Assembly (NCBI GenBank): GCA_030765065.1
Contig: CM060975.1
Coordinates: forward strand, 106,288,094 to 106,352,093
Length of the DNA: 64,000 nt
Source of the DNA: Deroplatys truncata
Taxonomy: Eukaryota > Arthropoda > Insecta > Mantodea > Mantidae
Direction: 5' to 3'
Shown here: piece after piece, positions 1 through 64,000 of the stretch
Numbering within the stretch: position 1 is the first letter of the stretch
Layout: the number at the start of each line of letters is the position of its first letter
The notes under the pieces: model-generated
Told to the model about the DNA's origin: nothing
Databases searched by the model: none
Seen by the model: only the letters and a program-made list of their open reading frames with translations
Position numbers and translations under genes: made by a program

Positions 1-1470
1 AATTTTATCATATGGAATTATATCCTGACACTCGTGAATAATGGAAGTAATAAATAGTGCTTTGGTCTTCCACAAACTCACTGATAATTCTTTTTTTTTA
101 ATTTGAATAAGTTCACGTAAGCTGTAGTTGATACAATAACACAGAACATATCAACTATAAAATTCATATTTCACTCAATTTAGAAGCAGAGTAAGCAAAT
201 AGGAAAAGTTTGTCTCTGCAATAAAAATAATAAGTGGATCAATGGAGAAATGTTTGCTGTACTAATACACAATAAAGTTAAGCTTGAGAGGGGTAGAACT
301 GGTCAGCACTCTCCATCTGTTCGAATTAAGTATTATGATGAACCACATCCTAAATACCATAAATCAGAACAAAATCCAACTACACAAGGATCTTGGCAGA
401 ACAGTTCCATACATGAAATATGAGCTATGGCTTTCCTGGCATTTCAAAACACTGTTTTGAACAAGACCACAAGGCTAACTTCGGCAGAACAACTGTATTA
501 GCCAAGTGTTGTGGGCTACTAGCAACAGAGGTTGAAGGAAGCTTTAGCTATCTTGGCCGTGAACTGAAATTCCGGACTACAGCTCAGCGCAACCTGGAAA
601 GCAGTTTTAAAAATATGTCAAAACCAGCACAGAAACACAAAATCATCACATAAGACAGCTAATTGGCTAAATGATTTGCTATAATGTGCTGGCTGTTTTC
701 AGGCTTAGCTCCACAGACATTAATATAAATATGGAGGACTCCTAATTTTGCATCATTCAGCTACTGAAGATGTGAATGATGGATGTTCCAAAATGTCAGT
801 TTCTAACTAAGTCTACACCTGACTGGAAGTCCGAGAAAATCTAAGAGTAGTTCCATGCATGATGAAACTTTAAATTGATTGCCCATGAAATTCTTGTCCA
901 TTGCTAAGTGAATTCCAACTTTGCAAGAAATCAATGCATTATTCTCTTTGGCTCAAATAAATATACATATAAATTAATTACAATAATTATAATATAAATG
1001 ATCAATTAAATATATAATAATATGAGGTGGTTTCTTCATGAAATCATTTTAAAGGGAGTACGGCTGGCAATAGAAAAATCTAAAAAGAAAGGGCATTTTA
1101 TACAAAGATAAATAATAAGAGTCTTTAAAACAGGATATTATAATTCTTACTATTTACAATAACTACAGAATTTACATTATAGCACTAAAAATATTGGATT
1201 TATGTCTACAAACAGTAAAAATATAATTTCTATTTGTACATTACTAATTAAAATTATAAACCTGCACAATAAGTTGCACTTATTTTATCACCCTTATTTA
1301 ATTAAAATAGCTATTTTCAGCTACGAACAGTTTTATGTTTCTCATGTAAGATTTTAATTACAGTAGTGCTTGCTTGTGAAGATAATGCTGAACTATTGGA
1401 TGACTGACTGCCTGATTAATAAGTCATTCAAATGAAGTACTGAAACCTGACTAAGCTGATCAGTTCCTTT
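1..1470. other. unassigned AT-rich flank
   Basis: No gene was recognised. The stretch 420-653 is open on the plus strand and slightly GC-richer but resembles nothing I know. From about 950 to 1330 the sequence is very AT-rich. Confidence 0.4.
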
Positions 1471-1475
1471 TCTAG

Positions 1476-1715
1476 GTGCAACTGGTTTACCCAATACTGC
1501 TTCATGTGTACTTGATTTCCAACATACCTAATGATGCAAGATTACTAGATGGCAGATGTGTTGCACTGCTGTATGCATTTAGCAACCTTGTTACCACATT
1601 ATCCTTGACCACTGGAGTTGTGAATATTATGAGGCTTGAAAATGTTCTGAGTCACCCAGTATCTGAGTACTCTTCCTGGGCTATTTTGAATGGAATTGCA
1701 GATGACAAATAAGGG
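1476..1715 (+). pseudogene. WD40-like fragment, possibly UTP18-derived
   Basis: An open frame of about 78 codons follows an acceptor-like TTCCTTTTCTAG and closes with TAA at 1710-1712. It contains TTGVVNIMRLENVLSHPV and later AILN. This resembles the GVVNIY...VLS...AIMNL stretch that I recall from the WD40 region of the U3 snoRNP protein UTP18. The flanking blades are missing or corrupted, no donor or further exon was recognised, and it lies just past the AMACR 3' end. A decayed retrocopy is the simplest reading; a true last exon of an unseen gene is the alternative. Confidence 0.3.
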
Positions 1716-1947
1716 TATGTTTATATAACCATGCACAGCAAGTGCAATGCAATGTTAATTGTTCACCAGCATAAGTCTGCATAATCCTGAGTTGGCAGGA
1801 CTGCTACAACACAAATGGGGGCATTTAGGATTTGATTGGCATACATGAAATTTGAGATCTTTTAATGTTTAAACTACCAGTACATTAAAACTTTTAAATG
1901 CACTTGTAGTTCACAATTCAGAGGAGTTGAATGGCTTGTTCATTAAT

Positions 1948-1963
1948 TTTATTACTCTTTATT
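1948..1963 (-). terminator. candidate AMACR polyadenylation signals
   Basis: Two AATAAA hexamers on the minus strand (1963-1958 and 1953-1948) are the first such signals after the AMACR stop codon, about 480 nt downstream. Confidence 0.45.
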
Positions 1964-2440
1964 TTACATTACAAAAGAGTACATCAAAAGAAAATAATTT
2001 AAGTTATTCTTAAATTGCTATAACTTAATTTATAGGTGCTCTCTGCAGAAAGAGTCCGATTTGGACTAGTGTACCACCCCTGAATAGCAAACTTAATAAA
2101 TTGTTTTGATATAACCAGGCAAAGGAATTTCTAAGCAATAAAACCAGCACAAAAGGAAAGAAGTTGAGTGTTATTGAACTTTACACAGTGACATCACAGG
2201 TTACAAACCCCATCCCTTGTACAGTCTGTTGGCATTTGCAGACAGCGCTTAACAGACCATGTTTACCTGTCTGTCAGTGACTAATGGTCACTGTTGTTTA
2301 CATTCTTTGGATTGACAATGGTTTGACTATAAATAACTTAAAGCCAATTGCTTAATAATTCCTATGTCTGGATATAATGGATACAACATCTAAATGAATA
2401 AGTGATTTTAGTCTGGAAAGCTGATGTGTAAAAGTAAAGA

Positions 2441-2945
2441 TTAAAGTTTGGATCTGTTTAGAAAAATGGCACCTTGTTCTGCCATTTCTTGGATTTCACT
2501 CTGAGAATATGTGAGTTCAGCAAGAACCTCTGATGTGTGCTGTCCATGTGATGGCTTAGGTTCAGTTGCTTTAGAAACTGGAGGTGTTCTGCTCAATCTT
2601 GGTGCAGCTGCTGGAACAGGAATTTGATCATCAATGTACTTGACAAATGACTTTCTTTCATGATTGTGCGAATGTAAAGGTGCTTCACCGAGAGATAGTA
2701 CAGGGGTTACACATGCATCTGTTCCATCAAATACAGCAATCCACTCCTTTTGTGTTTTTTCCAAGAACTTCCTTTCAAACAGTTGCTTGCTTTCTTCCAA
2801 GTCACCAAATTGAGGTACCTCATCCTCTGACAGTTGAAGACCATCAAGTAACTGAGCATAGAACTGTGGTTCTATAGCTCCCACTGCCATGTATTTTCCA
2901 TCTTTTGTCTTGTATGTCTCATAAAAGTGGGCACCAGTATCCAAC
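2441..2945 (-). CDS. AMACR: AMACR coding exon 5 (last)
   Basis: Encodes residues 212-379. It starts [19 protein letters not shown], continues [14 protein letters not shown] with catalytic Glu237 and [17 protein letters not shown], and ends NRSKL-stop (TAA at 2443-2441). Acceptor is TTCTCAACAG|GTTGG. The C-terminal SKL is a textbook type 1 peroxisomal targeting signal. Confidence 0.95.
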
Positions 2946-3238
2946 CTGTTGAGAAACACAGGAGTGTTAGTAATGTAGGCAGTCACGTAACTAAACTACC
3001 ACCACTGAATTAGCAATGCAACTCTGGCAACATTTTAGTTCTAACAGGCAGCAATATTTCAGGGATGCACATTGCCCTTTCTATGAAGTCCAAAGACTTA
3101 TTTGCAGGGAACTTCTGTCACTGACTAGCACAATATTTGTTAGGTTTGTTACATTTTTCTGTTTCCTAAATGTTTCACAAGAAACTTAAGCTAAGATGGG
3201 AGTCAAAGTCTCACTACTAGGAGATATATAGACATAAT

Positions 3239-3276
<38 letters not shown>

Positions 3277-6200
3277 GCGATGAATAACATCAGTGTCCTC
3301 GGAACCGCATTTTAAGTCATGGGAAAAGAAAAAAGTCAGCTGGAGTCAAATCTTGAGAACAAGCAGGATGGGGAACAGTATTCATCCTATTTTTATCCAA
3401 AAATTTTTGTACAGAAAAGGCTTTTTGCACAGGTACATTGTCTGATGCAGGAACCAGTCACCAGTCCTCCATTTTTTTGGCCGTTTGCATTGTACACTCT
3501 CCCTTAATATTTGCAACACTTTTTCTAGAACATTTGATGCACTGCTTGACCCTGTAGCACAAATTCCTTATGTATAATTTAATGCAAAAAAAAAATTGAC
3601 TTCACATTGGATCGAACTTGTCTGGCTTTTTGGGGTATGGAGATGAAGGACTCTTCCACTGTGAAGATCGTTGCTTCATTTCTGGATCATACCATAAATA
3701 CATTTTCATCACCAGTAATAACTTTCTCAATAAACTGTGGGTAATTTTGAAGCTGTTCTTTAAGATCAGTGCGGGTAATCATATAGCTCTGCTTTTGGTC
3801 ATTTAAAAGGAGGCAGGGCAGAAACTTTATAGCAATTCTTCTAATGTCCAAATCGCCTTTTAAAATGCTTTGAACACTTCCAAAGGAGAGTCCTAATGAA
3901 TTGAAATTTCTCTTATTATAATACGCCTATTATTAATACTATTTCCCTCACCTGGTATTTTCGTCAGTTTTGCTGGAACAGGGTAGCCCTGAACGATCTG
4001 CATTTAACTGATGTCACACCACTTTTAAATTTAAAATAACCATGAAATGCTTGAATTTTGCCCATTACTTTCTCCCCGTAAACTGTTCTTAACATTTCAT
4101 AGGCTCTGTTGCAGTTTTATCCAGTTTGAAGCAAACTTTGATGTTTTTTTCTTTGTTCTCCATAATCTAGCATTTTCGCTAGGAAGAATTACAACAAGTG
4201 AAAACATGCATTCACTTCACAGCTCTACCTCTGCACTGCAAAGTCGCAGAAAATCACATGTTATTAGGAGGGAGTGCTGTAATATATATGTAATATTTTA
4301 TTTCCATCCTTATTACAATAATACAAATAAAACTTGCATCTAAAGCTTAAAATCTAGTGCTTCAGTTCTCTAGCTCTCCCATATTTAGCCCCTAGGCTGT
4401 ATATATGGGATAAAGCTACTATACCATCTCACCACTTTCCAAACTGTGCCCATTCTATTGCACCTTTCTTAAGCTCCTTATCCACTTATCCCTTGTGTTG
4501 CCTAAAATTGTCCTCATCATTTTAATTGTTTCTGCTTTTGTGCTTCCCAACATTCTTAATGCTACTGCTTCTTTATTTAGCTTGTCCCATTTTTTATTCC
4601 ATATAACCTCTCCACCTTTTAACCTTATCACATTCTATTAGCCAATGAAAAGTACTACCCAATTCATCACACATAATACATCTCCCCGAACAATTATATC
4701 CATTCCTTTTTAAAAATATTACTCCTGTGCGCATCCACGCAAGACCTATTCTACCATATTGATTGCATATGTCTACATACTTCTCCCTTCCCCAATTTCT
4801 TTTAACTGATTTATACAAGATCAATGACCTTTTACCCTCAAAACTAGCCCATATCTCTTGTTCCTCGATGTCTTCCACCCTCAATCTCACTTCTTTCCAA
4901 AACCCACTGTTATTATATTTATCTAATAGGATAATATTCCTCATGCCAATTTCTTTTAGCACATTTCCCATCTCCCCAAACCAACACTCCTAAGACGGCT
5001 TTTAGGAACTGTATACATTCTTTTAATATATTATCTTCTAGATTTAACCATCCATACCAATACTTCAAAATTCTTTCCATTATTATACCTTTTCTCCATA
5101 CCCTTCCTAGCTTTGCCAGTGCCACGCCCCTTAGTGAACTCTTAGGTAAACCCAGAACTTCTCTACAAAACATTCTATGGACTATATCAATCTTAAACCA
5201 TCCCTTTGCCACCCCCCATAAGGGAGTGCTATATGTAGTCTGGGTAAGAACTAAAGACAACTCAACGCAAATTGTTGTGAAGCCATTCCGAAAACTTTTT
5301 GATCACACTTCGTATTAGATGCTAAACAGACAAGCTTTCTCCCTTCATCAGGAGAAAGCCAGAGGGTCTTGTTATATTCACTTCGTATACAAACAAGTGA
5401 ATGAATGGACATGAGATTGAACTGTCATATACATACTTTCTAAAATAACTGACAGGCAGATTAAAACCCTTGACTCAGGGTGCTTTCAAGAGTTTCAGAA
5501 CTAACAAGTTGACCAGCAGAGCTCTGTATAGTTAGGCCAGCCTTACTCCACACATAATACTGTCATCAAAGTGTATCTTCATAACCAATCTTCACTTCAC
5601 AACCAAGCTGGAGCCTTGAAGGATTTCAGTGACTGTTTCACTGCACTCATAACCTGGCTGGGACCCCACAGGCATTAAATATCTCTTGTATAAATTTACA
5701 TAATCTTCTTCAAGAAACTCAATTTATACTTGACATTCAGTTGGTTTTGGTATCCAGAGAGCAAAAGCCCTTTCTATATCCTATTGGCTTTGCTCATCCA
5801 TTGTTGTACCTAATCAGTAGGGTTAGGATATGGATGACTTTGCATCTTTTTCTTGGTAAGTGTAATTCATTAATGAGTTCTTACATTTCATTGCGTAATA
5901 CGTTACTTTGCTTGGTTCTTAGCAGTATCAGATTTAGAATTACTAAACTTGCTCCGTCACCAGTTGTAACAATGCTTCATAAGTAGCTGATGGGCACATT
6001 CCTTAGTAGATGGCTCATTGAGTTTAACATCTTTTGAATAGCAGGTGCAAATTAGGTGTATTTTACACAGTATAAAGAATTGTAGTGTGCAGTTAATTGT
6101 GCCTAAAGTGCAGGAAAGTGTGATGCATAAGAACATTTTATTCCATGGATGGGATATACTTTTCTATAAGGTTTGAAGTAAGAGTGGCGGCTGAAAAGAA

Positions 6201-9200
6201 GTTTACTTTAAGGTGAGTCCACACTGTTCAACATATCAACAGTTAACATTCAACAATTAACAAAATGTCTCATTCAACATGTTAAATGCCTTCAATATGT
6301 TGTAACTGTAAATGTTTAACATTCTATCCACACCAGTTGACTTGTCGGGACAACAAAATCTAACTAAAAGCAAAATGGACTCCAGTGATTAAGATTTGAC
6401 TATTGCTATTTGTATCTGTGTTTGATATGTAATAGACAGAAAAGTGGAAGGTGATGAGGCTCTATCTTATTAATCGGCATAGGAGTGAAAATATTTTGAA
6501 TGAGGTTAAAATTCGGAGCAGGTTTGACTTCAATTTCTTGAGAACAAGTCAAAGTGACTTCAACTTTGTTTTGAGCAAAGTTTCTAACCTATAATTCACA
6601 AAAAGGACACACATTTGAGAGCAGCCATTCCAGCTGCTAGACTTGAGACTTTTTCGCAATTCTCTAGCAAAGTGAGGTTTTTATTTTTTTTTTCTGATAT
6701 TGCCTCTGGAACAATAATAAATTGCACATAGTTTGGTATAATTGTCCATCCTTTTTATTACATATATTACAATGTTTCATAATGATAGCCTCAACAAAGA
6801 TTTTATTAATGAAAGTGCCTTTTCTTTCGTCCATTCCATAACATCACATGAAGCAAACCAAATCAAAGATATAAGCACAGAATGAGTCAACATGGAACTA
6901 CCGAACACAATAGCATGAAGGAATCACAATAGCTGCCATGTTTATAGTCTGGAAACTTCCGAAGTTCACCCAATCACTTACACAGAGAGCGAATTGACTT
7001 AACAAGTTTTCCATTAAAAGCGGATAACATCCAACATGTTAAAAGTGTCAAGCACAACTGTTTCGGTTAACATGTTATGTCAATTCTGCAATCGAAATTT
7101 GGCCAACATGCAAACTGTTAACATGTTGCACTTGACAAGTTTTGTTAAATGTTAATCAGTGTGGACAGGGCTATAGACCAACATGTCTATACCAACACAT
7201 TTGAAGTCTATAACTGCATGATTGTAACTCTTGTTACTCTTTCTAAAATTCATCTTTCTGTGAAGTGTTCATTTATGCAGATATTCCGTTGAAAAAATGA
7301 ATAATCAGAAGTTATGCACCTTTCTAGAAAAGCATACTGGAAAGCCTTTACCAGATTTACACAGTATAAAGAATTGTAGTGTGCAGTTAATTGTGCCTAA
7401 AGTGCAGGAAAGTGTGGTGCATAAGTTAAAACATTTTATTCCATGGATGGGGTATATTTTTCTATAAGGTTTGAAGTAAGAGTGGCGGCTGAAAAGAAGT
7501 TTACTTTAGACTAACATGTCTATACCAACACATTTGAAGTCTATAACTGCATGATTGTAACTCTTGTTACTCTTTCTGAAATTCATCTTTCTTTGAATAA
7601 CTCTGTGAAGTGTTCATTTATGCAGATATTCCGTTGAAAAAATGAATAATCCGAAGTTATGCGCCTTTCTAGAAAAGCATACTGGAAAGCCTTTACCAGA
7701 TTCTTCAACATTAAGGAAGAATTACTTGAGTAGATTCTGCCATCAATGCAGGAACTTAGGCAAAAAGTGTCAGGGAAGGAGATTTGGGTATGTATTGACG
7801 AAAGTATGGACTCACTAGGTCGTTATGTGGCAAATGTGGTGGGCACAATGGAAGAATGTTATTCAGCAGAACAATTTCCAATTAATTGTGAGCAGTTGGG
7901 AAAAAGCCATTTTTTCAACAATTAGCAAAATGTTTGACAGGTCTATGGATTTAATATATCCCAATGGCATTCAACATGACAAGGCACTCTTCTTGTTGAC
8001 CAACACTGCACCATACATGTTAAAAGCTGCTAATTCTGTTCAAGCTCTGAACTCAAAGATGGTGCATGTAACATGCCTAGCACATGCTTTACACCAAGTT
8101 GCGAAGTCAGTTTTCTGAAGTGGACTGGCTAATAGGAGAAGAAAATCTTCTTGAAAGCAGCTTCTCGAGTTGCAACATTCAAGTCTAATGCCCCTGATGT
8201 TATATTTAATAGTAGTGATGCAGTCTCACTCAGATTTGCTTAGGAACTTCTTCCTGACAGAGAACTTGCAAGTAAACTTTTGTACATAAAGACAAATTTT
8301 GGATTCCTACATGGTGCTATAGCTTGCTAAAAAATCTGGAGTTAAGTTAGTAGAGTAGAGAGACTTGTTGAAAAAGGTGGCAAATGACTTAGAAAATGTG
8401 AATGTGGAGAAGGTGATGCTCATTTTGAACAAAAATAAAGGGTTTGCTACATTGTCTTCAACTGCAGATATTCTGTTGGGTGAGAAATTTTCTCTTGGAG
8501 AACCACCAGGAGACTTGGAAGCGGTGACATAGTTTACTTTAAGTATGCTCCTCTAGTATCACTAAAAGTGGAAAGGAGCTCTCAATGTACAGGAGTTTGT
8601 TAGCAGGTAATCGGCAGTCATTTTCATTTCATAATCTACAAAATATGGTGTTTATTGTGCATTGCAGTTCAGGACTGATGAAATGAACACTCAGTATTTA
8701 CCAGTAAAATAAATCAATTATTTATAGAATAAAACATTTTTTAATTTGCGTAACTTTATTAAATAAACTTGCTATTTCCTTAGGGAACAAGGTAGTCTTG
8801 AACACATGAAAATTACATCTTAAGTATGTTAAATTACCACTGCTCTTAAAGTTCTCAATGGTTTTTCCTCAGGATATGGGCTCTCTTGGAGAGAATATAA
8901 TCAAATTCTTTGACTCAAATAACCTCAAATGCAACATGGAAAAAACCACACCTATGCAAATTAACCTGACAAATAAGACACATTTAAATATTAATCTACA
9001 GATAAATAAATGTAACATAGAAGACATAAATATGCACAAATTCTTGGGCATATGTGTGAACAAAAATTGAACATGGTCTACTCACACTGATCACATATGC
9101 AAAAAAAATTAGTAAATCTATATTTATAATGAGACATTTTAAGCTCTTGGTGATTCAAATCTGCAGAAAATTATTTATTATGGGATTATATTTTCTTATC

Positions 9201-12200
9201 TGTCATATGGTATAGAATTATGGGGAAGCTGTCCTAGGGTACATCTGGACAGAGTATTCATCCTACAGAAAAAGTGCATTACGTTAATTTTTAATTTAAG
9301 ACAATCTGACTCCTGTGTAAATATGTTTAAACAAAATAAAATGTTGACACACTATTCACTATATGTATTTAAGGCAATTATCTTTGCTGTAATTAGGTTA
9401 AATAAAAAGAATAATTATGTACATACTTACTATACTAGACATAACAATGACTACTTTCGGAAACGGACCAACAAAAAAATCATCTGATAAGGGCGTTTTT
9501 GTAATGGGACAAATTCTGTATAACAAGCTACCAACAGAAATTAAGGCAATAAACGACACAAAACAGTTTCGAAGTAAACTGAAATCATTCCTAATAGAAA
9601 AATGTCTGTACAAACCCAATGATTTGTAAATATCATATGTATTTCTATGTTGCTCCTGTATTCTTATTATAACATCTATGTTCTATTTTGACATTTGTAA
9701 ATAGTTATTTTCTTGTTATTGACAAAGCCAGAAATTTGTATAAGTACATAGGCCACAAATAAATGATTTGATTTGATGACAATTATTTCAAGTGGTTGTT
9801 TACATTGATAGCTTATGTAGTCGAGTCCATAAAAATTATTTCATTCAGCAAAAAATAATAAAATTTACTCTTAAAACATGTGAATTCATGAATGTACCTT
9901 TTTCTCTGATGCTACTTGCAATACAGAATCACACTTTTGCATGCTTGTTCTTAGTATAATCAGCTATCTTCTGAGCCTCAATTATTCAGTTATGTATACC
10001 AGTTCACTAGAAATTGAAAAAAAAAATAAATTGCAAAATAAAAATGTGGAAAATGGGCAAGGTTGTTGCTTTCTTAATATCATTAATATATATTATAAAA
10101 TTATAATTGTCGTTCAGAAAATTTAACTACATGTTGTATACATGTACTGAAAATTTCAGCTCTCTACCTTTCATACTTTCTGAGAAAAAGGTACATAAGT
10201 ATCCAAAAATGTTGTTTTGAGAAAACTGAATTTAAAGTTTGAACGTTAAAATTTTGACACACTTCAGTATATTCCAGGGTCATAATCATCAGCACCTTTA
10301 TTCCTGGATTACTGCAACTTTATTTATTGCCTTCACTTGGTCCTGGCCTCTTTTGTCTAATTGCTGAACTGCTCGCTGGACATGGTATAGTCGTTCGTTG
10401 TTGAAAGATACAAAAAGTTCTACAAAGGGCGCTGCATGACAGCTTTAAAGGAATGCAGGCTAGCATTTAAATGGTATTTAAAACCTCTTAACCCCCCAAA
10501 AGTATATATTTTCTGAAACTGGAAATAATAGAGATTTTATTGATGCCTAAAACAAAAAATGTAATTTTTGACCATTTCAGAGTACCTTTTCCCCTTAATT
10601 GTATTATTTTATATTGTGTAATTTTGAATTTACTTAGACTGATAAATAAAATGTTTCAGTTTTAAGGGCATTTTTAAAATTTTATAGAGCATTTTTTAAA
10701 AAATGTTTAGGTCATGATTGCATCTTTTAAAGTGCATTTTTTAGTATTTTATGGGGCATCAATATCCTAGCCCCAGTAATCAGGATACAACATATGAAAC
10801 ATATATACTATATTGTGTTTAGATATTACAATTGATAAAATGCAAACATTTAGGAACTTCTGTGGTTTATGTAATATGTGTACAGTGGTTTCATTCATTG
10901 TCAATTTCACTAGCATTTGAGCTGTTAAACTTAGCTTAGGCACACACAAATGACTGACATGTAATGGCCTCGCCAGTGTCACAAACAAGCAAAATTGTTG
11001 ATTCAAGGCAAACAGAGTATCTACGCATATATATATATGGTTCAAATTTTTCAAACCCAACTCTTCAAACTTTACCCTACACTGGTTTTACTGTAACTAT
11101 GAAGTAATGTATTGCTCCGCCATGCATGTGTGCATGGTCTGGTGAGCTGATGGTAGAGGTTGTGCCAACCTTTCACTGTGGGAAGAGGTGACTGACAAAC
11201 TGATAAGCAGCAGACCTTTTGTTATTGTTACTACTGTATCATATAAACACCTAGTATGATCAAAACTTTTTAGCATAAAACTAATTATGTGGTTCTATTA
11301 ATCAGATTCCAGAAGGAACTTCACTCCCTCAAGATCTGAGAACAGTGTATTCTTTTCTTGCACTGCATATGCTTGTCTTAGACACACCAGTGACTTCTGA
11401 GGATAATGTCACAATTTCCTCTGTTGAGGTTGGATCTTACTAAACACGTTTAGAAGAATTGTTTTCTTCCCACAGTTTAAGGGGGTGATGGGTGAAATTT
11501 CTATTTTACACAATCTTAAAGCTACATACTTAATTTTTGTACACATATTTGGAGTGTTATGCAGAATTATTTGGCAGAGTTTCATTTTTCTTTGTCAATT
11601 AGTTTTGAATTATTGAAAATTTTCTTTAAAAAAAATTGCAAATTTCAAAATGAAATTCACAGCACACTTTTTTGAAAAAAGTTTGAAACTTTTTTTACAA
11701 AACCAGAAACTTGTTTAGAAAACCATGACATAATTTTTTAATATCTTAATTGTAAGGGAAATTAAAAAAAAAAATATATGACCTACATACACACATTTAT
11801 TTTTTATCTCAAAAAGTACTACGTTAATCCTTAATTGCATGCATCAGTTTTTGCTATGCTTTATAGAATGTACAGTAAAAATTTCAGCCCTTTGACACCT
11901 GATTTGTGGATATAATTTTGTTTTGAAAGAATAAGTAGCAAAAATTAAAATTAGGAAAAATGAGTTTAAAAGTTTGCATGCAGTTAACCAGAAGTAATGA
12001 CCTGCAGATCTTCCTAGAACGTCCAGCTTAGATGTGTAATTTGTACTCTTTTCCCAGTACAAGCACTGCAAATTAGTTCTAATTTATGGCATAAGCCAAG
12101 CCTTTCAGTGCCAAGTCCTATGTACAAACGCTTTTGATTGTGGTTATTACACTTCAGGTCCTTCACCAATATTGACAGTAAAACTGGTGTACACCAATGT

Positions 12201-12494
12201 ATATTTACAGTCTTTATTATTTACAACAGGTATATGTTCACAACTATCCTCCAGCTGTTTCTGCCTTAAATTTTTCCTTTGTACATCACATTCTTGCTCA
12301 TCTAACCTTTCATCGTGGTATTATTTACATTATTTACACTTGTTTTCTGGCTCATATAAATGAAACATTTAATTTGATGTTACATAACATCTACCGGCAG
12401 AGCTATGTTACTATGTTATACCAATCATGGTGGTTCAGTGACAAATCAGAAACTTAACCTTCACAGAAAAAATCCCACAAAAATCTTTATTAAA

Positions 12495-12541
<47 letters not shown>

Positions 12542-15500
12542 AGAGATTTTTACTTTCTCTCTCGATACCGAGATTTCACCGGAAATATATGTTTTGAGAC
12601 CCCCTGAATCAAAAAAAAAACATTTTTGGTAACACATACGTGTGTGTGTGTGCGTGCGCGTGTGTGTGTGTCATAACTGGTAAACCATAAGAGATAGACA
12701 AAATTTTACTGCACAAAAAATGTAGATCACATTAAAATACACAATTTATGTCATATACATTTTTTGTTGTTGAGTGAACCATTTTCGAGATATTGCTTGT
12801 TATTTTCTTAAATTTTCAATACTTGTTTTCTCAAATGGGAATTCGTTATTCATTTTTTTGTCTTGGATATGCAAAGAGCATTAATCTGTGGCAAAGAGAA
12901 TGGTGCTGCACATAGCAACCAGCTATTAGGAGATATGTCTATGCTTAAAGGCTACTGTATTTCTATATTGCCCTTGCAAATACAAAACAAGGTGAACATG
13001 GTACGTCTTAAGCAATAGTCAAATATTTTTAGAAGTGGTCACTATGTGTAAAATGTAATTCTCTTTGTATGTCAAAAGATCGTTTCTGCAAATGTTTATC
13101 TCGATTAATATGAAATAGATGGAGAATAAAAGTTTGTAAAAATAGTTTGTACAAGAGTAGAGAATGTCATGTGAGTGTAACACATCAGATTTTTTTGCTT
13201 AATGCAGTGATTTCATCATCTGCCATGCCTTCTCAGGGACATTTAAGGAGCACAGACCTTTAAATATGATGTAATTAGAGCAATTTCCAGGTGCTGTAGT
13301 GCTTTAAAACTTTGCATATATGTACTTCAAACCACATAGTATTTTTTGGTACAAAAAAAACAAAACATGAAATGTTGTCATTTTTGGTCACATTTTCACC
13401 CGTTTTCCCTCTTAAAAGTTTGCTCCCAGGTCGCACATGTTAACGCTCATAAGCATTGGACATATTTGAGTGTAATGTAGGCCATACTGTAACAAAACAG
13501 ATGGCATGTATGCAAAGGGAATTCCTAATTGTAGCTCCTTTTCTGTTAAATGTAATTTTTCTTCAATCCCCAATGCTGCTTGTACTATTTCTACATGCAC
13601 AATCACAAGAGCCCACCTGATGTGTATGTTTAGATTTGTTTCGGTTCATTTCAACCAAACATAAAACAAGTGTACACATGACTGTATGGGAGAACAATTT
13701 CATTAATAAAAGACTGGTAGCTGAAATATCCAGAAAAGGGAAGGTAATGCTTTACTGATTGTGCACATCTGCTTCATACCTTACTTACAGAGCAAATAGC
13801 ACTCACATGTTCTCTCCTCGTGGCTCTCCCCAATAGACGTGTTTCTGAGATCGGTAGAGCCAACTTCCCAAGTATCCTGAACCCTCTACCATATTTGCGT
13901 CAACAACTTGTCCTAGACCTGAACTGCTCCTCTCCAATAATGCCATTACTATGCCAAGAGCACAGAGAAGACCACCGCCACCAAAATCAGCAACTAAATT
14001 CACTGGTGCAATAGGCTTTTCATTCTTTCGTCCCAAAAGTGATAACAAACCTGAAAAAGTAATCTCAGCAGTCACAAGTTATTAAATTTTTAGTATAAAT
14101 ACAACCTCTTTTATAGTGGCTTATGAAACAGTGGAAATTTTTGTATTGATATCATTAGATAATTTATTACAGATATTATTCTGTTGAACAGTGAGGTAAT
14201 GCAGCGTATAACTTACTTTCATTAATGACAAGCAATATCTGACATTGGTCACATACATAAAAATCTGATGTGCTATACTTATATGACTTTCTCTACTCTT
14301 GTACAAACTAGTTTCACAAACGCTTATTCTCCATATGCTTCATGTTAATCAGGATATCGAGATGTTAAACTTATTGCTAATTTTCTTGTAGATGCAAGGG
14401 GAATTGGTAGGCTTTAAGCGAAAGTCAAATATTTTAAGAGCTGGTTGCTGTGTGGCGTATTCCATTCTCTTTGCATTACCAGGACAAAAAAAAATTCTGA
14501 TGTGTTACACTCACATGACTTTCTCTACTCTTGTACAAACTACTTTTACAAATGCTTATTCTCCATATGCTTATGTTAATTGAGATGTTAATCCTAATGC
14601 TAATTTTCTTGCAGATGCAAGGGGAATATGGTAGGTTTTAAGCAACAGTCAAATATTTTAAGCGCTCTTTGCATGTCCAGGATATAAAAAAAAATCTGAT
14701 GTGTTACACTCACATGACTTTTTCTACTCTTGTACAAGCTATTTTTACAAACGCTTATTCCCCTTATGCTTCATGTTAATCGACATATCGAGATGTTAAT
14801 CTTATTGCTAATTTTCTTGTAGATGCAAGGGCAATTGGTAGGCTTTAAGCTATAGTCAAATATTTTAAGCGCTGGTTGCTATGTGGAGTATTCCATTCTC
14901 TTTGCATTATCAGGGCAAAAAAAATTGAATAACAAATTTCAGAAGAAGTGTAAGTATTGGAAAATTTATGGGAATAACAAGCAATATCTCAAAAATGGTT
15001 CACTCAACAAAAAAAATGTATATGACATAAATTGTGTATTTTAAGGCGATCTACATTTTTTGTGTAGTAAAATTTTGTCCATCTCTTATGGTTTACCAGT
15101 TATGCAAAAGTCGTTCACAATGAAGAATGCTTTTGGAGACATTCCCAGAAAATCCGAGATATACATTTCATTTGTAATAAAAATATCTTAAACATATGAT
15201 ATTTTAATCAAAATCGTTAGAGCCGTTTTTGAGAAAATTAAAATTTTCGAAAAATGTTCCATGTAAAGGGTAATCTGGGGTGGGGGGATTTTCTTGAAAA
15301 CCTTTGTGTCGCATCTCTGGAAGATACTGAACCTAAATACCAAGTTTGGGGTTTATCCGACTGTTCGTTTCTGAGTTATGCTGTTCTCTCACACACACAC
15401 ATGCATGCACACGTTTCCAAAAATGTTTTTTTTGGATTCAGGGGGCCTCAAAACATGTATTTCTGGTGAAATCTCGGTATCAAATTTTTGGGTGGAATAC

Positions 15501-17910
15501 AATACATTCCCTACTTACTATACATAGTAGAGAAAGTAAAAATACAACATGGTGGAACACCTACTCAGAGGCAGGAGGGAACATAACTTTTTTAATGCTT
15601 GATATTATACTTTCAGTTTGTAGATATAAAGGAAAAAGAACAAAGTATTCTGTTACATAAGACAGACTTGTTTTGAGCTATGTTTAAATACACAAAACTA
15701 TATTTTATATAAATACAGTTTCATAATGAGAACTATTAAAGAAATGTGAAATTTGCTTACAATAATAAATACTGCTAGTATAAGTATTAATTGTGTGATA
15801 GAAATTTATTTTAATTCTCAATGTAAACAATATAATTTGCCTTCCATTTGAAAGTATATGAATAACATTTCTGGCATTTCCATGCTTTGTTGTAGCAGCA
15901 GAAATGAGAGGTTGGATTTGGGTATACAGAAAAACCCACCTACAAAGCTAAACTATTTATAGCTCATGAAGTCCTTTAATGTGAAAAACGCAGGAAATAC
16001 CACAAGTGCCATATCTGCACCACATCACTGATTTCATGCTAGTTCTATTGGTGTAGGAAGAGAGAGAGAGAGAGAGAGAGATTAAATTGAGTTGTTTATT
16101 TATGGACAATGCTCTATAACTGCTGTGGTGCTTAGTGTCCCATTCTATATTTGGCGTGAGAGACTGGTAAGCTTGCTCAGAGGCCTCTTTATCGGGCTTG
16201 AGTTTCTTTTACGTGCCATAAATCTACGGCATGGGACCACCAGCTTTACTTCCCTACCAAAGGAAGCTGTGTTAAGGATTTCTACGCCTGAAAAAATCCA
16301 TCGTCCTCCACAGAGTTTGAACCCGCGACCTTGGGAACTAGAGGTTAGCATGAAAACCAGTACACCACGGAGGATGAAAGAGGTAGAGAGAGACTCAAAA
16401 ATGTAAAACTGAATTGGCTCTAATGATTGTTATTACAATATAAGTTAGAGGTATTGACATGATAAATAAGTATATCTTGAATTTTCTATACATAGTCCTT
16501 GAACCCTTCTTCATTCTCATTGAATTTTATATATGTAGGAAACCATAAGAAGTAGACAGAAACATACTCCTGGAAAGCTTGTTTACTTGTTGAAAATCTG
16601 CAATTTATATCAGCATTTTTATTTAAGTGACTATTTCTGAAATATTTGCTGTTATTTATTTAATTTTTCCCAATGTTTAAACAATAGATGCTGCAATTTT
16701 AAGTGGTTTTTCCTTTGTTTCTCACGAGTATAGTATTCCTGTAATATGATTACTTTAATTACTTTACATTTTTAAGCAGTTGACCACTGTCTGTCTGCAA
16801 AATGATTATTGGCTACGGACGCAGGAATTAACTTTTTATAAACAGGGCAGTACAAGCACACATAAAAAGCAATGTAAATAAAGGTGAAAGGCAGCTTTTG
16901 GTTGCATAGTAACCAGATCCTAAAACATCAGTGCACAAAGATTTGTGTGATTTGGTTAGATTTTAAGTATTTCTATAAAGCATACATTGTGGTGTTGTGA
17001 GAGAATTATTTGTTGTAACTTTAAAAATCTGCACTGTTAGTGTGTCCTCTTGCAAATTTTAGAAGATCAATTGCAAGCATTTTCTAATGTTCAGATAATT
17101 ATTAATTATAACAGCAGCAATGAATTGGACATCTGGGAAAAATATATATCATCAAACACAGGAATCACCTAATGAATTTCGAACTGCTGCCACCCAGTAG
17201 CCTTTGGAGGTTCATCAGCCCAGCACCAGAGAACACCACTAGCCACACACATTCCCCAGACAATAACCGGCAAACTCAGTTGAAAACATGCTGACGATGG
17301 GAGCAAACCATCTCCCAAAACGTGTTCAAGTAAGAACATTTTAGTGATGTAGTGTAACAACCTTCAACTCTCTTTATTTTAAATTCAGTTAATTAGTTTC
17401 TTACCAGAGAGTGCAATATAATTTATGTCATGGCCAGCCATGTTAGAGTAAGCACCATATTGCCCAAAACCAGTTAATCTTGCATAGATCAATTTCTTGT
17501 TGTCCTCCAATAAAACATTTGGACCTAACCCCAATTTTTCCATTACACCTGTAAAAATAAAATCCACAAAGGCATTAGTGAACTACAGTCCTTAGAATTA
17601 AGATATGGCTTAATAATTAATCTTAGATTACTAAACTAAGTCTCAAAAGTGTTTATTATTCCTGAGCAGTACTAGGCAGTTATTATTTTTTTATTTGATA
17701 ATGTTTCAATGAAATACAACACTAACATGTCACAAACACTTATGTTGTCCTTTATTACATGTCCCCACACAGTTTGTGTCTACTGAACATATTCAGTATA
17801 CAATATTTACTTTCTCTACTGTTTACTTATAGTAAGGAAGTGTTATATTCCACCCAAAAATTTGATGCTCGAAGTTTCACTGGAAATATGCAGTTAGAGT
17901 TCCCCCAAAT

Positions 17911-17942
<32 letters not shown>

Positions 17943-20900
17943 CATTTCTAGAAAAAGTTTTGTGTGTGAGATAATTCTAATACAAATAGTTGGTTAGATA
18001 CCAACTTAAGTATGTTCCAAGGATGCGACCCAAAGATTTTCAAGAAAATTACCCAATTACAGACTACCCTTTACATGGAATAAGGATTGTTATTTTTGAT
18101 TTTCTAAAAACAGCTCTAATGATTTTGTTTAAAATGTCAAATATTTAATATATTGACATGAGAAATCAAATGTATATTATTCTATGAATAGCCTGTTTTC
18201 TTTGTTTGATTGAATTTTTTTATAATTTTGAATCAACAAGGAAGCCTTAAAAGATAGATAAAAACTTACTACAGGAAAAATGCAGATATCATTAAAATGT
18301 ACAATTTGTGTCAATAAGCTTTCTCTTATTGTTTGGCATTCTCAAAATATTTCATGTTGAAATATTCTATGCTAAGTGGCACGTAATGAGCATGCTTGAA
18401 AATTTGCAATTCTTGTCCCCCCTCCCTTTCCTTTCCATTGCATTGCAACAGCTTGTTACTATGAATAAACTTTAAATACTTCTTCCTCAAGTTGTAACTA
18501 AGCATGTCTTGCCTAATTTGAAATCATTCCTAAGCAAAAAAGTCTGATATGATACATTCACATGACTTTCTCTAGCCTTTATCGTTTATTAGTGTGTGAA
18601 CAAACTATTATTACTAAAGCAGTTAATGCACTGTATTTTTAACTTCAAATATATCATTATTTTGACTCAGGGAACCAGCAATCACTTTGGCTGCTTTCAT
18701 GGAAAAACACTTCTTAACATTAAAATTAAAGCTGGTTAATCTCTTACTAGGCATAATGAAAAGTCTTAGAATGTAAGCAATGAAAACAAAAAACAGAAAC
18801 TAAAATAAGGAACACTTGAAAATGGTACAACAACAAATAATAAGATATGAATTAATAAACTGAAACAGTCTTATGAAATTGGTGCAATCAGCACTCCTTT
18901 GAAGAAAAAGCCGCTGAAAGAAGATTCACAAAATATATCTTTTATAAAGTTACCATAGATGTTTAAAATTGTTCACAAAATCACAGCAGTAAATTGATTT
19001 CTCAATGTAAACAAGAAGTGCATAGCTATGACATGTGGGAGCCACATTGAAATGTTTCTTTCATAGTAACAAGTGCTTGTGAATGAAAAGAAAGAAACAA
19101 AGGGGGATCACACAATTTGGAAAAGTGTAAAATTAAAACATGGAATATTTTGAAAATGGCCTACACTATGAAAAAAATTGTTAGAATAAAATGTGTGCTT
19201 TAATGAGCTCTACAATTCTTCTGAAGTAAAATTTTTGTCTATTTGTTATGGTTTTCTAGTTATACAAATTTATATAAAATTCAATCAAATAAAGGGTATT
19301 TCATAAACTATTCCCAGAAAATTCAAAATATACGTTTTATTTGCCATATAAGTATATTAAATATGTGCTGTTTTAATAAAAATTGCTAGAGCCATTTTTG
19401 ACAAAATCATAAATTTCGAAAAATTTTCCATTTAAAGGGTAATTTGGGGTGGAGGAGTTTCTTGAAAATCTTCATGTCGCATCTTTGAAAGGTACTGAAC
19501 TTAAATACCAAGTTTGGTATTTATCCGACATTTCGTTTAACACACATGAACATTTTTCTAAAAATGCTTTCTTTTTTTTTTTTTTTTTGATTCGGGGAGC
19601 CTCAAAACATGCATTTCCCGTGAAATCTTGATATCAAATTTTTGGATGGAATGAATAGCTTCTCTACCTACTATGTATATGGTAGAGAAAGTAATATATC
19701 ATGAGTAACATATCCAAGATAGAAGAATCACTTTTTATATGAATATTATATTCAATATGTTATATATGTGAATTTTTTGTTGATAGAGAAAGTCATATGA
19801 ATGTATCAAATGAGATTTTTTCTAATGTTCTTCATACAATATACATGAGCAGTTGAATAATCTGGCCAGTTGTCGTGGGTAGAATGAAAAAATGCATGTA
19901 TAATTTCTTTCTTTCTTTTTTTTATTTAAATTCCTTTAATCAGGTAGGTCATATTGGACAGTAAATGAAAAAATGGGTGAAATGATGCTCAAATAAGCTG
20001 GGTACATAGAACTTAATAGTTATCAGACATTCATCTTCTGAGGATAAGGGAAAATCTCCCCAAAAATCTGCTCACATAAGTATAACCATTTTATCTTTGA
20101 GACAGCCAGCTTACAATGATAATGACCAAGGCAATAATGTACTTTAAAATTTAAATTTGGCAAATAAAGCTTTATTTTGTAAATACTGCAGATTATTACT
20201 TTCAAAAAGTATTATGGGCTAAAACGATATATTTTGCTATAACCTAATATAACTTGTAGAACTCTAAGTCTGTGGAATTAATTGCAATGTACATATTTAT
20301 TACAGCATAATGTTACAAACAAACACAATATTGCCAGTGGAGTTAAAGTGAAATATTGTAGTTATATTAGTGTGTGAAACTTTTTTGATAGCTATGACTA
20401 GCAATGCCATTTGTAAGGGAATTTATTTTGTGTACTTTTGGTTTGTTATGAAATGAACTCCCTTTCTTCTTCATTGGCAATGAACAAACATGTAGAATTC
20501 ATCTTGAAATGACATTTTACATTAACCCTTCATTGCATGAATTATTTTGCTACATATGTCGCTCTTCCTCTTAATTCCTAATCTGCTTTTTGTATCCCTG
20601 TCAAAGGCACCATAATCTATGAGATTTGAATAATCATGATCATTAAGCTGAAATGAAATGTACTGGTCATTCCAGTCAAAGCCGAATTTTGTAAGTTTGA
20701 ATCCCAGCGACTGCAGACAAATGTGCCTGTGATAAAGGATGGGAAGGACCCACGTGGATGATGACAAGGTGACATTTGACTGCAGTTGCATGGATTTTGG
20801 TTTTTGTTAAAAAAAAACAAAATCGCTACAATAATATTGAAATAAGATATTTAAGATATCACATAGCTACAAATACTTTTATCTTATTGTTAAAGACCAG

Positions 20901-23872
20901 TATAATGTGAAAATAACAACTAAAAAAAAAAACTTCAGATATTCTAAAAATAACTCCAATATGCACTTTGCATATCTGCAAAGCAGCATATTGAATGGTT
21001 AAATGTGCGTGATACTGCTATCTCCAGAACATACACTAGTCAAACGTTTGTTTTTTTTCTTTTCAAATAAGTTACATTTTCCACCATTATTGAAAACTTC
21101 AGGCCATTATTTTACTTAGTTCCAATTTTGACACTGAAAATATGCAGTTAAGGGTGCTGTCATTTAAGATAGTATCTTGAAGTATAACCTGTAGCATTTT
21201 AATCTTTGCACCTCTTTGAGAACACTACAAGATGTAATATGCATAAAATTACTCTTTTAATAATTATATTATTATTTGAGGAAATTGTGTCCGAGTACCT
21301 AGCGACTGTGTCATAGATTGGCCAATTCACCTTCCTGAACTAGAAACACTGTGCACTTAGCAATTATCTCCTATTTTCTCTTTGCATCCTACAATTTGGC
21401 CTATTATGGTACTCTGCTGTGGAGCATAGCTCATCCCTTGGAACTGTATATGCTGCAGCTATTTCTTCTGCCAGTTTGCTTAATATGAAATACGGTTTGC
21501 TTTCTCAAGGCTAATAAAAGATAAGACATACCTTGTTTTATAACTTCTGTTGTCAAAATATAGTTTAGCAATGCTGTAAACAATTAGGTAAGCACAACAA
21601 TAGTGACAAATAGTTCATAATTATGTACATTCTACAACAGCCTGCATAGATAGGCCATTGTGATGCATATGGTACTTCTGTTAGGAATTGGTTATGGCTG
21701 TAAATAGCTAATGTTGTGCATTTACATATGTACATCACAGAGATTTAATAACATGAAGATGTTTAGCAAACCATTTCCAAAAATGAATCCTTTAAAGACA
21801 GACTAAAAGTCAGAATGATGGAAACAATCCTCATGTTAAAAGGAGCATGATTGAGTAGGTGCAATGTTTTGCTTCTTTTTCACTTGTTTTTTCTCACTTG
21901 CTTACAATTTGTATATGTACCTTGTGTAGCTTTAGCAATAATGGTTTTACAGCTCATTTATAAAATCATTCAATAATTTCATTCATTCCAGAATTAGGAC
22001 CTGTGAATGGGGAGAATTTACTACAGAAATATAAGTTTGTAAAAATATGTACATATAGCAAACCTTGCATATTTTTCAGTGGAATGTATGTTATAAAAGT
22101 TAGGATTACAAACTGAAAGGCTTGGCTGCAATAGTGGTTAATTTCAGTTGATGAAATGATTTAGAAGTGCAATATGCTTTACAAATTTTCTTTTTAAATA
22201 ATAAAGATGAAAAGCTCAGTAATTTTTTCCCTAGTCTTACTAAGCAATTTTCTTGGTACAGTTGCTTTAATTTGTATGATTATATGTTGAATAAGTGCAC
22301 TTACCCTTCCTGAATGGTTCAATCAAAACATCTGAACTTCTGCATAACCTTCGCATTATTTCCACCCCCTTGTGATGTTTCAGATCAAGTGCAACAGATT
22401 TTTTGCCATTAGCCAAGCAATCTAAGTTTGTACCTCCTGCAATCTAGTACAAAATAAACAAAGGTTACAAATATAATTGAGAAACCACGAATGTTTACAG
22501 CTTCTACATCTGTACAGCTATTCAACTTTTGGTCTTTGGCCTTTATGAAATAGGTAAATATGTTCCATTGTATCAAAAGAAAACGTATATATTTTTCATT
22601 CCATTTATTTCATCCATAATTAACAAATACATGTTGTCGGATATGTCAAAACAAATTGAATAAACAAACATAAAATACATATAAAATTCAATATAAAATT
22701 GCAATGTATAAGATTACTAATGTACAATTTTACAGCATTACAAATGTTAACAATTAACCTAAAAGTACAGAAATTAATCAACTGAATAGTAACACTTTGT
22801 CATAAGGAAGTCTCGTAAGCATTTCTTGAAACATTGAAAAGATTTAATGTTCTTTAATTTAGCAGGTAATTTATTATACAAGTGCGTACCTTTATAGTAT
22901 AAACTATTCTCAAAAAATTTAGAGTTATGAGGTGTAACATGTAATTTTGACTTATTCCTCGTATCATACCTGTGAAAGTCTGAATTAACAGCAAGTGTTT
23001 CAACGCGCATTTGCGCTTGTACAATAACCTTGAATAAGTACATGCACGGTAGTTGCAAAATGTTTAATTCCTTGAAGTATGGTTTACAGCTAATGGTATA
23101 GGGTAAATTAAGCATGATTCTAATTACTTTTTGTAATTTAAATACTTTTATTGCCTTGCTACTAGATCCCCATAGAACTATCCCATATGACAAAATGAAA
23201 ATTTGAGTAATACACTATCTTAAATGTATGCTTACTTATTGACTGACTGAGCATTTTAATTTGGAAACATATCTGACTAAGTGGCTTTACTAATTCATTA
23301 AAGAACATTCCAGCTTAAGTTCTTATTAAACCAAACTCCAAGAAATTTTGTTTTATCAGAATATTCTATAGCTTCATCCTCAGATAGTATAGTTGGGCAA
23401 TGTAATTTTTTTTTTAATGGAAACCAACTATATATATATTCCCTTATTTACTGAGAGACAATTTTCTTTAAACCAAGAGAGAGTATAGGACATTCCAGAA
23501 CTAATATTTGTTTTTAACTTCTCCAAGTTATCAGAAATTAAAATACTAGTGTCATCTGCAAATAAAGAGAATTTTATATTTTTATTCTGGTTGATATCTA
23601 CAAGATCATTTATATACAGGAGAAACAAAATGGGACCTAAAACTGAGCCTTGTAGGACTGCGCATTCAACTTTTAGTTTAATTGAGATCTTTGTATAAGA
23701 TACTGTCATTAGAATGCTGCTTAAATGTATGCAATGAATAAGAATTAGTTTATGGCTAGCTTACCTTATCCACCCTGATAACTGTAGCACCAAAATCTGC
23801 TAGTACCATACCACAGAATGGTGCTGGTGCCAAACCAGCCATTTCAATTACTTGTATTCCTTTCAGTGCCAT
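2441..23872 (-). CDS. AMACR: alpha-methylacyl-CoA racemase, five-exon gene
   Basis: CoA-transferase family III enzyme that interconverts (2R)- and (2S)-methyl-branched acyl-CoAs so that branched fatty acids and sterol side chains can enter peroxisomal beta-oxidation. CDS = join of 23872-23765, 22443-22305, 17548-17405, 14050-13807 and 2945-2441 on the minus strand, 1140 nt, 379 residues; animal AMACRs are about 380. All four introns are GT-AG and phases agree (0, 1, 1, 2). Seen in the translation: N-terminal [25 protein letters not shown] (His122, Asp123), VADFGGGG (Asp152) and VGAIEPQFY (Glu237). By family knowledge these correspond to the His/Asp, Asp and Glu active-site residues of bacterial MCR. 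The protein ends in SKL, a canonical PTS1, so a peroxisomal location is expected. Start chosen because an in-frame TGA lies four codons upstream. Introns are long and full of transposons but no exon is damaged, so the gene looks functional. Confidence 0.96.
3241..3276. repeat. (ATT)n microsatellite
   Basis: About twelve ATT/AAT units at the 3' edge of the mariner relic. Confidence 0.9.
3290..4163 (-). mobile_element. mariner-type transposon relic (transposase pseudogene)
   Basis: Reading the minus strand through frameshifts gives a mariner transposase. It has an N-terminal ATG at 4163 ([20 protein letters not shown]), then [20 protein letters not shown] (second helix-turn-helix), then [18 protein letters not shown] and EKVITGDEN, the segment with the first catalytic Asp. 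After that come the YDPEMKQ...SQWKSP region and a degraded [10 protein letters not shown] part. Stops and frame breaks are frequent and no terminal inverted repeats were recognised. It lies in AMACR intron 4 in the same orientation as the gene and cannot be active. Confidence 0.8.
4590..5260 (-). mobile_element. non-LTR retrotransposon 3' fragment (zinc-knuckle type)
   Basis: Two overlapping minus-strand frames read like the C-terminal part of a LINE polyprotein after the reverse transcriptase. The first has [24 protein letters not shown] and LAKLGRVW. The second ends with [19 protein letters not shown], a CX2C-X6-H-X4-C knuckle. The RT catalytic block is absent, so it is 5' truncated. It lies in AMACR intron 4. 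Confidence 0.7.
5261..6061. other. unassigned part of AMACR intron 4
   Basis: No gene, repeat ends or coding pattern recognised. Confidence 0.4.
6062..7355 (+). repeat. tandem duplication, copy A (interrupted)
   Basis: The segments 6062-6210 and 7176-7355 together match 7356-7709 with scattered substitutions. Copy A lacks a 13-bp stretch present in copy B near 7596. It is split by a 963-bp insertion at the sequence TTACTTTA. Confidence 0.85.
6211..7173. mobile_element. non-autonomous TIR transposon (PIF/Harbinger-like)
   Basis: The left end AGGTGAGTCCACACTG and the reverse complement of the right end, AGCCCTGTCCACACTG, form inverted termini with a shared GTCCACACTG core followed by AACAT-rich sequence. 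Flanks are TTA on the left and ATA on the right, compatible with a 3-bp TWA target duplication or with TA. Four copies of the palindrome AACATGTT lie near the ends (6276, 7033, 7069, 7120). No transposase frame is intact. The family name is inferred from TIR and target-site style. Confidence 0.7.
7356..7709 (+). repeat. tandem duplication, copy B (uninterrupted)
   Basis: The second unit of the duplicated 5' segment of the hAT-like relic. At 7501-7512 it shows the empty site TTACTTTAGACT that corresponds to the insertion point in copy A. It runs directly into the transposase-like frame. Confidence 0.85.
8855..9777 (+). mobile_element. non-LTR retrotransposon 3' fragment
   Basis: Degenerate frames read like the region after the RT fingers/palm of a [25 protein letters not shown], then [38 protein letters not shown], and a last clean frame with [19 protein letters not shown]. 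It ends in a short (GATTT)n tail near 9777. It is 5' truncated and frame-broken, and lies in AMACR intron 4 opposite to the gene. Confidence 0.75.
9778..12490. other. unassigned AT-rich intron sequence
   Basis: No coding pattern. Two stretches, about 10130-10580 and 11470-11900, share a similar style (phrases such as AAAATTTCAGC near TGTACTG/TGTACAG, and a C6 or G5 run near one edge) and may be a divergent inverted pair. I could not align them convincingly. Confidence 0.35.
12496..12537 (+). repeat. 42-base A-run
   Basis: An uninterrupted A tract directly before an H/B/M repeat copy. Length is likely variable and could be an assembly artefact. Confidence 0.9.
12552..13196 (+). repeat. H/B/M family copy, internally deleted
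   Basis: Starts ACTTTCTCTC and jumps into CGATACCGAGATTTCACCGG, so H has lost its middle. A B remnant follows with TGTGTGTGTGCG and CATAACTGGTAAACC, then an M-like end with GTAGAGAATGTCATGTGAG and AACACATCAGATTTTT. It lies in AMACR intron 4. Confidence 0.85.
13807..14050 (-). CDS. AMACR: AMACR coding exon 4
   Basis: Encodes residues 131-212: [13 protein letters not shown], the glycine-rich [19 protein letters not shown] segment with catalytic Asp152, then [11 protein letters not shown] and WGEPRGENM. Acceptor TTTTTCAG|GTTTG and donor AACAT|GTGAGT split the Met212 codon (AT|G). Confidence 0.95.
14259..15539 (-). repeat. H/B/M family copy with three M modules
   Basis: Read on the minus strand the order is H-B-M-M-M. 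The M units start on the plus strand at TCTGATGTG 14264, 14496 and 14695, so the first is 232 bp and the second about 199 bp because of a deletion. The H end is at 15536 (GTAGAGAAAGTAAA). It lies in AMACR intron 3. Confidence 0.88.
16058..16081. repeat. (GA)n microsatellite
   Basis: About eleven GA units next to the SINE tail. Confidence 0.9.
16082..16375 (-). mobile_element. tRNA-derived SINE, family A
   Basis: Minus orientation. The tRNA-like head is at the right (ATCCTCCGTGG with B-box-like GGGTTCAAAC). The body has the family's AGGCGTAGAAATCCTTAAC, TACGTAAAAGAA-like and GCCTCTGAGCAA-like blocks, and it ends in TTTATTTATGGAC on the plus strand. Six family A copies occur in this window. 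It lies in AMACR intron 3. Confidence 0.85.
16376..17404. other. unassigned part of AMACR intron 3
   Basis: About 16500-17120 has phrases reminiscent of a very old H/B/M copy (ACCATAAGAAGTAGACAGAAA, GTGACTATTTCTGAAATATT). Nothing else was recognised. Confidence 0.35.
17405..17548 (-). CDS. AMACR: AMACR coding exon 3
   Basis: Encodes residues 83-130 with split codons on both sides: [24 protein letters not shown] and [13 protein letters not shown]. His122 and Asp123 of the active site lie here. Acceptor is TTTTTACAG|GTG and donor is TCTG|GTAAGA; phase 1 in and phase 1 out. Confidence 0.95.
17809..18580 (+). repeat. H/B/M family copy, divergent
   Basis: Begins TTTACTTTCTCTACTG and TTCCACCCAAAAATTTGATG (H). 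A 24-base A-run then stands in for the H-B junction, followed by GGATGCGACCCAAAGATTTTC and CTACCCTTTACATGGAA (B). The end has GATACATTCACATGACTTTCTC. It lies in AMACR intron 2. Confidence 0.75.
19130..19693 (-). repeat. H/B family copy, inverted
   Basis: On the plus strand it runs from B (AAAATGGCCTACACTATG, TTTCCATTTAAAGGGTAA, AAATACCAAGTTTGGTATT) to the H end GGTAGAGAAAGTAAT at 19693. It faces the 17.8 kb copy. It lies in AMACR intron 2. Confidence 0.78.
19700..22304. other. unassigned part of AMACR intron 2
   Basis: A short M-end-like piece sits at about 19785-19825 (GAGAAAGTCATATGAATG). A somewhat GC-richer block at 20522-20791 is open on the minus strand but resembles no family I know. 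The rest shows no pattern. Confidence 0.35.
22305..22443 (-). CDS. AMACR: AMACR coding exon 2
   Basis: Encodes residues 37-82 plus one base of codon 83, including [14 protein letters not shown] and [10 protein letters not shown], the typical CoA-binding N-domain stretch. I chose the acceptor TTTTGTACTAG|ATT because it keeps phase 0. The nearby ATTGCAG|GAGG site would shift the frame into a stop. Donor is AAGG|GTAAGTG. Confidence 0.92.
22570..23710 (-). mobile_element. non-LTR retrotransposon relic with RT core
   Basis: Two minus-strand frames of one element. At 23709-23428: [18 protein letters not shown], then [11 protein letters not shown] (the FADD catalytic motif) and [13 protein letters not shown]. 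At 23193-22774: [30 protein letters not shown], then [19 protein letters not shown] frame-broken [14 protein letters not shown] links them. The 3' end has AATAAATGGAATG. The style is that of CR1/jockey-like LINEs. It fills most of AMACR intron 1, in the sense orientation, with its 5' truncation point only about 55 bp from the exon 1 donor. Confidence 0.85.
23765..23872 (-). CDS. AMACR: AMACR coding exon 1
   Basis: Encodes residues 1-36, MALKGIQVI...VIRVDK, the first beta-alpha unit of the family III fold with the AGLAPAPF turn. It ends in phase 0 at AAG|GTAAGC. The ATG context is TTTAACATGG. A two-codon upstream ORF (ATG ACA TAA) sits 14 nt before the start codon. Confidence 0.95.
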
Positions 23873-23925
23873 GTTAAACTTATGTCATTGATACAGTACT
23901 GCTATTACGAGACAAATATGTACTG
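23873..23925 (-). other. AMACR: AMACR 5' leader segment with splice acceptor
   Basis: Minus strand upstream of the AMACR start reads TTAATTTTTTTCCAG|CAGTAC, a strong pyrimidine-tract acceptor 53 nt before the ATG. The start-codon exon therefore probably begins at 23925 (or 23922), and an upstream non-coding exon should exist to the right. The leader holds the tiny uORF ATG ACA TAA. This is inference from splice-site shape only. Confidence 0.6.
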
Positions 23926-26900
23926 CTGGAAAAAAATTAAAATGTGTTGGAGTGGGGAAATAAACGTGCAAATGATTATACTTGTAAAATTTAGGTCTTC
24001 CTTCTTTTCTTTCCATTTTGATGAGTTTATAAATAATCTGGTGAAAGTTTTTACTTAAATTCTGCTATTATAAATTAACTATTATTTTCAGAAATTTTGT
24101 CTAAAAATGCCCACATTTTATTTGCTCTAAGTATTATGGAAGATGGAAAGTGGGTATTGCCTTAGTGATACTTTATCTGTTATGTTGCATCTATTGCGTG
24201 GCTTGAACTGAGTAAAACCAGCTAATATTTTGTTGTGTGCACATGCATACATGCAAGTTGGCAGATAAAGATTTGTTTTCTATGGGAAAAAAGTGGTTGA
24301 TTGATCACAGATTAATTTTGAGAGAGTTTTTGGCTGTTTTTGTCGCTTTAAAAGATGATCATGTATGAAAAATTAAATTTAAATATATTCTGGTATGCAA
24401 AATAAATGCTGCTTATGAAATTTTAGTACACAAAATAAATGAACCAAACAGCCAAAAATTATTGTGATTACATAGATTAATTAGGTATTTAAGAACATGT
24501 CATCACAAAGAACTGGAAAAGCAATCCTGTCAATTCTGTCCATAATTATGCAAATATGTAATTGAAGCAATCCTTGGATTCAAGCCATAATTCATATAAA
24601 TGCAATAAATTGATGTGTTAAAACTTATTTCCTTCCCACAACCAATGTTGGATCATCAATAATTTTGTGCCACACATCCTGCAATGTCAGAGTCTATATT
24701 TTTAATTTACCTGCATTTCCCTTTAGCATTAGCATATTGCAAGATTCATTACCAGAATACAGGGATTTCATGTTTTAATTTATATTATATTTTGTATTTC
24801 CTCTTTATTTTTAGCCAAACAGTTGAAACAGTTCCTGAATATATCTTTATATGTAAAGAGAAAATCACAGATATGACTGAATTATTTAAGGAATGCACTG
24901 TGTTCCATTTTTAATGACATGATATACTCCTGATGTGGTACTGGCAAAACCAGGACACACAGTTGAAAATAATTGGTCGAAGATGGGAGACTGTCAGATG
25001 AAGACACTATTTTGATAGATAAAAATGTTCCTGCATGCAATGGTTAGAATTTCATGCATTACAATGTATCTACCAAATTAGGTATTTTGGATAATAAAGG
25101 TTGAAAAGAATTTTTATATGAAATCCTTTAATAGCCATGGTTAAAAGCACACCCCAAAACAGAAACATAGAGGTAAGTATACCTTCCACTGAGTAACTAT
25201 GGATACGATTTTATCTGCCATTATTACTTCGAATGGTTAAGCTTGATGTGCAAAATTAAATCCTTGAGAAAATAACCTACAATTTAACAAATAACGCACC
25301 TTAACACTGTTTTTATATTAAGGCTGTCCTAACCTATACCACAGTAGGTATGTTGTGTTAAAAAACTATGCCGTTATTACGCTCTTTTCGAATCATATAA
25401 CACAATAGGAAACTGACACGTCATTGACAACGGACAAAAACAATACGCAACAGCTGACATTTATATTCAAATATTTATTTCGTCATACACTTTTAGAGCT
25501 GAAAGCTGTGCAATGAACAGCTTCATTTAATACTGTGCAATAAGATCGTGTACCCACAACGTCAAATTCCATTCATTTTGGTCTTAAGCTCTTGCTCAGC
25601 ATATTTTTCTCCATGTTTTCATCTAAGTTTTGCCTATTACCGTTTCATTCATCATGATTAGAGTATATCCTGAACCCTTTTGCAGCTGTAGCAGACGACG
25701 TGGAGTGCACAGCATGACATGGTGTGGCCGGTCGACATGGTGTATTACGCGCGAATTTAAATTGTGAACTTTATCGGGCGGCAATAAAATCAACGCCCTC
25801 TGGTTCTCTTCACAATCTGTTTGTCTATTGCACATTACATTTCAGGTCATTAATACTTTTCATCTCACATTTAACTTCTATTAGTATAATTCGTTGTGGG
25901 TTTTACCTGCAATACCACGTTGAATGCAAGTGAACAGTGGTTGGTATATTGCAGCGAATTTAAGTAATTCCGTGATATTTTCTTGATTAGACACGGCACA
26001 GTCGAATTCATGTGGTTATAATTAAACTAAGATTCCAAGATATAGAAATGGCTACCTCTTTCACACGGAATCCTTGTAGAGGTGCATCTATTTGAGTAAG
26101 TAAGATATGTTTATGAATTACACTGCTGTTTTATTAGATTTTATCCGATTACTGCCTGAACCTAAATTCAGGCAACTAAATCTAGATTATGAGCTTAGCA
26201 TTGACAAGTTTGGCCATACATAATATGAGAAGCAAGAAATCTCATCGCTGATTGGTGAAATTGGACAAATGCATATAATGGTTTTTCTTAACAACATATT
26301 TGATTCCTATAGAACTTTCCCAATTTCATTTACAAAATGTGAATGACCTCTTCAATTATGGATTACTGGTTTTGTTGGACTCTTCATTTCTAGCCCTGTG
26401 TGTGCTTCTAGAGAGTCTGCTCCTCACTTATGTAAAGAGAAAATGTTTTTTCTCTTTTAGGATTCAAGATTTAAATTACTTCTTGTTTGTATAAAACATG
26501 TTCAGGTATGTTCCGGACTCCAAAATTCACACAGCCTCCGTATTGGCTTTTAATTATTATGATGTGAATTCGGGAATTAGGAATTGAGGGGTTAATTACT
26601 ATATTTTCTTTAACACTTCATAATTAATTATTCGAAGTTTACTACAATCTAACTGCACAATAAAGGGAACGGAAAAAAAGCCATAAGCTAGGCTAAGTTC
26701 TTAGGAAATTCACGTTTCCGAACATTGCAGTTTAGTTTTCTTCTGGGTAGCTTATTTCACTACAATTTCGATTTTGGGATTTAGGTTTCAACTTTCAAAC
26801 AATTTTCCTACGGTTTTCTGCTCTTCCTAAAACAATTTATTTTTGAACAATAATTTTGCTAAGCTTTTGTATTGCACATACAACAAATAACATACAACCC

Positions 26901-27288
26901 GCTAACCCAACCTAATCTAACTACATTAACGACCCGTTTAATAGAAGCAGAGTTATACAAACCGAAGTCAGGAGGAATATATTCCTCCATGGCGAAGTGA
27001 CCAATTCCACTGCTGGTTTTGTTGCAAGAATGTAGTATGAAAAGAGCGACACAACTAAACCGTAACAAATAGTTCATAAAGATTTTAAAGGAAACACCCT
27101 TCCTAATCAACGGCATAACGCCTACTGTCCTGAGTGGGAATCTTATTTCTTCGCACGTGACCATATTTTATAGTTCTTCCTTGGTAGAATAGTATATGCT
27201 TTTATATAGCCTTTAGAATTAAAATCATTGGGTATATTTACGCCATGTGTGATCACAGTGAGATGGATTGCATGTATGAGGATTTTAT
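23926..27288. other. unassigned region upstream of AMACR
   Basis: None of the main repeat family was recognised across about 3.4 kb, which is rare in this window, and the AMACR promoter probably lies here or further right. A possible minus-strand leader donor, ATTGCAG|GTAAAA, is at 25911. Minus-strand CCAAT boxes occur near 26254. A plus-strand acceptor-like TTTATTTTTAG at about 24815 leads into a 32-codon frame ending TAA at 24912-24914. The frame at 27164-26859 contains TTAGATTAGGTTGGGTTAG and no known domain. No gene is claimed. Confidence 0.4.
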
Positions 27289-27580
27289 TTTTAATTTCTC
27301 TACCGCTTACCTATGGTAGAAGAAATTTGTGTTCCACACAACAATTCGGAAATTGTTGGGTATTTAATAATATCAGCATCTTCCTAGGATGCACTATGAG
27401 GATTTTTACGAAATTACTCCACCCCAAATTAACCATGAAATATGTTTCATTATTTTTATTTACTCAAAAAAGACTCTTAACAATTTTGATTAAAATACTT
27501 TTGACACATAAGAAATAAAATGCATAATTGAATTTTCTGTGAATAACGTGTGAAATAAGAGACAAATACTTAAAGCAGAG
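27289..27580 (+). repeat. H/B family fragment, degraded
   Basis: Contains TTTCTCTACCGCTTACC, ACTCCACCCCAAATTAACC and CAATTTTGATTAAAATAC in the family order. Confidence 0.6.
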
Positions 27581-28389
27581 GCACATAAAAACATACAATT
27601 TGAATGAAATAATTATTTTTGATCGACCACACTATATAGCGCTGATTACATGCGACGTAACTGAACTCTTATTACATCCTTAATACTTCAGCGACTCATT
27701 ATGATCTTACTCGGCTGCGCGCGCAGCCCCTTATTGCCCACACCTTTTAACACCTTTAAAGCAGCAGTTCACTGGAATACATTCCCCAGATAAACAATAT
27801 AATATGTATATTTAAAATGAAGTAAATTCTGTTTATTGTATAGGCAATTTTAATATTATAATCAGTTGAGTTCATTTCCTTTGCTTTCATATTGCCTAAA
27901 AAAAAAACCCAATAAATACGGCATGGACTCAAAGTACTGCCATCAATACTCAATATTTATTGATGTTGTAAAACTGCTTCATGAGCAGTTATTAGCATAA
28001 GTCAATGATACAATGAAAGTGATAAAAGATCTGTTGCACTACTCGCAAACACGCTCAATATCCTGCCATCAGCGCTACCATCCGATCAGCATTTAATTAC
28101 TCACAATTAACAAGATATTTTTGTAAAAACTCAAAGTTTTGAAATTGTAGTGTGTTCGACCAAAAACAGTCGTATGCAACTTGACTATAATGGTAATTAA
28201 GACGCTGGCTACCTCTCGTTTCATAAACATACTGCATATCATTATAATCTTGTTGCATAATGTACTATTTCGTGGCGTTAGCTTGTTTCTTTTTCTAAGT
28301 ATTCGATACTGTACGATTACATTTTCCAAACATAATTGCTCATCCTACTGAAGATAATTCTTGAAATTTTCGGATTATGTTTTTTTTTT

Positions 28390-29440
28390 TTTTTTTACTT
28401 TCTCTACTTTTTTGTAAGTAGAGATAGTATTGGATTCCATCCAAACATTCGACATCGGAAGTACACGTTTTGAGGCTCCCTGAATAAATAAATAAATAGA
28501 AAAAGGTCCATGTGTGTGTGTGTGTTTATGAACAGCATAAATAAAAACAAAAAGGCGTTGAAATACCAAACTTGGTATTTATGTTCACATCTTGCAAGGA
28601 TGTGACACGATTTTCAAGAAAATCTCCCACCCCAAACTACCCTTTAGGTGAAACAATTTTCCTTATTTTCTACTTTCTCAAAACTGCCTCTAACGATTTG
28701 ATTAAAATACTACATGTTTAATATAATTGCATGAAATAATATGTTTATTTTGAAATTTCTGGGAATGCCTGTGAAGTGCTCTTCATTCTGAGTGATTTTT
28801 ATATAACGTAAGAGATAGACGATGTCTTACTACACAACAAATTTAGATCTCGCTAACGACACAATTTATTCAAATAAACTTGTTTGTGGCGTTAATCATT
28901 TCGAGATATTCTTTGTTATTGGTTTGAATTTTCAAATACTTATACTTTTTTCAAGTGGTAAGTCGTTATTAGTTTTTCTCGTGATCGTGCAAAGAGCATG
29001 GAATTTCAAAGTCATCACATAGCGACCCGCTGTTTAAAAATCTGATCATCGCTTTAACCTATTGTATTTTCCTATACCTTAAACGAAATATGTAAATCTA
29101 TTATGAAAGTTTATCCTTATTAACAAGAAGTAGGTAGAAGAATAAACGTTTCTAAGATAAGTTTTTAGAAACATGAATAGAGAAAGTCATGCGAATTCAG
29201 ATTTTTCAAGTGCTAAGATACTATTGGTTCTTTTTTCCGCGGTCATGTTAAGAGTGGGATTTCAAAGCCATCGAATAGCGTTCTGTATCCCTCTTATATT
29301 TATAACGAAATGTGTAATGAAACAATTTTTGCAGACTTTTATCTCGATTATCAAGAAATATAGAAGAATAAGCTTTTGTAAGAATAGTTTGTGGACGAGT
29401 GGGTAGAGAAAATCATATGAATGTAACGCATACGATTTTT
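28390..29440 (+). repeat. H/B/M family copy
   Basis: The H start TACTTTCTCTACTTTTTTG is followed by a (TG)n run at about 28511-28525, AATACCAAACTTGGTATTT, the B blocks, and two M-like ends near 29175-29195 and 29400-29440 (GTAGAGAAAATCATATG, AACGCATACGATTTTT). Confidence 0.82.
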
Positions 29441-29590
29441 AATTCGGAATACTGTAGCATACCTCAGTTAAACATAATAGATAAAATGTAACTGTAATAT
29501 AATTCTATATTTATTTCCTCCATCGTTCCTTAGCCAACGCATCTGCATCTTGCAGTCCTTTCGATTTTCACTTGGTGGGTATATTATCTC

Positions 29591-29733
29591 GGTCTGCGTG
29601 GCTGAGTTGGTTAGGCGCTGGCTGAGTGGTCTTTAGGTTACGGGTTCAAACCCAGCCCAGACCGATGGTTTTTAAGTGTACTTAAAAGTAAACTTGGTGG
29701 AGATTTGCATTTAAAAATTGATTTTTGGTTTTT
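29591..29733 (+). mobile_element. tRNA-derived SINE head (family C)
   Basis: GGTCTG...CAGACC form a six-pair acceptor stem around 29591-29663. The A-box-like TGGCTGAGTTGG and the B box GGGTTCAAACCC lie at tRNA spacing. It continues as GATGGTTTTTAAGTG, which is not tRNA, so a SINE rather than a tRNA gene. Its 3' part is interrupted or replaced by the next element. Confidence 0.65.
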
Positions 29734-29748
29734 TGTTGTAATAGATTA

Positions 29749-30020
29749 CTAAGCGGCGTCTGGGCGGGTTTTCTCCGGGTTCTCCGGTTTCCCCCGCCAT
29801 TCATTCCACCAACTGCTCCATCATCACCTTTCCTTTCATACATTTCACCAACATTTCATTTCATCTACTTCCTTCATCCCATACCAGGCATTGGGCTGAT
29901 CACCCATCCTGGATGCTCTGTCTGATCCATGAGTGTCTGCTCCTCGATGGGCCTCTGACCCCAGGCACCCGTTTGTAAGTCCTACATAAGAGGAGGGTAA
30001 ACAGATAATGAATGAATGAA
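29749..30020 (+). mobile_element. headless retroposon with 15-bp target duplication
   Basis: The same 15 bases, TGTTGTAATAGATTA, occur at 29734-29748 and 30021-30035 and exactly bracket a 272-bp segment. The segment starts CTAAGCGGCGTCTGG, contains TTTTCTCCGGGTTCTCCGG, and ends in (AATG)n. A long direct duplication plus a simple 3' tail is the mark of LINE-mediated insertion. The CTCCGGG block resembles the conserved central domain found in several animal SINEs. No tRNA head is present, so it is probably a 5'-truncated SINE. Confidence 0.75.
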
Positions 30021-30167
30021 TGTTGTAATAGATTATAAAAGTATAAGGAATGTACTATGTAATTTATTTTTGTTATTTGGACCTTTAAAGGGCTCTTCTG
30101 GTTCAGAGAAGCTATAGTACCTATATTGGTATGTGCTCAGCTTGTTTGTTTGTTTGGTTTTTACTTT

Positions 30168-30183
30168 TTTTTTTTTTTTTTTG
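30168..30183. repeat. T-tract
   Basis: T-run upstream of AT-rich sequence with no recognised gene to 30467. Confidence 0.6.
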
Positions 30184-30467
30184 CTATTTACCGTAGGTTT
30201 TATTTTTTAAGCTTCAGGTACACTTTTCTTAAAATCTATTTAATTTAGAAGTTTGAAATTTTTTGTGGTTATACAGAACGTTTAATAGCATTTATTAGGT
30301 TAAATATTTTGATCCTAAATTACATGGTTTTCACGAAAACAAATATAAATATAATACAATTACACGAGGAAATTATTTTCTTGTGATGTTTTTTTAAAAA
30401 TTAAATTAGTCCCTAAAATGGACAAGTAGTTAACCGGCTATCTTAAGCTACTTATAAAAATTCACAG

Positions 30468-31303
30468 TAAAAAAAATCTGGTGTCTTGCACTCACGTGAC
30501 TTTCTCTGCTCTGGTACAAACTATTTTTACAAACGCTTATTCTCCATCTACTTCATGTTAATCGAGATAAACATTTGCAAAAACTGATTATTGCTAATTT
30601 TCTTATAGGTGCAAGGGGAGTATGGTAGACCTTAAGCGATAGTCAAATCTTTTAAGAGCTGGTTGCTATGTGGATTATTCCATTCTCTTTGCATGTCCAA
30701 GAGATAAAAAAAAGAATAACGAATTCCCATTTGAGAAAAAGTATAAGTACTGGAAAATTCAAACAAATAACAAGGAACATCTCGGAAATGGTTCACAAAA
30801 AAAAACTTTGTGACATAAATTGACTGTTTTAACGAGATCTACATTTTTTGTGTAGTAAAATTTTGTCTTTCTTTCACGGTTTACTAGTTCTGCAAAAGTC
30901 ATTCAGAATGAAGAGTACTTTTGAGGATATTCCCATAAAATTCAATATATGCCTTTCTTTTGCTATAAAAATATCTTAAGCATAGAGTCATTTTTGAGAA
31001 AATAAACATTTTCGAAAAATGTTCCATGTAAGTTTGGGGTGGAGGGATTTTCTTGAAAATCTTCGTGTCGCATCCTTGGAAGATACTAAACTCAAATACC
31101 AAGTTTGGTATTTATCTGACTTTTCGTTTTTGAGTTATGCTGTTCACAGACAAACACAGAGACACATACACGGCCACGTTTCCAAAAATGCCTTAATTGG
31201 ATTCAGGGCGCCTCAAAACATGTATTTTCGGAGAAATCCGGTATTGAATTTGTGGGTGGAGTGCAATACTTCCCGTAGTAGCAATACGTAGTAGAGAAAG
31301 TAA
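30468..31303 (-). repeat. H/B/M family copy, inverted
   Basis: Begins with the M end (TCTGGTGTCTTGCACTCACG, ACTTTCTCTGCTCTGG), passes through B (GGTTTACTAGTTCTGCAAAAG, ATACCAAGTTTGGTATTT) and ends at H (GTAGTAGAGAAAGT at about 31300). Confidence 0.87.
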
Positions 31304-31549
31304 ATTTGGCGGAGTTTTGAACTTTATTTTCAGAGAAAAGCGTACTTATAAATGAAAGCAATTTTTTTATTAATTATATTATGATATTTAAATATTTTTC
31401 TAATTAAAATAAGAATTAAAGCTAGCTAAAAGTCTTGGTACCAGTATACTCAAAAAAACCTTCTTTAATAAGCAGTTAAACGTTCATTGTGCTAGTTGGT
31501 GTAATTACAGAGAAAACTGGCTTTGTTTCAATTGCGAAAAAGCGTAAAA

Positions 31550-31695
31550 ATACTCTGCGATCTCTACCAAGTGCCGACAGCCCTATGTCAGCAGATTTAC
31601 TAGCATGTAAAAGAACTCCTGTGCGATTTCTTCCGGCACATCGGCGGCGCTGATATGATCCTGGCAATGGACAGCGTCATTAACAAACAAAATAT
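31550..31695 (+). mobile_element. SINE body fragment without head (tentative)
   Basis: GTGCCGACAGCCCTATGTCAG, the family-A-like CATGTAAAAGAACTCCTGTG, and CCGGCACATCGGCGGCGC followed by GCGTCATTAACAAAC look like the 3' body and tail of a SINE family that I recall from cockroach and termite sequence. No tRNA head was seen. Confidence 0.45.
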
Positions 31696-31699
31696 ACGG

Positions 31700-31967
31700 A
31701 TATACTAGTCGGCCACGTTAAGAATGCGCTTGGAGGAAGACGCCAGTGTTTTTGTTGACACTGTATAACACCATCAAGGCTTGGGATTAGAGGAGTGAGG
31801 GGGAGACGATAGGGGAATATACAGTCACACAATAAAAACAGCTCAGCCTCGCCAGTAAATGCAACTCAAAACTGGGGATGTTTTCTTTACCTAACTGTCC
31901 TTCCGATGCCACGCCCACTTGCTCCGTATTTCCATCGCACGATTCATATCGTGGCCGACTAGTATAT
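31700..31967. mobile_element. short MITE with 18-bp perfect inverted repeats
   Basis: ATATACTAGTCGGCCACG at 31700-31717 is repeated as an exact reverse complement at 31950-31967. The enclosed 232 bp are non-coding and relatively GC-rich. The outer ATAT may include a target duplication such as TAT/ATA. Superfamily not assigned. Confidence 0.75.
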
Positions 31968-32008
31968 GGAACTATATGAACAATAACACACGGACATTAA
32001 AAAATTAT

Positions 32009-32940
32009 TTTAATTTCTCTACTACTTAGCTATAGGAAGTAGAGGTATTGCATTCCACCCAAAATTCCGAGATTTCATTGGAAATACACGTTTTGAGGCT
32101 CCCTGATTCTAAAAACGCATTTTACTTTATCACCTAGCTATTGTAAGTAAGAGGAAGTATTGATTCCACACAAAAATTAGATAATGGGATTTCACGGGAA
32201 ATATATCTTTTGGAACCCACCGAAGATCGCTTTCCAAAAAAAGTATTTTTAAAATGTTCTGTGTGTGTCTTTCTGTAAATGGCATAACACAAAAACGAAA
32301 AGTCGAGCAAATATTAAGCTTGGTATTTAAGTTCAATAGCTTTCAAAGATGTAACAGCCAAACTACACTTTACATGGAAATATTTTCGATATTTTAGGTT
32401 TTCACAAAAAGGCTCTAACGATTTGATTAAAATAATATACATTAAAGATATTTACATGGCAAATAAAATGTATATATTGAATTTCCTGGAAATAGTCTGT
32501 GAAGTTCTCTTCATTCGGAAGGATTTTGTATAATGCTGTATAACTTATAAACGTTAAGCGATAGACGAAAACGTACTACACAGAAATGCAGATTTCTTTA
32601 AAACACATAACTGATTTCAAATACCTTGTTTGTGGCATAAGCCATTATTAATGGTTTGAATTGTTCATTACTTGGTCATTCTTTTGAAGTCCTGTCAACA
32701 TTCAGTTGTTTCTCGCGTATGCACACAAAGAGTATGGAATTTTAAGGCCAGTATATAGGTCATAAACATTTGACTATCGCTGTTCTCTTTGTATCCTAAC
32801 GAATGTGTAATGTAGTTATTTCTGCAAAGGTGTATTTGGATTAAAATGAAGTAGATAGAAAAATAAGCTTTAGTAAGAATAATTTGTATATCCATTAATA
32901 AACAATAGAGAGTAGAGAGAGTAATGCGAATGCAATACAT
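32009..32940 (+). repeat. H/B/M family copy, subfamily 2
   Basis: Two H-type starts in a row (TTTCTCTACTACTTAGC at 32014 and a second variant near 32122), then B with AAATATTAAGCTTGGTATTT and an M variant with TCCTGTCAACATTCAG and GACTATCGCTGTTCTC. It ends GAGAGTAATGCGAATGCAAT near 32930. The same M variant appears at 59.2, 61.7 and 62.4 kb. Confidence 0.8.
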
Positions 32941-33405
32941 CAGTTTATTTTAGAAAAAAAGATCCTTATGTGTGTGTGTCCGTCTGTGAACAGCGAAACT
33001 CAAAAATTAAAAGTCGGTTAAATACCAAATTAAGTTCGGCGTCTTTCAAGGATGCGACACGGATATTTGCAAGAAACTTCCACCAACCAAACTCCCTTCA
33101 CATGGAAAACGTGTCTTATTATTTATTTTCTCAAAAATGACTAATGATTTTGATTAAAATACCACATGTTTAAGATACTTGCATGAGAAATAAAATGTAT
33201 AGTATCTTAAATTTTCTGCGAATGGCCTGTGAAGTACTCTTTATACTGAATTAATTTTGTATAACTTCTAAACTGCAAGATATAGAGAACTGCTTACTAT
33301 AATGTAGATCTCATTAAAGTGCACAATTATTTTTCTTTCTAACATTAATCATTTACGAGCGGTTCTTTATTATTGATTTGAATTGTCAAATTCTTTGTAC
33401 TTTTT
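32941..33405 (+). repeat. B-module fragment, headless
   Basis: Starts TTTTAGAAAAAAAGATCC with TGTGTGTGTCCGTCTGTGAACAGCG, then GGATGCGACACGG and AAAATACCACATG. It joins straight into the H/B/M array. Confidence 0.75.
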
Positions 33406-33652
33406 ACTTTCTCTACTACGTATAGTAAGTAGGGGAAGTATTGTATTCCACCCAAAAATTTGATACCGAGATTTCACCGGAAATACATGTTTTGAGACCC
33501 ACTGAATCCAAAAAAAGCATTTTTACTTTCTCTACTACGTATAGTAAGTAGGGGAAGTATTGCATTCCACCCAAAAATTCGATACCGAGATTTCACCGGA
33601 AATACATGTTTTGAGACCTCCTGAATCCAAAAAAAGCATTTTTGGAAACATG

Positions 33653-33720
33653 TCCGTGTGTGTGTCTGTGTGTGTGTGTGTCTGTGTGTGTGTGTGTGTC
33701 TGTGTGTGTGTGTGTCTGTG
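33653..33720. repeat. (TG)n/(TGTGTC)n microsatellite in B
   Basis: Interrupted TG repeat. The equivalent tracts in the next B modules lie at about 34429-34515, 35113-35189 and 35786-35857, each with a different pattern of TC interruptions. Confidence 0.9.
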
Positions 33721-36324
33721 AACAGCATAACTCAAAAACGAACAGTCGGATAAGCACCAAACTTGGTATTTAGGTTCAGTATCTTCCAGAGATGCGACAC
33801 GAAGGTTTTCAAGAAAATCCCCCCACCCCAGACTACCCTTTACATGGAACATTTTTCGAAAATTTTAATTTTCTCAAAAATGGCCCTAACGATTTTGATT
33901 AAAATATCATATGTTTAAGATATTGTCATGACAAATAAAATGTATATCTCGAATTTTCTGGGAATGTCTCCAAAAGTATTCTTCATTGTGAACGACTTTT
34001 GCATAACTGGTAAACCATAAGAGATAGACAAAATTTTACTACACAAAAAATGTAGATTGCGTTAAAATACACAATTTATGTCATATACATTTCTTTTGTT
34101 GAGTGAACCGTTTTCGAGATATTGCTTGTTATTTCCTTAAATTCTCCAATACTTATACTTTTTCTCAAATTCGTTATTCATTTTTTTTATGTCCTGGACA
34201 TGCAAAGAGAATGGAATGCGGCACATAGCAACGAGCGTTAAAATATTTGACTATCGCTTAAAAGCTACCATATTCCCCTTGCATATACAAGAAAATTACC
34301 AATAAGATTGACATCTCGATATCTCGATTAACTTGAAGCATATGGAGAATAGGCGTTCGTAAAATTAGATTGTACAAGAGTAGAGAAAGTCATGTGAGTG
34401 TAACACATCAGATTTTTGGAAACATGTCCGTGTGTGTGTCTAGGTATGTGTGTCTGTGTGTGTGTCTGTCTGTCTGTCTGTGTGTGTGTCTGTCTGTCTG
34501 TGTGGGTGTCTGTCTGTGAACAGCATAACTCAGAAACGAACAGTCGGATAAACACCAAACTTGGTATTTAGGTTCAGTATCTTCCATGGATGCGACACGA
34601 AGGTTTTCAAGAAAATCCCCCCACCCCAGAGTACCCTTTACATGGAAGATTTTTCGAAAATTTTAATTTTCTCAAAAATGGCTCTAACGATTTTGATTAA
34701 AATATCATGTGTTTAAGATATTTTTATGACAAATAAAATGTATATCTTGAATTTCCTGGGAAGTCTCCAAAAGTATTCTTTATTGTGAACGACTTTTGCA
34801 TAACTGGTAAACCATAAGAAATAGACAAAAGTTTACTACACAAAAAATGTAGATCGCGTTAAAATACACAATTTATGTCATATACATTTTTTTTGTTGAG
34901 TGAACAATTTTCGAGATATTACTTGTTATTCCCTTAAAATTTTCAATACTTATTTTCTCAAATGGGAACTCGTTATTCATTTTTACTTTCTCTACTACGT
35001 ATAGTAAGTAGGGGAAGTATTGCATTCGACCCAAAAATTCGATACCGAGATTTCACCGGAAATACATGTTTTGAGACCTGCTGAATCCAAAAAAAGCATT
35101 TTTGGAAACATGTCCGTGTGTGTGTCTGTGTGTGTGTCTGTGTGTGTCTGTGTGTGTGTGTGTGTGTGTCTGTGTGTGTGTGTGTCTGTGAACAGCATAA
35201 CTCAAAAACTAACAGTCGGATAAACACCAAACTTGGTATTTACGTTCAGTATCTTCCAGAGATGCGACACGAAGATTTTCAAGAAAATCCCCCCACCCCA
35301 GACTACCCTTTACATGAAACATTTTTCGAAAATTTTAATTTTCTCAAAAATGGCTCTAACGATTTTGATGAAAATATCATATGTTTAAGATAATGTCATG
35401 AGAAATGAAATGTATATCTCGAAATTTCTGGGAATGTCTCCAAAAGTATTCTTCATTATGAACGACTTTTGCATAACTGGTAAACCATAAGAGATAGACA
35501 AAATTGTACTACACAAAAAATGTAGATCGCGTTAAAATACACAACTTATATCATATACATTTTTTTTGTTGAGTGAACCGTTTTCGAGATATTGCTTGTT
35601 ATTTCCTTACATTATCCAATACTTATACTTTTTCTCAAATTCGTTATTCATTTTTACTTTCTCTACTACGTATAGTAAGTAGGGGAAGTATTGCATTCCA
35701 CCCAAAAATTCGATACCGAGATTTCACCGGAAATACATGTTTTGAGACCTCCTGAATCCAAAAAAAGCATTTTTGGAAACATGTCCGTGTGTGTGTCTGT
35801 GTGTCTGTGTGTGTGTGTGTCTGTGTGTGTGTCTGTGTGTGTGTCTGTGTGTGTGTGAACAGCATAACTCAAAAACGAACAGTCGGATAAACACCAAACT
35901 TGGTATTTAGGTTCAGTATCTTCCAGAGATGCGACACGAAGGTTTTCAAGAAAATCCCCCCACCCCAGACTACCCTTTACATGGAACATTTTTCGAAAAT
36001 TTTAATTTTCTCAAAAATGGCTCTAACGATTTTGTTTAAAATATCATATGTTTAAGATAATGCCATGAGAAATGAAATGTATATCTCGAATTTTCTGGGA
36101 ATGTCTCCAAAAGTATTCTTCATTGTGAACGACTTTTGCATAACTGGTAAACCATAAGAGATAGACAAAATTTTACTACACAAAAAATGTTGATCTCGTT
36201 AAAATACACAACTTATGTTATATACATTTCTTTTGTTGAGTGAACCGTTTTCGAGATATTGTTTGTTATTCCCTTAAATTTTCCAATACTTATACTTTTT
36301 CTCAAATTCGTTATTCATTTTTTT

Positions 36325-37290
36325 ATGTCCTGGACTTGCAAAGAGAATGGAATTCGACACATAGCAACCAGCGTTAAAATATTTGACCATCGCTTAAAAG
36401 CTACCATATTCCCCTTGCATCTACAAGAAAATTAGCAATAAGATTGACATCTCGATATCTCGATTAACATAAAGCATATGGAGAATAGGCGTTTGTAAAA
36501 ATAGATTGTACAAGAGTAGAGAAAGTCATGTGAGTGTAACACATCAGATTTTTTTATGTCCTGAACATGCAAAGAGAATGGAATTCGCCACATAGCAACC
36601 AGCGTTAAAATATTTGACTATCGCTTAAAAGCTACCATATTCCCCTTGCATCTACAAGAAAATTACCAATAAGATTGACATCTCGATATCTCGATTAACA
36701 TGAAGTATAAGGAGAAAGGCGTTTGTAAAATTAGATTGTACAAGAGTAGAGAAAGTTATGCGAGTGTAACACATCAGATTTTTTTATGTCCTGGACATGC
36801 AAAGGGAATGGAATGCGCCACATAGCAACCAGCGATAAAATATTTGACTATCGCTTAAAAGCTACCATATTCCCCTTGCATCTACAAGAAAATTAGCAAT
36901 AAGATTGACATCTCGATATCTCGATTAATATGAAGCATATGGAGAATAGGCGTTTGTAAAAATAGATTGTACAAGAGTAGAGAAAGTCATGTGAGTGTAA
37001 CACATCAGATTTTTTTGTCTTTGATATGCAAAGAATTATAATCTGTGCCAAAGGGAATGCTGCTGCACCTAGCAACCAGCTATTAAGAGATATGTATGTG
37101 CTTAAAGGCTACTGTTTTTCTATATTGCCCTTGTAAATATATATTCCCCTTACATCTACCAGAAAATTAGCAATAAGACAGAGTCTGCAAATGTTTATCT
37201 CGATTAACATGAAGTAGATGGAGAATAAGCGTTTGTTAAAATAATTTGTACAAGAGTAGAGAAAGTCATGTGAGTGAACACATCAGATTT
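36325..37290 (+). repeat. M-module tandem repeat (about 230-bp monomer)
   Basis: Four head-to-tail monomers starting ATGTCCTGGAC or a variant at 36325, 36556, 36786 and 37016. Each ends GTAGAGAAAGTCATGTGAG and CACATCAGATTTTT. The last one is about 270 bp and clearly diverged. Confidence 0.92.
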
Positions 37291-37540
37291 TTTCAGCTGC
37301 TATGTCGCTATTCGTATTTTTTCTCATGGTCATGCAAAGAGAGCGAATGGAATTTCAAAGCCATCATACTGTTTTTAAAAGATTTGACTATCGGTTAAGC
37401 CTACTTTACCCGTTGAAGCTACAACGAAATGTGTAATAAAACGTTTAACATGAAGCAGATAGAAGAATAAGTGTTTTTTGGAATAGTTTATAGGTGAGCG
37501 GATAGAGAAAGTCATGTGAATACAACGGATCTAAAATGCT
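37291..37540 (+). repeat. diverged M-like monomer
   Basis: Keeps the order GGTCATGCAAAGAGAGC, GACTATCGGTTAAGCC, GATAGAGAAAGTCATGTGAA, so it is an older M relative at the right edge of the array. Confidence 0.6.
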
Positions 37541-38544
37541 TTAGTCATATACATTACTACCTATACCACCACCTTAGTGATGGAGAAAACAAAACAACAT
37601 GATGATCACAAATGTCTGGAAGAGGTAAATACATCGAACTCTTATCGTTGAAGATAATGAACATCAAGCCCTCTGGCAAACAAAAAACATTTAAATGTCA
37701 AGCACATTACGCATTAAATTAAAAGGGATGTATTTTAATTCATATTCCTCTCGATTACTCGTGGGGCCTTTGCGATCGTTACGTCCTTACGCTACACGTC
37801 GGTGTTATTAAGTCTGTATTGAAGTACACAGTTGGTGGTTTTACTCACTTCTAGGATGCTGTGCTCCCCGCTCTTGTAAAAAATATGCATTTCGGTCGCT
37901 GACAGTAAAAGAAATGAGCTGGGGAGTTCTGTCAAGTAATGAACTGCCGAGCAGACCAAACACTTCTCCAGCTAATACTTCTGGTTATAGTTGATGATGG
38001 CTTTCACTCCTAACGGCGCATGACACCAATAAATTTCTCTTTCTAGCCCTTTACCCTTGATGATAAGGCTTCCCCTTCTCTTTCCTCGCCATCGTTTATT
38101 TTTTTCTCTTTCCCTCTTTTTTAAATTCACCTTTCACACTTCCTCCTCTTCTGCGTGATGTCTTTTCTTTGCCCCCTTTTTCTTCGTCTTTGAGCGCTTC
38201 ACAGCATCGCTGTCTTTATCTGGCTTCTTCTGCCAGATATTTCCATCGTTATTTCGATGTTCAGCTGTTCATAGATCACGCACAAAGCATGTTTTGTGTC
38301 ACACAGCTAGAAGGCTTGAGGAGAGTTAATGTTCGTGACAATTTTTAGTGGAACTGTTGTACGCATGTTCTTCATTCGTTTGCTATCCTATGTAAGCTGG
38401 GAAAGACATGATTTTATTTCACATAGAGGTTTAGTAGGTTTATATTTCTTAGGCTTAATTTTATATTTCATATAAAACATATTTAAGGCATTAAGGGAAT
38501 GATTGTTTAGCTAAAATGAGAAAAATACCATCAGTGTCAGAAGT
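37541..38544. other. unassigned, moderately GC-richer
   Basis: No gene recognised. A pyrimidine-rich run (CTTTCCTCGCC...TTTTTTTC) lies around 38070-38170. Confidence 0.35.
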
Positions 38545-39378
38545 GTCCTTTTAGTTCATTTCACAAGTTAATATTGTTTGCATTTAATACATCATATAAA
38601 ATACATGATCAAAAGAGCCATCATGAATCCACAAACATCCAGTTTAGTTACATTTACTTACATAACAAAAACTGGAAACACATAATCAAATTAAATAATG
38701 AAATCATTCCGCAAGCTGAGTCTGTCAAACATTTAGGATTAACATTATACACAAAACCAACCTGGAATGCATACATCTCCTCTTTGGTAACAAGACTGAG
38801 GCACAGACTTCAACTAAATATCTCATCGAAGGCTGTTCACCTCTAACCACTGCATCCCAAAAGGCTCATATATTTCAGTCTAATCAGACCTATCTGGATG
38901 TACGGGTGCTCAATCGAGGCTCAGCTTTCAAATCACAAATCAACAGAATTCAGACCTTTCAGAATCGGGTTCTCCGGATCATAGCGGATGCTCCTTCGTA
39001 CATCCGCAATTCCTCACTTCACAAAGATCTTCGTGCTCCTACAGTTGAAACTATTCTTCAGTCTTCATATACTCAACTATTCACATCCTTCATTAACCAT
39101 CAGAACTTCTTACTGAATGAAGTTCTCCAGAACATGCCCGAAGAACGACCGTCACGCAGACTGATGGGAAAACATCGCACCGGTCTTCTCCGCTAATAAA
39201 CCTTTGTATTATTTTCCTTTTTACAAACTATATTATTGTATTTTCTTAGATTTTGAGGGCAGTCACTCGATTGTATCCTCATTACAAGTGTTGTCATTCT
39301 TTGGAATTATTTAAAATGTTATTAGTTCAACTATATATACTAATTTTTATAATAAAGTTGACTGAATTAAAAAAAAAA
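38545..39378 (+). mobile_element. jockey-type non-LTR retrotransposon 3' fragment
   Basis: Plus-strand frames carry the post-RT part of a jockey-like element: AESVKHLGLTLYTKPTWNAY with SSLVTRLRHRLQLN, then after a frameshift LIRPIWMYGCS, INRIQTFQNRVLRIIADAP and SYIRNSSLHKDLRAPTVE. It ends with an A-tail at 39369-39378. The RT catalytic motif is absent. Confidence 0.82.
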
Positions 39379-39579
39379 GAACCAGGTAACTAAAACCACC
39401 GAAAATAAATTAGACACTCTAATCCACTGCTACGTCGCTTTCCTCCTTTCCTTACTTCTCTCACCTACATTCTTGTGAGACGTAGAGGAAAACCTTTATA
39501 CGCAATGTTTTGCGATAGGGGAGAGAAACGGCCTCGCTCTTTATGGCCACACCATGGTTCTTTGCAGATTGACCTAATT

Positions 39580-40453
39580 TTATGGGTCTGGTTAAACAAA
39601 TGTAGAGGAATGGGTGTTGAGGTTAATGACAGATTTATTTGCAATTTTTAATTTGCTGATGACCAAATTATATGAGCCGAAGAATATGATGATTTATAAT
39701 ATACGAGCAGGAAAGTTATTGAAGAATATGAAAAGCCTGGGTCAGTTTTAATTTTGAAAAATCTAATTATATGATTATAAGAGAAAACAAACGTTTTGAT
39801 AGTTGAAAATAAGGAAGTTATTAAATTTACAGAAAATATAAATATTAAGGGACTTCTGCTATGATGATGGAAAAATTAAAGAACGTTTTATTATATATGC
39901 AATATATTATTATATGGCTAAACATTTAAAATACGCAATATTCAACATTGAATGCCATATTATGGGATAAAATGTAAAAGAAATCAAGCATAAATTTATC
40001 AATCAGTCATAAGAAATACAGCTTTATATGGATCAGAACTCTGGTAAAAGAAAAATACGTTCATAAATAATATTTGGCAATGGGAGTAGATTGCTGAAAT
40101 CAACAAGGGTTTCAAGAAGAGAAGAGTAAGAAATGAAATAATAGAGGATGGAAGTAATAAATAACATTGTATGAAGAAGAAAATATATCAACAAGAGAAC
40201 TAATATGGTATGGACGTGTGATGAGAATGAGCGAAGGGAGGTTAAGGTTGGCATATGAATGGATTCCAGCAAGAAGGAAAAGAGAAAAGCCTGTGACAAC
40301 ATGGAAAAGGGAATTATGGAAGCGACGAAGAGAAGACAATCAAGGGGACTTGTTGGGCAGAGGAGAATTTTGTGCAGTGAGAGAAATTTATAAATTACTG
40401 CGAGTCATTATTTGGCTTTCATAAGATGTAAATAACATTGTAAACTGACTGAA
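39580..40453 (+). mobile_element. non-LTR retrotransposon relic (FADDQ-type RT)
   Basis: Degraded frames include a FADDQII catalytic remnant at about 39650-39680 and, near the end, an open frame 40167-40424 with LIWYGRVMRMSEGRLRLAYE followed by WIPARRKREKPVTTW, the conserved C-terminal block of this LINE type. It runs directly into an AAT microsatellite, probably grown from its 3' tail. Confidence 0.75.
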
Positions 40454-40477
40454 TAATAATAACAAATAATAACAACG

Positions 40478-40538
<61 letters not shown>
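40454..40538. repeat. (AAT)n microsatellite
   Basis: Imperfect at first, then about twenty perfect TAA units, right after the LINE relic. Confidence 0.9.
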
Positions 40539-40539
<1 letters not shown>

Positions 40540-40616
40540 GTTGTCTTTATAAGCAAGTTCGAAATTTCTAAAATTTTTGAATAGCAATGAAAAGATACAC
40601 CATACCCGATGTGGTT

Positions 40617-40898
40617 ATCCTCCGTGGACTAGTGGTACCGTGCTAGCCTGTAATTCCCAAGGTAGCGGGTTCAAACCCGGCGGAGGGCGATGGATTTTTT
40701 TTCGGGCGTAATAATCCTTACTATGGCCTCCTTCGGGAGGAAAGTAAAGCTGGTGGTCCCGTGTCGTAGATTTACGGCACGTAAAAGAACCTCAAGTATG
40801 ATAAAGGGGCCTCTGAGCAAAATTACCGGTCTTTCACGCCCAACATAGAATGGGACGCTAAGGACCATAGTAGTTAAAAAGTGTCCATAAAAAAAACA
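40617..40898 (+). mobile_element. tRNA-derived SINE, family A
   Basis: Head ATCCTCCGTGGACTAG with B box GGGTTCAAACCC and GGCGGAGGGCGATGG, the body CTTCGGGAGGAAAGTAAAGC and TACGGCACGTAAAAGAACC, and the tail GTGTCCATAAAAAAAA. Confidence 0.9.
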
Positions 40899-41390
40899 GA
40901 TGTAGACTATATATGAGGCGAAAATTACACATATGACAGAGGACAGCTCTACAGTCACAAAAGTCCTTACACATTTTTCTTTCTTACATATTCATGTTTC
41001 TTTATTATGTGATAGTCTTTTAGGTAAAAGAGGTAACGAGCAGTGAACTGTGCCAACGAAGGAGAGCGGGTTGGAATGTCGAGTCTATCAGTTCCTGGAA
41101 CGTATTCCAGTGTGAACGCTGTCCAGCGTGCAAATTGTACGCTTCTTAGTGCGCCCTAAAACAAATATATCTTACTGTACCTTAATTTTTGGAAGAATTC
41201 ACATATAAGAACATTATCCGATGTATTTATTCAGGTTTGTAGTAAGCTATATGCCCAAATGTCGGCTTATATATCGTTTACACTCTGTAAACAGTAGGGA
41301 TGCTCAACGTGTTAGGTACTCGGAGGTCTTCTGCCCCCCCCTATTTTTCATATATGAAATGATGCTTAGATAGTAAGTGTTAAGATGCCA

Positions 41391-41392
<2 letters not shown>

Positions 41393-41430
<38 letters not shown>
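41393..41430. repeat. (GA)n microsatellite
   Basis: About 18 GA units. Confidence 0.9.
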
Positions 41431-41436
<6 letters not shown>

Positions 41437-41596
41437 AGGAGAGGGAAAGAGAATCATCGTTTACTGCCAGATTACCTTCTCCATCACTGTCTATCTCACT
41501 CTAAGATCCAGCGAGATCTGCTTATTCCACAGAAGAATATATGCAGCTGTACATGGAAAAGTCGTTCTACCTGCCACTGATATAATCACAGCGATG

Positions 41597-41890
41597 TCGC
41601 CCTCCGCGGTGTAGTAGTTACCCTGCTAGTCTCTAGTTCCATGGTCGCGGTTTCAAACCCGGCGGAGGTCGATGGATTTTTTTGGGCGTAAAAATCCTTA
41701 GCATGGCTTCCTTCGGAAGGGAAGTAAAACGGTGGTCCCGTGTCTGTGTCGTAGATTTACGCTACGTAAAAGAACCTCAAGCCTGATAAAAAGACCTCTG
41801 AACAAAATTACCGGTCTTTCACGCCCTATATAGAATGGGACACGAAGGACCACAGCAGTTAAAGAGCGTCCATAGATAAAACTCAGTTTC
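41597..41890 (+). mobile_element. tRNA-derived SINE, family A
   Basis: Head CGCCCTCCGCGGTG with B-box-like GGTTTCAAACCCGGCGG, a complete body, and the tail GCGTCCATAGATAAAA. It contains a small duplication (GTGTCTGTGTC) near 41740. Confidence 0.9.
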
Positions 41891-42907
41891 AATTTACAGC
41901 GACGTGATCTATTGTGTTAAATTACGTTCAATTTACACACACACACGCACACACACGTACACACAAAGAGCAAAATAAGATGTATGGGCCATGAATACAA
42001 TGTGATGTCTGTAGGTATTGCTACCCCAGACCATTTTCATCAAAGCATATCGCCAAATATTTATAGAATTTTCATATGGTATGGATTTTCACTATTATGT
42101 ATTAAAAACTATAATCATTGCGCTTTGTGGAGTAATTTCCTGTTTATCACTGATTCATTGGAATTTACGTTTTGTCTGTTTAAATTTATAGTTGTCTCTG
42201 GATATAAAAGTGAAAAACAAGCTCTTTCTTAACTATCTGCTTTCCTATTTCTTTCACTTTAATAAAATACTCTACAAAGGATCTTAATTGACAAACATCT
42301 TCTCTGCCTTTTATAAATCTAACCTTTGTTAAAACTTTAAACAATTTCGTGATGAGCTCTTTCCTCCATACCATTGTTTCCTCACAATCAAACCCAGGAT
42401 CTTCTGCGTCTACACAATGCCCACATTTATGGGAGATATTATTCCTATGTATACATACCACAGGAAGTTTGTGGAAAATACGATGATATACAAGATAAGT
42501 TATTTTGTGACAATTTAATTTATTAAACCTTTATTCATATAAACGACAGACAAGCAGCATTAAAAGATAGAAAAAAGAAAGAAGATAAGACAGGATTCTG
42601 TGCATCAAATTTTAGCCGAAAGAAGTGTTTATTTTCTTTCTTAAAACGTTTGAGAACATAGAAAGTAATGCGTTTTCTTACGAATAAGATATTTAGGACT
42701 GAGCCTTAAGGTTTGGCTTATAATAAATCGGGGATGAGAACGAGAACGGAAAACAAGGAGACGTAAGTTTGGTTTATAATACACCGGGAACAAACGGGAA
42801 TCTTATCGATATCATCATAGAAAGTCAATGAGATGCCATTTTATTTTGTCTGATCACTGACATTTTGCATCTGCTTGCAAATCAGCGAACATTTTCTAAA
42901 TACTAGG
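41891..42907. other. unassigned
   Basis: A short AC-rich stretch at 41936-41966. The minus-strand frame 42461-42186 contains HKCGHCVDAEDPGFDCEE, which hints at a CXXC-type LINE or gene fragment, but I cannot place it. Confidence 0.3.
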
Positions 42908-42940
42908 CCATCACTGCTTCTTCTTCTTCTTCTTCTTCTT
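42908..42940. repeat. (TTC)n microsatellite
   Basis: About eleven TTC units at the tail of the following inverted SINE. Confidence 0.9.
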
Positions 42941-42941
42941 T

Positions 42942-43123
42942 TGTGGACGCTTTTTAACTGCTATGGGCCTTAGCGCCCCATTCTATATTGGGCGTGAAAG
43001 ACCGGAAATTTTGCTCAGAGGCCTCTTTATCAGGCTTGTTCTTTTCCGTGCCGTAAATCTACGACACGGGACCACAGGCTTTACTTCCCTTCGAAGGAAG
43101 CCATGGTAAGGATTTTTACGCCC
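42942..43123 (-). mobile_element. tRNA-derived SINE, family A, headless
   Basis: Body and tail only, on the minus strand (plus reads GTGGACGCTTTTTAACTGC through GATTTTTACGCCCAAC). The tRNA head is missing, so it is 5' truncated. Confidence 0.85.
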
Positions 43124-43500
43124 AACTGATTCCCCTTGCGAAAGCGCCATCTAAATAAGTTTATAACAGCACATATTAAAGTCTGCTGTTCTATGCTGTT
43201 TTAGGCTGTTGTTCCGATTTTGTTTTCCAAACTTGGAAGGAGGGAGAGCCCTAACGGCAGTTTTAGTTCAAAGCCTCCTTGAACAATTTATACTATAAAG
43301 AGAGCTACTCGCAATATGAATCCGATATGCCGTTCCCGGGAATGGAAACAGAAAAGTTATAACTGAACCAGTTTCCCATTTCCGCTCTTGGGTTTCTTTT
43401 CTGGTGAGCTTCTCGTTAATTTGAACATTCACAATGTAATACACGTATTTTAACTTTGGCGTTTCAGTTCTGGTTTTTATTCCCAGTTATTGTTAAATTA

Positions 43501-43772
43501 AATTGAGTTATACTTATGGACGTTCTTTAACTACGATGGTTCTTAGCATTCCGTTCTGTATTGGGAGTGAAAGACCGGAAATTTTGCTCAGAGGCCTCTT
43601 TATCAGGTTTGAGGTTTTTTACCTGCTGTAAATCTATGACACGGGGCCACCGGCTTTACTTCCCTTCCGAAGGGAGCCATGCTATGTAAGAATTTTTACG
43701 CCCATCGTACTTCGTCGGCCTTGAATCCGCGACCTCGGGAACTAAAGGTGCCTCTGGACCACGGAGGACGAT
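43501..43772 (-). mobile_element. tRNA-derived SINE, family A
   Basis: Minus orientation. The tail is at TTATGGACGTTCTTTAAC and the head at the right edge ends ACCACGGAGGACGAT. The complete body is about 85-90% like the other copies by eye. Confidence 0.88.
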
Positions 43773-44219
43773 CCCAGTTATTGTGAACCAACATTTAGAT
43801 GAGGTTGAAATTTATATACGAGTAAATGAAAAGACAGTTTCTTTGAAGTTTCATAATATATATTATTTAATATTTGTGGAACTGAAACGATTTTGATAAT
43901 ATTTGTATTTATTTGCCTGTTAACATGAAGATGGTTCGTTTCACATAATATAAACATCTGAATGTCACATTGTTGCGTTTTCTGTACGTTCCATTTAGAA
44001 GGTTCTTAGGTTAGGTACGCTAAATGAACATTTTTACTGTGAATTTCTTCTTTACGTAAGTTTCATATTGTGAAATACTTTATCGGTTGTAATCTAGAAC
44101 ACTCAAATATTATATTTTTCTCTTTTTTGGTGTTGGAGTTAGCTGGAGAAGCACGAAGTACCGTTTTACATACCTATTGGATTTAAAACGAGCAGATTTC
44201 GACATAATGTGGAACAAGC

Positions 44220-44740
44220 TTGATTTACAAAATAACTATTTTTATTTCTGAGCAAAATTTCTTTACACGAGCTCTTGTTGCTGAAGCGTATCCAAGTGCC
44301 TACGTAGCGGACTGGCTAGCCATGCAAAGGAAATCAGACCCGAACAGGACACGAACACGAGCCAATTGGTTGCGGATGGAGTGCTGCCGCTATACGGCTA
44401 GTTACAGAGGCGGGGTGTTTGATGATAACTGGGTTATACAGGCAAAATCACATTTCATAACATCAAACATTGTCGGTACGCCACTGATTGCATTGAAAGT
44501 TTATAAGGGTAGGGAACTGCATTGTGGCACAGCCCCGGAGATCAAATGGGCTAGCAGTGGTCAGCCAAATTACCTCCCTGAGGGATATATTTAACCTAGA
44601 GAAGAAATTACCCGACATCCAAAACTCCGGGGACGTCGCATTCCGCGTGTTTTCCCAATTTGAATACATTACCTCGATTCCCTCTCTAATTTACTCTATT
44701 GGAGACACGCAACACTTACACACGTTCACGTAATAAATAA
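44220..44740. other. GC-richer block, unidentified
   Basis: Open on plus from 44220 to 44594 (contains ITSNIVGTPLIALKVYKGR and WASSGQPNYLPEGYI) and on minus from 44669 to 44463. Base composition differs from the AT-rich flanks. I recognise no domain; a fragment of an unknown transposon is as likely as an exon. Confidence 0.3.
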
Positions 44741-45587
44741 TCGCACAAGTATGACAAATTATTACATTTTGTTATTGTCTTAATGGCTTATTTGCTACCG
44801 TAGCAATATTTTAGTGGAGCGCAGAAAACCTTGTTCAAAACTAACCGTAGCGATATAGATAATAAAAGCTTTGAATTCAGAGGACGCGGTAGTGAGAGCA
44901 TTATTGAGAGCATTTTTCTTTGATTAAAATTATTCCCTATCCTCCCTAGAGACTGGAAGTATGAAAGAGAGTGAACGTGTATTTGTGATTCAAAACTTAA
45001 AAATGAAATGTAATAAAATCCCATGGTTACCCATAGAAGCAAATGTATAACTAATTAACACTATAACTGACGAGTAAGTATTTTCAAAGTCAGAGCTTAG
45101 ATTTTAAAACCCATTTAATTTATTTTAATAATATCCTATATGTAGAATAAATATTAAAATATTAATACACTATATTTACTCTACATTTTAAGTAATTATA
45201 TTTAATCACTTAAAATAATTGTTTAGAAATATTAATTTTTCGTTGAATTCGTATGAAAATTTAATAAATCCTAATAGTGCAGCTTAACATCACATTTTTT
45301 TCATTGTAGGGATACAATTTAAATTTCTATAAATGAATACTCAAAGAGGTGTGTAAATGTTTGGAAACGCTTTTACTAGATTAAATAATTAATTAACTAG
45401 TTCTTCAAAAGTAACTCATGATTTTAATTGAAGTCAGATATAATGTTTTTTTTAAAGGAACGTGCTTTGACATTTCATTTATTATTTCTTAAAGCATTTG
45501 TTAATATATAAAAGCTTTTTCGAAGTTATTGTTGCATGAGCTATTGCGTCATCATCGAAGGACATTTTAAATTTTGTCTGTTGTTAC
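44741..45587. other. unassigned AT-rich sequence
   Basis: Nothing recognised. Confidence 0.4.
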
Positions 45588-45601
45588 TTTCTCTACCACG
45601 T

Positions 45602-46768
45602 ACCCAGCACTGGGCCTTCGGTATAAAACCTGACCACTCGCACGGTGTTGTGCGTCAGAGCCAAAGCCGGCTGGCTTACCCACTCCTCACACTCCGCACT
45701 CACGACAGGTTTTCTGTCCTTAAGTTACTACATAGTCATTAGCGTCAGTAATCCACTTTCATTTGCGAAGGTGGGAAGGCAGTTGTCTTTAGAACAGCGT
45801 ATATTTGAATGTAAATGTTATTTTAAATACGAATGGAATCGTCGCGTTCGTAAACAGTTCATCCTGAAGTTTCTGCACAATTGTCTCCTTCCAGAACTTC
45901 AATTCACGATCATGTGAATAAATTTGAGACTGCTGGTGCAGTGCAAAACAAGAAACACCTGCGAGGACATACAGTGTTAACAGGAAACATTAGACAAAAT
46001 TGACGAAAATTGAAACAACATACAGTACTAGCCACGGGCAAACTAATACGATAACTCATTAATGTAATAAGACATCTAATTCACAACTTCTCAGCATCAA
46101 CACATTAATAATTTCTTTCTTTAATATTTTGTTCTAAGTTTTACGTGTTATGTATTTTCTTTGCTAATATTGTACGTATATTCATAATGTACCATGGTAG
46201 AGAAAAGTATATAACGTTATAACATATAAAATATAATATGAGGGGAAAAGGCCATTGTTAGCTATATAACCAGTAATATAAAATTAGGAGATATGTAGTA
46301 GTATTTACATAAGCATGTAACGAACCTTGGATTCATAATTAAGATGATGGAAGTCTGTAAACATATATATGTAACATAAACTGTTGTTGGATAGTAGAAC
46401 CAATCAGGTACATTGATACATATCTATAATTCAAATACGTACGTTAAGAAAACGGTTGGAAGGAACCCAAACAGAAGCTTGTCGGTCTTCGAGCAGGAAG
46501 GCAGTGTATAAGCTCGTCTCTAAATAGACGCTAAAACTACGTATTTAAAGTCTACCAGTTATACGTATTTTAACATAACAAAGGTGATAGTGAATTGTGA
46601 ATTTTTACATGTGGTTTATCTAAAAATAAAAGTGAAATAATTAAACAGAATACGTGTGTGTAAAATATTTTAACATTCTCCAAACCCAACCCTGATAAGA
46701 CACAAGTGCTCTCCGATACAAATACAGCAGCCGTGGCACAATTATAAAATAATATTTACAACATACTA

Positions 46769-46812
<44 letters not shown>

Positions 46813-47193
46813 GGATACAGATACACGATCATCAGATTCCAGTCTACGAGAATCTCTAGATACACCACAAGAGTACGGTCATCAAGACGACCTACAGGTA
46901 TGTAATACAGCATTCATCATCAACGTAGTGGGGTCCTACCAAGGAGAACCGCTACAAAATCTTGAATGTTCGCCACGAAAATCACTATCGAAGTTAGCAC
47001 AACAAGATAGGGCTTCAGTGATTTTTGCCCATACAGCATTTGCTATGAGGTAAGAGTTAATTTTCTGTACAGGTTTACAGAATACAGATTTGAGAAGCAA
47101 GACAGAGTGCTGGCACGGCCGGCTGTGGCATGTCGTGCTACCCAGACTCAAAATCCCGTACGAGTGGTCAGGTTTTATACCGAAGACCCTGTA
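45602..47193. mobile_element. TIR DNA transposon, internally deleted (Tc1/mariner-like)
   Basis: The left end carries CTTCGGTATAAAACCTGAC and CACTCG, and the right end carries the same in reverse complement, with further similarity inwards (CCGGCTGG against CCGGCCGT). About 1.6 kb long. The plus frame ending 45915 contains LSLEQRIFECKCYFKYEWN, which resembles the N-terminal helix-turn-helix seen in some Tc1-like insect transposases. No DDE region was seen. Confidence 0.68.
46771..46811. repeat. (CA)n microsatellite
   Basis: About twenty CA units inside the TIR transposon. Confidence 0.92.
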
Positions 47194-47467
47194 GTTAGGG
47201 GAAGTATTGCATTCCACCCAAAAAAATCATACCGAGGTTCGCCCGAAATACATGTTTGAGGCCACTGAATCCAAAAAGAGCATTTTTCGAAAAAAATCTC
47301 CGTGTGTTTGTATGTAGACAGCATAAGCGCAAAATGAAATTTTGAATAAATACCAAACTTCATGTTTTAAGTTCAGAGCCTTCCAAAGATGTGACACGAA
47401 GATTTTAAAGAAAATCCCTCCAACCAAAACTACTCTTTTCAAGGCAATTTTTGTTATTTTTTATTTT

Positions 47468-48056
47468 GAAGTGAAACTTCTTTAGACGCGGAGGACAAAT
47501 TGGCCTGAATTAGACGAAAAGTCAAACCCATGAGTTGGCCTGATCAACAGACTCCAACCGGCAGTTGAGAAGAAAGAGGAGAGTCATAGTCTACACGCAT
47601 GCGCCGCTTGTACTGTGTTAATGTGTGCCGGCCCTCGTAGCGTGGTCGCTCGAATGTATAGCTCCGGCGCTCCGCCAAGATGAGGGTCGCAGGTTCGAGT
47701 CCCGCCATGGGCATGGGCGTGGGTGTGTGTGTTGTGTAATTGCGGTGATAAGCGGTAACGAAAACAGTAAAAACACAGTATCATAAACTGGATAAAACAA
47801 AGGAAATAAATAAATAAAAAATGGTAGCATAGGGAACCAGTAGACGCTTGCGTATTAAATATATTGTGCATTAGCTGGACACATTTAACATTATTACTGT
47901 ATTAGTGAGCTTCCTGTTTTAAATAAAGTAAAGTTTTAAAGTGATCGTGTATTGTTGTCTTTTAGACTATTATTCCCCATACCATTCCATAAAATCGTCG
48001 AACATATGCTAGAACCCAAGAAGTTTCACTTCTAACGCGCGAGAGTCTCACGCAAT
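47468..48056. mobile_element. TIR-bounded insertion with nested SINE
   Basis: GAAGTGAAACTTCTT at 47468-47482 recurs as the exact reverse complement at 48018-48032. A further 24 bases (TAACGCGCGAGAGTCTCACG and on) follow before the host repeat resumes. It is non-coding and contains the family B SINE. Confidence 0.6.
47627..47821 (+). mobile_element. tRNA-derived SINE, family B
   Basis: Head GCCGGCCCTCGTAGCGTGG with the B box GGTTCGAGTCC at tRNA spacing, then CATGGGCATGGGCGTGGG, and the tail AAATAAATAAATAAAAAA. Its head differs from family A. Confidence 0.8.
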
Positions 48057-48290
48057 CTTTTCTGTTTTTTTCTCAAAAAAAAACGGCTCTGATTTTGATG
48101 AAAATACAATATATTTAATATATTTTCATGACATAAACATACGTTTTGAATTTTCTGGAAATAGTTTGTGAAGTCTTTGTCATTCGGGATGAATTTTTTT
48201 TATAATTTTGTATTAAACCATAACAGACAGAAAAGGCTTACAACACAGAAAATGTATATCTCTTTAAAACAGTAACTGTTGTTACACTGA

Positions 48291-49106
48291 ACGTCGAGTG
48301 TCATTCGTAACTGTTCGCTTTTGTGGTGCAAGGGTGTGGATGCTGCTTGCATTGTTCGTGCTGTTGTTTGCCTCGGGCTAACCCATCTAATGGGCGTGGG
48401 TAATGCAGTGATTGTGAAATAATGACTCTTTCATTACCCTAACCCTTACAATTTATATTTATTTGCCGAAGTCCAGTGAAACAAAGTATTAAATTACGTT
48501 ACGCCAAGGCAAGCCATTACCGCGTTACCCGAAAAAACAATTGCCTATTACGAAGTTACTTTAGAGCAACTGATATCCCTTAGTGGATGATCCAAGAGCA
48601 CTTATACCGACACAAGTTACATCACTGAATTATCTGAGCTAATGGGTATGAACACTGAACTCTAACGACAGAATAAGTCAAATGTGTTTCATAAATATGA
48701 GGTGTTAACTGAGTTCCTAGAGTTCTGACTTCTGAATGAATGTGTAAGGCGCGTCGATGCACGCCTTTTTACTTCAATTAAGCTTTTCCTCCCGGTTTAG
48801 GACTTTCTCCCTTAATGTAGACACGTTCTTTCCTTCCTTGCCTTCGTGTTGCAACAACTAGTTGCAATAGTTGGCTAATTCTCAGAATCCAAAATCTATC
48901 TGCATCTACCTGGAATTTACTTACGCAACTGTGTTACAACGAACCCTTACCTCGGTCTTCGCTGATAGCGAGCCACCAATTACTTCCTGACTGCCAAAAT
49001 GTTAATCTTTCCCTCTTTTCCAGTTCCAATTCTTACACACAATATATTACATGAAGTTTAAATAGGAATCATTACACACATGTTTAAATTGCTGCAATTA
49101 TATAAT

Positions 49107-49107
<1 letters not shown>
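48291..49107. other. unassigned, moderate GC
   Basis: No gene or repeat end recognised. Confidence 0.35.

Positions 49108-49138
<31 letters not shown>
49108..49138. repeat. (TTA)n microsatellite
   Basis: About ten units. Confidence 0.9.
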
Positions 49139-49140
<2 letters not shown>

Positions 49141-49234
49141 TGTTATTATTCTGCGTTGCTATTTTTATGCATAATTTACTTTATTTTTTATCACTGATTA
49201 TTTATCACTAGCGAAGTCTACCTATACTTTCAAT

Positions 49235-49575
49235 ACACAATTTATTTCAAATTACTCCTTTTTGGCAGGCATTTTCGAGATATCCTTTGATTGTTTGAAT
49301 TTTTCAGTAATATGTCATTTTTGAAGTAGTTATTATACAGTTGCTTCTTTCTATATTATGTAAAGAGCATGGAATATAGAAACCCGCTTTTAAACGTTTG
49401 ACTATCGCTTCCGTTTCTTGCATACACCTTGCGCCTACAACGAAATCTATCGTGAAACTTTTTCTGCAAACATTGATGCAGGGCAATCACAATATAACAC
49501 AAACGGAAACACGCAAATAAGGCTATATTTCGGAATAATTGTTTTTCTTCAGGAAAGTAGATATGTAAATCTGCT
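49235..49575 (+). repeat. H/B/M 3' fragment, degraded
   Basis: TTTTCGAGATATCCTTTG, ATGTAAAGAGCATGGAATAT and GACTATCGCTTCCGTTTC follow the B-end and M order. Confidence 0.6.
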
Positions 49576-49595
49576 ATATACATTTATGAGTTGTG

Positions 49596-49881
49596 TCGTC
49601 CTTCGTGGTCCAGGGGTACCATGCTAGCCTCTAGTTTCCGAGGTCGCGGGTTCAAACCCGGCGGAGGACGATGGACTTTTTTCGGGCGTTAAATTTCTTA
49701 GCATGGCTTCCTTCGGAAGGGAAGTAAAGCAGGTGGTCCCATGTCGTACATTTACGGCACGTAAAAGAACCTCAGCCCTGATAAAGAGGCCTTTGAGCAA
49801 AATTTCCGGTATTTCACGCCCAACAGAATGGGACGTAGAGCCATAGCAGTTAAAGAGCGTCCATAAATAAAATTCAGTTTT
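49596..49881 (+). mobile_element. tRNA-derived SINE, family A, best head
   Basis: Head GTCGTCCTTCGTGGTCCAGG with B box GGGTTCAAACCC and GGAGGACGATGG at the 3' side, so the acceptor ends nearly pair. The body and the tail GCGTCCATAAATAAAA are intact. It is the most complete copy in the window. Confidence 0.92.
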
Positions 49882-50904
49882 TTAGTTCGTGAGTTACTTT
49901 ATATTTACGGACGTTAATAGCCGTTTTATAGTTTCGAACTCCTCCCAGAGTCAAATACTAGCTAATGGACAGAGAAGGTAACTGATACACAATGTTTTCT
50001 CAGGGTTTTTTTTAAACTGAATATTTAAACACGCACAATCTTGAAAATATGATTTATTTAATTTAATGTTTTTTGGAACAAAAAAGAGAAAAGAAACTTT
50101 CATAATACAACTGTAGTGAGTTATACAAAAACACGAGGAGGATTTTACTAATGAAACTATTTTCACTAACATTTTAAAGAGTAAATTGAATCTATTTAAT
50201 TCATTGTTCAAAATGTTCTCGATCTACAATCAGATAATGACAAAAACGCATTACAAATTCCTTTTGGACATATGCAATTACTGCTGGTGATGTACCTATC
50301 TCTTATTTTCTTTACTGAGCTTCAACTTCTCCTCATCATTAGCAGAACAAGGACTTGAAAAAACAAAGGACGCTATTTAAGACAAAGTATTAAGGGTACT
50401 TGAGCGTTTGTTTTTAAAAGTTTATCACTACTTCTTAATTTAAATTATGCGTTACTTTTGAAAAGCTTATATAAAAAGTGTGATGCGTAACAATCATGAG
50501 TGTCTCTACACAATACAGTTCACACCAATTGTGATAAAAGTCGGAACAGCATTGATTTCAATTAGGTAATACACATTTCGTTATAGACAGGAGGTTAAGT
50601 CGACTGTCATGGGTTTACAAAATGAGTCCATATACATATAGTAGCAACGGAGCGCTTGAGACAAAAACGACCACTTAACAATAGTGACACAGTTGTTTAA
50701 TTTAAATCGTGCATTTTAAACTAATATGTATTTTTTCTATACTAATTTTTTGGTGGTTTTTCTTTTATGTTTTACAAGAGTGCAGATTGGCAGATAATTC
50801 AAGAAACACATTTTGTGATGTCTCATCTCAAACTTGAAGACAATAACCTAATTGTTATAACCTTTTTTGAGAAAGCAAGAGGTAACGAAACATATTCGAA
50901 ATAA
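49882..50904. other. unassigned AT-rich sequence
   Basis: Nothing recognised. Confidence 0.4.
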
Positions 50905-51140
50905 ACTATTAGTGGGGTTAAGGGAGCATTCTCCAAAAATCATCTGACATTATTGGGAGATACCTGAGTTAAATACAAAATTTGGTATTCATAGGTATTT
51001 TAGTTTTAAGCTACGCTATTCACGGACACACAAAAACACAAATAACGTTTCGAAACTTTCTTTTAAAATGCAAAAACCTCCGGAAAATCCGATGTAAAAT
51101 TTTTGTACCCAATAGAGTGCTTCCTCTATTCTAGGTGACC
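50905..51140 (-). repeat. H/B fragment, inverted and degraded
   Basis: GAGTTAAATACAAAATTTGG, TTTTAAGCTACGCTATTC and CCTCCGGAAAATCCGATG match B and H in reverse. Confidence 0.6.
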
Positions 51141-52065
51141 GCAGAGAAATTAAAATTCAAAACTGGAACTGAAAGCAATGGTAACTATGTGTTTTTAAAT
51201 GTTAATTCTTTTCATATTTGATTCTACGGTAAACTAATTAAAACGCAGATTCATGTGAAATGTAGCTGCTGATAGCCAAACTACACTGATGAGTGTTCTA
51301 ATAGGGTCAAAATTATTATATGATGTGCTGAATTCCTATTCAGTATTTCAAAATGAAAATCCATATTTTTCTTAAACTAATAAGACGCGGTTTCTAACCT
51401 ATCCATTGTAAGAACTACCTATTATTTTTGCATATTAATTTATCTTGTTTTGGGTGGCTTTCGAACATCAACAATTCCATTTACACTTAATAATGCAATA
51501 AGGAAAAGAGGGAATGCAGCTGGAATTGGATTCCCCCATCCCTTCCCAAGAAAAAGACCCTCTCGGTTATACAGGCAGGCAGATTCCTTCAGGATGTAGG
51601 CTCTGGAGGAAGGAGGGTGTCTGGGATGCGGCTGTTGACGGCACAGGAAAAGGAAGAAGAAAGAAAAAAAAGAAAGTGGATAGGAATTCAGTACTGGCAG
51701 TTCATTGAAATCGAATTCTACGCTTACAAAAGCCTTTTCCCAGGCAGTTCTCGAAACAAGACAATAAGTCAGCGGCAGAAGAAGAGGAAGAGGAAGAATT
51801 CTATCTTTGTCTTTTCGTTTTCTCTTTCTTTCTTTTGTTTAAAGCGAAATAAACCAGGACAGTGGCGTAATGAAAATATCGAGATCAACCAAAACATTGT
51901 GTTATTGATTTGAGCAGCTAGGCAGAATAAAAAATATTACAAGGGAACCCTGGAAATTTCCGGAATGATATTATATTTTGTTAAATTAAATTAATCATTG
52001 AGCTTAATCTTTGAGGTGTACAGGATATTGGGCATAATATTTAACATTTTAAAGTTCACTAGTAC
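51141..52065. other. unassigned
   Basis: A purine-rich segment (51645-51800, GAAGAAGAAAG type) and a GC-richer block at 51510-51650. No gene recognised. Confidence 0.35.
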
Positions 52066-53110
52066 ATTTTTTCAAAATAAAGTATAATTGAAAAAAGGTA
52101 AAATAATCACCAAATTTCATACTTGTTTCGGGCATCTTTTAGGAATGCAAGGCGAAAATTTCCATGAAATCCTCTTTAATCCAAACAATTCTTGACATGA
52201 AAACATGTTTTATTTTTTGTTTTTTTTCAAAAATAACTTTGAAGATTTGTAGAAGATAATTTGAAACATTGGCATGATAAATAAACTGTGTCTTGATGTA
52301 AACAGTCTGTGAAGCACTGTGAAGTTTACATATATGAGTGGGCATAAAATGCCTAAAAAGAAAAAGAGAAGAAAAGAAGAAGAAAAAACCCCTCTTACCT
52401 CAGAAAATTGTGGATTTTATTACAGTGTACAGTTTTTAACAAATAAAACAACTTGTGGCATTAATAGTTCCCGAAATATTCGCTGTTGCTCGGTATGTTT
52501 TCCATTTTAAGAGCACAGTTGGCTGCATTAATGTGATCTCCTCTTGACTTAGCAATCTTGCATTAATAAGCTTCATAGAAAACATGTGCACAGATGGAGT
52601 TTTAGAATTCTGCTTTCGTTTAGCCGCTTTTCTATGCACAGGAGATGCAAAAAAACTTTATTGTTTATTGTCCTCTTATAAAGGGTATTGAAATGGACTT
52701 TTAAGGATGGCATTCATGCAGCTTAATGTACATCTTGAAATATTAAGTGATAGTTCTCTTGTTTCTCATGAATCATGCAAAGAGTATGCAACATTCTATA
52801 GATATTAGACTCTAAAAGAAGAACATCATTAACTTCAAGGGTGTCTCTAAATAAAGAATAAGAAGAAGCATGAAACATGTGTTGAATAGTTGAACAGTTG
52901 ACTGTCGTCTCAGTCTCTTCTGGGCTCGAGGTACTCTACCACGAAATGCCTAATGAAAGTTCTTGGGAAATACTTATTCTGATTAGTGAAAGTACACAGA
53001 AAAATAATATTTTTTTAATAAATCTTAGGATAGCTATGGAAATAAATGTTATTGGTAAAGAAGGCGGTTTCATTTGTGAAACATCAACTTTTTCAAATCT
53101 GGTAAAAACC
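52066..53110 (+). repeat. old H/B/M copies, strongly degraded
   Basis: Ordered family phrases survive: ATCACCAAATTTCATACTTG, AAGGCGAAAATTTCCATG, AAACTTGTGGCATTAATAG, then CATGCAAAGAGTATGC and GAACAGTTGACTGTCG. Confidence 0.5.
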
Positions 53111-54009
53111 TGGGTTACACAATTTTAAATTAAATTAAAAAAAGAAGTCGTTGGAAATCTGAGTCTATTGAAATATATATCTAATATTAAATCTCTGCCT
53201 TAGTTTTGTAACATTCATTGTATTTGTGGGACTATGAATTGTTCAGAATTTGTATACAAAATGAGAAATCCTAAAATTTTAACAGAACAAAAATAATCCA
53301 AATTCGACGAATGATAATCAAACGTTGACATGCTATTTCCTTATGTTGAGTTATGCTTGCAGTAAACGTAATTCATCCTGATTCATTAGTAAGCTTAAAA
53401 CGATTTAATTTGGTACAGTAAACTAAGGTTTGCTGTATATTTGCGCATTAATATTTAATTCATATTTAACTTATGTACTAAGTGTAATAAAACAGAGAAA
53501 TTTATATTAACATCATAAATGCTGATCTTCATAGAAGTACAATAAGTTTTATATCAAATTATATCATGCTCAAAATGCAGATTTCCTATTTCTAAGCAAT
53601 GGTGCAGCTATCACAAAACACCGCTCTTAGATTTTCGAGCTCCTTATTTGAAACACGATCTGCTTAAACAGAATTTTCCAATTAGACTACTCCTTCAATT
53701 GTTTTTATCAGAAAAGTTGTTGATGTTATGTCTCCAGCGAAAAAATAAAATTCGCATAACCTTTCTTTTTTAACTATTACAAATTCGCATTCATACCTTA
53801 AGAAGTATTTAAGAATTCATTACAATATTTCTCCTATCCATGTTGTGTTAATCACGATATATTTTGATCTAGAAATGATTTCAAATGAAACACACAGTAC
53901 TCTGCTGCATACAGTAAGGTTAAATAACGCTCAGATGTTTATCGGGAGCACGGAGGAATAAATTCAGAAGTTGTAATAACGATCTCTTGTGAAGGAAAAA
54001 CCCTCAAGC
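53111..54009. other. unassigned AT-rich sequence
   Basis: Nothing recognised. Confidence 0.4.
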
Positions 54010-54530
54010 ATCTTCGATGAGACGGGACATTTCCATTTGGAAGAATATTTATTATACAGCAAGGCATATTTCGAAAACTGCTAACACCACAATAAAAATA
54101 TTTGACAAAATTGTACTATATTTTAATGACCTCTATATTTTTCCTGATGTAAGCTTTGTCTATATTTTGTGGTTTCATGGTTGTACAAAAAATATACAAA
54201 ATCCAATCAAAATAAAGGGGACTTCCCGAAAAACTCATGGTATGCAATTTATTTTTTCTCATGACAATTTATCAAACATATTTTAATCAGCATCGTAAAT
54301 CCGTTTCCGAAATAGTAAAAATAATAAAACTTTTTCCATGTAACTTCGATCCTTAGGAACTGCTGAACTTAATCTTCGTTTTTGAAGTGTGTAATATGTT
54401 ATTCTCACACACACATCTAAAAAGGATTTTTTTAGATTCAGGGATCTCAAAACACGTATTTCCGGTGAAAGCTCCATATTGAGCTTTTGAGTGGAATGCA
54501 ATATTTCCTTTAGGGAAAGTAAAAATGGAG
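54010..54530 (-). repeat. H/B copy, inverted and degraded
   Basis: Family phrases in reverse order: AAAGGGGACTTCCCGAAAA, CTTTTTCCATGTAAC, TCTCACACACACATC, AGGGATCTCAAAACACG, then TTTAGGGAAAGTAAAAATGG at the H end. Confidence 0.65.
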
Positions 54531-54788
54531 GCAATACATTCCAAAGTACACAGATGTCCACGTAGGACACTATCCTGAACCACAACTGACAAGTAGGAAG
54601 GAAGACTGGCAACCGGCATATCGCTCGTTAGCTGTGAGGACTCCACGTGACCGATATATCGATCGTTAACAGTGAAACGTTTAATATAACAGCTGATCCC
54701 CAGATCCCCAACGCGGACATGAGAAGGGCAGAGGTATTGGATGGTAGGTACAGCTTAGGTTTTCCTTCACTGTAACTAATGAAAACAT

Positions 54789-54789
<1 letters not shown>

Positions 54790-54854
<65 letters not shown>

Positions 54855-54874
54855 ATAGTAGTAGTAGTAGTAGA
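54790..54874. repeat. (AGT)n microsatellite
   Basis: About 28 AGT units with one AAT interruption. Confidence 0.95.
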
Positions 54875-55052
54875 AGGACTTCTTTGTGAACAGTTTCAAT
54901 CTACTCTTGTACAATACAACAATTGCATGGGCCTCATTGCCGTACATGCTTTTCTTGCCCCTATAATCTAACGCTGTACGTTTAATACTAAATATATACT
55001 TACTATATATAAGTATGTACTATAATACATAGTAACATAATGAAGGAAGTAA

Positions 55053-56358
55053 AACAAAACAAAATAATAATAAATAATAATAATAATAATAATAAGCATG
55101 AATTACAATTATATTACAAATATATAGTGTTCCGACCCTTAAGAAGTCGTTTTCATGAACCGCCCCCCCTCTTCTGTTCTCCAGGGCAATTAACCTCCTT
55201 TGCCGAATCTTAGACAAAAAAGAACCCATTTTATGACACCCCGCGTCCAACATAACATGCAAGCAGGCCTCCATTCTCCTATTGGACTCCATAAACTGTG
55301 GTGGTAAATATTGTTTTCTTAGCAATTCCGTTTCCCTGCACTGAGCCAGAATATGATTCCATGTTTCCCTTTCACCACAGAGTGGACATGTTCTCACTAC
55401 GGTGTCATCAGTTAATTTGTTTCCTTTCCAGGCGGCCAGTCTTAGCCACGCCAAACCACTTCTTTCCTCTCGTGAACAGTTATCTAAATAGGCCTCCCTC
55501 GCCCAGCCACGCGCTATTTGACACTGTAAGTAAAGTGAAGTTTTAGCCGTACATTGTAATTGTAAATTCTGTCAATATCACGTAGTCGTCTCTGAATTAT
55601 CTTCCATCCGCTACGTCCCATGCCCCTCCCCTGTAACCAAATGTACCCCATTCCAATTTCTTTTAAGTCCTGCCCAATTCCGTTGCCCTACACGTATCCC
55701 GCCCTTCCCGTATTTGCTCCCTGAAACACACCGCGCGTAGAAGTGTCTGATCTTCTCGTACTATGCGTAACCTGTATTTAACTGCTCTTATTTTTATATG
55801 TATGGTTTCATTGTATAAGCCGAATTCTTTAAGAACCCCACAATTTGCAGTGCCCCTTCCCACCTGTAGAATTCGCTTCAGAAAATGCGTTTGGATTTGG
55901 TTCAATTTTTCAGTCTTTTCCTAACCCAAATTTCTGCACCACATGATAAACTAGACCTAACAACAGCCCTGTATACCATCTCCGTTGTCCTTATTGGTAT
56001 ACCAGAAACTTTCATAAGAGACTTTAATGATTCCACATTTTTTACTATGCATTTAGATTTTGTGATCTTTATGTGCTTCCCTCACCTTCCGTTCTAGATA
56101 ATGTGACGCCCAGATACGTAAATACTTTAACATTCTCCAATGTCTGTCCTGCGTAGGTCCAGATCTCCTGCTGCTATATACCGCTCCATTCTTGAACGTT
56201 AGCGTTTTGGCTTTCACTTCATTCACTGCAATTCCCCATTCCTTTCAATATGCTTCTAAGCAATTTAGTTGTCTTGCAGCCCGGAAATTGATATGGACAT
56301 TAAAACTAAATCATCCGCGTATAGCAGAGCGGGTATGGGGATATCTTGAAGAAATTTA
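55053..56358 (-). mobile_element. non-LTR retrotransposon 3' half with (TTA)n tail
   Basis: Minus strand. The RT remnant PIPALLYADDLVLMS (YADD motif) is at about 56345-56300, then a frame-broken thumb region, MNQIQTHFLKRILQVG and a GVLKEFGLYNETIHIK block. The last frame has MAWLRLAAWKGNKL with the knuckle CPLCGERETWNHILAQC, ending near the 3' ATT/TTA microsatellite at 55065-55095. It is 5' truncated just upstream of the YADD motif. By its knuckle it is related in style to the 4.6-5.3 kb fragment. Confidence 0.82.
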
Positions 56359-57700
56359 ATAAACTAGAATCATTTTACAATAATATCTTTGTCATTAGGT
56401 GAACCGATGCTACGCCAAAAGTACGCTATATCACTGACACCAGCAGCCGCTGTAAGAACTATTTCTCCGTAGAATGGCTAAAGCCATCATATCCCCAACC
56501 AATTGGCTAATAAAAATGCGATTGTCGCTAACGAATCGCGAAAGCCTGTCTCACCAAGCATAATATGAGGTTGTCTACCTTTTATTGAATTATTTTGCAC
56601 AACTTGCATAACACCGTCCCGTTCTTCCATAGCAAGGGCGCTTCGGCAGTTGCAGACTCCCTAATTATGACGTTCAACTTGGAGACAAATGCTGCAATTA
56701 TTAGCTCTACCCATTGTGATAAAAAAACACTGGGCAAAGCAAATTTATAATTGTAGTTATCTTTTTGTCCTGTTTATTGCCGCTTTAATTTCTCAGGCTA
56801 TATCGCAGCATCTATATAGATATCCCATGAGCTTGACAATAGTTCGCTTAGAGCTCAGAGTTGCGTTTACATCATCAGTTTTATTTTTGGAAATGGTGAC
56901 CAGCTTGAAGTCTCCTAGTACAATTCACATTTGTTTCATTGCTTTCTCTCGGAAAGTATCAATATGCCATTCTCTTCTAGAGACCATGAGAGATCCAGTT
57001 AGATTTGTGAAACTAGGATTTTAATCTTAATTCTTCCAGAATGCGAGCTTCAACATTACCTCTCTTTCGGTACTAATGACTTTTTCATTTAAATTTGTTT
57101 CCTTTTGAGATTTTGTTTTTTAATTTTACCCCGGTGTTTATATTACATTACTTAATTTCTCACATCACCAATAAATTAATTAGTGAACAAATGTATAATT
57201 ATCTATAAAACATCCAATTAAGTCTTCTGGTAACACAATTAGGGGGGCAAGCACGACATGTAATCAACAAATTACTATGTGCGTGTTGCATTTCATCGCC
57301 TGATATACAGTGTTTCACCTCACCAGAGTATTTTTTAAACTATGAGTTTCAGTTGCAATATGGTATGTGGAATAAACTAAAACCAGATACTAAATATGAC
57401 TTTGTCAGTTTTATGCACAATTCAGCAATACCCTTAAAATACAGGGCTTGTTAACAGCCAGGTAGGTATTAACTAAATATCTTATGGGGCACGTGCGGAT
57501 GTGTGAAAATGATTAGACTCAAAGTAAAGTTTATTAATTTACTGTCTAAGGCTATGTCTCCGAGATATTGAAGCTTTAGTGTCATAATTATTATAGAATT
57601 TTTAACCAATCTGAATTAGATGACTTTCTACATAAAAGAGAATAAAGCTACAGAGGTAACTTTTTACCTTCCACTACATACAGGAATCACGGAGATAATC
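56359..57700. other. unassigned
   Basis: The plus frame 56689-57024 is 111 codons but resembles no family I know and has no clear start or splice context. The rest is AT-rich. Confidence 0.3.
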
Positions 57701-57718
57701 ACACTCAATATGCATTAG

Positions 57719-57893
57719 CCAATGATAGGTAGAGTATACCAGTCAGCTGACCAATCAAAGCCGCACTACACTGATAGTATTTCATGGTGGTGCACTTGTT
57801 TTTAATTGTATGAATGCAGTGAGTGGGATCACGTAGCATTTGTTTTCTTTTGACAAACATGCATTAAAATCTACAGTGCAGTGACTAACAAAC
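57719..57893 (+). promoter_or_regulatory. candidate promoter with two CCAAT boxes
   Basis: CCAAT at 57719-57723 and 57751-57755, 32 bp apart, lie 140-175 bp before a good start codon. Two very short uORFs follow (ATG 57813 and ATG 57859). No clear TATA box. The case rests only on motif spacing. Confidence 0.4.
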
Positions 57894-57912
57894 ATGGTTG
57901 GCGCTAAACTAG
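57894..57912 (+). CDS. candidate first coding exon, gene unknown
   Basis: AACATGG start context, then MVGAKL and a strong donor CTAG|GTAAGC; 19 nt, ends in phase 1. It sits behind the CCAAT pair. Short start exons of this form are common in housekeeping genes. I found no downstream exon on the plus strand up to 64000, so the product is unknown and a chance match is possible. Confidence 0.35.
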
Positions 57913-58486
57913 GTAAGCTCATAATAAGTTTTTCGTGTGATTATATAACCGAGTAGCACCCGTGCTACTAGTTTTACATGAACATTTAAAACTCATGCAT
58001 CTTTTCATAAGATAATTATTTCTCGACCTTTGGTATCTAAATAGTTATCATGGAAACAAGCATTCTTAACCTCAATTAAACTGTCGTAAAGCTATCAGCA
58101 CTAGTGCTACTACTGTTGATAATTTTTCTTCAATGAGATGTAGGCAAATTGATTTCAAGTTTGCGAAAACTGGATCTTAGATGACAGTTTTCAATCATTC
58201 TTCCCCTCAATGGTATCTGTGAAAATTCAAAATGTATGGAAATTAAATACTAGATATTTGTTCCATAACGTGTACCTTTCGTTCTGTGTAGATTTTGGGG
58301 CCCTGGGTTAAAAATATAATGTTTCACTAGCAAAAATTACTAATAAAATGGTGTTATTGGAGAAAAAGATATGTTTACAATGAAAAACAGCTGATAAGCG
58401 TTCACATAAGGTGTTAATTTGATTTTAGATACTTGTAAATTATTTTCAAACTTAGACCTTTCAGTCATTTTACAAATGTACTTGAG

Positions 58487-58522
<36 letters not shown>

Positions 58523-58788
58523 TTTTGCACCTCTGTAGTGTCTGCTTTAACTAGGCCCGCAGAAAGCCTGTCATATTGAACGATATTGTTCCTAAAGCAC
58601 ATACTCATTTTTTCATTTTCAAATCAAGTATTAGCATTAGATGAACTTAGACTGTTGGCAAATTCCACTCTTTTGATAAACTTTTAAACCAAAAGTTGGG
58701 TTACCAACTGCCTTGTCTCTTGTATAATCTTTTTTGAGTCCGCATTTGCTTTTAAAATTGCTCCAAACATTATGAGGCTGTGTGTTTT
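57913..58788. other. unassigned
   Basis: Contains an (AAT)n microsatellite at 58490-58521. No other pattern. Confidence 0.4.
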
Positions 58789-58988
58789 ACTTTATATAGG
58801 AAACAGAAATAGTATTATATTCCTCACCAAAATTCGGATTCGAGATTTTCACAGAAATAACGATTTGAACTTCAATGAAACCTTCAAGAAATAATGTTTA
58901 CTTTTTGGAAAAGGTTAATGTGAACAGCTTAACTTGAAAACGAAAAGTTGAATAAATACCAAATTTCATGCTTGAGTCATACATATTT
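58789..58988 (+). repeat. H/B fragment, degraded
   Basis: TTCGGATTCGAGATTTTCAC, GAACAGCTTAACTTGAAAACG and TAAATACCAAATTTCATG follow the family order. Confidence 0.55.
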
Positions 58989-59110
58989 TACTTTCTCTAC
59001 CACGTGCCTAGTATCTAGAGAAGGTATTGCATTCAACCCAAAAATTAAATACCGAAACTTCACCGGAAATACATGTTTTAAGGTGCCTGAATCCAAAAAA
59101 AAGGCATATT
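58989..59110 (+). repeat. H module, solitary
   Basis: TTTACTTTCTCTACCACGTG through CTGAATCCAAAAAAAAGGC, one complete H of about 120 bp, followed by an inverted copy. Confidence 0.8.
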
Positions 59111-59124
59111 ACACTTCATTATAG

Positions 59125-59849
59125 ATAGAAAGAGAACAGCGATAGCCACATGTTTAACTGGACGCTGTATGCAGGCTTTACAATTCCAATCTCTTTCCAT
59201 GCAATCGCGAGAAACAACTGAATGTTGACAGGACTTTAAGAGAATGACCAAGAAATGTACAATTCAAACCTTTAATAAAGGATATCTCAGAAACGCTTAC
59301 ACCACATTAAAACTTATTTTAAATAAATTGTGTGTTTTAAAGAGATCTACATTCTTTGTGTAGTACGTTTTCTCTATCGCTTAACGTTTACCAGTTATAC
59401 CTACAAGATTATACAGAATTCCCTCCGAATGAAGAGGACTTCGTAGGCTATTCCCCGAAAATTCAAGATGTGCATTTTATTTATCATGTAAATATCTTTA
59501 ATGTATGGTATCTTAATAATCCTCGTTAAGGGCCATTTTTTAGAAAATTAAAAATTTCGAAAAATGTTCCATGTAAAGGTTAGTTTGGTGTGGGGAATTT
59601 TGTTGAAAATCTTCTTTGTCGCATCTTTGGAAGATATTGGACCTAAATACCAAGTTTGGTATTTATTCTAGTTTAGGTTTTTGAGCTATGCTGTTCACAA
59701 ACACACAGACATACGGATAGGTTTCCAAAAATGCTTTAGTTGAATTCAGAACGCCTCAAATCATGTATTTCTGGTGAAATATCGGTATCGAATTTTTGGG
59801 TGAAATATAATGTTTCCCCTACTTGTTATATGTAGCAGAGAAAGTAATA
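59125..59849 (-). repeat. H/B/M copy, subfamily 2, inverted
   Basis: From the M variant (GAGAACAGCGATAGCC, AACTGAATGTTGACAGG) through B (GTTCCATGTAAAGG, ATACCAAGTTTGGTATTT) to the H end GCAGAGAAAGTAAT. It lies in opposite orientation to the H module before it and the copy after it. Confidence 0.85.
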
Positions 59850-59936
59850 AAATTTGGTAAGAATAGTTTTGTATACTCACTAATAAACTATAGAGGGTAG
59901 AGAAAGTCATCTGAATGTATCGCATCAAGTACTTTT

Positions 59937-60605
59937 TTACTTTCTCTACTACGTATAGTAAGTAGGGGAAGTATTGTATTCCACCCAAAAATTCGATACC
60001 GAGATTTCACCGGAAATATATGTTTTGAGACCCCCTGAATCCAAAAGAAACATTTTCTCAGAAATGGCTCCAACGATTTTGATTAAAATATCATATATAT
60101 AAATAGGATATTTTCATGACAAATAAAATGTATATCTTGAATTCACTGGGAATGTCTCCTAAAGTATTCTTCATTGTGAACGACTTTTGCATAACTGGTA
60201 AACCATAAGAGATAGACAAAATGTTAGTACACAAAAAATGTAGATCGCGTTAAAATACACAATTTATGTCATGTACATTTTTTTTACTGAGTGAACCATT
60301 TTCGATATATTGCTTGTTATTCCCTTAAATTTTCCAATACTTATACTTTTTCTCAAATGGGAATTCGTTATTCATATTTTTTATGTTCTGGACATGCAAA
60401 GAGAATGGAATACTCTACATAGCAACCAGCGCTTAAAAGATTTGACTATCGCTTAAAGCCTATCAATTCCCCTTGCATCTACAAGAAAATTAGCAATAAG
60501 ATTAACATCTCGATTAACATGAAGCATATGGAGAATAAGCGTTTGTAAAAATAGTTTGTACAGGAGTAGAGAAAGTCATGTGAGTGTAACACATCAGATT
60601 TTTTT
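59937..60605 (+). repeat. H/B/M copy, B partly deleted
   Basis: A complete H (TTACTTTCTCTACTACGTAT), then a direct jump from AAAAGAAACATTT to CTCAGAAATGGCTCC, so the TG-repeat half of B is missing. The rest of B and one M follow, ending AACACATCAGATTTTTTTT. Confidence 0.9.
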
Positions 60606-61083
60606 TAAGTATGTTCATCAAAGATTTTCACCTGCTACCTTTTACTTGGAAAATTTTCGTATTTCTTTATTTTCTCAGAAATGACTCTAACGATTTTGGT
60701 TAAAATGTAACATATTTGAGATATCTTGAATTTTCTGTGAATAACCTGTAAGTCCTCTTCATACTGGTTGTATACCTGAAAAATCAAAAGAGATAGAAAC
60801 TTAACTATGAATGAGCAATATGCTGCATGTTTAAATTTTTTCCAACTGTAAGGGTATCTTCTTAGGACATTCTTGTAAGTCTGCAGTACTTTTATTTGCA
60901 TTGCAAGAGCTCGTTACCGCAACTAAACAATTGAATGGCGTTTCTGTATGTTTTATGTAAGTAAGCACTTATTGCTTAATTTGAAATCATTCATAGGCAG
61001 AAATATGTCGTGAATAAGTAACATGGATACAAGAATCACAGCATGTAGTGGACGTATGTGAATTTGTAATGGGCGTAGAAAGT
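60606..61083 (+). repeat. B/M fragment, degraded
   Basis: ATCAAAGATTTTCACC, CTACCTTTTACTTGG and ATGACTCTAACGATTTTGG are B phrases. The end is unclear. Confidence 0.55.
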
Positions 61084-61107
61084 TGTACCAGTGACCTGAT
61101 CAGATTT

Positions 61108-61999
61108 TTACTTTCTCTACCCCGTACATAGTAGGTAGAGAAGGTATTGCATTCCACCCAAAAATTCGATACCCAGATTTCGCCCGGAAATGCATGTTTT
61201 GAGGCCCCCTAAATCCAAAAAAAACATTTGTAGAAAAAGGTCCGTGCGTGTGTCTGTGTGGTGCGAACAGCATAACTCAAAAACGAAAAGTTGGATAAAT
61301 ACCAAACATGGTATATATGTTTAATATCTTCCAAGGATGCGACACGAAGATTTTCAAGAAAAACTCCCCACCCCAACTACCGTTTACTTGGAACTCTTTT
61401 CGAAAGTTTTGATTTTTTAAAAAAAATGATTAACAGTTTTGATTAAAGCACCGTATAATAAAGATATTTACGACAAATAAAAAATATATTTTGAGTTTTC
61501 TGAGAATACCCTATTAAGTTCCTCTTCATTCGGAAGAAATTTTGTATAATCCTGTATAATTGGTAAGCGTTAAGCGATAGACGAAAACGTACTACACCAG
61601 AAATTAGGTCTCTTTAAAGCATATAATTTAAGTAAATTCAAATAAATTTTTTGTAGCATAGGCTATTTATTAGATAGCCGTTATTAAAAGTTCGAATTAT
61701 TCATTACTTGGTGATTCTCTTAATGTCCTGTCAACATTCAGTTGTTTTTTGGCGATTGCATGGAAACAGTATAGAATTTTAAGGCCAGCGTATAGTGTCC
61801 AGTTCTTAAGACATTTGACTATCGCTGTTCTCTTTTTATCTTTAACGAAATGTGTAATGCAGCTTTTTTTTGGTAAAGGCTTATCTCGATTAAAACGTAG
61901 TAGGTATAAATATAAACTTTAGTAAGAGTAATTTGTATGCCCACTAATAAACGATAAGAGGATAGAGAAAGTCGCGTGAATGTACCACATCAGATTTTT
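61108..61999 (+). repeat. H/B/M copy, subfamily 2
   Basis: H start TTTACTTTCTCTACCCCG, TG repeat, AAATACCAAACATGGTATAT, then the M variant with TCCTGTCAACATTCAG and the end GATAGAGAAAGTCGCGTG, CACATCAGATTTTTT. Confidence 0.85.
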
Positions 62000-62720
62000 T
62001 AGAAAAACTTCCGTGTGTGTGTGACTGTGAACAGCATAACTCAAAACATAACTTGGTATTTAAGTTCAGTACCTTCCGAAGATGCATCACAAAGACTTTC
62101 AAGAATATACCCCTAACCCAAACTACCCTTTACATGGAACATTTTTCGAAAATTGTTATTTTCTAAAACAACATTGCTCCAAGGATTCTGATTAAAATAC
62201 CATGTATTAAAAGATAATTATATGATAAATAACATATATATCTTGAATATTCTGGGAATGGCCTTTTAAGTCCACTTCATTCAGAAGGAACTTTGTATAA
62301 TCCTGTATAACTAGTAAACGTTAAGCGATAGACAAAAACGTGCTAAACGGAAAATGCAATTTATTTCAAATAAATTCTTTGTGGCATCAGCCATTTCTGA
62401 GATATCCGTTATTAATGGCTCGAATTCTTCAATACTTAGCCATTTTTTTAAAGTCCTGTCGATTTTCAGTGTTTCTTGTGATGTCATTGAGAGAATATGG
62501 AATTTTAAGCCCAACGTATAGTGTCCAGTTCTAAAACATTTGCTTATCGCTGTTCTTTTTGTATCTAAAGCGAAATTTGCAATGCAATTATTTCTGGAAA
62601 GGTTTATTTAAATTAAATTCAAGTAGATAGGAAAATAAACTTTCGTAAGAATAATTTGTACACACACTAATAAGCGATGGAGGTTAAAGAAGATCATGCG
62701 AATGCAATGCATCAGATTAT
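62000..62720 (+). repeat. headless B/M copy, subfamily 2
   Basis: Begins in B (AGAAAAACTTCCGTGTGTG) directly after the T-tract of the previous copy, as at 34418. It ends with GCGAATGCAATGCATCAG. Confidence 0.8.
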
Positions 62721-63350
62721 TTCTGTACTTTTGCAACATACCTGGAAGCAGATAGAGGTTAAGCTTTGAAAAATTAAAATTAGGTATTTTAATTATTGCT
62801 TTATGTGTTTGTTTATTTTAAGCATTTTCAGTTGTTTTTAACTCGTTTTAGTATGATGTGTAATATCGAATATACAACTTATGCAAGGGATACTCTTATG
62901 ATACGGGCAGACATAATCAAACTCACTGGTTTAGACATCCTAATGTATATATAAGCTAGTATGTAATTTATTTGCGCTAATAATACAAACATTGGTTACA
63001 TGTTTAAACTAGAATTCAGAAATGTGTACAAGTGCATAAGGTAATCTGTCCTCAGGTTTCCCCCCCTTTTTTTTAAAGATTTTAATGTCGTTTACTGTTG
63101 TAAACACTGCTGTAATTATTTGCATGAGGGAAATACACTTACGCGCGCTCAACCTTACAATATTTCAGAAAGCGATTGCTGCCAGGTTAACAGTGCTGCT
63201 AGTGCATGTAAAAAAAATCTGTTATGTTGCACAGTCCGACTTTTAAAGAGTGTGTTGCTATGTGATGGCTTTAAAATTCATTCTCCTTGTATGATCACGA
63301 TAAAAAACGAAGCGTGTAGCGGTTCCCCGTCATAGGTAGGTGGTTCTTAC
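62721..63350. other. unassigned
   Basis: No coding or repeat pattern. It would be the first-intron start of the candidate gene at 63351-63412. Confidence 0.4.
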
Positions 63351-63412
63351 CTTGCGTCGTCGTCATCCTTGCCGCTACTTCGTAGGGGGTCGCTTTCAGG
63401 AATCGATTTCAT
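63351..63412 (-). CDS. candidate first coding exon of an unidentified gene
   Basis: Minus strand. ATG at 63412 opens MKSIPESDPLRSS and then GKDDDDA, and leaves two bases (AG) before the strong donor CGCAAG|GTAAGA. An in-frame TGA lies upstream, and the surrounding 120 bp are clearly CpG- and GC-richer than the window. The sequence looks like a polar, acidic cytosolic N-terminus. No next exon was found leftwards before AMACR. Splicing to the AMACR leader acceptor would run into a stop, so it is not an AMACR N-terminus, though a leader-only role is not excluded. Confidence 0.45.
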
Positions 63413-64000
63413 CGATGTCCGCGGGAAGCACGTCGTCGTCGTATCTCAGGGTTATCTGTTGGCGAATCGATCTGAAATTCGCTACTGTGATTATGTCAGG
63501 TAGGATACAGTAGTGGTGATGCAAGGATATTGTCTTGAAAAACACTGTTTTCACTTTTCTCACTCCGGTGCGACTTTATGCTAGAAATCCTGCAAGATTC
63601 TCTGGTATTCCCTAACACGTGTGATTCTTTTAAAACTGTCTTCCCACTATTGTCTCTTGGTCCATTAAAGTTGCTCCAGCTAGTTATTTAATATCTCGGT
63701 GCTCTATCACCGTTCTTTAGATTCGCGCGAACTTGAAGTAGTCACTTGACAAACATTAATTCGTTTATGAGCATGTACATAATTATATCGACGAAGACCG
63801 TTAACACATTACATAAATATTTCACCTATATCACTTTATAATTGCATAATTGCAGGCACTTAGCAAATTTCGGAACTTAGCATTCTTTTCTACCTCGGAG
63901 TACTACGTGTTCACTTAACGAAGAATAATGACAGACTTACGTTTGCATACATCAGCTTGCTACTAGCCTCTCCGGACGTATTAACACGCAACCACGTCTT
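63413..64000 (-). promoter_or_regulatory. upstream region of the candidate exon
   Basis: Contains the CpG-rich 63413-63480 leader with CGACGACGACG. No TATA box or other decisive element was seen. A promoter here is inferred only from the neighbouring start exon. Confidence 0.3.

Follow-up and report, generated by a model that had tools for sequence, protein, structure and literature searches.

Self-insertion of a non-autonomous Helentron probably accounts for a thirteen-module array in the mantis Deroplatys truncata

The window analyzed here is a stretch of 64,000 nucleotides of the Deroplatys truncata genome. At positions 33406-37292 of its forward strand it carries an array of thirteen repeat modules in the order H-H-B-M-B-H-B-H-B-M-M-M-M'. 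The first-pass annotation had proposed this order, together with constant module lengths and junctions at T-tracts, and all three were confirmed when every module was placed with its coordinates. H measures 119 bp, B 542-567 bp, M 230-231 bp and M' 278 bp, the spread of B being due to a microsatellite at its start, and 12 of the 12 inner junctions lie at (C/G)ATTTTT. The junction sequence follows from the module that ends there, being GCATTTTT for H, TTCATTTTT for B and CAGATTTTT for M. The array has no coding capacity, as none of the eight frames of at least 130 amino acids in the window lies within 33406-37292. Scans of the window for Rfam families and for tRNAs gave no matches. Read as a nest, with B bodies typed on nine diagnostic columns, the array and its surroundings comprise the following features.

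14259-15537, minus strand: H-B-M-M-M copy
30472-31301, minus strand: H-B-M copy
32014-32123, plus strand: H of an older nest (parts of this nest are 69-78% identical to the modules)
32124-32250, plus strand: second H of the older nest
32260-32673, plus strand: B of the older nest
32821-32949, plus strand: M' tail of the older nest
32969-33405, plus strand: older B, its T-tract interrupted by the array
33406-33524, plus strand: H1, putative 5' end of the outer H-B-M' element, assigned to B2 and M' by its position
33525-33643, plus strand: H2, 5' end of the element nested at H1|B2
33644-34185, plus strand: B1, M-type body (8 of 9 diagnostic columns)
34187-34417, plus strand: M1, 3' end of the nested element
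34418-34984, plus strand: B2, M'-type body of the outer element (9 of 9 columns)
34985-35103, plus strand: H3, start of the second insert, at the end of B2
35104-35655, plus strand: B3, M-type body (9 of 9 columns)
35656-35774, plus strand: H4, identical to H2
35775-36322, plus strand: B4, M-type body (9 of 9 columns)
36323-36553, plus strand: M2, 3' end
36554-36783, plus strand: M3, 3' end
36784-37014, plus strand: M4, 3' end
37015-37292, plus strand: M', 3' end of the outer element
37293-37531, plus strand: tail of the older B and its M, resuming 3' of the array; the joined flanks align to an intact B-M
59939-60603, plus strand: H-B-M copy with a shortened B

The array interrupts an older member of its own family, whose sequence is 62-71% identical to the modules and continues immediately beyond position 37292. 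More than 20 further copies had been announced for the window; 20 other module stretches are indeed present, though several of them are fragments and two match the B start over a short length. The modules account for 23% of the window and 12.8% of 25 stretches of 10 kb taken at preset genome positions (32,093 of 250,000 bases). Given the latter figure, their abundance in the window is not due to chance, and extrapolation from the 250 kb sampled puts the family at one eighth of the 4.29-Gb genome. The exact 3' end CACATCAGATTTTT occurs 137,333 times genome-wide. Among non-collinear neighbors on the same strand in the window and the preset stretches (314 kb), 18 of 23 have both ends at module boundaries; these boundaries were defined from the array itself, so that the independent part of this count is the 6 of 7 found at other loci, and one of the 18 is merely the array end beside an older M 26 bp further on.

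The first-pass annotation had considered that H, B and M might be three elements targeting each other, in a layout without a named family. Neither idea held. The three modules are the 5' end, the middle and the 3' end of one element, as shown by an inverted repeat between the start of H and the end of M and by an autonomous element with H at its 5' end and the end of M at its 3' end. The layout is that of the HINEs, which are non-autonomous Helentrons, as these are described in the consulted parts of PMC4067079 and PMC7492417. H-B-M is therefore a HINE with H as its 5' terminus, B as its body and M or M' as alternative 3' termini. The longest exact inverted match between its ends is 12 bp, located 0 bp from the 5' terminus and 27 bp from the 3' terminus, within the 11-15 bp expected of the subterminal inverted repeat of HINEs and Helentrons. 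The first 34 bases of H are predicted to fold end to end into a hairpin, matched by 4 of 200 shuffles (z -2.05). At the 3' end, the candidate palindrome ATGTG...CACAT pairs in the predicted fold and recurs in diverged copies, with an energy similar to that of shuffled sequences (z -0.2; 86 of 200 as good).

Insertion sites point in the same direction. Most element starts follow T-runs, and most ends read CAGATTTTT. Three occupied sites (the array, L002 and L021) could be matched to paralogous empty sites, indicating insertion into a T-rich target without target-site duplication. Empty and occupied sites differ by ordinary divergence and by the number of T's, and L021 has a G-run beside the site. 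For the array, joining the flanks gives a sequence that aligns across the break with intact B-M, with 49 matches in the DNA examined, while the inserts of L002 and L021 are located in the A-run that ends an H on the opposite strand. We also considered a canonical Helitron (Helitron1). Such elements have a CTRR-type 3' end motif and insert between A and T. H-B-M displays neither property, its ends reading as above and its targets being T-tracts, and this assignment was rejected.

An autonomous partner is present in the same genome. Young intact Helentrons, encoding Rep, PIF1 helicase and endonuclease domains, begin with H and end with the last 38 bp of M. A search with the profile PF14214 gave at least 152 matches and, among the matches listed, 18 lie in stop-free frames of 2,108-2,543 amino acids. 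The frame of L036 contains PF14214, PIF1, Herpes_teg_N and DUF6570 domains, a Rep motif reading GSPH and, at its C-terminal end, a PF14529 endonuclease that scores barely above the cut-off; a PDB sequence search with the endonuclease part gave a sole match with an E value of 0.38, too weak to be used. The last 38 bp of M are found at L036 8506-8543, 906 bp downstream of the frame (95% match). Identity was 95-100% in each of the 40 scored copies of L036:1-1200. Of 25 other copies reaching the 3' end of the query, 18 start at most 22 bp before the first H, 3 at the T-run preceding the second H and 4 elsewhere. Both ends were seen in one copy (L036, L037), and the 5' end was located by coordinates in others as well. 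The element starts H-B-H-B, with two B units of types M then P that are 9.5-11.5% apart. We asked whether it also targets itself. In 8 of 18 full-length copies, a B end on the same strand lies directly upstream of H, as read by eye. Yet, nesting and a longer (H-B)n start are indistinguishable here, because the upstream B stretches are 85-90% like the B of the query, while the element's own first B is 88.6% like it (last 260 bases). The Helentron that shares the H start and the M end is most likely the mover of H-B-M.

Distances between copies were used to distinguish local duplication from separate sources. The four M copies of the array differ from one another by 3.5-4.8%, and for each of them L008_4728, a copy elsewhere in the genome, is an equally close or closer match (2.6-3.5%). 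These values rule out local tandem duplication of M in the array, in keeping with the earlier remark that simple tandem duplication does not fit, and they are not those of a satellite, in which neighboring units are more alike than units elsewhere. B2 differs from B1, B3 and B4 by 7.3-9.5%. Mean distances are lower within the array than to other loci (H, 2.4 versus 6.0%; B, 6.1 versus 7.2%; M, 4.5 versus 7.1%), but a shared young subfamily would give the same result, as well as the identity of H2 and H4. Local duplication was observed at L008, where the two M's of an M-M pair are 2.7% apart and at least 6.7% from other copies, with their junction at a T-tract. B type does not always go with the expected tail: of 9 B copies followed by M', 1 has the M-type base in every one of the nine columns, and of 7 followed by M, 2 are P-type in seven columns. 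Comparison of columns in H revealed none that separate association with M from association with M'. Ranking the nested parts by their divergence from the majority sequence of each module gave no resolution of age and did not show the outer element to be older.

The order of modules was then examined genome-wide by counting exact pattern matches, each pattern having a fixed number of T's and its own anchors; the reversed-pattern control gave 0 for each. B>H was found 17,452 times, M>M 4,539 times, H>H 2,689 times, M>B 246 times, B>B 70 times and H>M 47 times, the last being about 100-fold rarer than M>M with the same M anchor. Junctions with a double 5' end (H>H plus B>H) thus total 20,141. The odd junctions follow one grammar, in which a new start is an H and the return comes after an M; the fact that B>B is only 3.5-fold rarer than M>B counts against the nesting explanation given below. 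Spacing agrees with nesting at some sites. Among the 29 M>M sites below 31.6 Mb on C1, 7 have a B>H 840-910 bp upstream, the length of one H-B-M (0 in each of three control arrangements), while for 17 the only upstream B>H lies beyond 2 kb or none is present within 3.2 kb. Similarly, an H>H precedes 3 of the 8 M>B sites on C1, at a distance of 850-1,804 bp. A new H is joined at the H|B boundary about 14-fold more often than at a T5 tract inside B (2,689 versus 190). This suggests that the A-run/T-run context of H|B is recognized beyond a plain preference for T, though composite amplification could give an equal excess.

These counts fit self-insertion followed by composite transposition, whereas free shuffling predicts otherwise. 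The importance given to T-tracts from the outset was justified, in that they appear to be the sites of insertion. New copies would enter T-runs without target-site duplication and, since the family's own boundaries (element ends, H|B and B|M) are T-runs, would often land at the boundaries of older copies, producing nests of the forms H-[H-B-M]-B and B-[H-B-M]-M that are joined precisely at ATTTTT. Each H could then be used as a start and each M as a stop, so that a nest may move as a composite that begins at its leftmost H and stops at the first M, or further on if that M is missed. Such movement would spread H-H-B-M, H-B-H-B-M and H-B-M-M and leave M>B rare. A static nest predicts as many H>H as M>B, yet there is an elevenfold difference; composite transposition is therefore needed as an amplifier, or else T-run variants that escaped the patterns. 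M>M also needs missed stops or local duplication: L002 and the window copy at 14259-15537 contain M-M without a matching extra H-B. The tails of the array outnumber its H and its B by one. In the array itself, M-type elements would have entered an H1...B2...M' element at its H|B and B|M' boundaries, the whole lying within a still older B. We regard this whole explanation, from HINE anatomy and a likely Helentron mover to the array as a nest, as highly probable, in view of the anatomy, the ends common with the autonomous element, the empty sites, the nested distances and the junction counts. The rolling-circle chemistry of H-B-M is presumed from the Rep protein.

We considered the possibility that (H-B)n stretches arise as rolling-circle concatemers, a circular intermediate without a 3' stop being copied round, so that a product with many 5' ends and a single 3' end is inserted at once. 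The predominance of B>H among the odd junctions would agree with this, as would the H-B-H-B start of the autonomous element, the 608-669 bp spacing (one H-B unit) of 14 of 99 neighboring gaps among the listed B>H sites on C1, and a 1.68-1.69 kb tandem at C1:24209989-24217430 with H>H and B>H at fixed spacing. Yet, the distance and the differing types of the two B units in the autonomous element lead one to expect two sources rather than one copied circle, the divergence of B2 argues likewise for the array, and nests of the forms B-[H-B-M]-M and H-[H-B-M]-B are not concatemers. Concatemers are thus a possible but rather doubtful contributor, which may act beside nesting.

Template switching or short-homology recombination at T-tracts, as proposed in the first-pass annotation, would shuffle modules freely. 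ATTTTT is present at all array junctions, the local M-M duplication at L008 has its junction at a tract, and the few B>B and H>M indicate that switching may occur rarely. However, this process has no reason to spare these two junctions, which should be formed as well as B>H, H>H and M>M, nor to obey one grammar, and the M copies of the array are not local duplicates; we consider it very improbable. Even less credible is an assembly artefact. Misjoins are conceivable in so abundant a family, but the same junctions occur at thousands of places with null controls, nested distances of one element length recur, the array flanks join into a single older element and the contig is 338.6 Mb long.

If self-insertion followed by composite transposition is the correct reading, a repeat that looked shuffled can be read as a history of composite formation by rolling-circle transposons. 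According to the model of nested insertion, which was proposed from fungal copies, X>H should be frequent, M>M present, M>B scarce and B>B and H>M nearly absent. The counts obtained here, in the tens to thousands, agree with it. A bolder view, which we hold only tentatively, is that of a self-assembling system, in which the inner boundaries would be preferred T-tract targets and the Helentron would remodel itself through insertions into its own copies and subsequent movement of the composite; it is based on the intact lineage starting H-B-H-B with different types and on the 3 of 25 copies that start at the second H. In practical terms, repeat libraries should carry H-B-M and H-B-M' as one element, not three families, and this genome supplies a HINE family together with intact autonomous partners.

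A search of open-licence papers by title and start of abstract found none describing the H-B-M layout. The closest known systems are the HINEs/DINE-1, classified as non-autonomous Helentrons by Thomas, Vadnagara and Pritham (2014, PMC4067079; compared here from sections of that paper). They share with H-B-M palindromic subTIRs, a microsatellite, a T-rich target, the lack of target-site duplication and a variable number of flanking T's. They also have a 3' palindrome, and the candidate for it in H-B-M is no more stable than shuffles. Their partner, like the Helentron described here, is an endonuclease-bearing Rep/Hel element with the same ends, a Rep motif with S (here GSPH) and PF14529. The distance from the 3' subTIR to the terminus is 27 bp in H-B-M versus 38-60 bp in mite families; PMC4067079 states this range for mite families and classifies by the subTIR and the last 60 bp, not by distance. 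Several traits set H-B-M apart from the HINEs/DINE-1 as presented in those sections: its modules meet at T-tracts, its 3' end may be M or M', it shows mass self-insertion, and its autonomous copy opens with H-B twice over. In the Pacific oyster, Cg_HINE (excerpts of PMC7492417) resembles H-B-M by its left module with subTIR, complementary inverted repeat and microsatellite with GTCY-like motifs, by its right module with subTIR and a palindrome, of which H-B-M has a candidate, and by tandem units in between; it repeats central units of 138-181 bp, whereas the H-B-M family repeats H-B, M and whole elements at T-tract junctions. VTD Helentrons (herpes-tegument-like deubiquitinase), compared by domain content from part of PMC9741609, share Herpes_teg_N and a C-terminal endonuclease in the Rep-Hel protein with the Helentron found here. 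Plant tandem truncated Helitrons, attributed by Xiong et al. (2016) to a circle that lost its 3' stop and was copied round, according to an excerpt of PMC12628747, also form arrays with several 5' ends and one 3' end; H-B-M units differ in joining at the B-end T-tract, and one of their arrays may mix subfamilies. Composite FoHelis of Fusarium oxysporum (excerpts of PMC5148889) likewise involve self-insertion, with a nick at the leftmost 5' end and a stop at the first 3' end that yield two 5' ends and one 3' end. They are few fungal copies, Helitron2-like and devoid of endonuclease, whereas the present family offers its thousands of double-5' junctions and counts by which the asymmetry can be tested. 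Helitrons with self-insertion and multiple 5' ends have already been published, and the present genome is a large and legible case of them.

The array that the first-pass annotation had reported was recovered at window positions 33406-37292 with its modules in the order H-H-B-M-B-H-B-H-B-M-M-M-M', and the T-tract junctions claimed for it held as well, (C/G)ATTTTT being present at 12 of its 12 inner junctions. In the 4.29-Gb genome that contains the window (C1:106288094-106352093), modules covered 12.8% of a sample of 25 preset 10-kb stretches spread over 16 contigs. The canonical order in the window and these stretches was H-B-M or H-B-M', with 77 boundary junctions, including 37 H>B, 14 B>M and 10 B>M' (X>Y, module X directly followed by module Y). 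The window also carries, at 2441-2995 on the reverse strand, a coding stretch of an alpha-methylacyl-CoA racemase-like CoA-transferase III (PF02515).

Following a T-run, H starts with ACTTTCTCTACT and an imperfect complement of it, and the two fold together. B starts with a GT microsatellite. At the end of M lie the first 12 bases of H in exact complement, a short palindrome (weak by folding energy) and CAGATTTTT. For three insertions, the flanks once joined matched uninterrupted paralogues; no target-site duplication was found at these three sites, the number of T differing at the site itself. A G-run adjoins the insertion site at locus L021, beyond this T-number difference.

A PF14214 search of the same genome gave at least 152 matches; those listed comprised high scorers, most of them interrupted by stops, and a tight group whose frames are long and open, with 18 stop-free frames of 2,108-2,543 aa among them. 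In one member of the tight group (locus L036), the frame is 2,324 aa long and encodes Herpes_teg_N, DUF6570, Rep and PIF1 domains together with a C-terminal PF14529 endonuclease barely above the Pfam cut-off. Its Rep motif has the GSPH form, which is given for Helentrons in the available part of PMC4067079. The last 38 bp of M were found at 95% 906 bp downstream of the frame, and H-B-H-B-M' (part) lies upstream of it (L037). When L037:1400-3500 was used as query, 25 other copies extended to its 3' end, of which 18 started at 1605-1622, inside the 22 bases ahead of the first base of H (1627), 3 at 2249-2251, in the T-run ahead of the second H (2253), and 4 elsewhere. Copies of L036:1-1200 were 95-100% identical (40 of 40 scored). 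Because of these start points and the M end downstream of the frame, the intact element starts with H, usually in the form of two H-B units, and ends like M, and H-B-M is its non-autonomous relative. The proposal that H, B and M are three separate elements thus fails, since H and the M end are shared with one intact Helentron. In the same search, 8 of 8 break-offs in the M' T-run (query 1587-1594) ran directly into a new H start; T-tracts within modules are therefore also used. Old M and B relics (73-79%, partly inverted) lie inside the autonomous element at L037:3014-3489 and are common to its other copies.

Complete elements inserting into T-tracts would create only X>H and M>Y junctions. 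We counted exact junction patterns genome-wide, the reversed-pattern control giving 0 for each.

Exact junction patterns, genome-wide (lower bounds, because the patterns are exact with a fixed number of T)
B>H: 17,452
M>M: 4,539
H>H: 2,689
M>B: 246
T5 tract inside B, then H: 190
B>B: 70
H>M: 47

Extrapolation from 6 exact cases in 250 kb suggests about 100,000 canonical H>B junctions. Between patterns with different anchors the counts do not compare strictly; fair comparisons can be made of H>M with M>M, of B>B with M>B, and among H>H, B>H and H after T5 inside B. The rarity of B>B and H>M is as insertion of complete elements predicts. Free shuffling by recombination or template switching at T-tracts, the other proposal, fails too, as it would not give so few B>B and H>M against thousands of B>H, M>M and H>H. 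A new H followed H some 14-fold more often than it followed T5 inside B; the context of the H pattern is shorter and brings more background, and spread of composites would likewise push up the H>H count.

Nesting was directly visible in junction spacing. B>H lay one element (840-910 bp) upstream at 7 of 29 M>M sites on C1 below 31.6 Mb, as compared with 0 in each of three control arrangements, and H>H lay 850-1,804 bp upstream at 3 of 8 M>B sites on C1 (the last three sites matched by eye). In the model of Fusarium composite Helitrons, as described in the available part of PMC5148889, a nest is mobilised between its leftmost 5' end and the 3' end met first, so that the additional 5' end is retained and the remainder lost; this model predicts the surplus of X>H relative to M>Y that was counted here. 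Arrays of M>M would require missed stops or duplication in addition. At L008:76-522, which reads H-B-M'-M-M, the two M copies are 2.7% apart and at least 6.7% from every other copy compared; they are a genuine tandem duplication made locally, in contrast to the window array. We also considered whether (H-B)n might arise from copying of circles without a stop rather than from nesting. In the autonomous element, the two B units are 9.5-11.5% distant from each other and belong to different types, so that nesting is favoured there. Elsewhere, H>H and B>H alternate with a period of 1,678-1,694 bp at C1:24209989-24217430, which fits a tandem of an H-H-B-H-B-M composite, and head-to-tail H-B-H-B-M' (part) units recur about every 1.4 kb at C12:112002402-112005645, each new H beginning in the M' T-run.

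The flanks of the window array are two halves of a single older B-M. Its second B copy (B2) carries bases of the M'-associated type in 9 of 9 diagnostic columns, whereas B1, B3 and B4 carry the other type (8/9, 9/9 and 9/9); B2 is 7.3-9.5% distant from these three versus 3.2% from the H-B-M' copy L009. The columns were picked from 16 labelled copies, all outside the array, among which the link between type and tail is good but imperfect (8 of 9 copies followed by M', 5 of 7 followed by M). Read most simply, the array is H1 [H2-B1-M1] B2 [H3-B3-H4-B4-M2-M3-M4] M'. The older stretch directly upstream, H-H-B-M'-B, repeats its first motif, and loci L002 and L021 are independent nests in the opposite direction. 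Divergence gave no age ranking of outer versus inner parts of the array.

Among the first 67 M-end contexts listed, 31 belong to one satellite-like array; the other 36 were read as leading to H (3), B (2), M (4), M' (5) or other sequence (22). Near the contig start, outside the window, C1:20536-122828 holds 31 HINE 3' ends spaced by about 3.41 kb and is a long-period satellite that acquired this end. Pairs of B>H junctions 443 or 451 bp apart were also found in inverted arrangement, with 4-8.5 kb between the two pairs; they may mark an unknown element whose long inverted repeats bear these modules.

Inverted B>H pairs
C1:13833727-13843063
C1:22028063-22033240
C1:26123574-26132933

The subTIR, fold, microsatellite and T-site without target-site duplication of H-B-M are those of HINEs in the available part of PMC4067079, and the same features are described for oyster HINEs in that of PMC7492417; the 3' palindrome, weak by energy, would be a further one. 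The mite families of the former, as far as that part goes, differ in having their 3' subTIR farther from the end. H-B-M is thus a HINE family accompanied by its Helentron and belongs to a known kind, with a self-insertion grammar that is unusually extensive and is quantified here.
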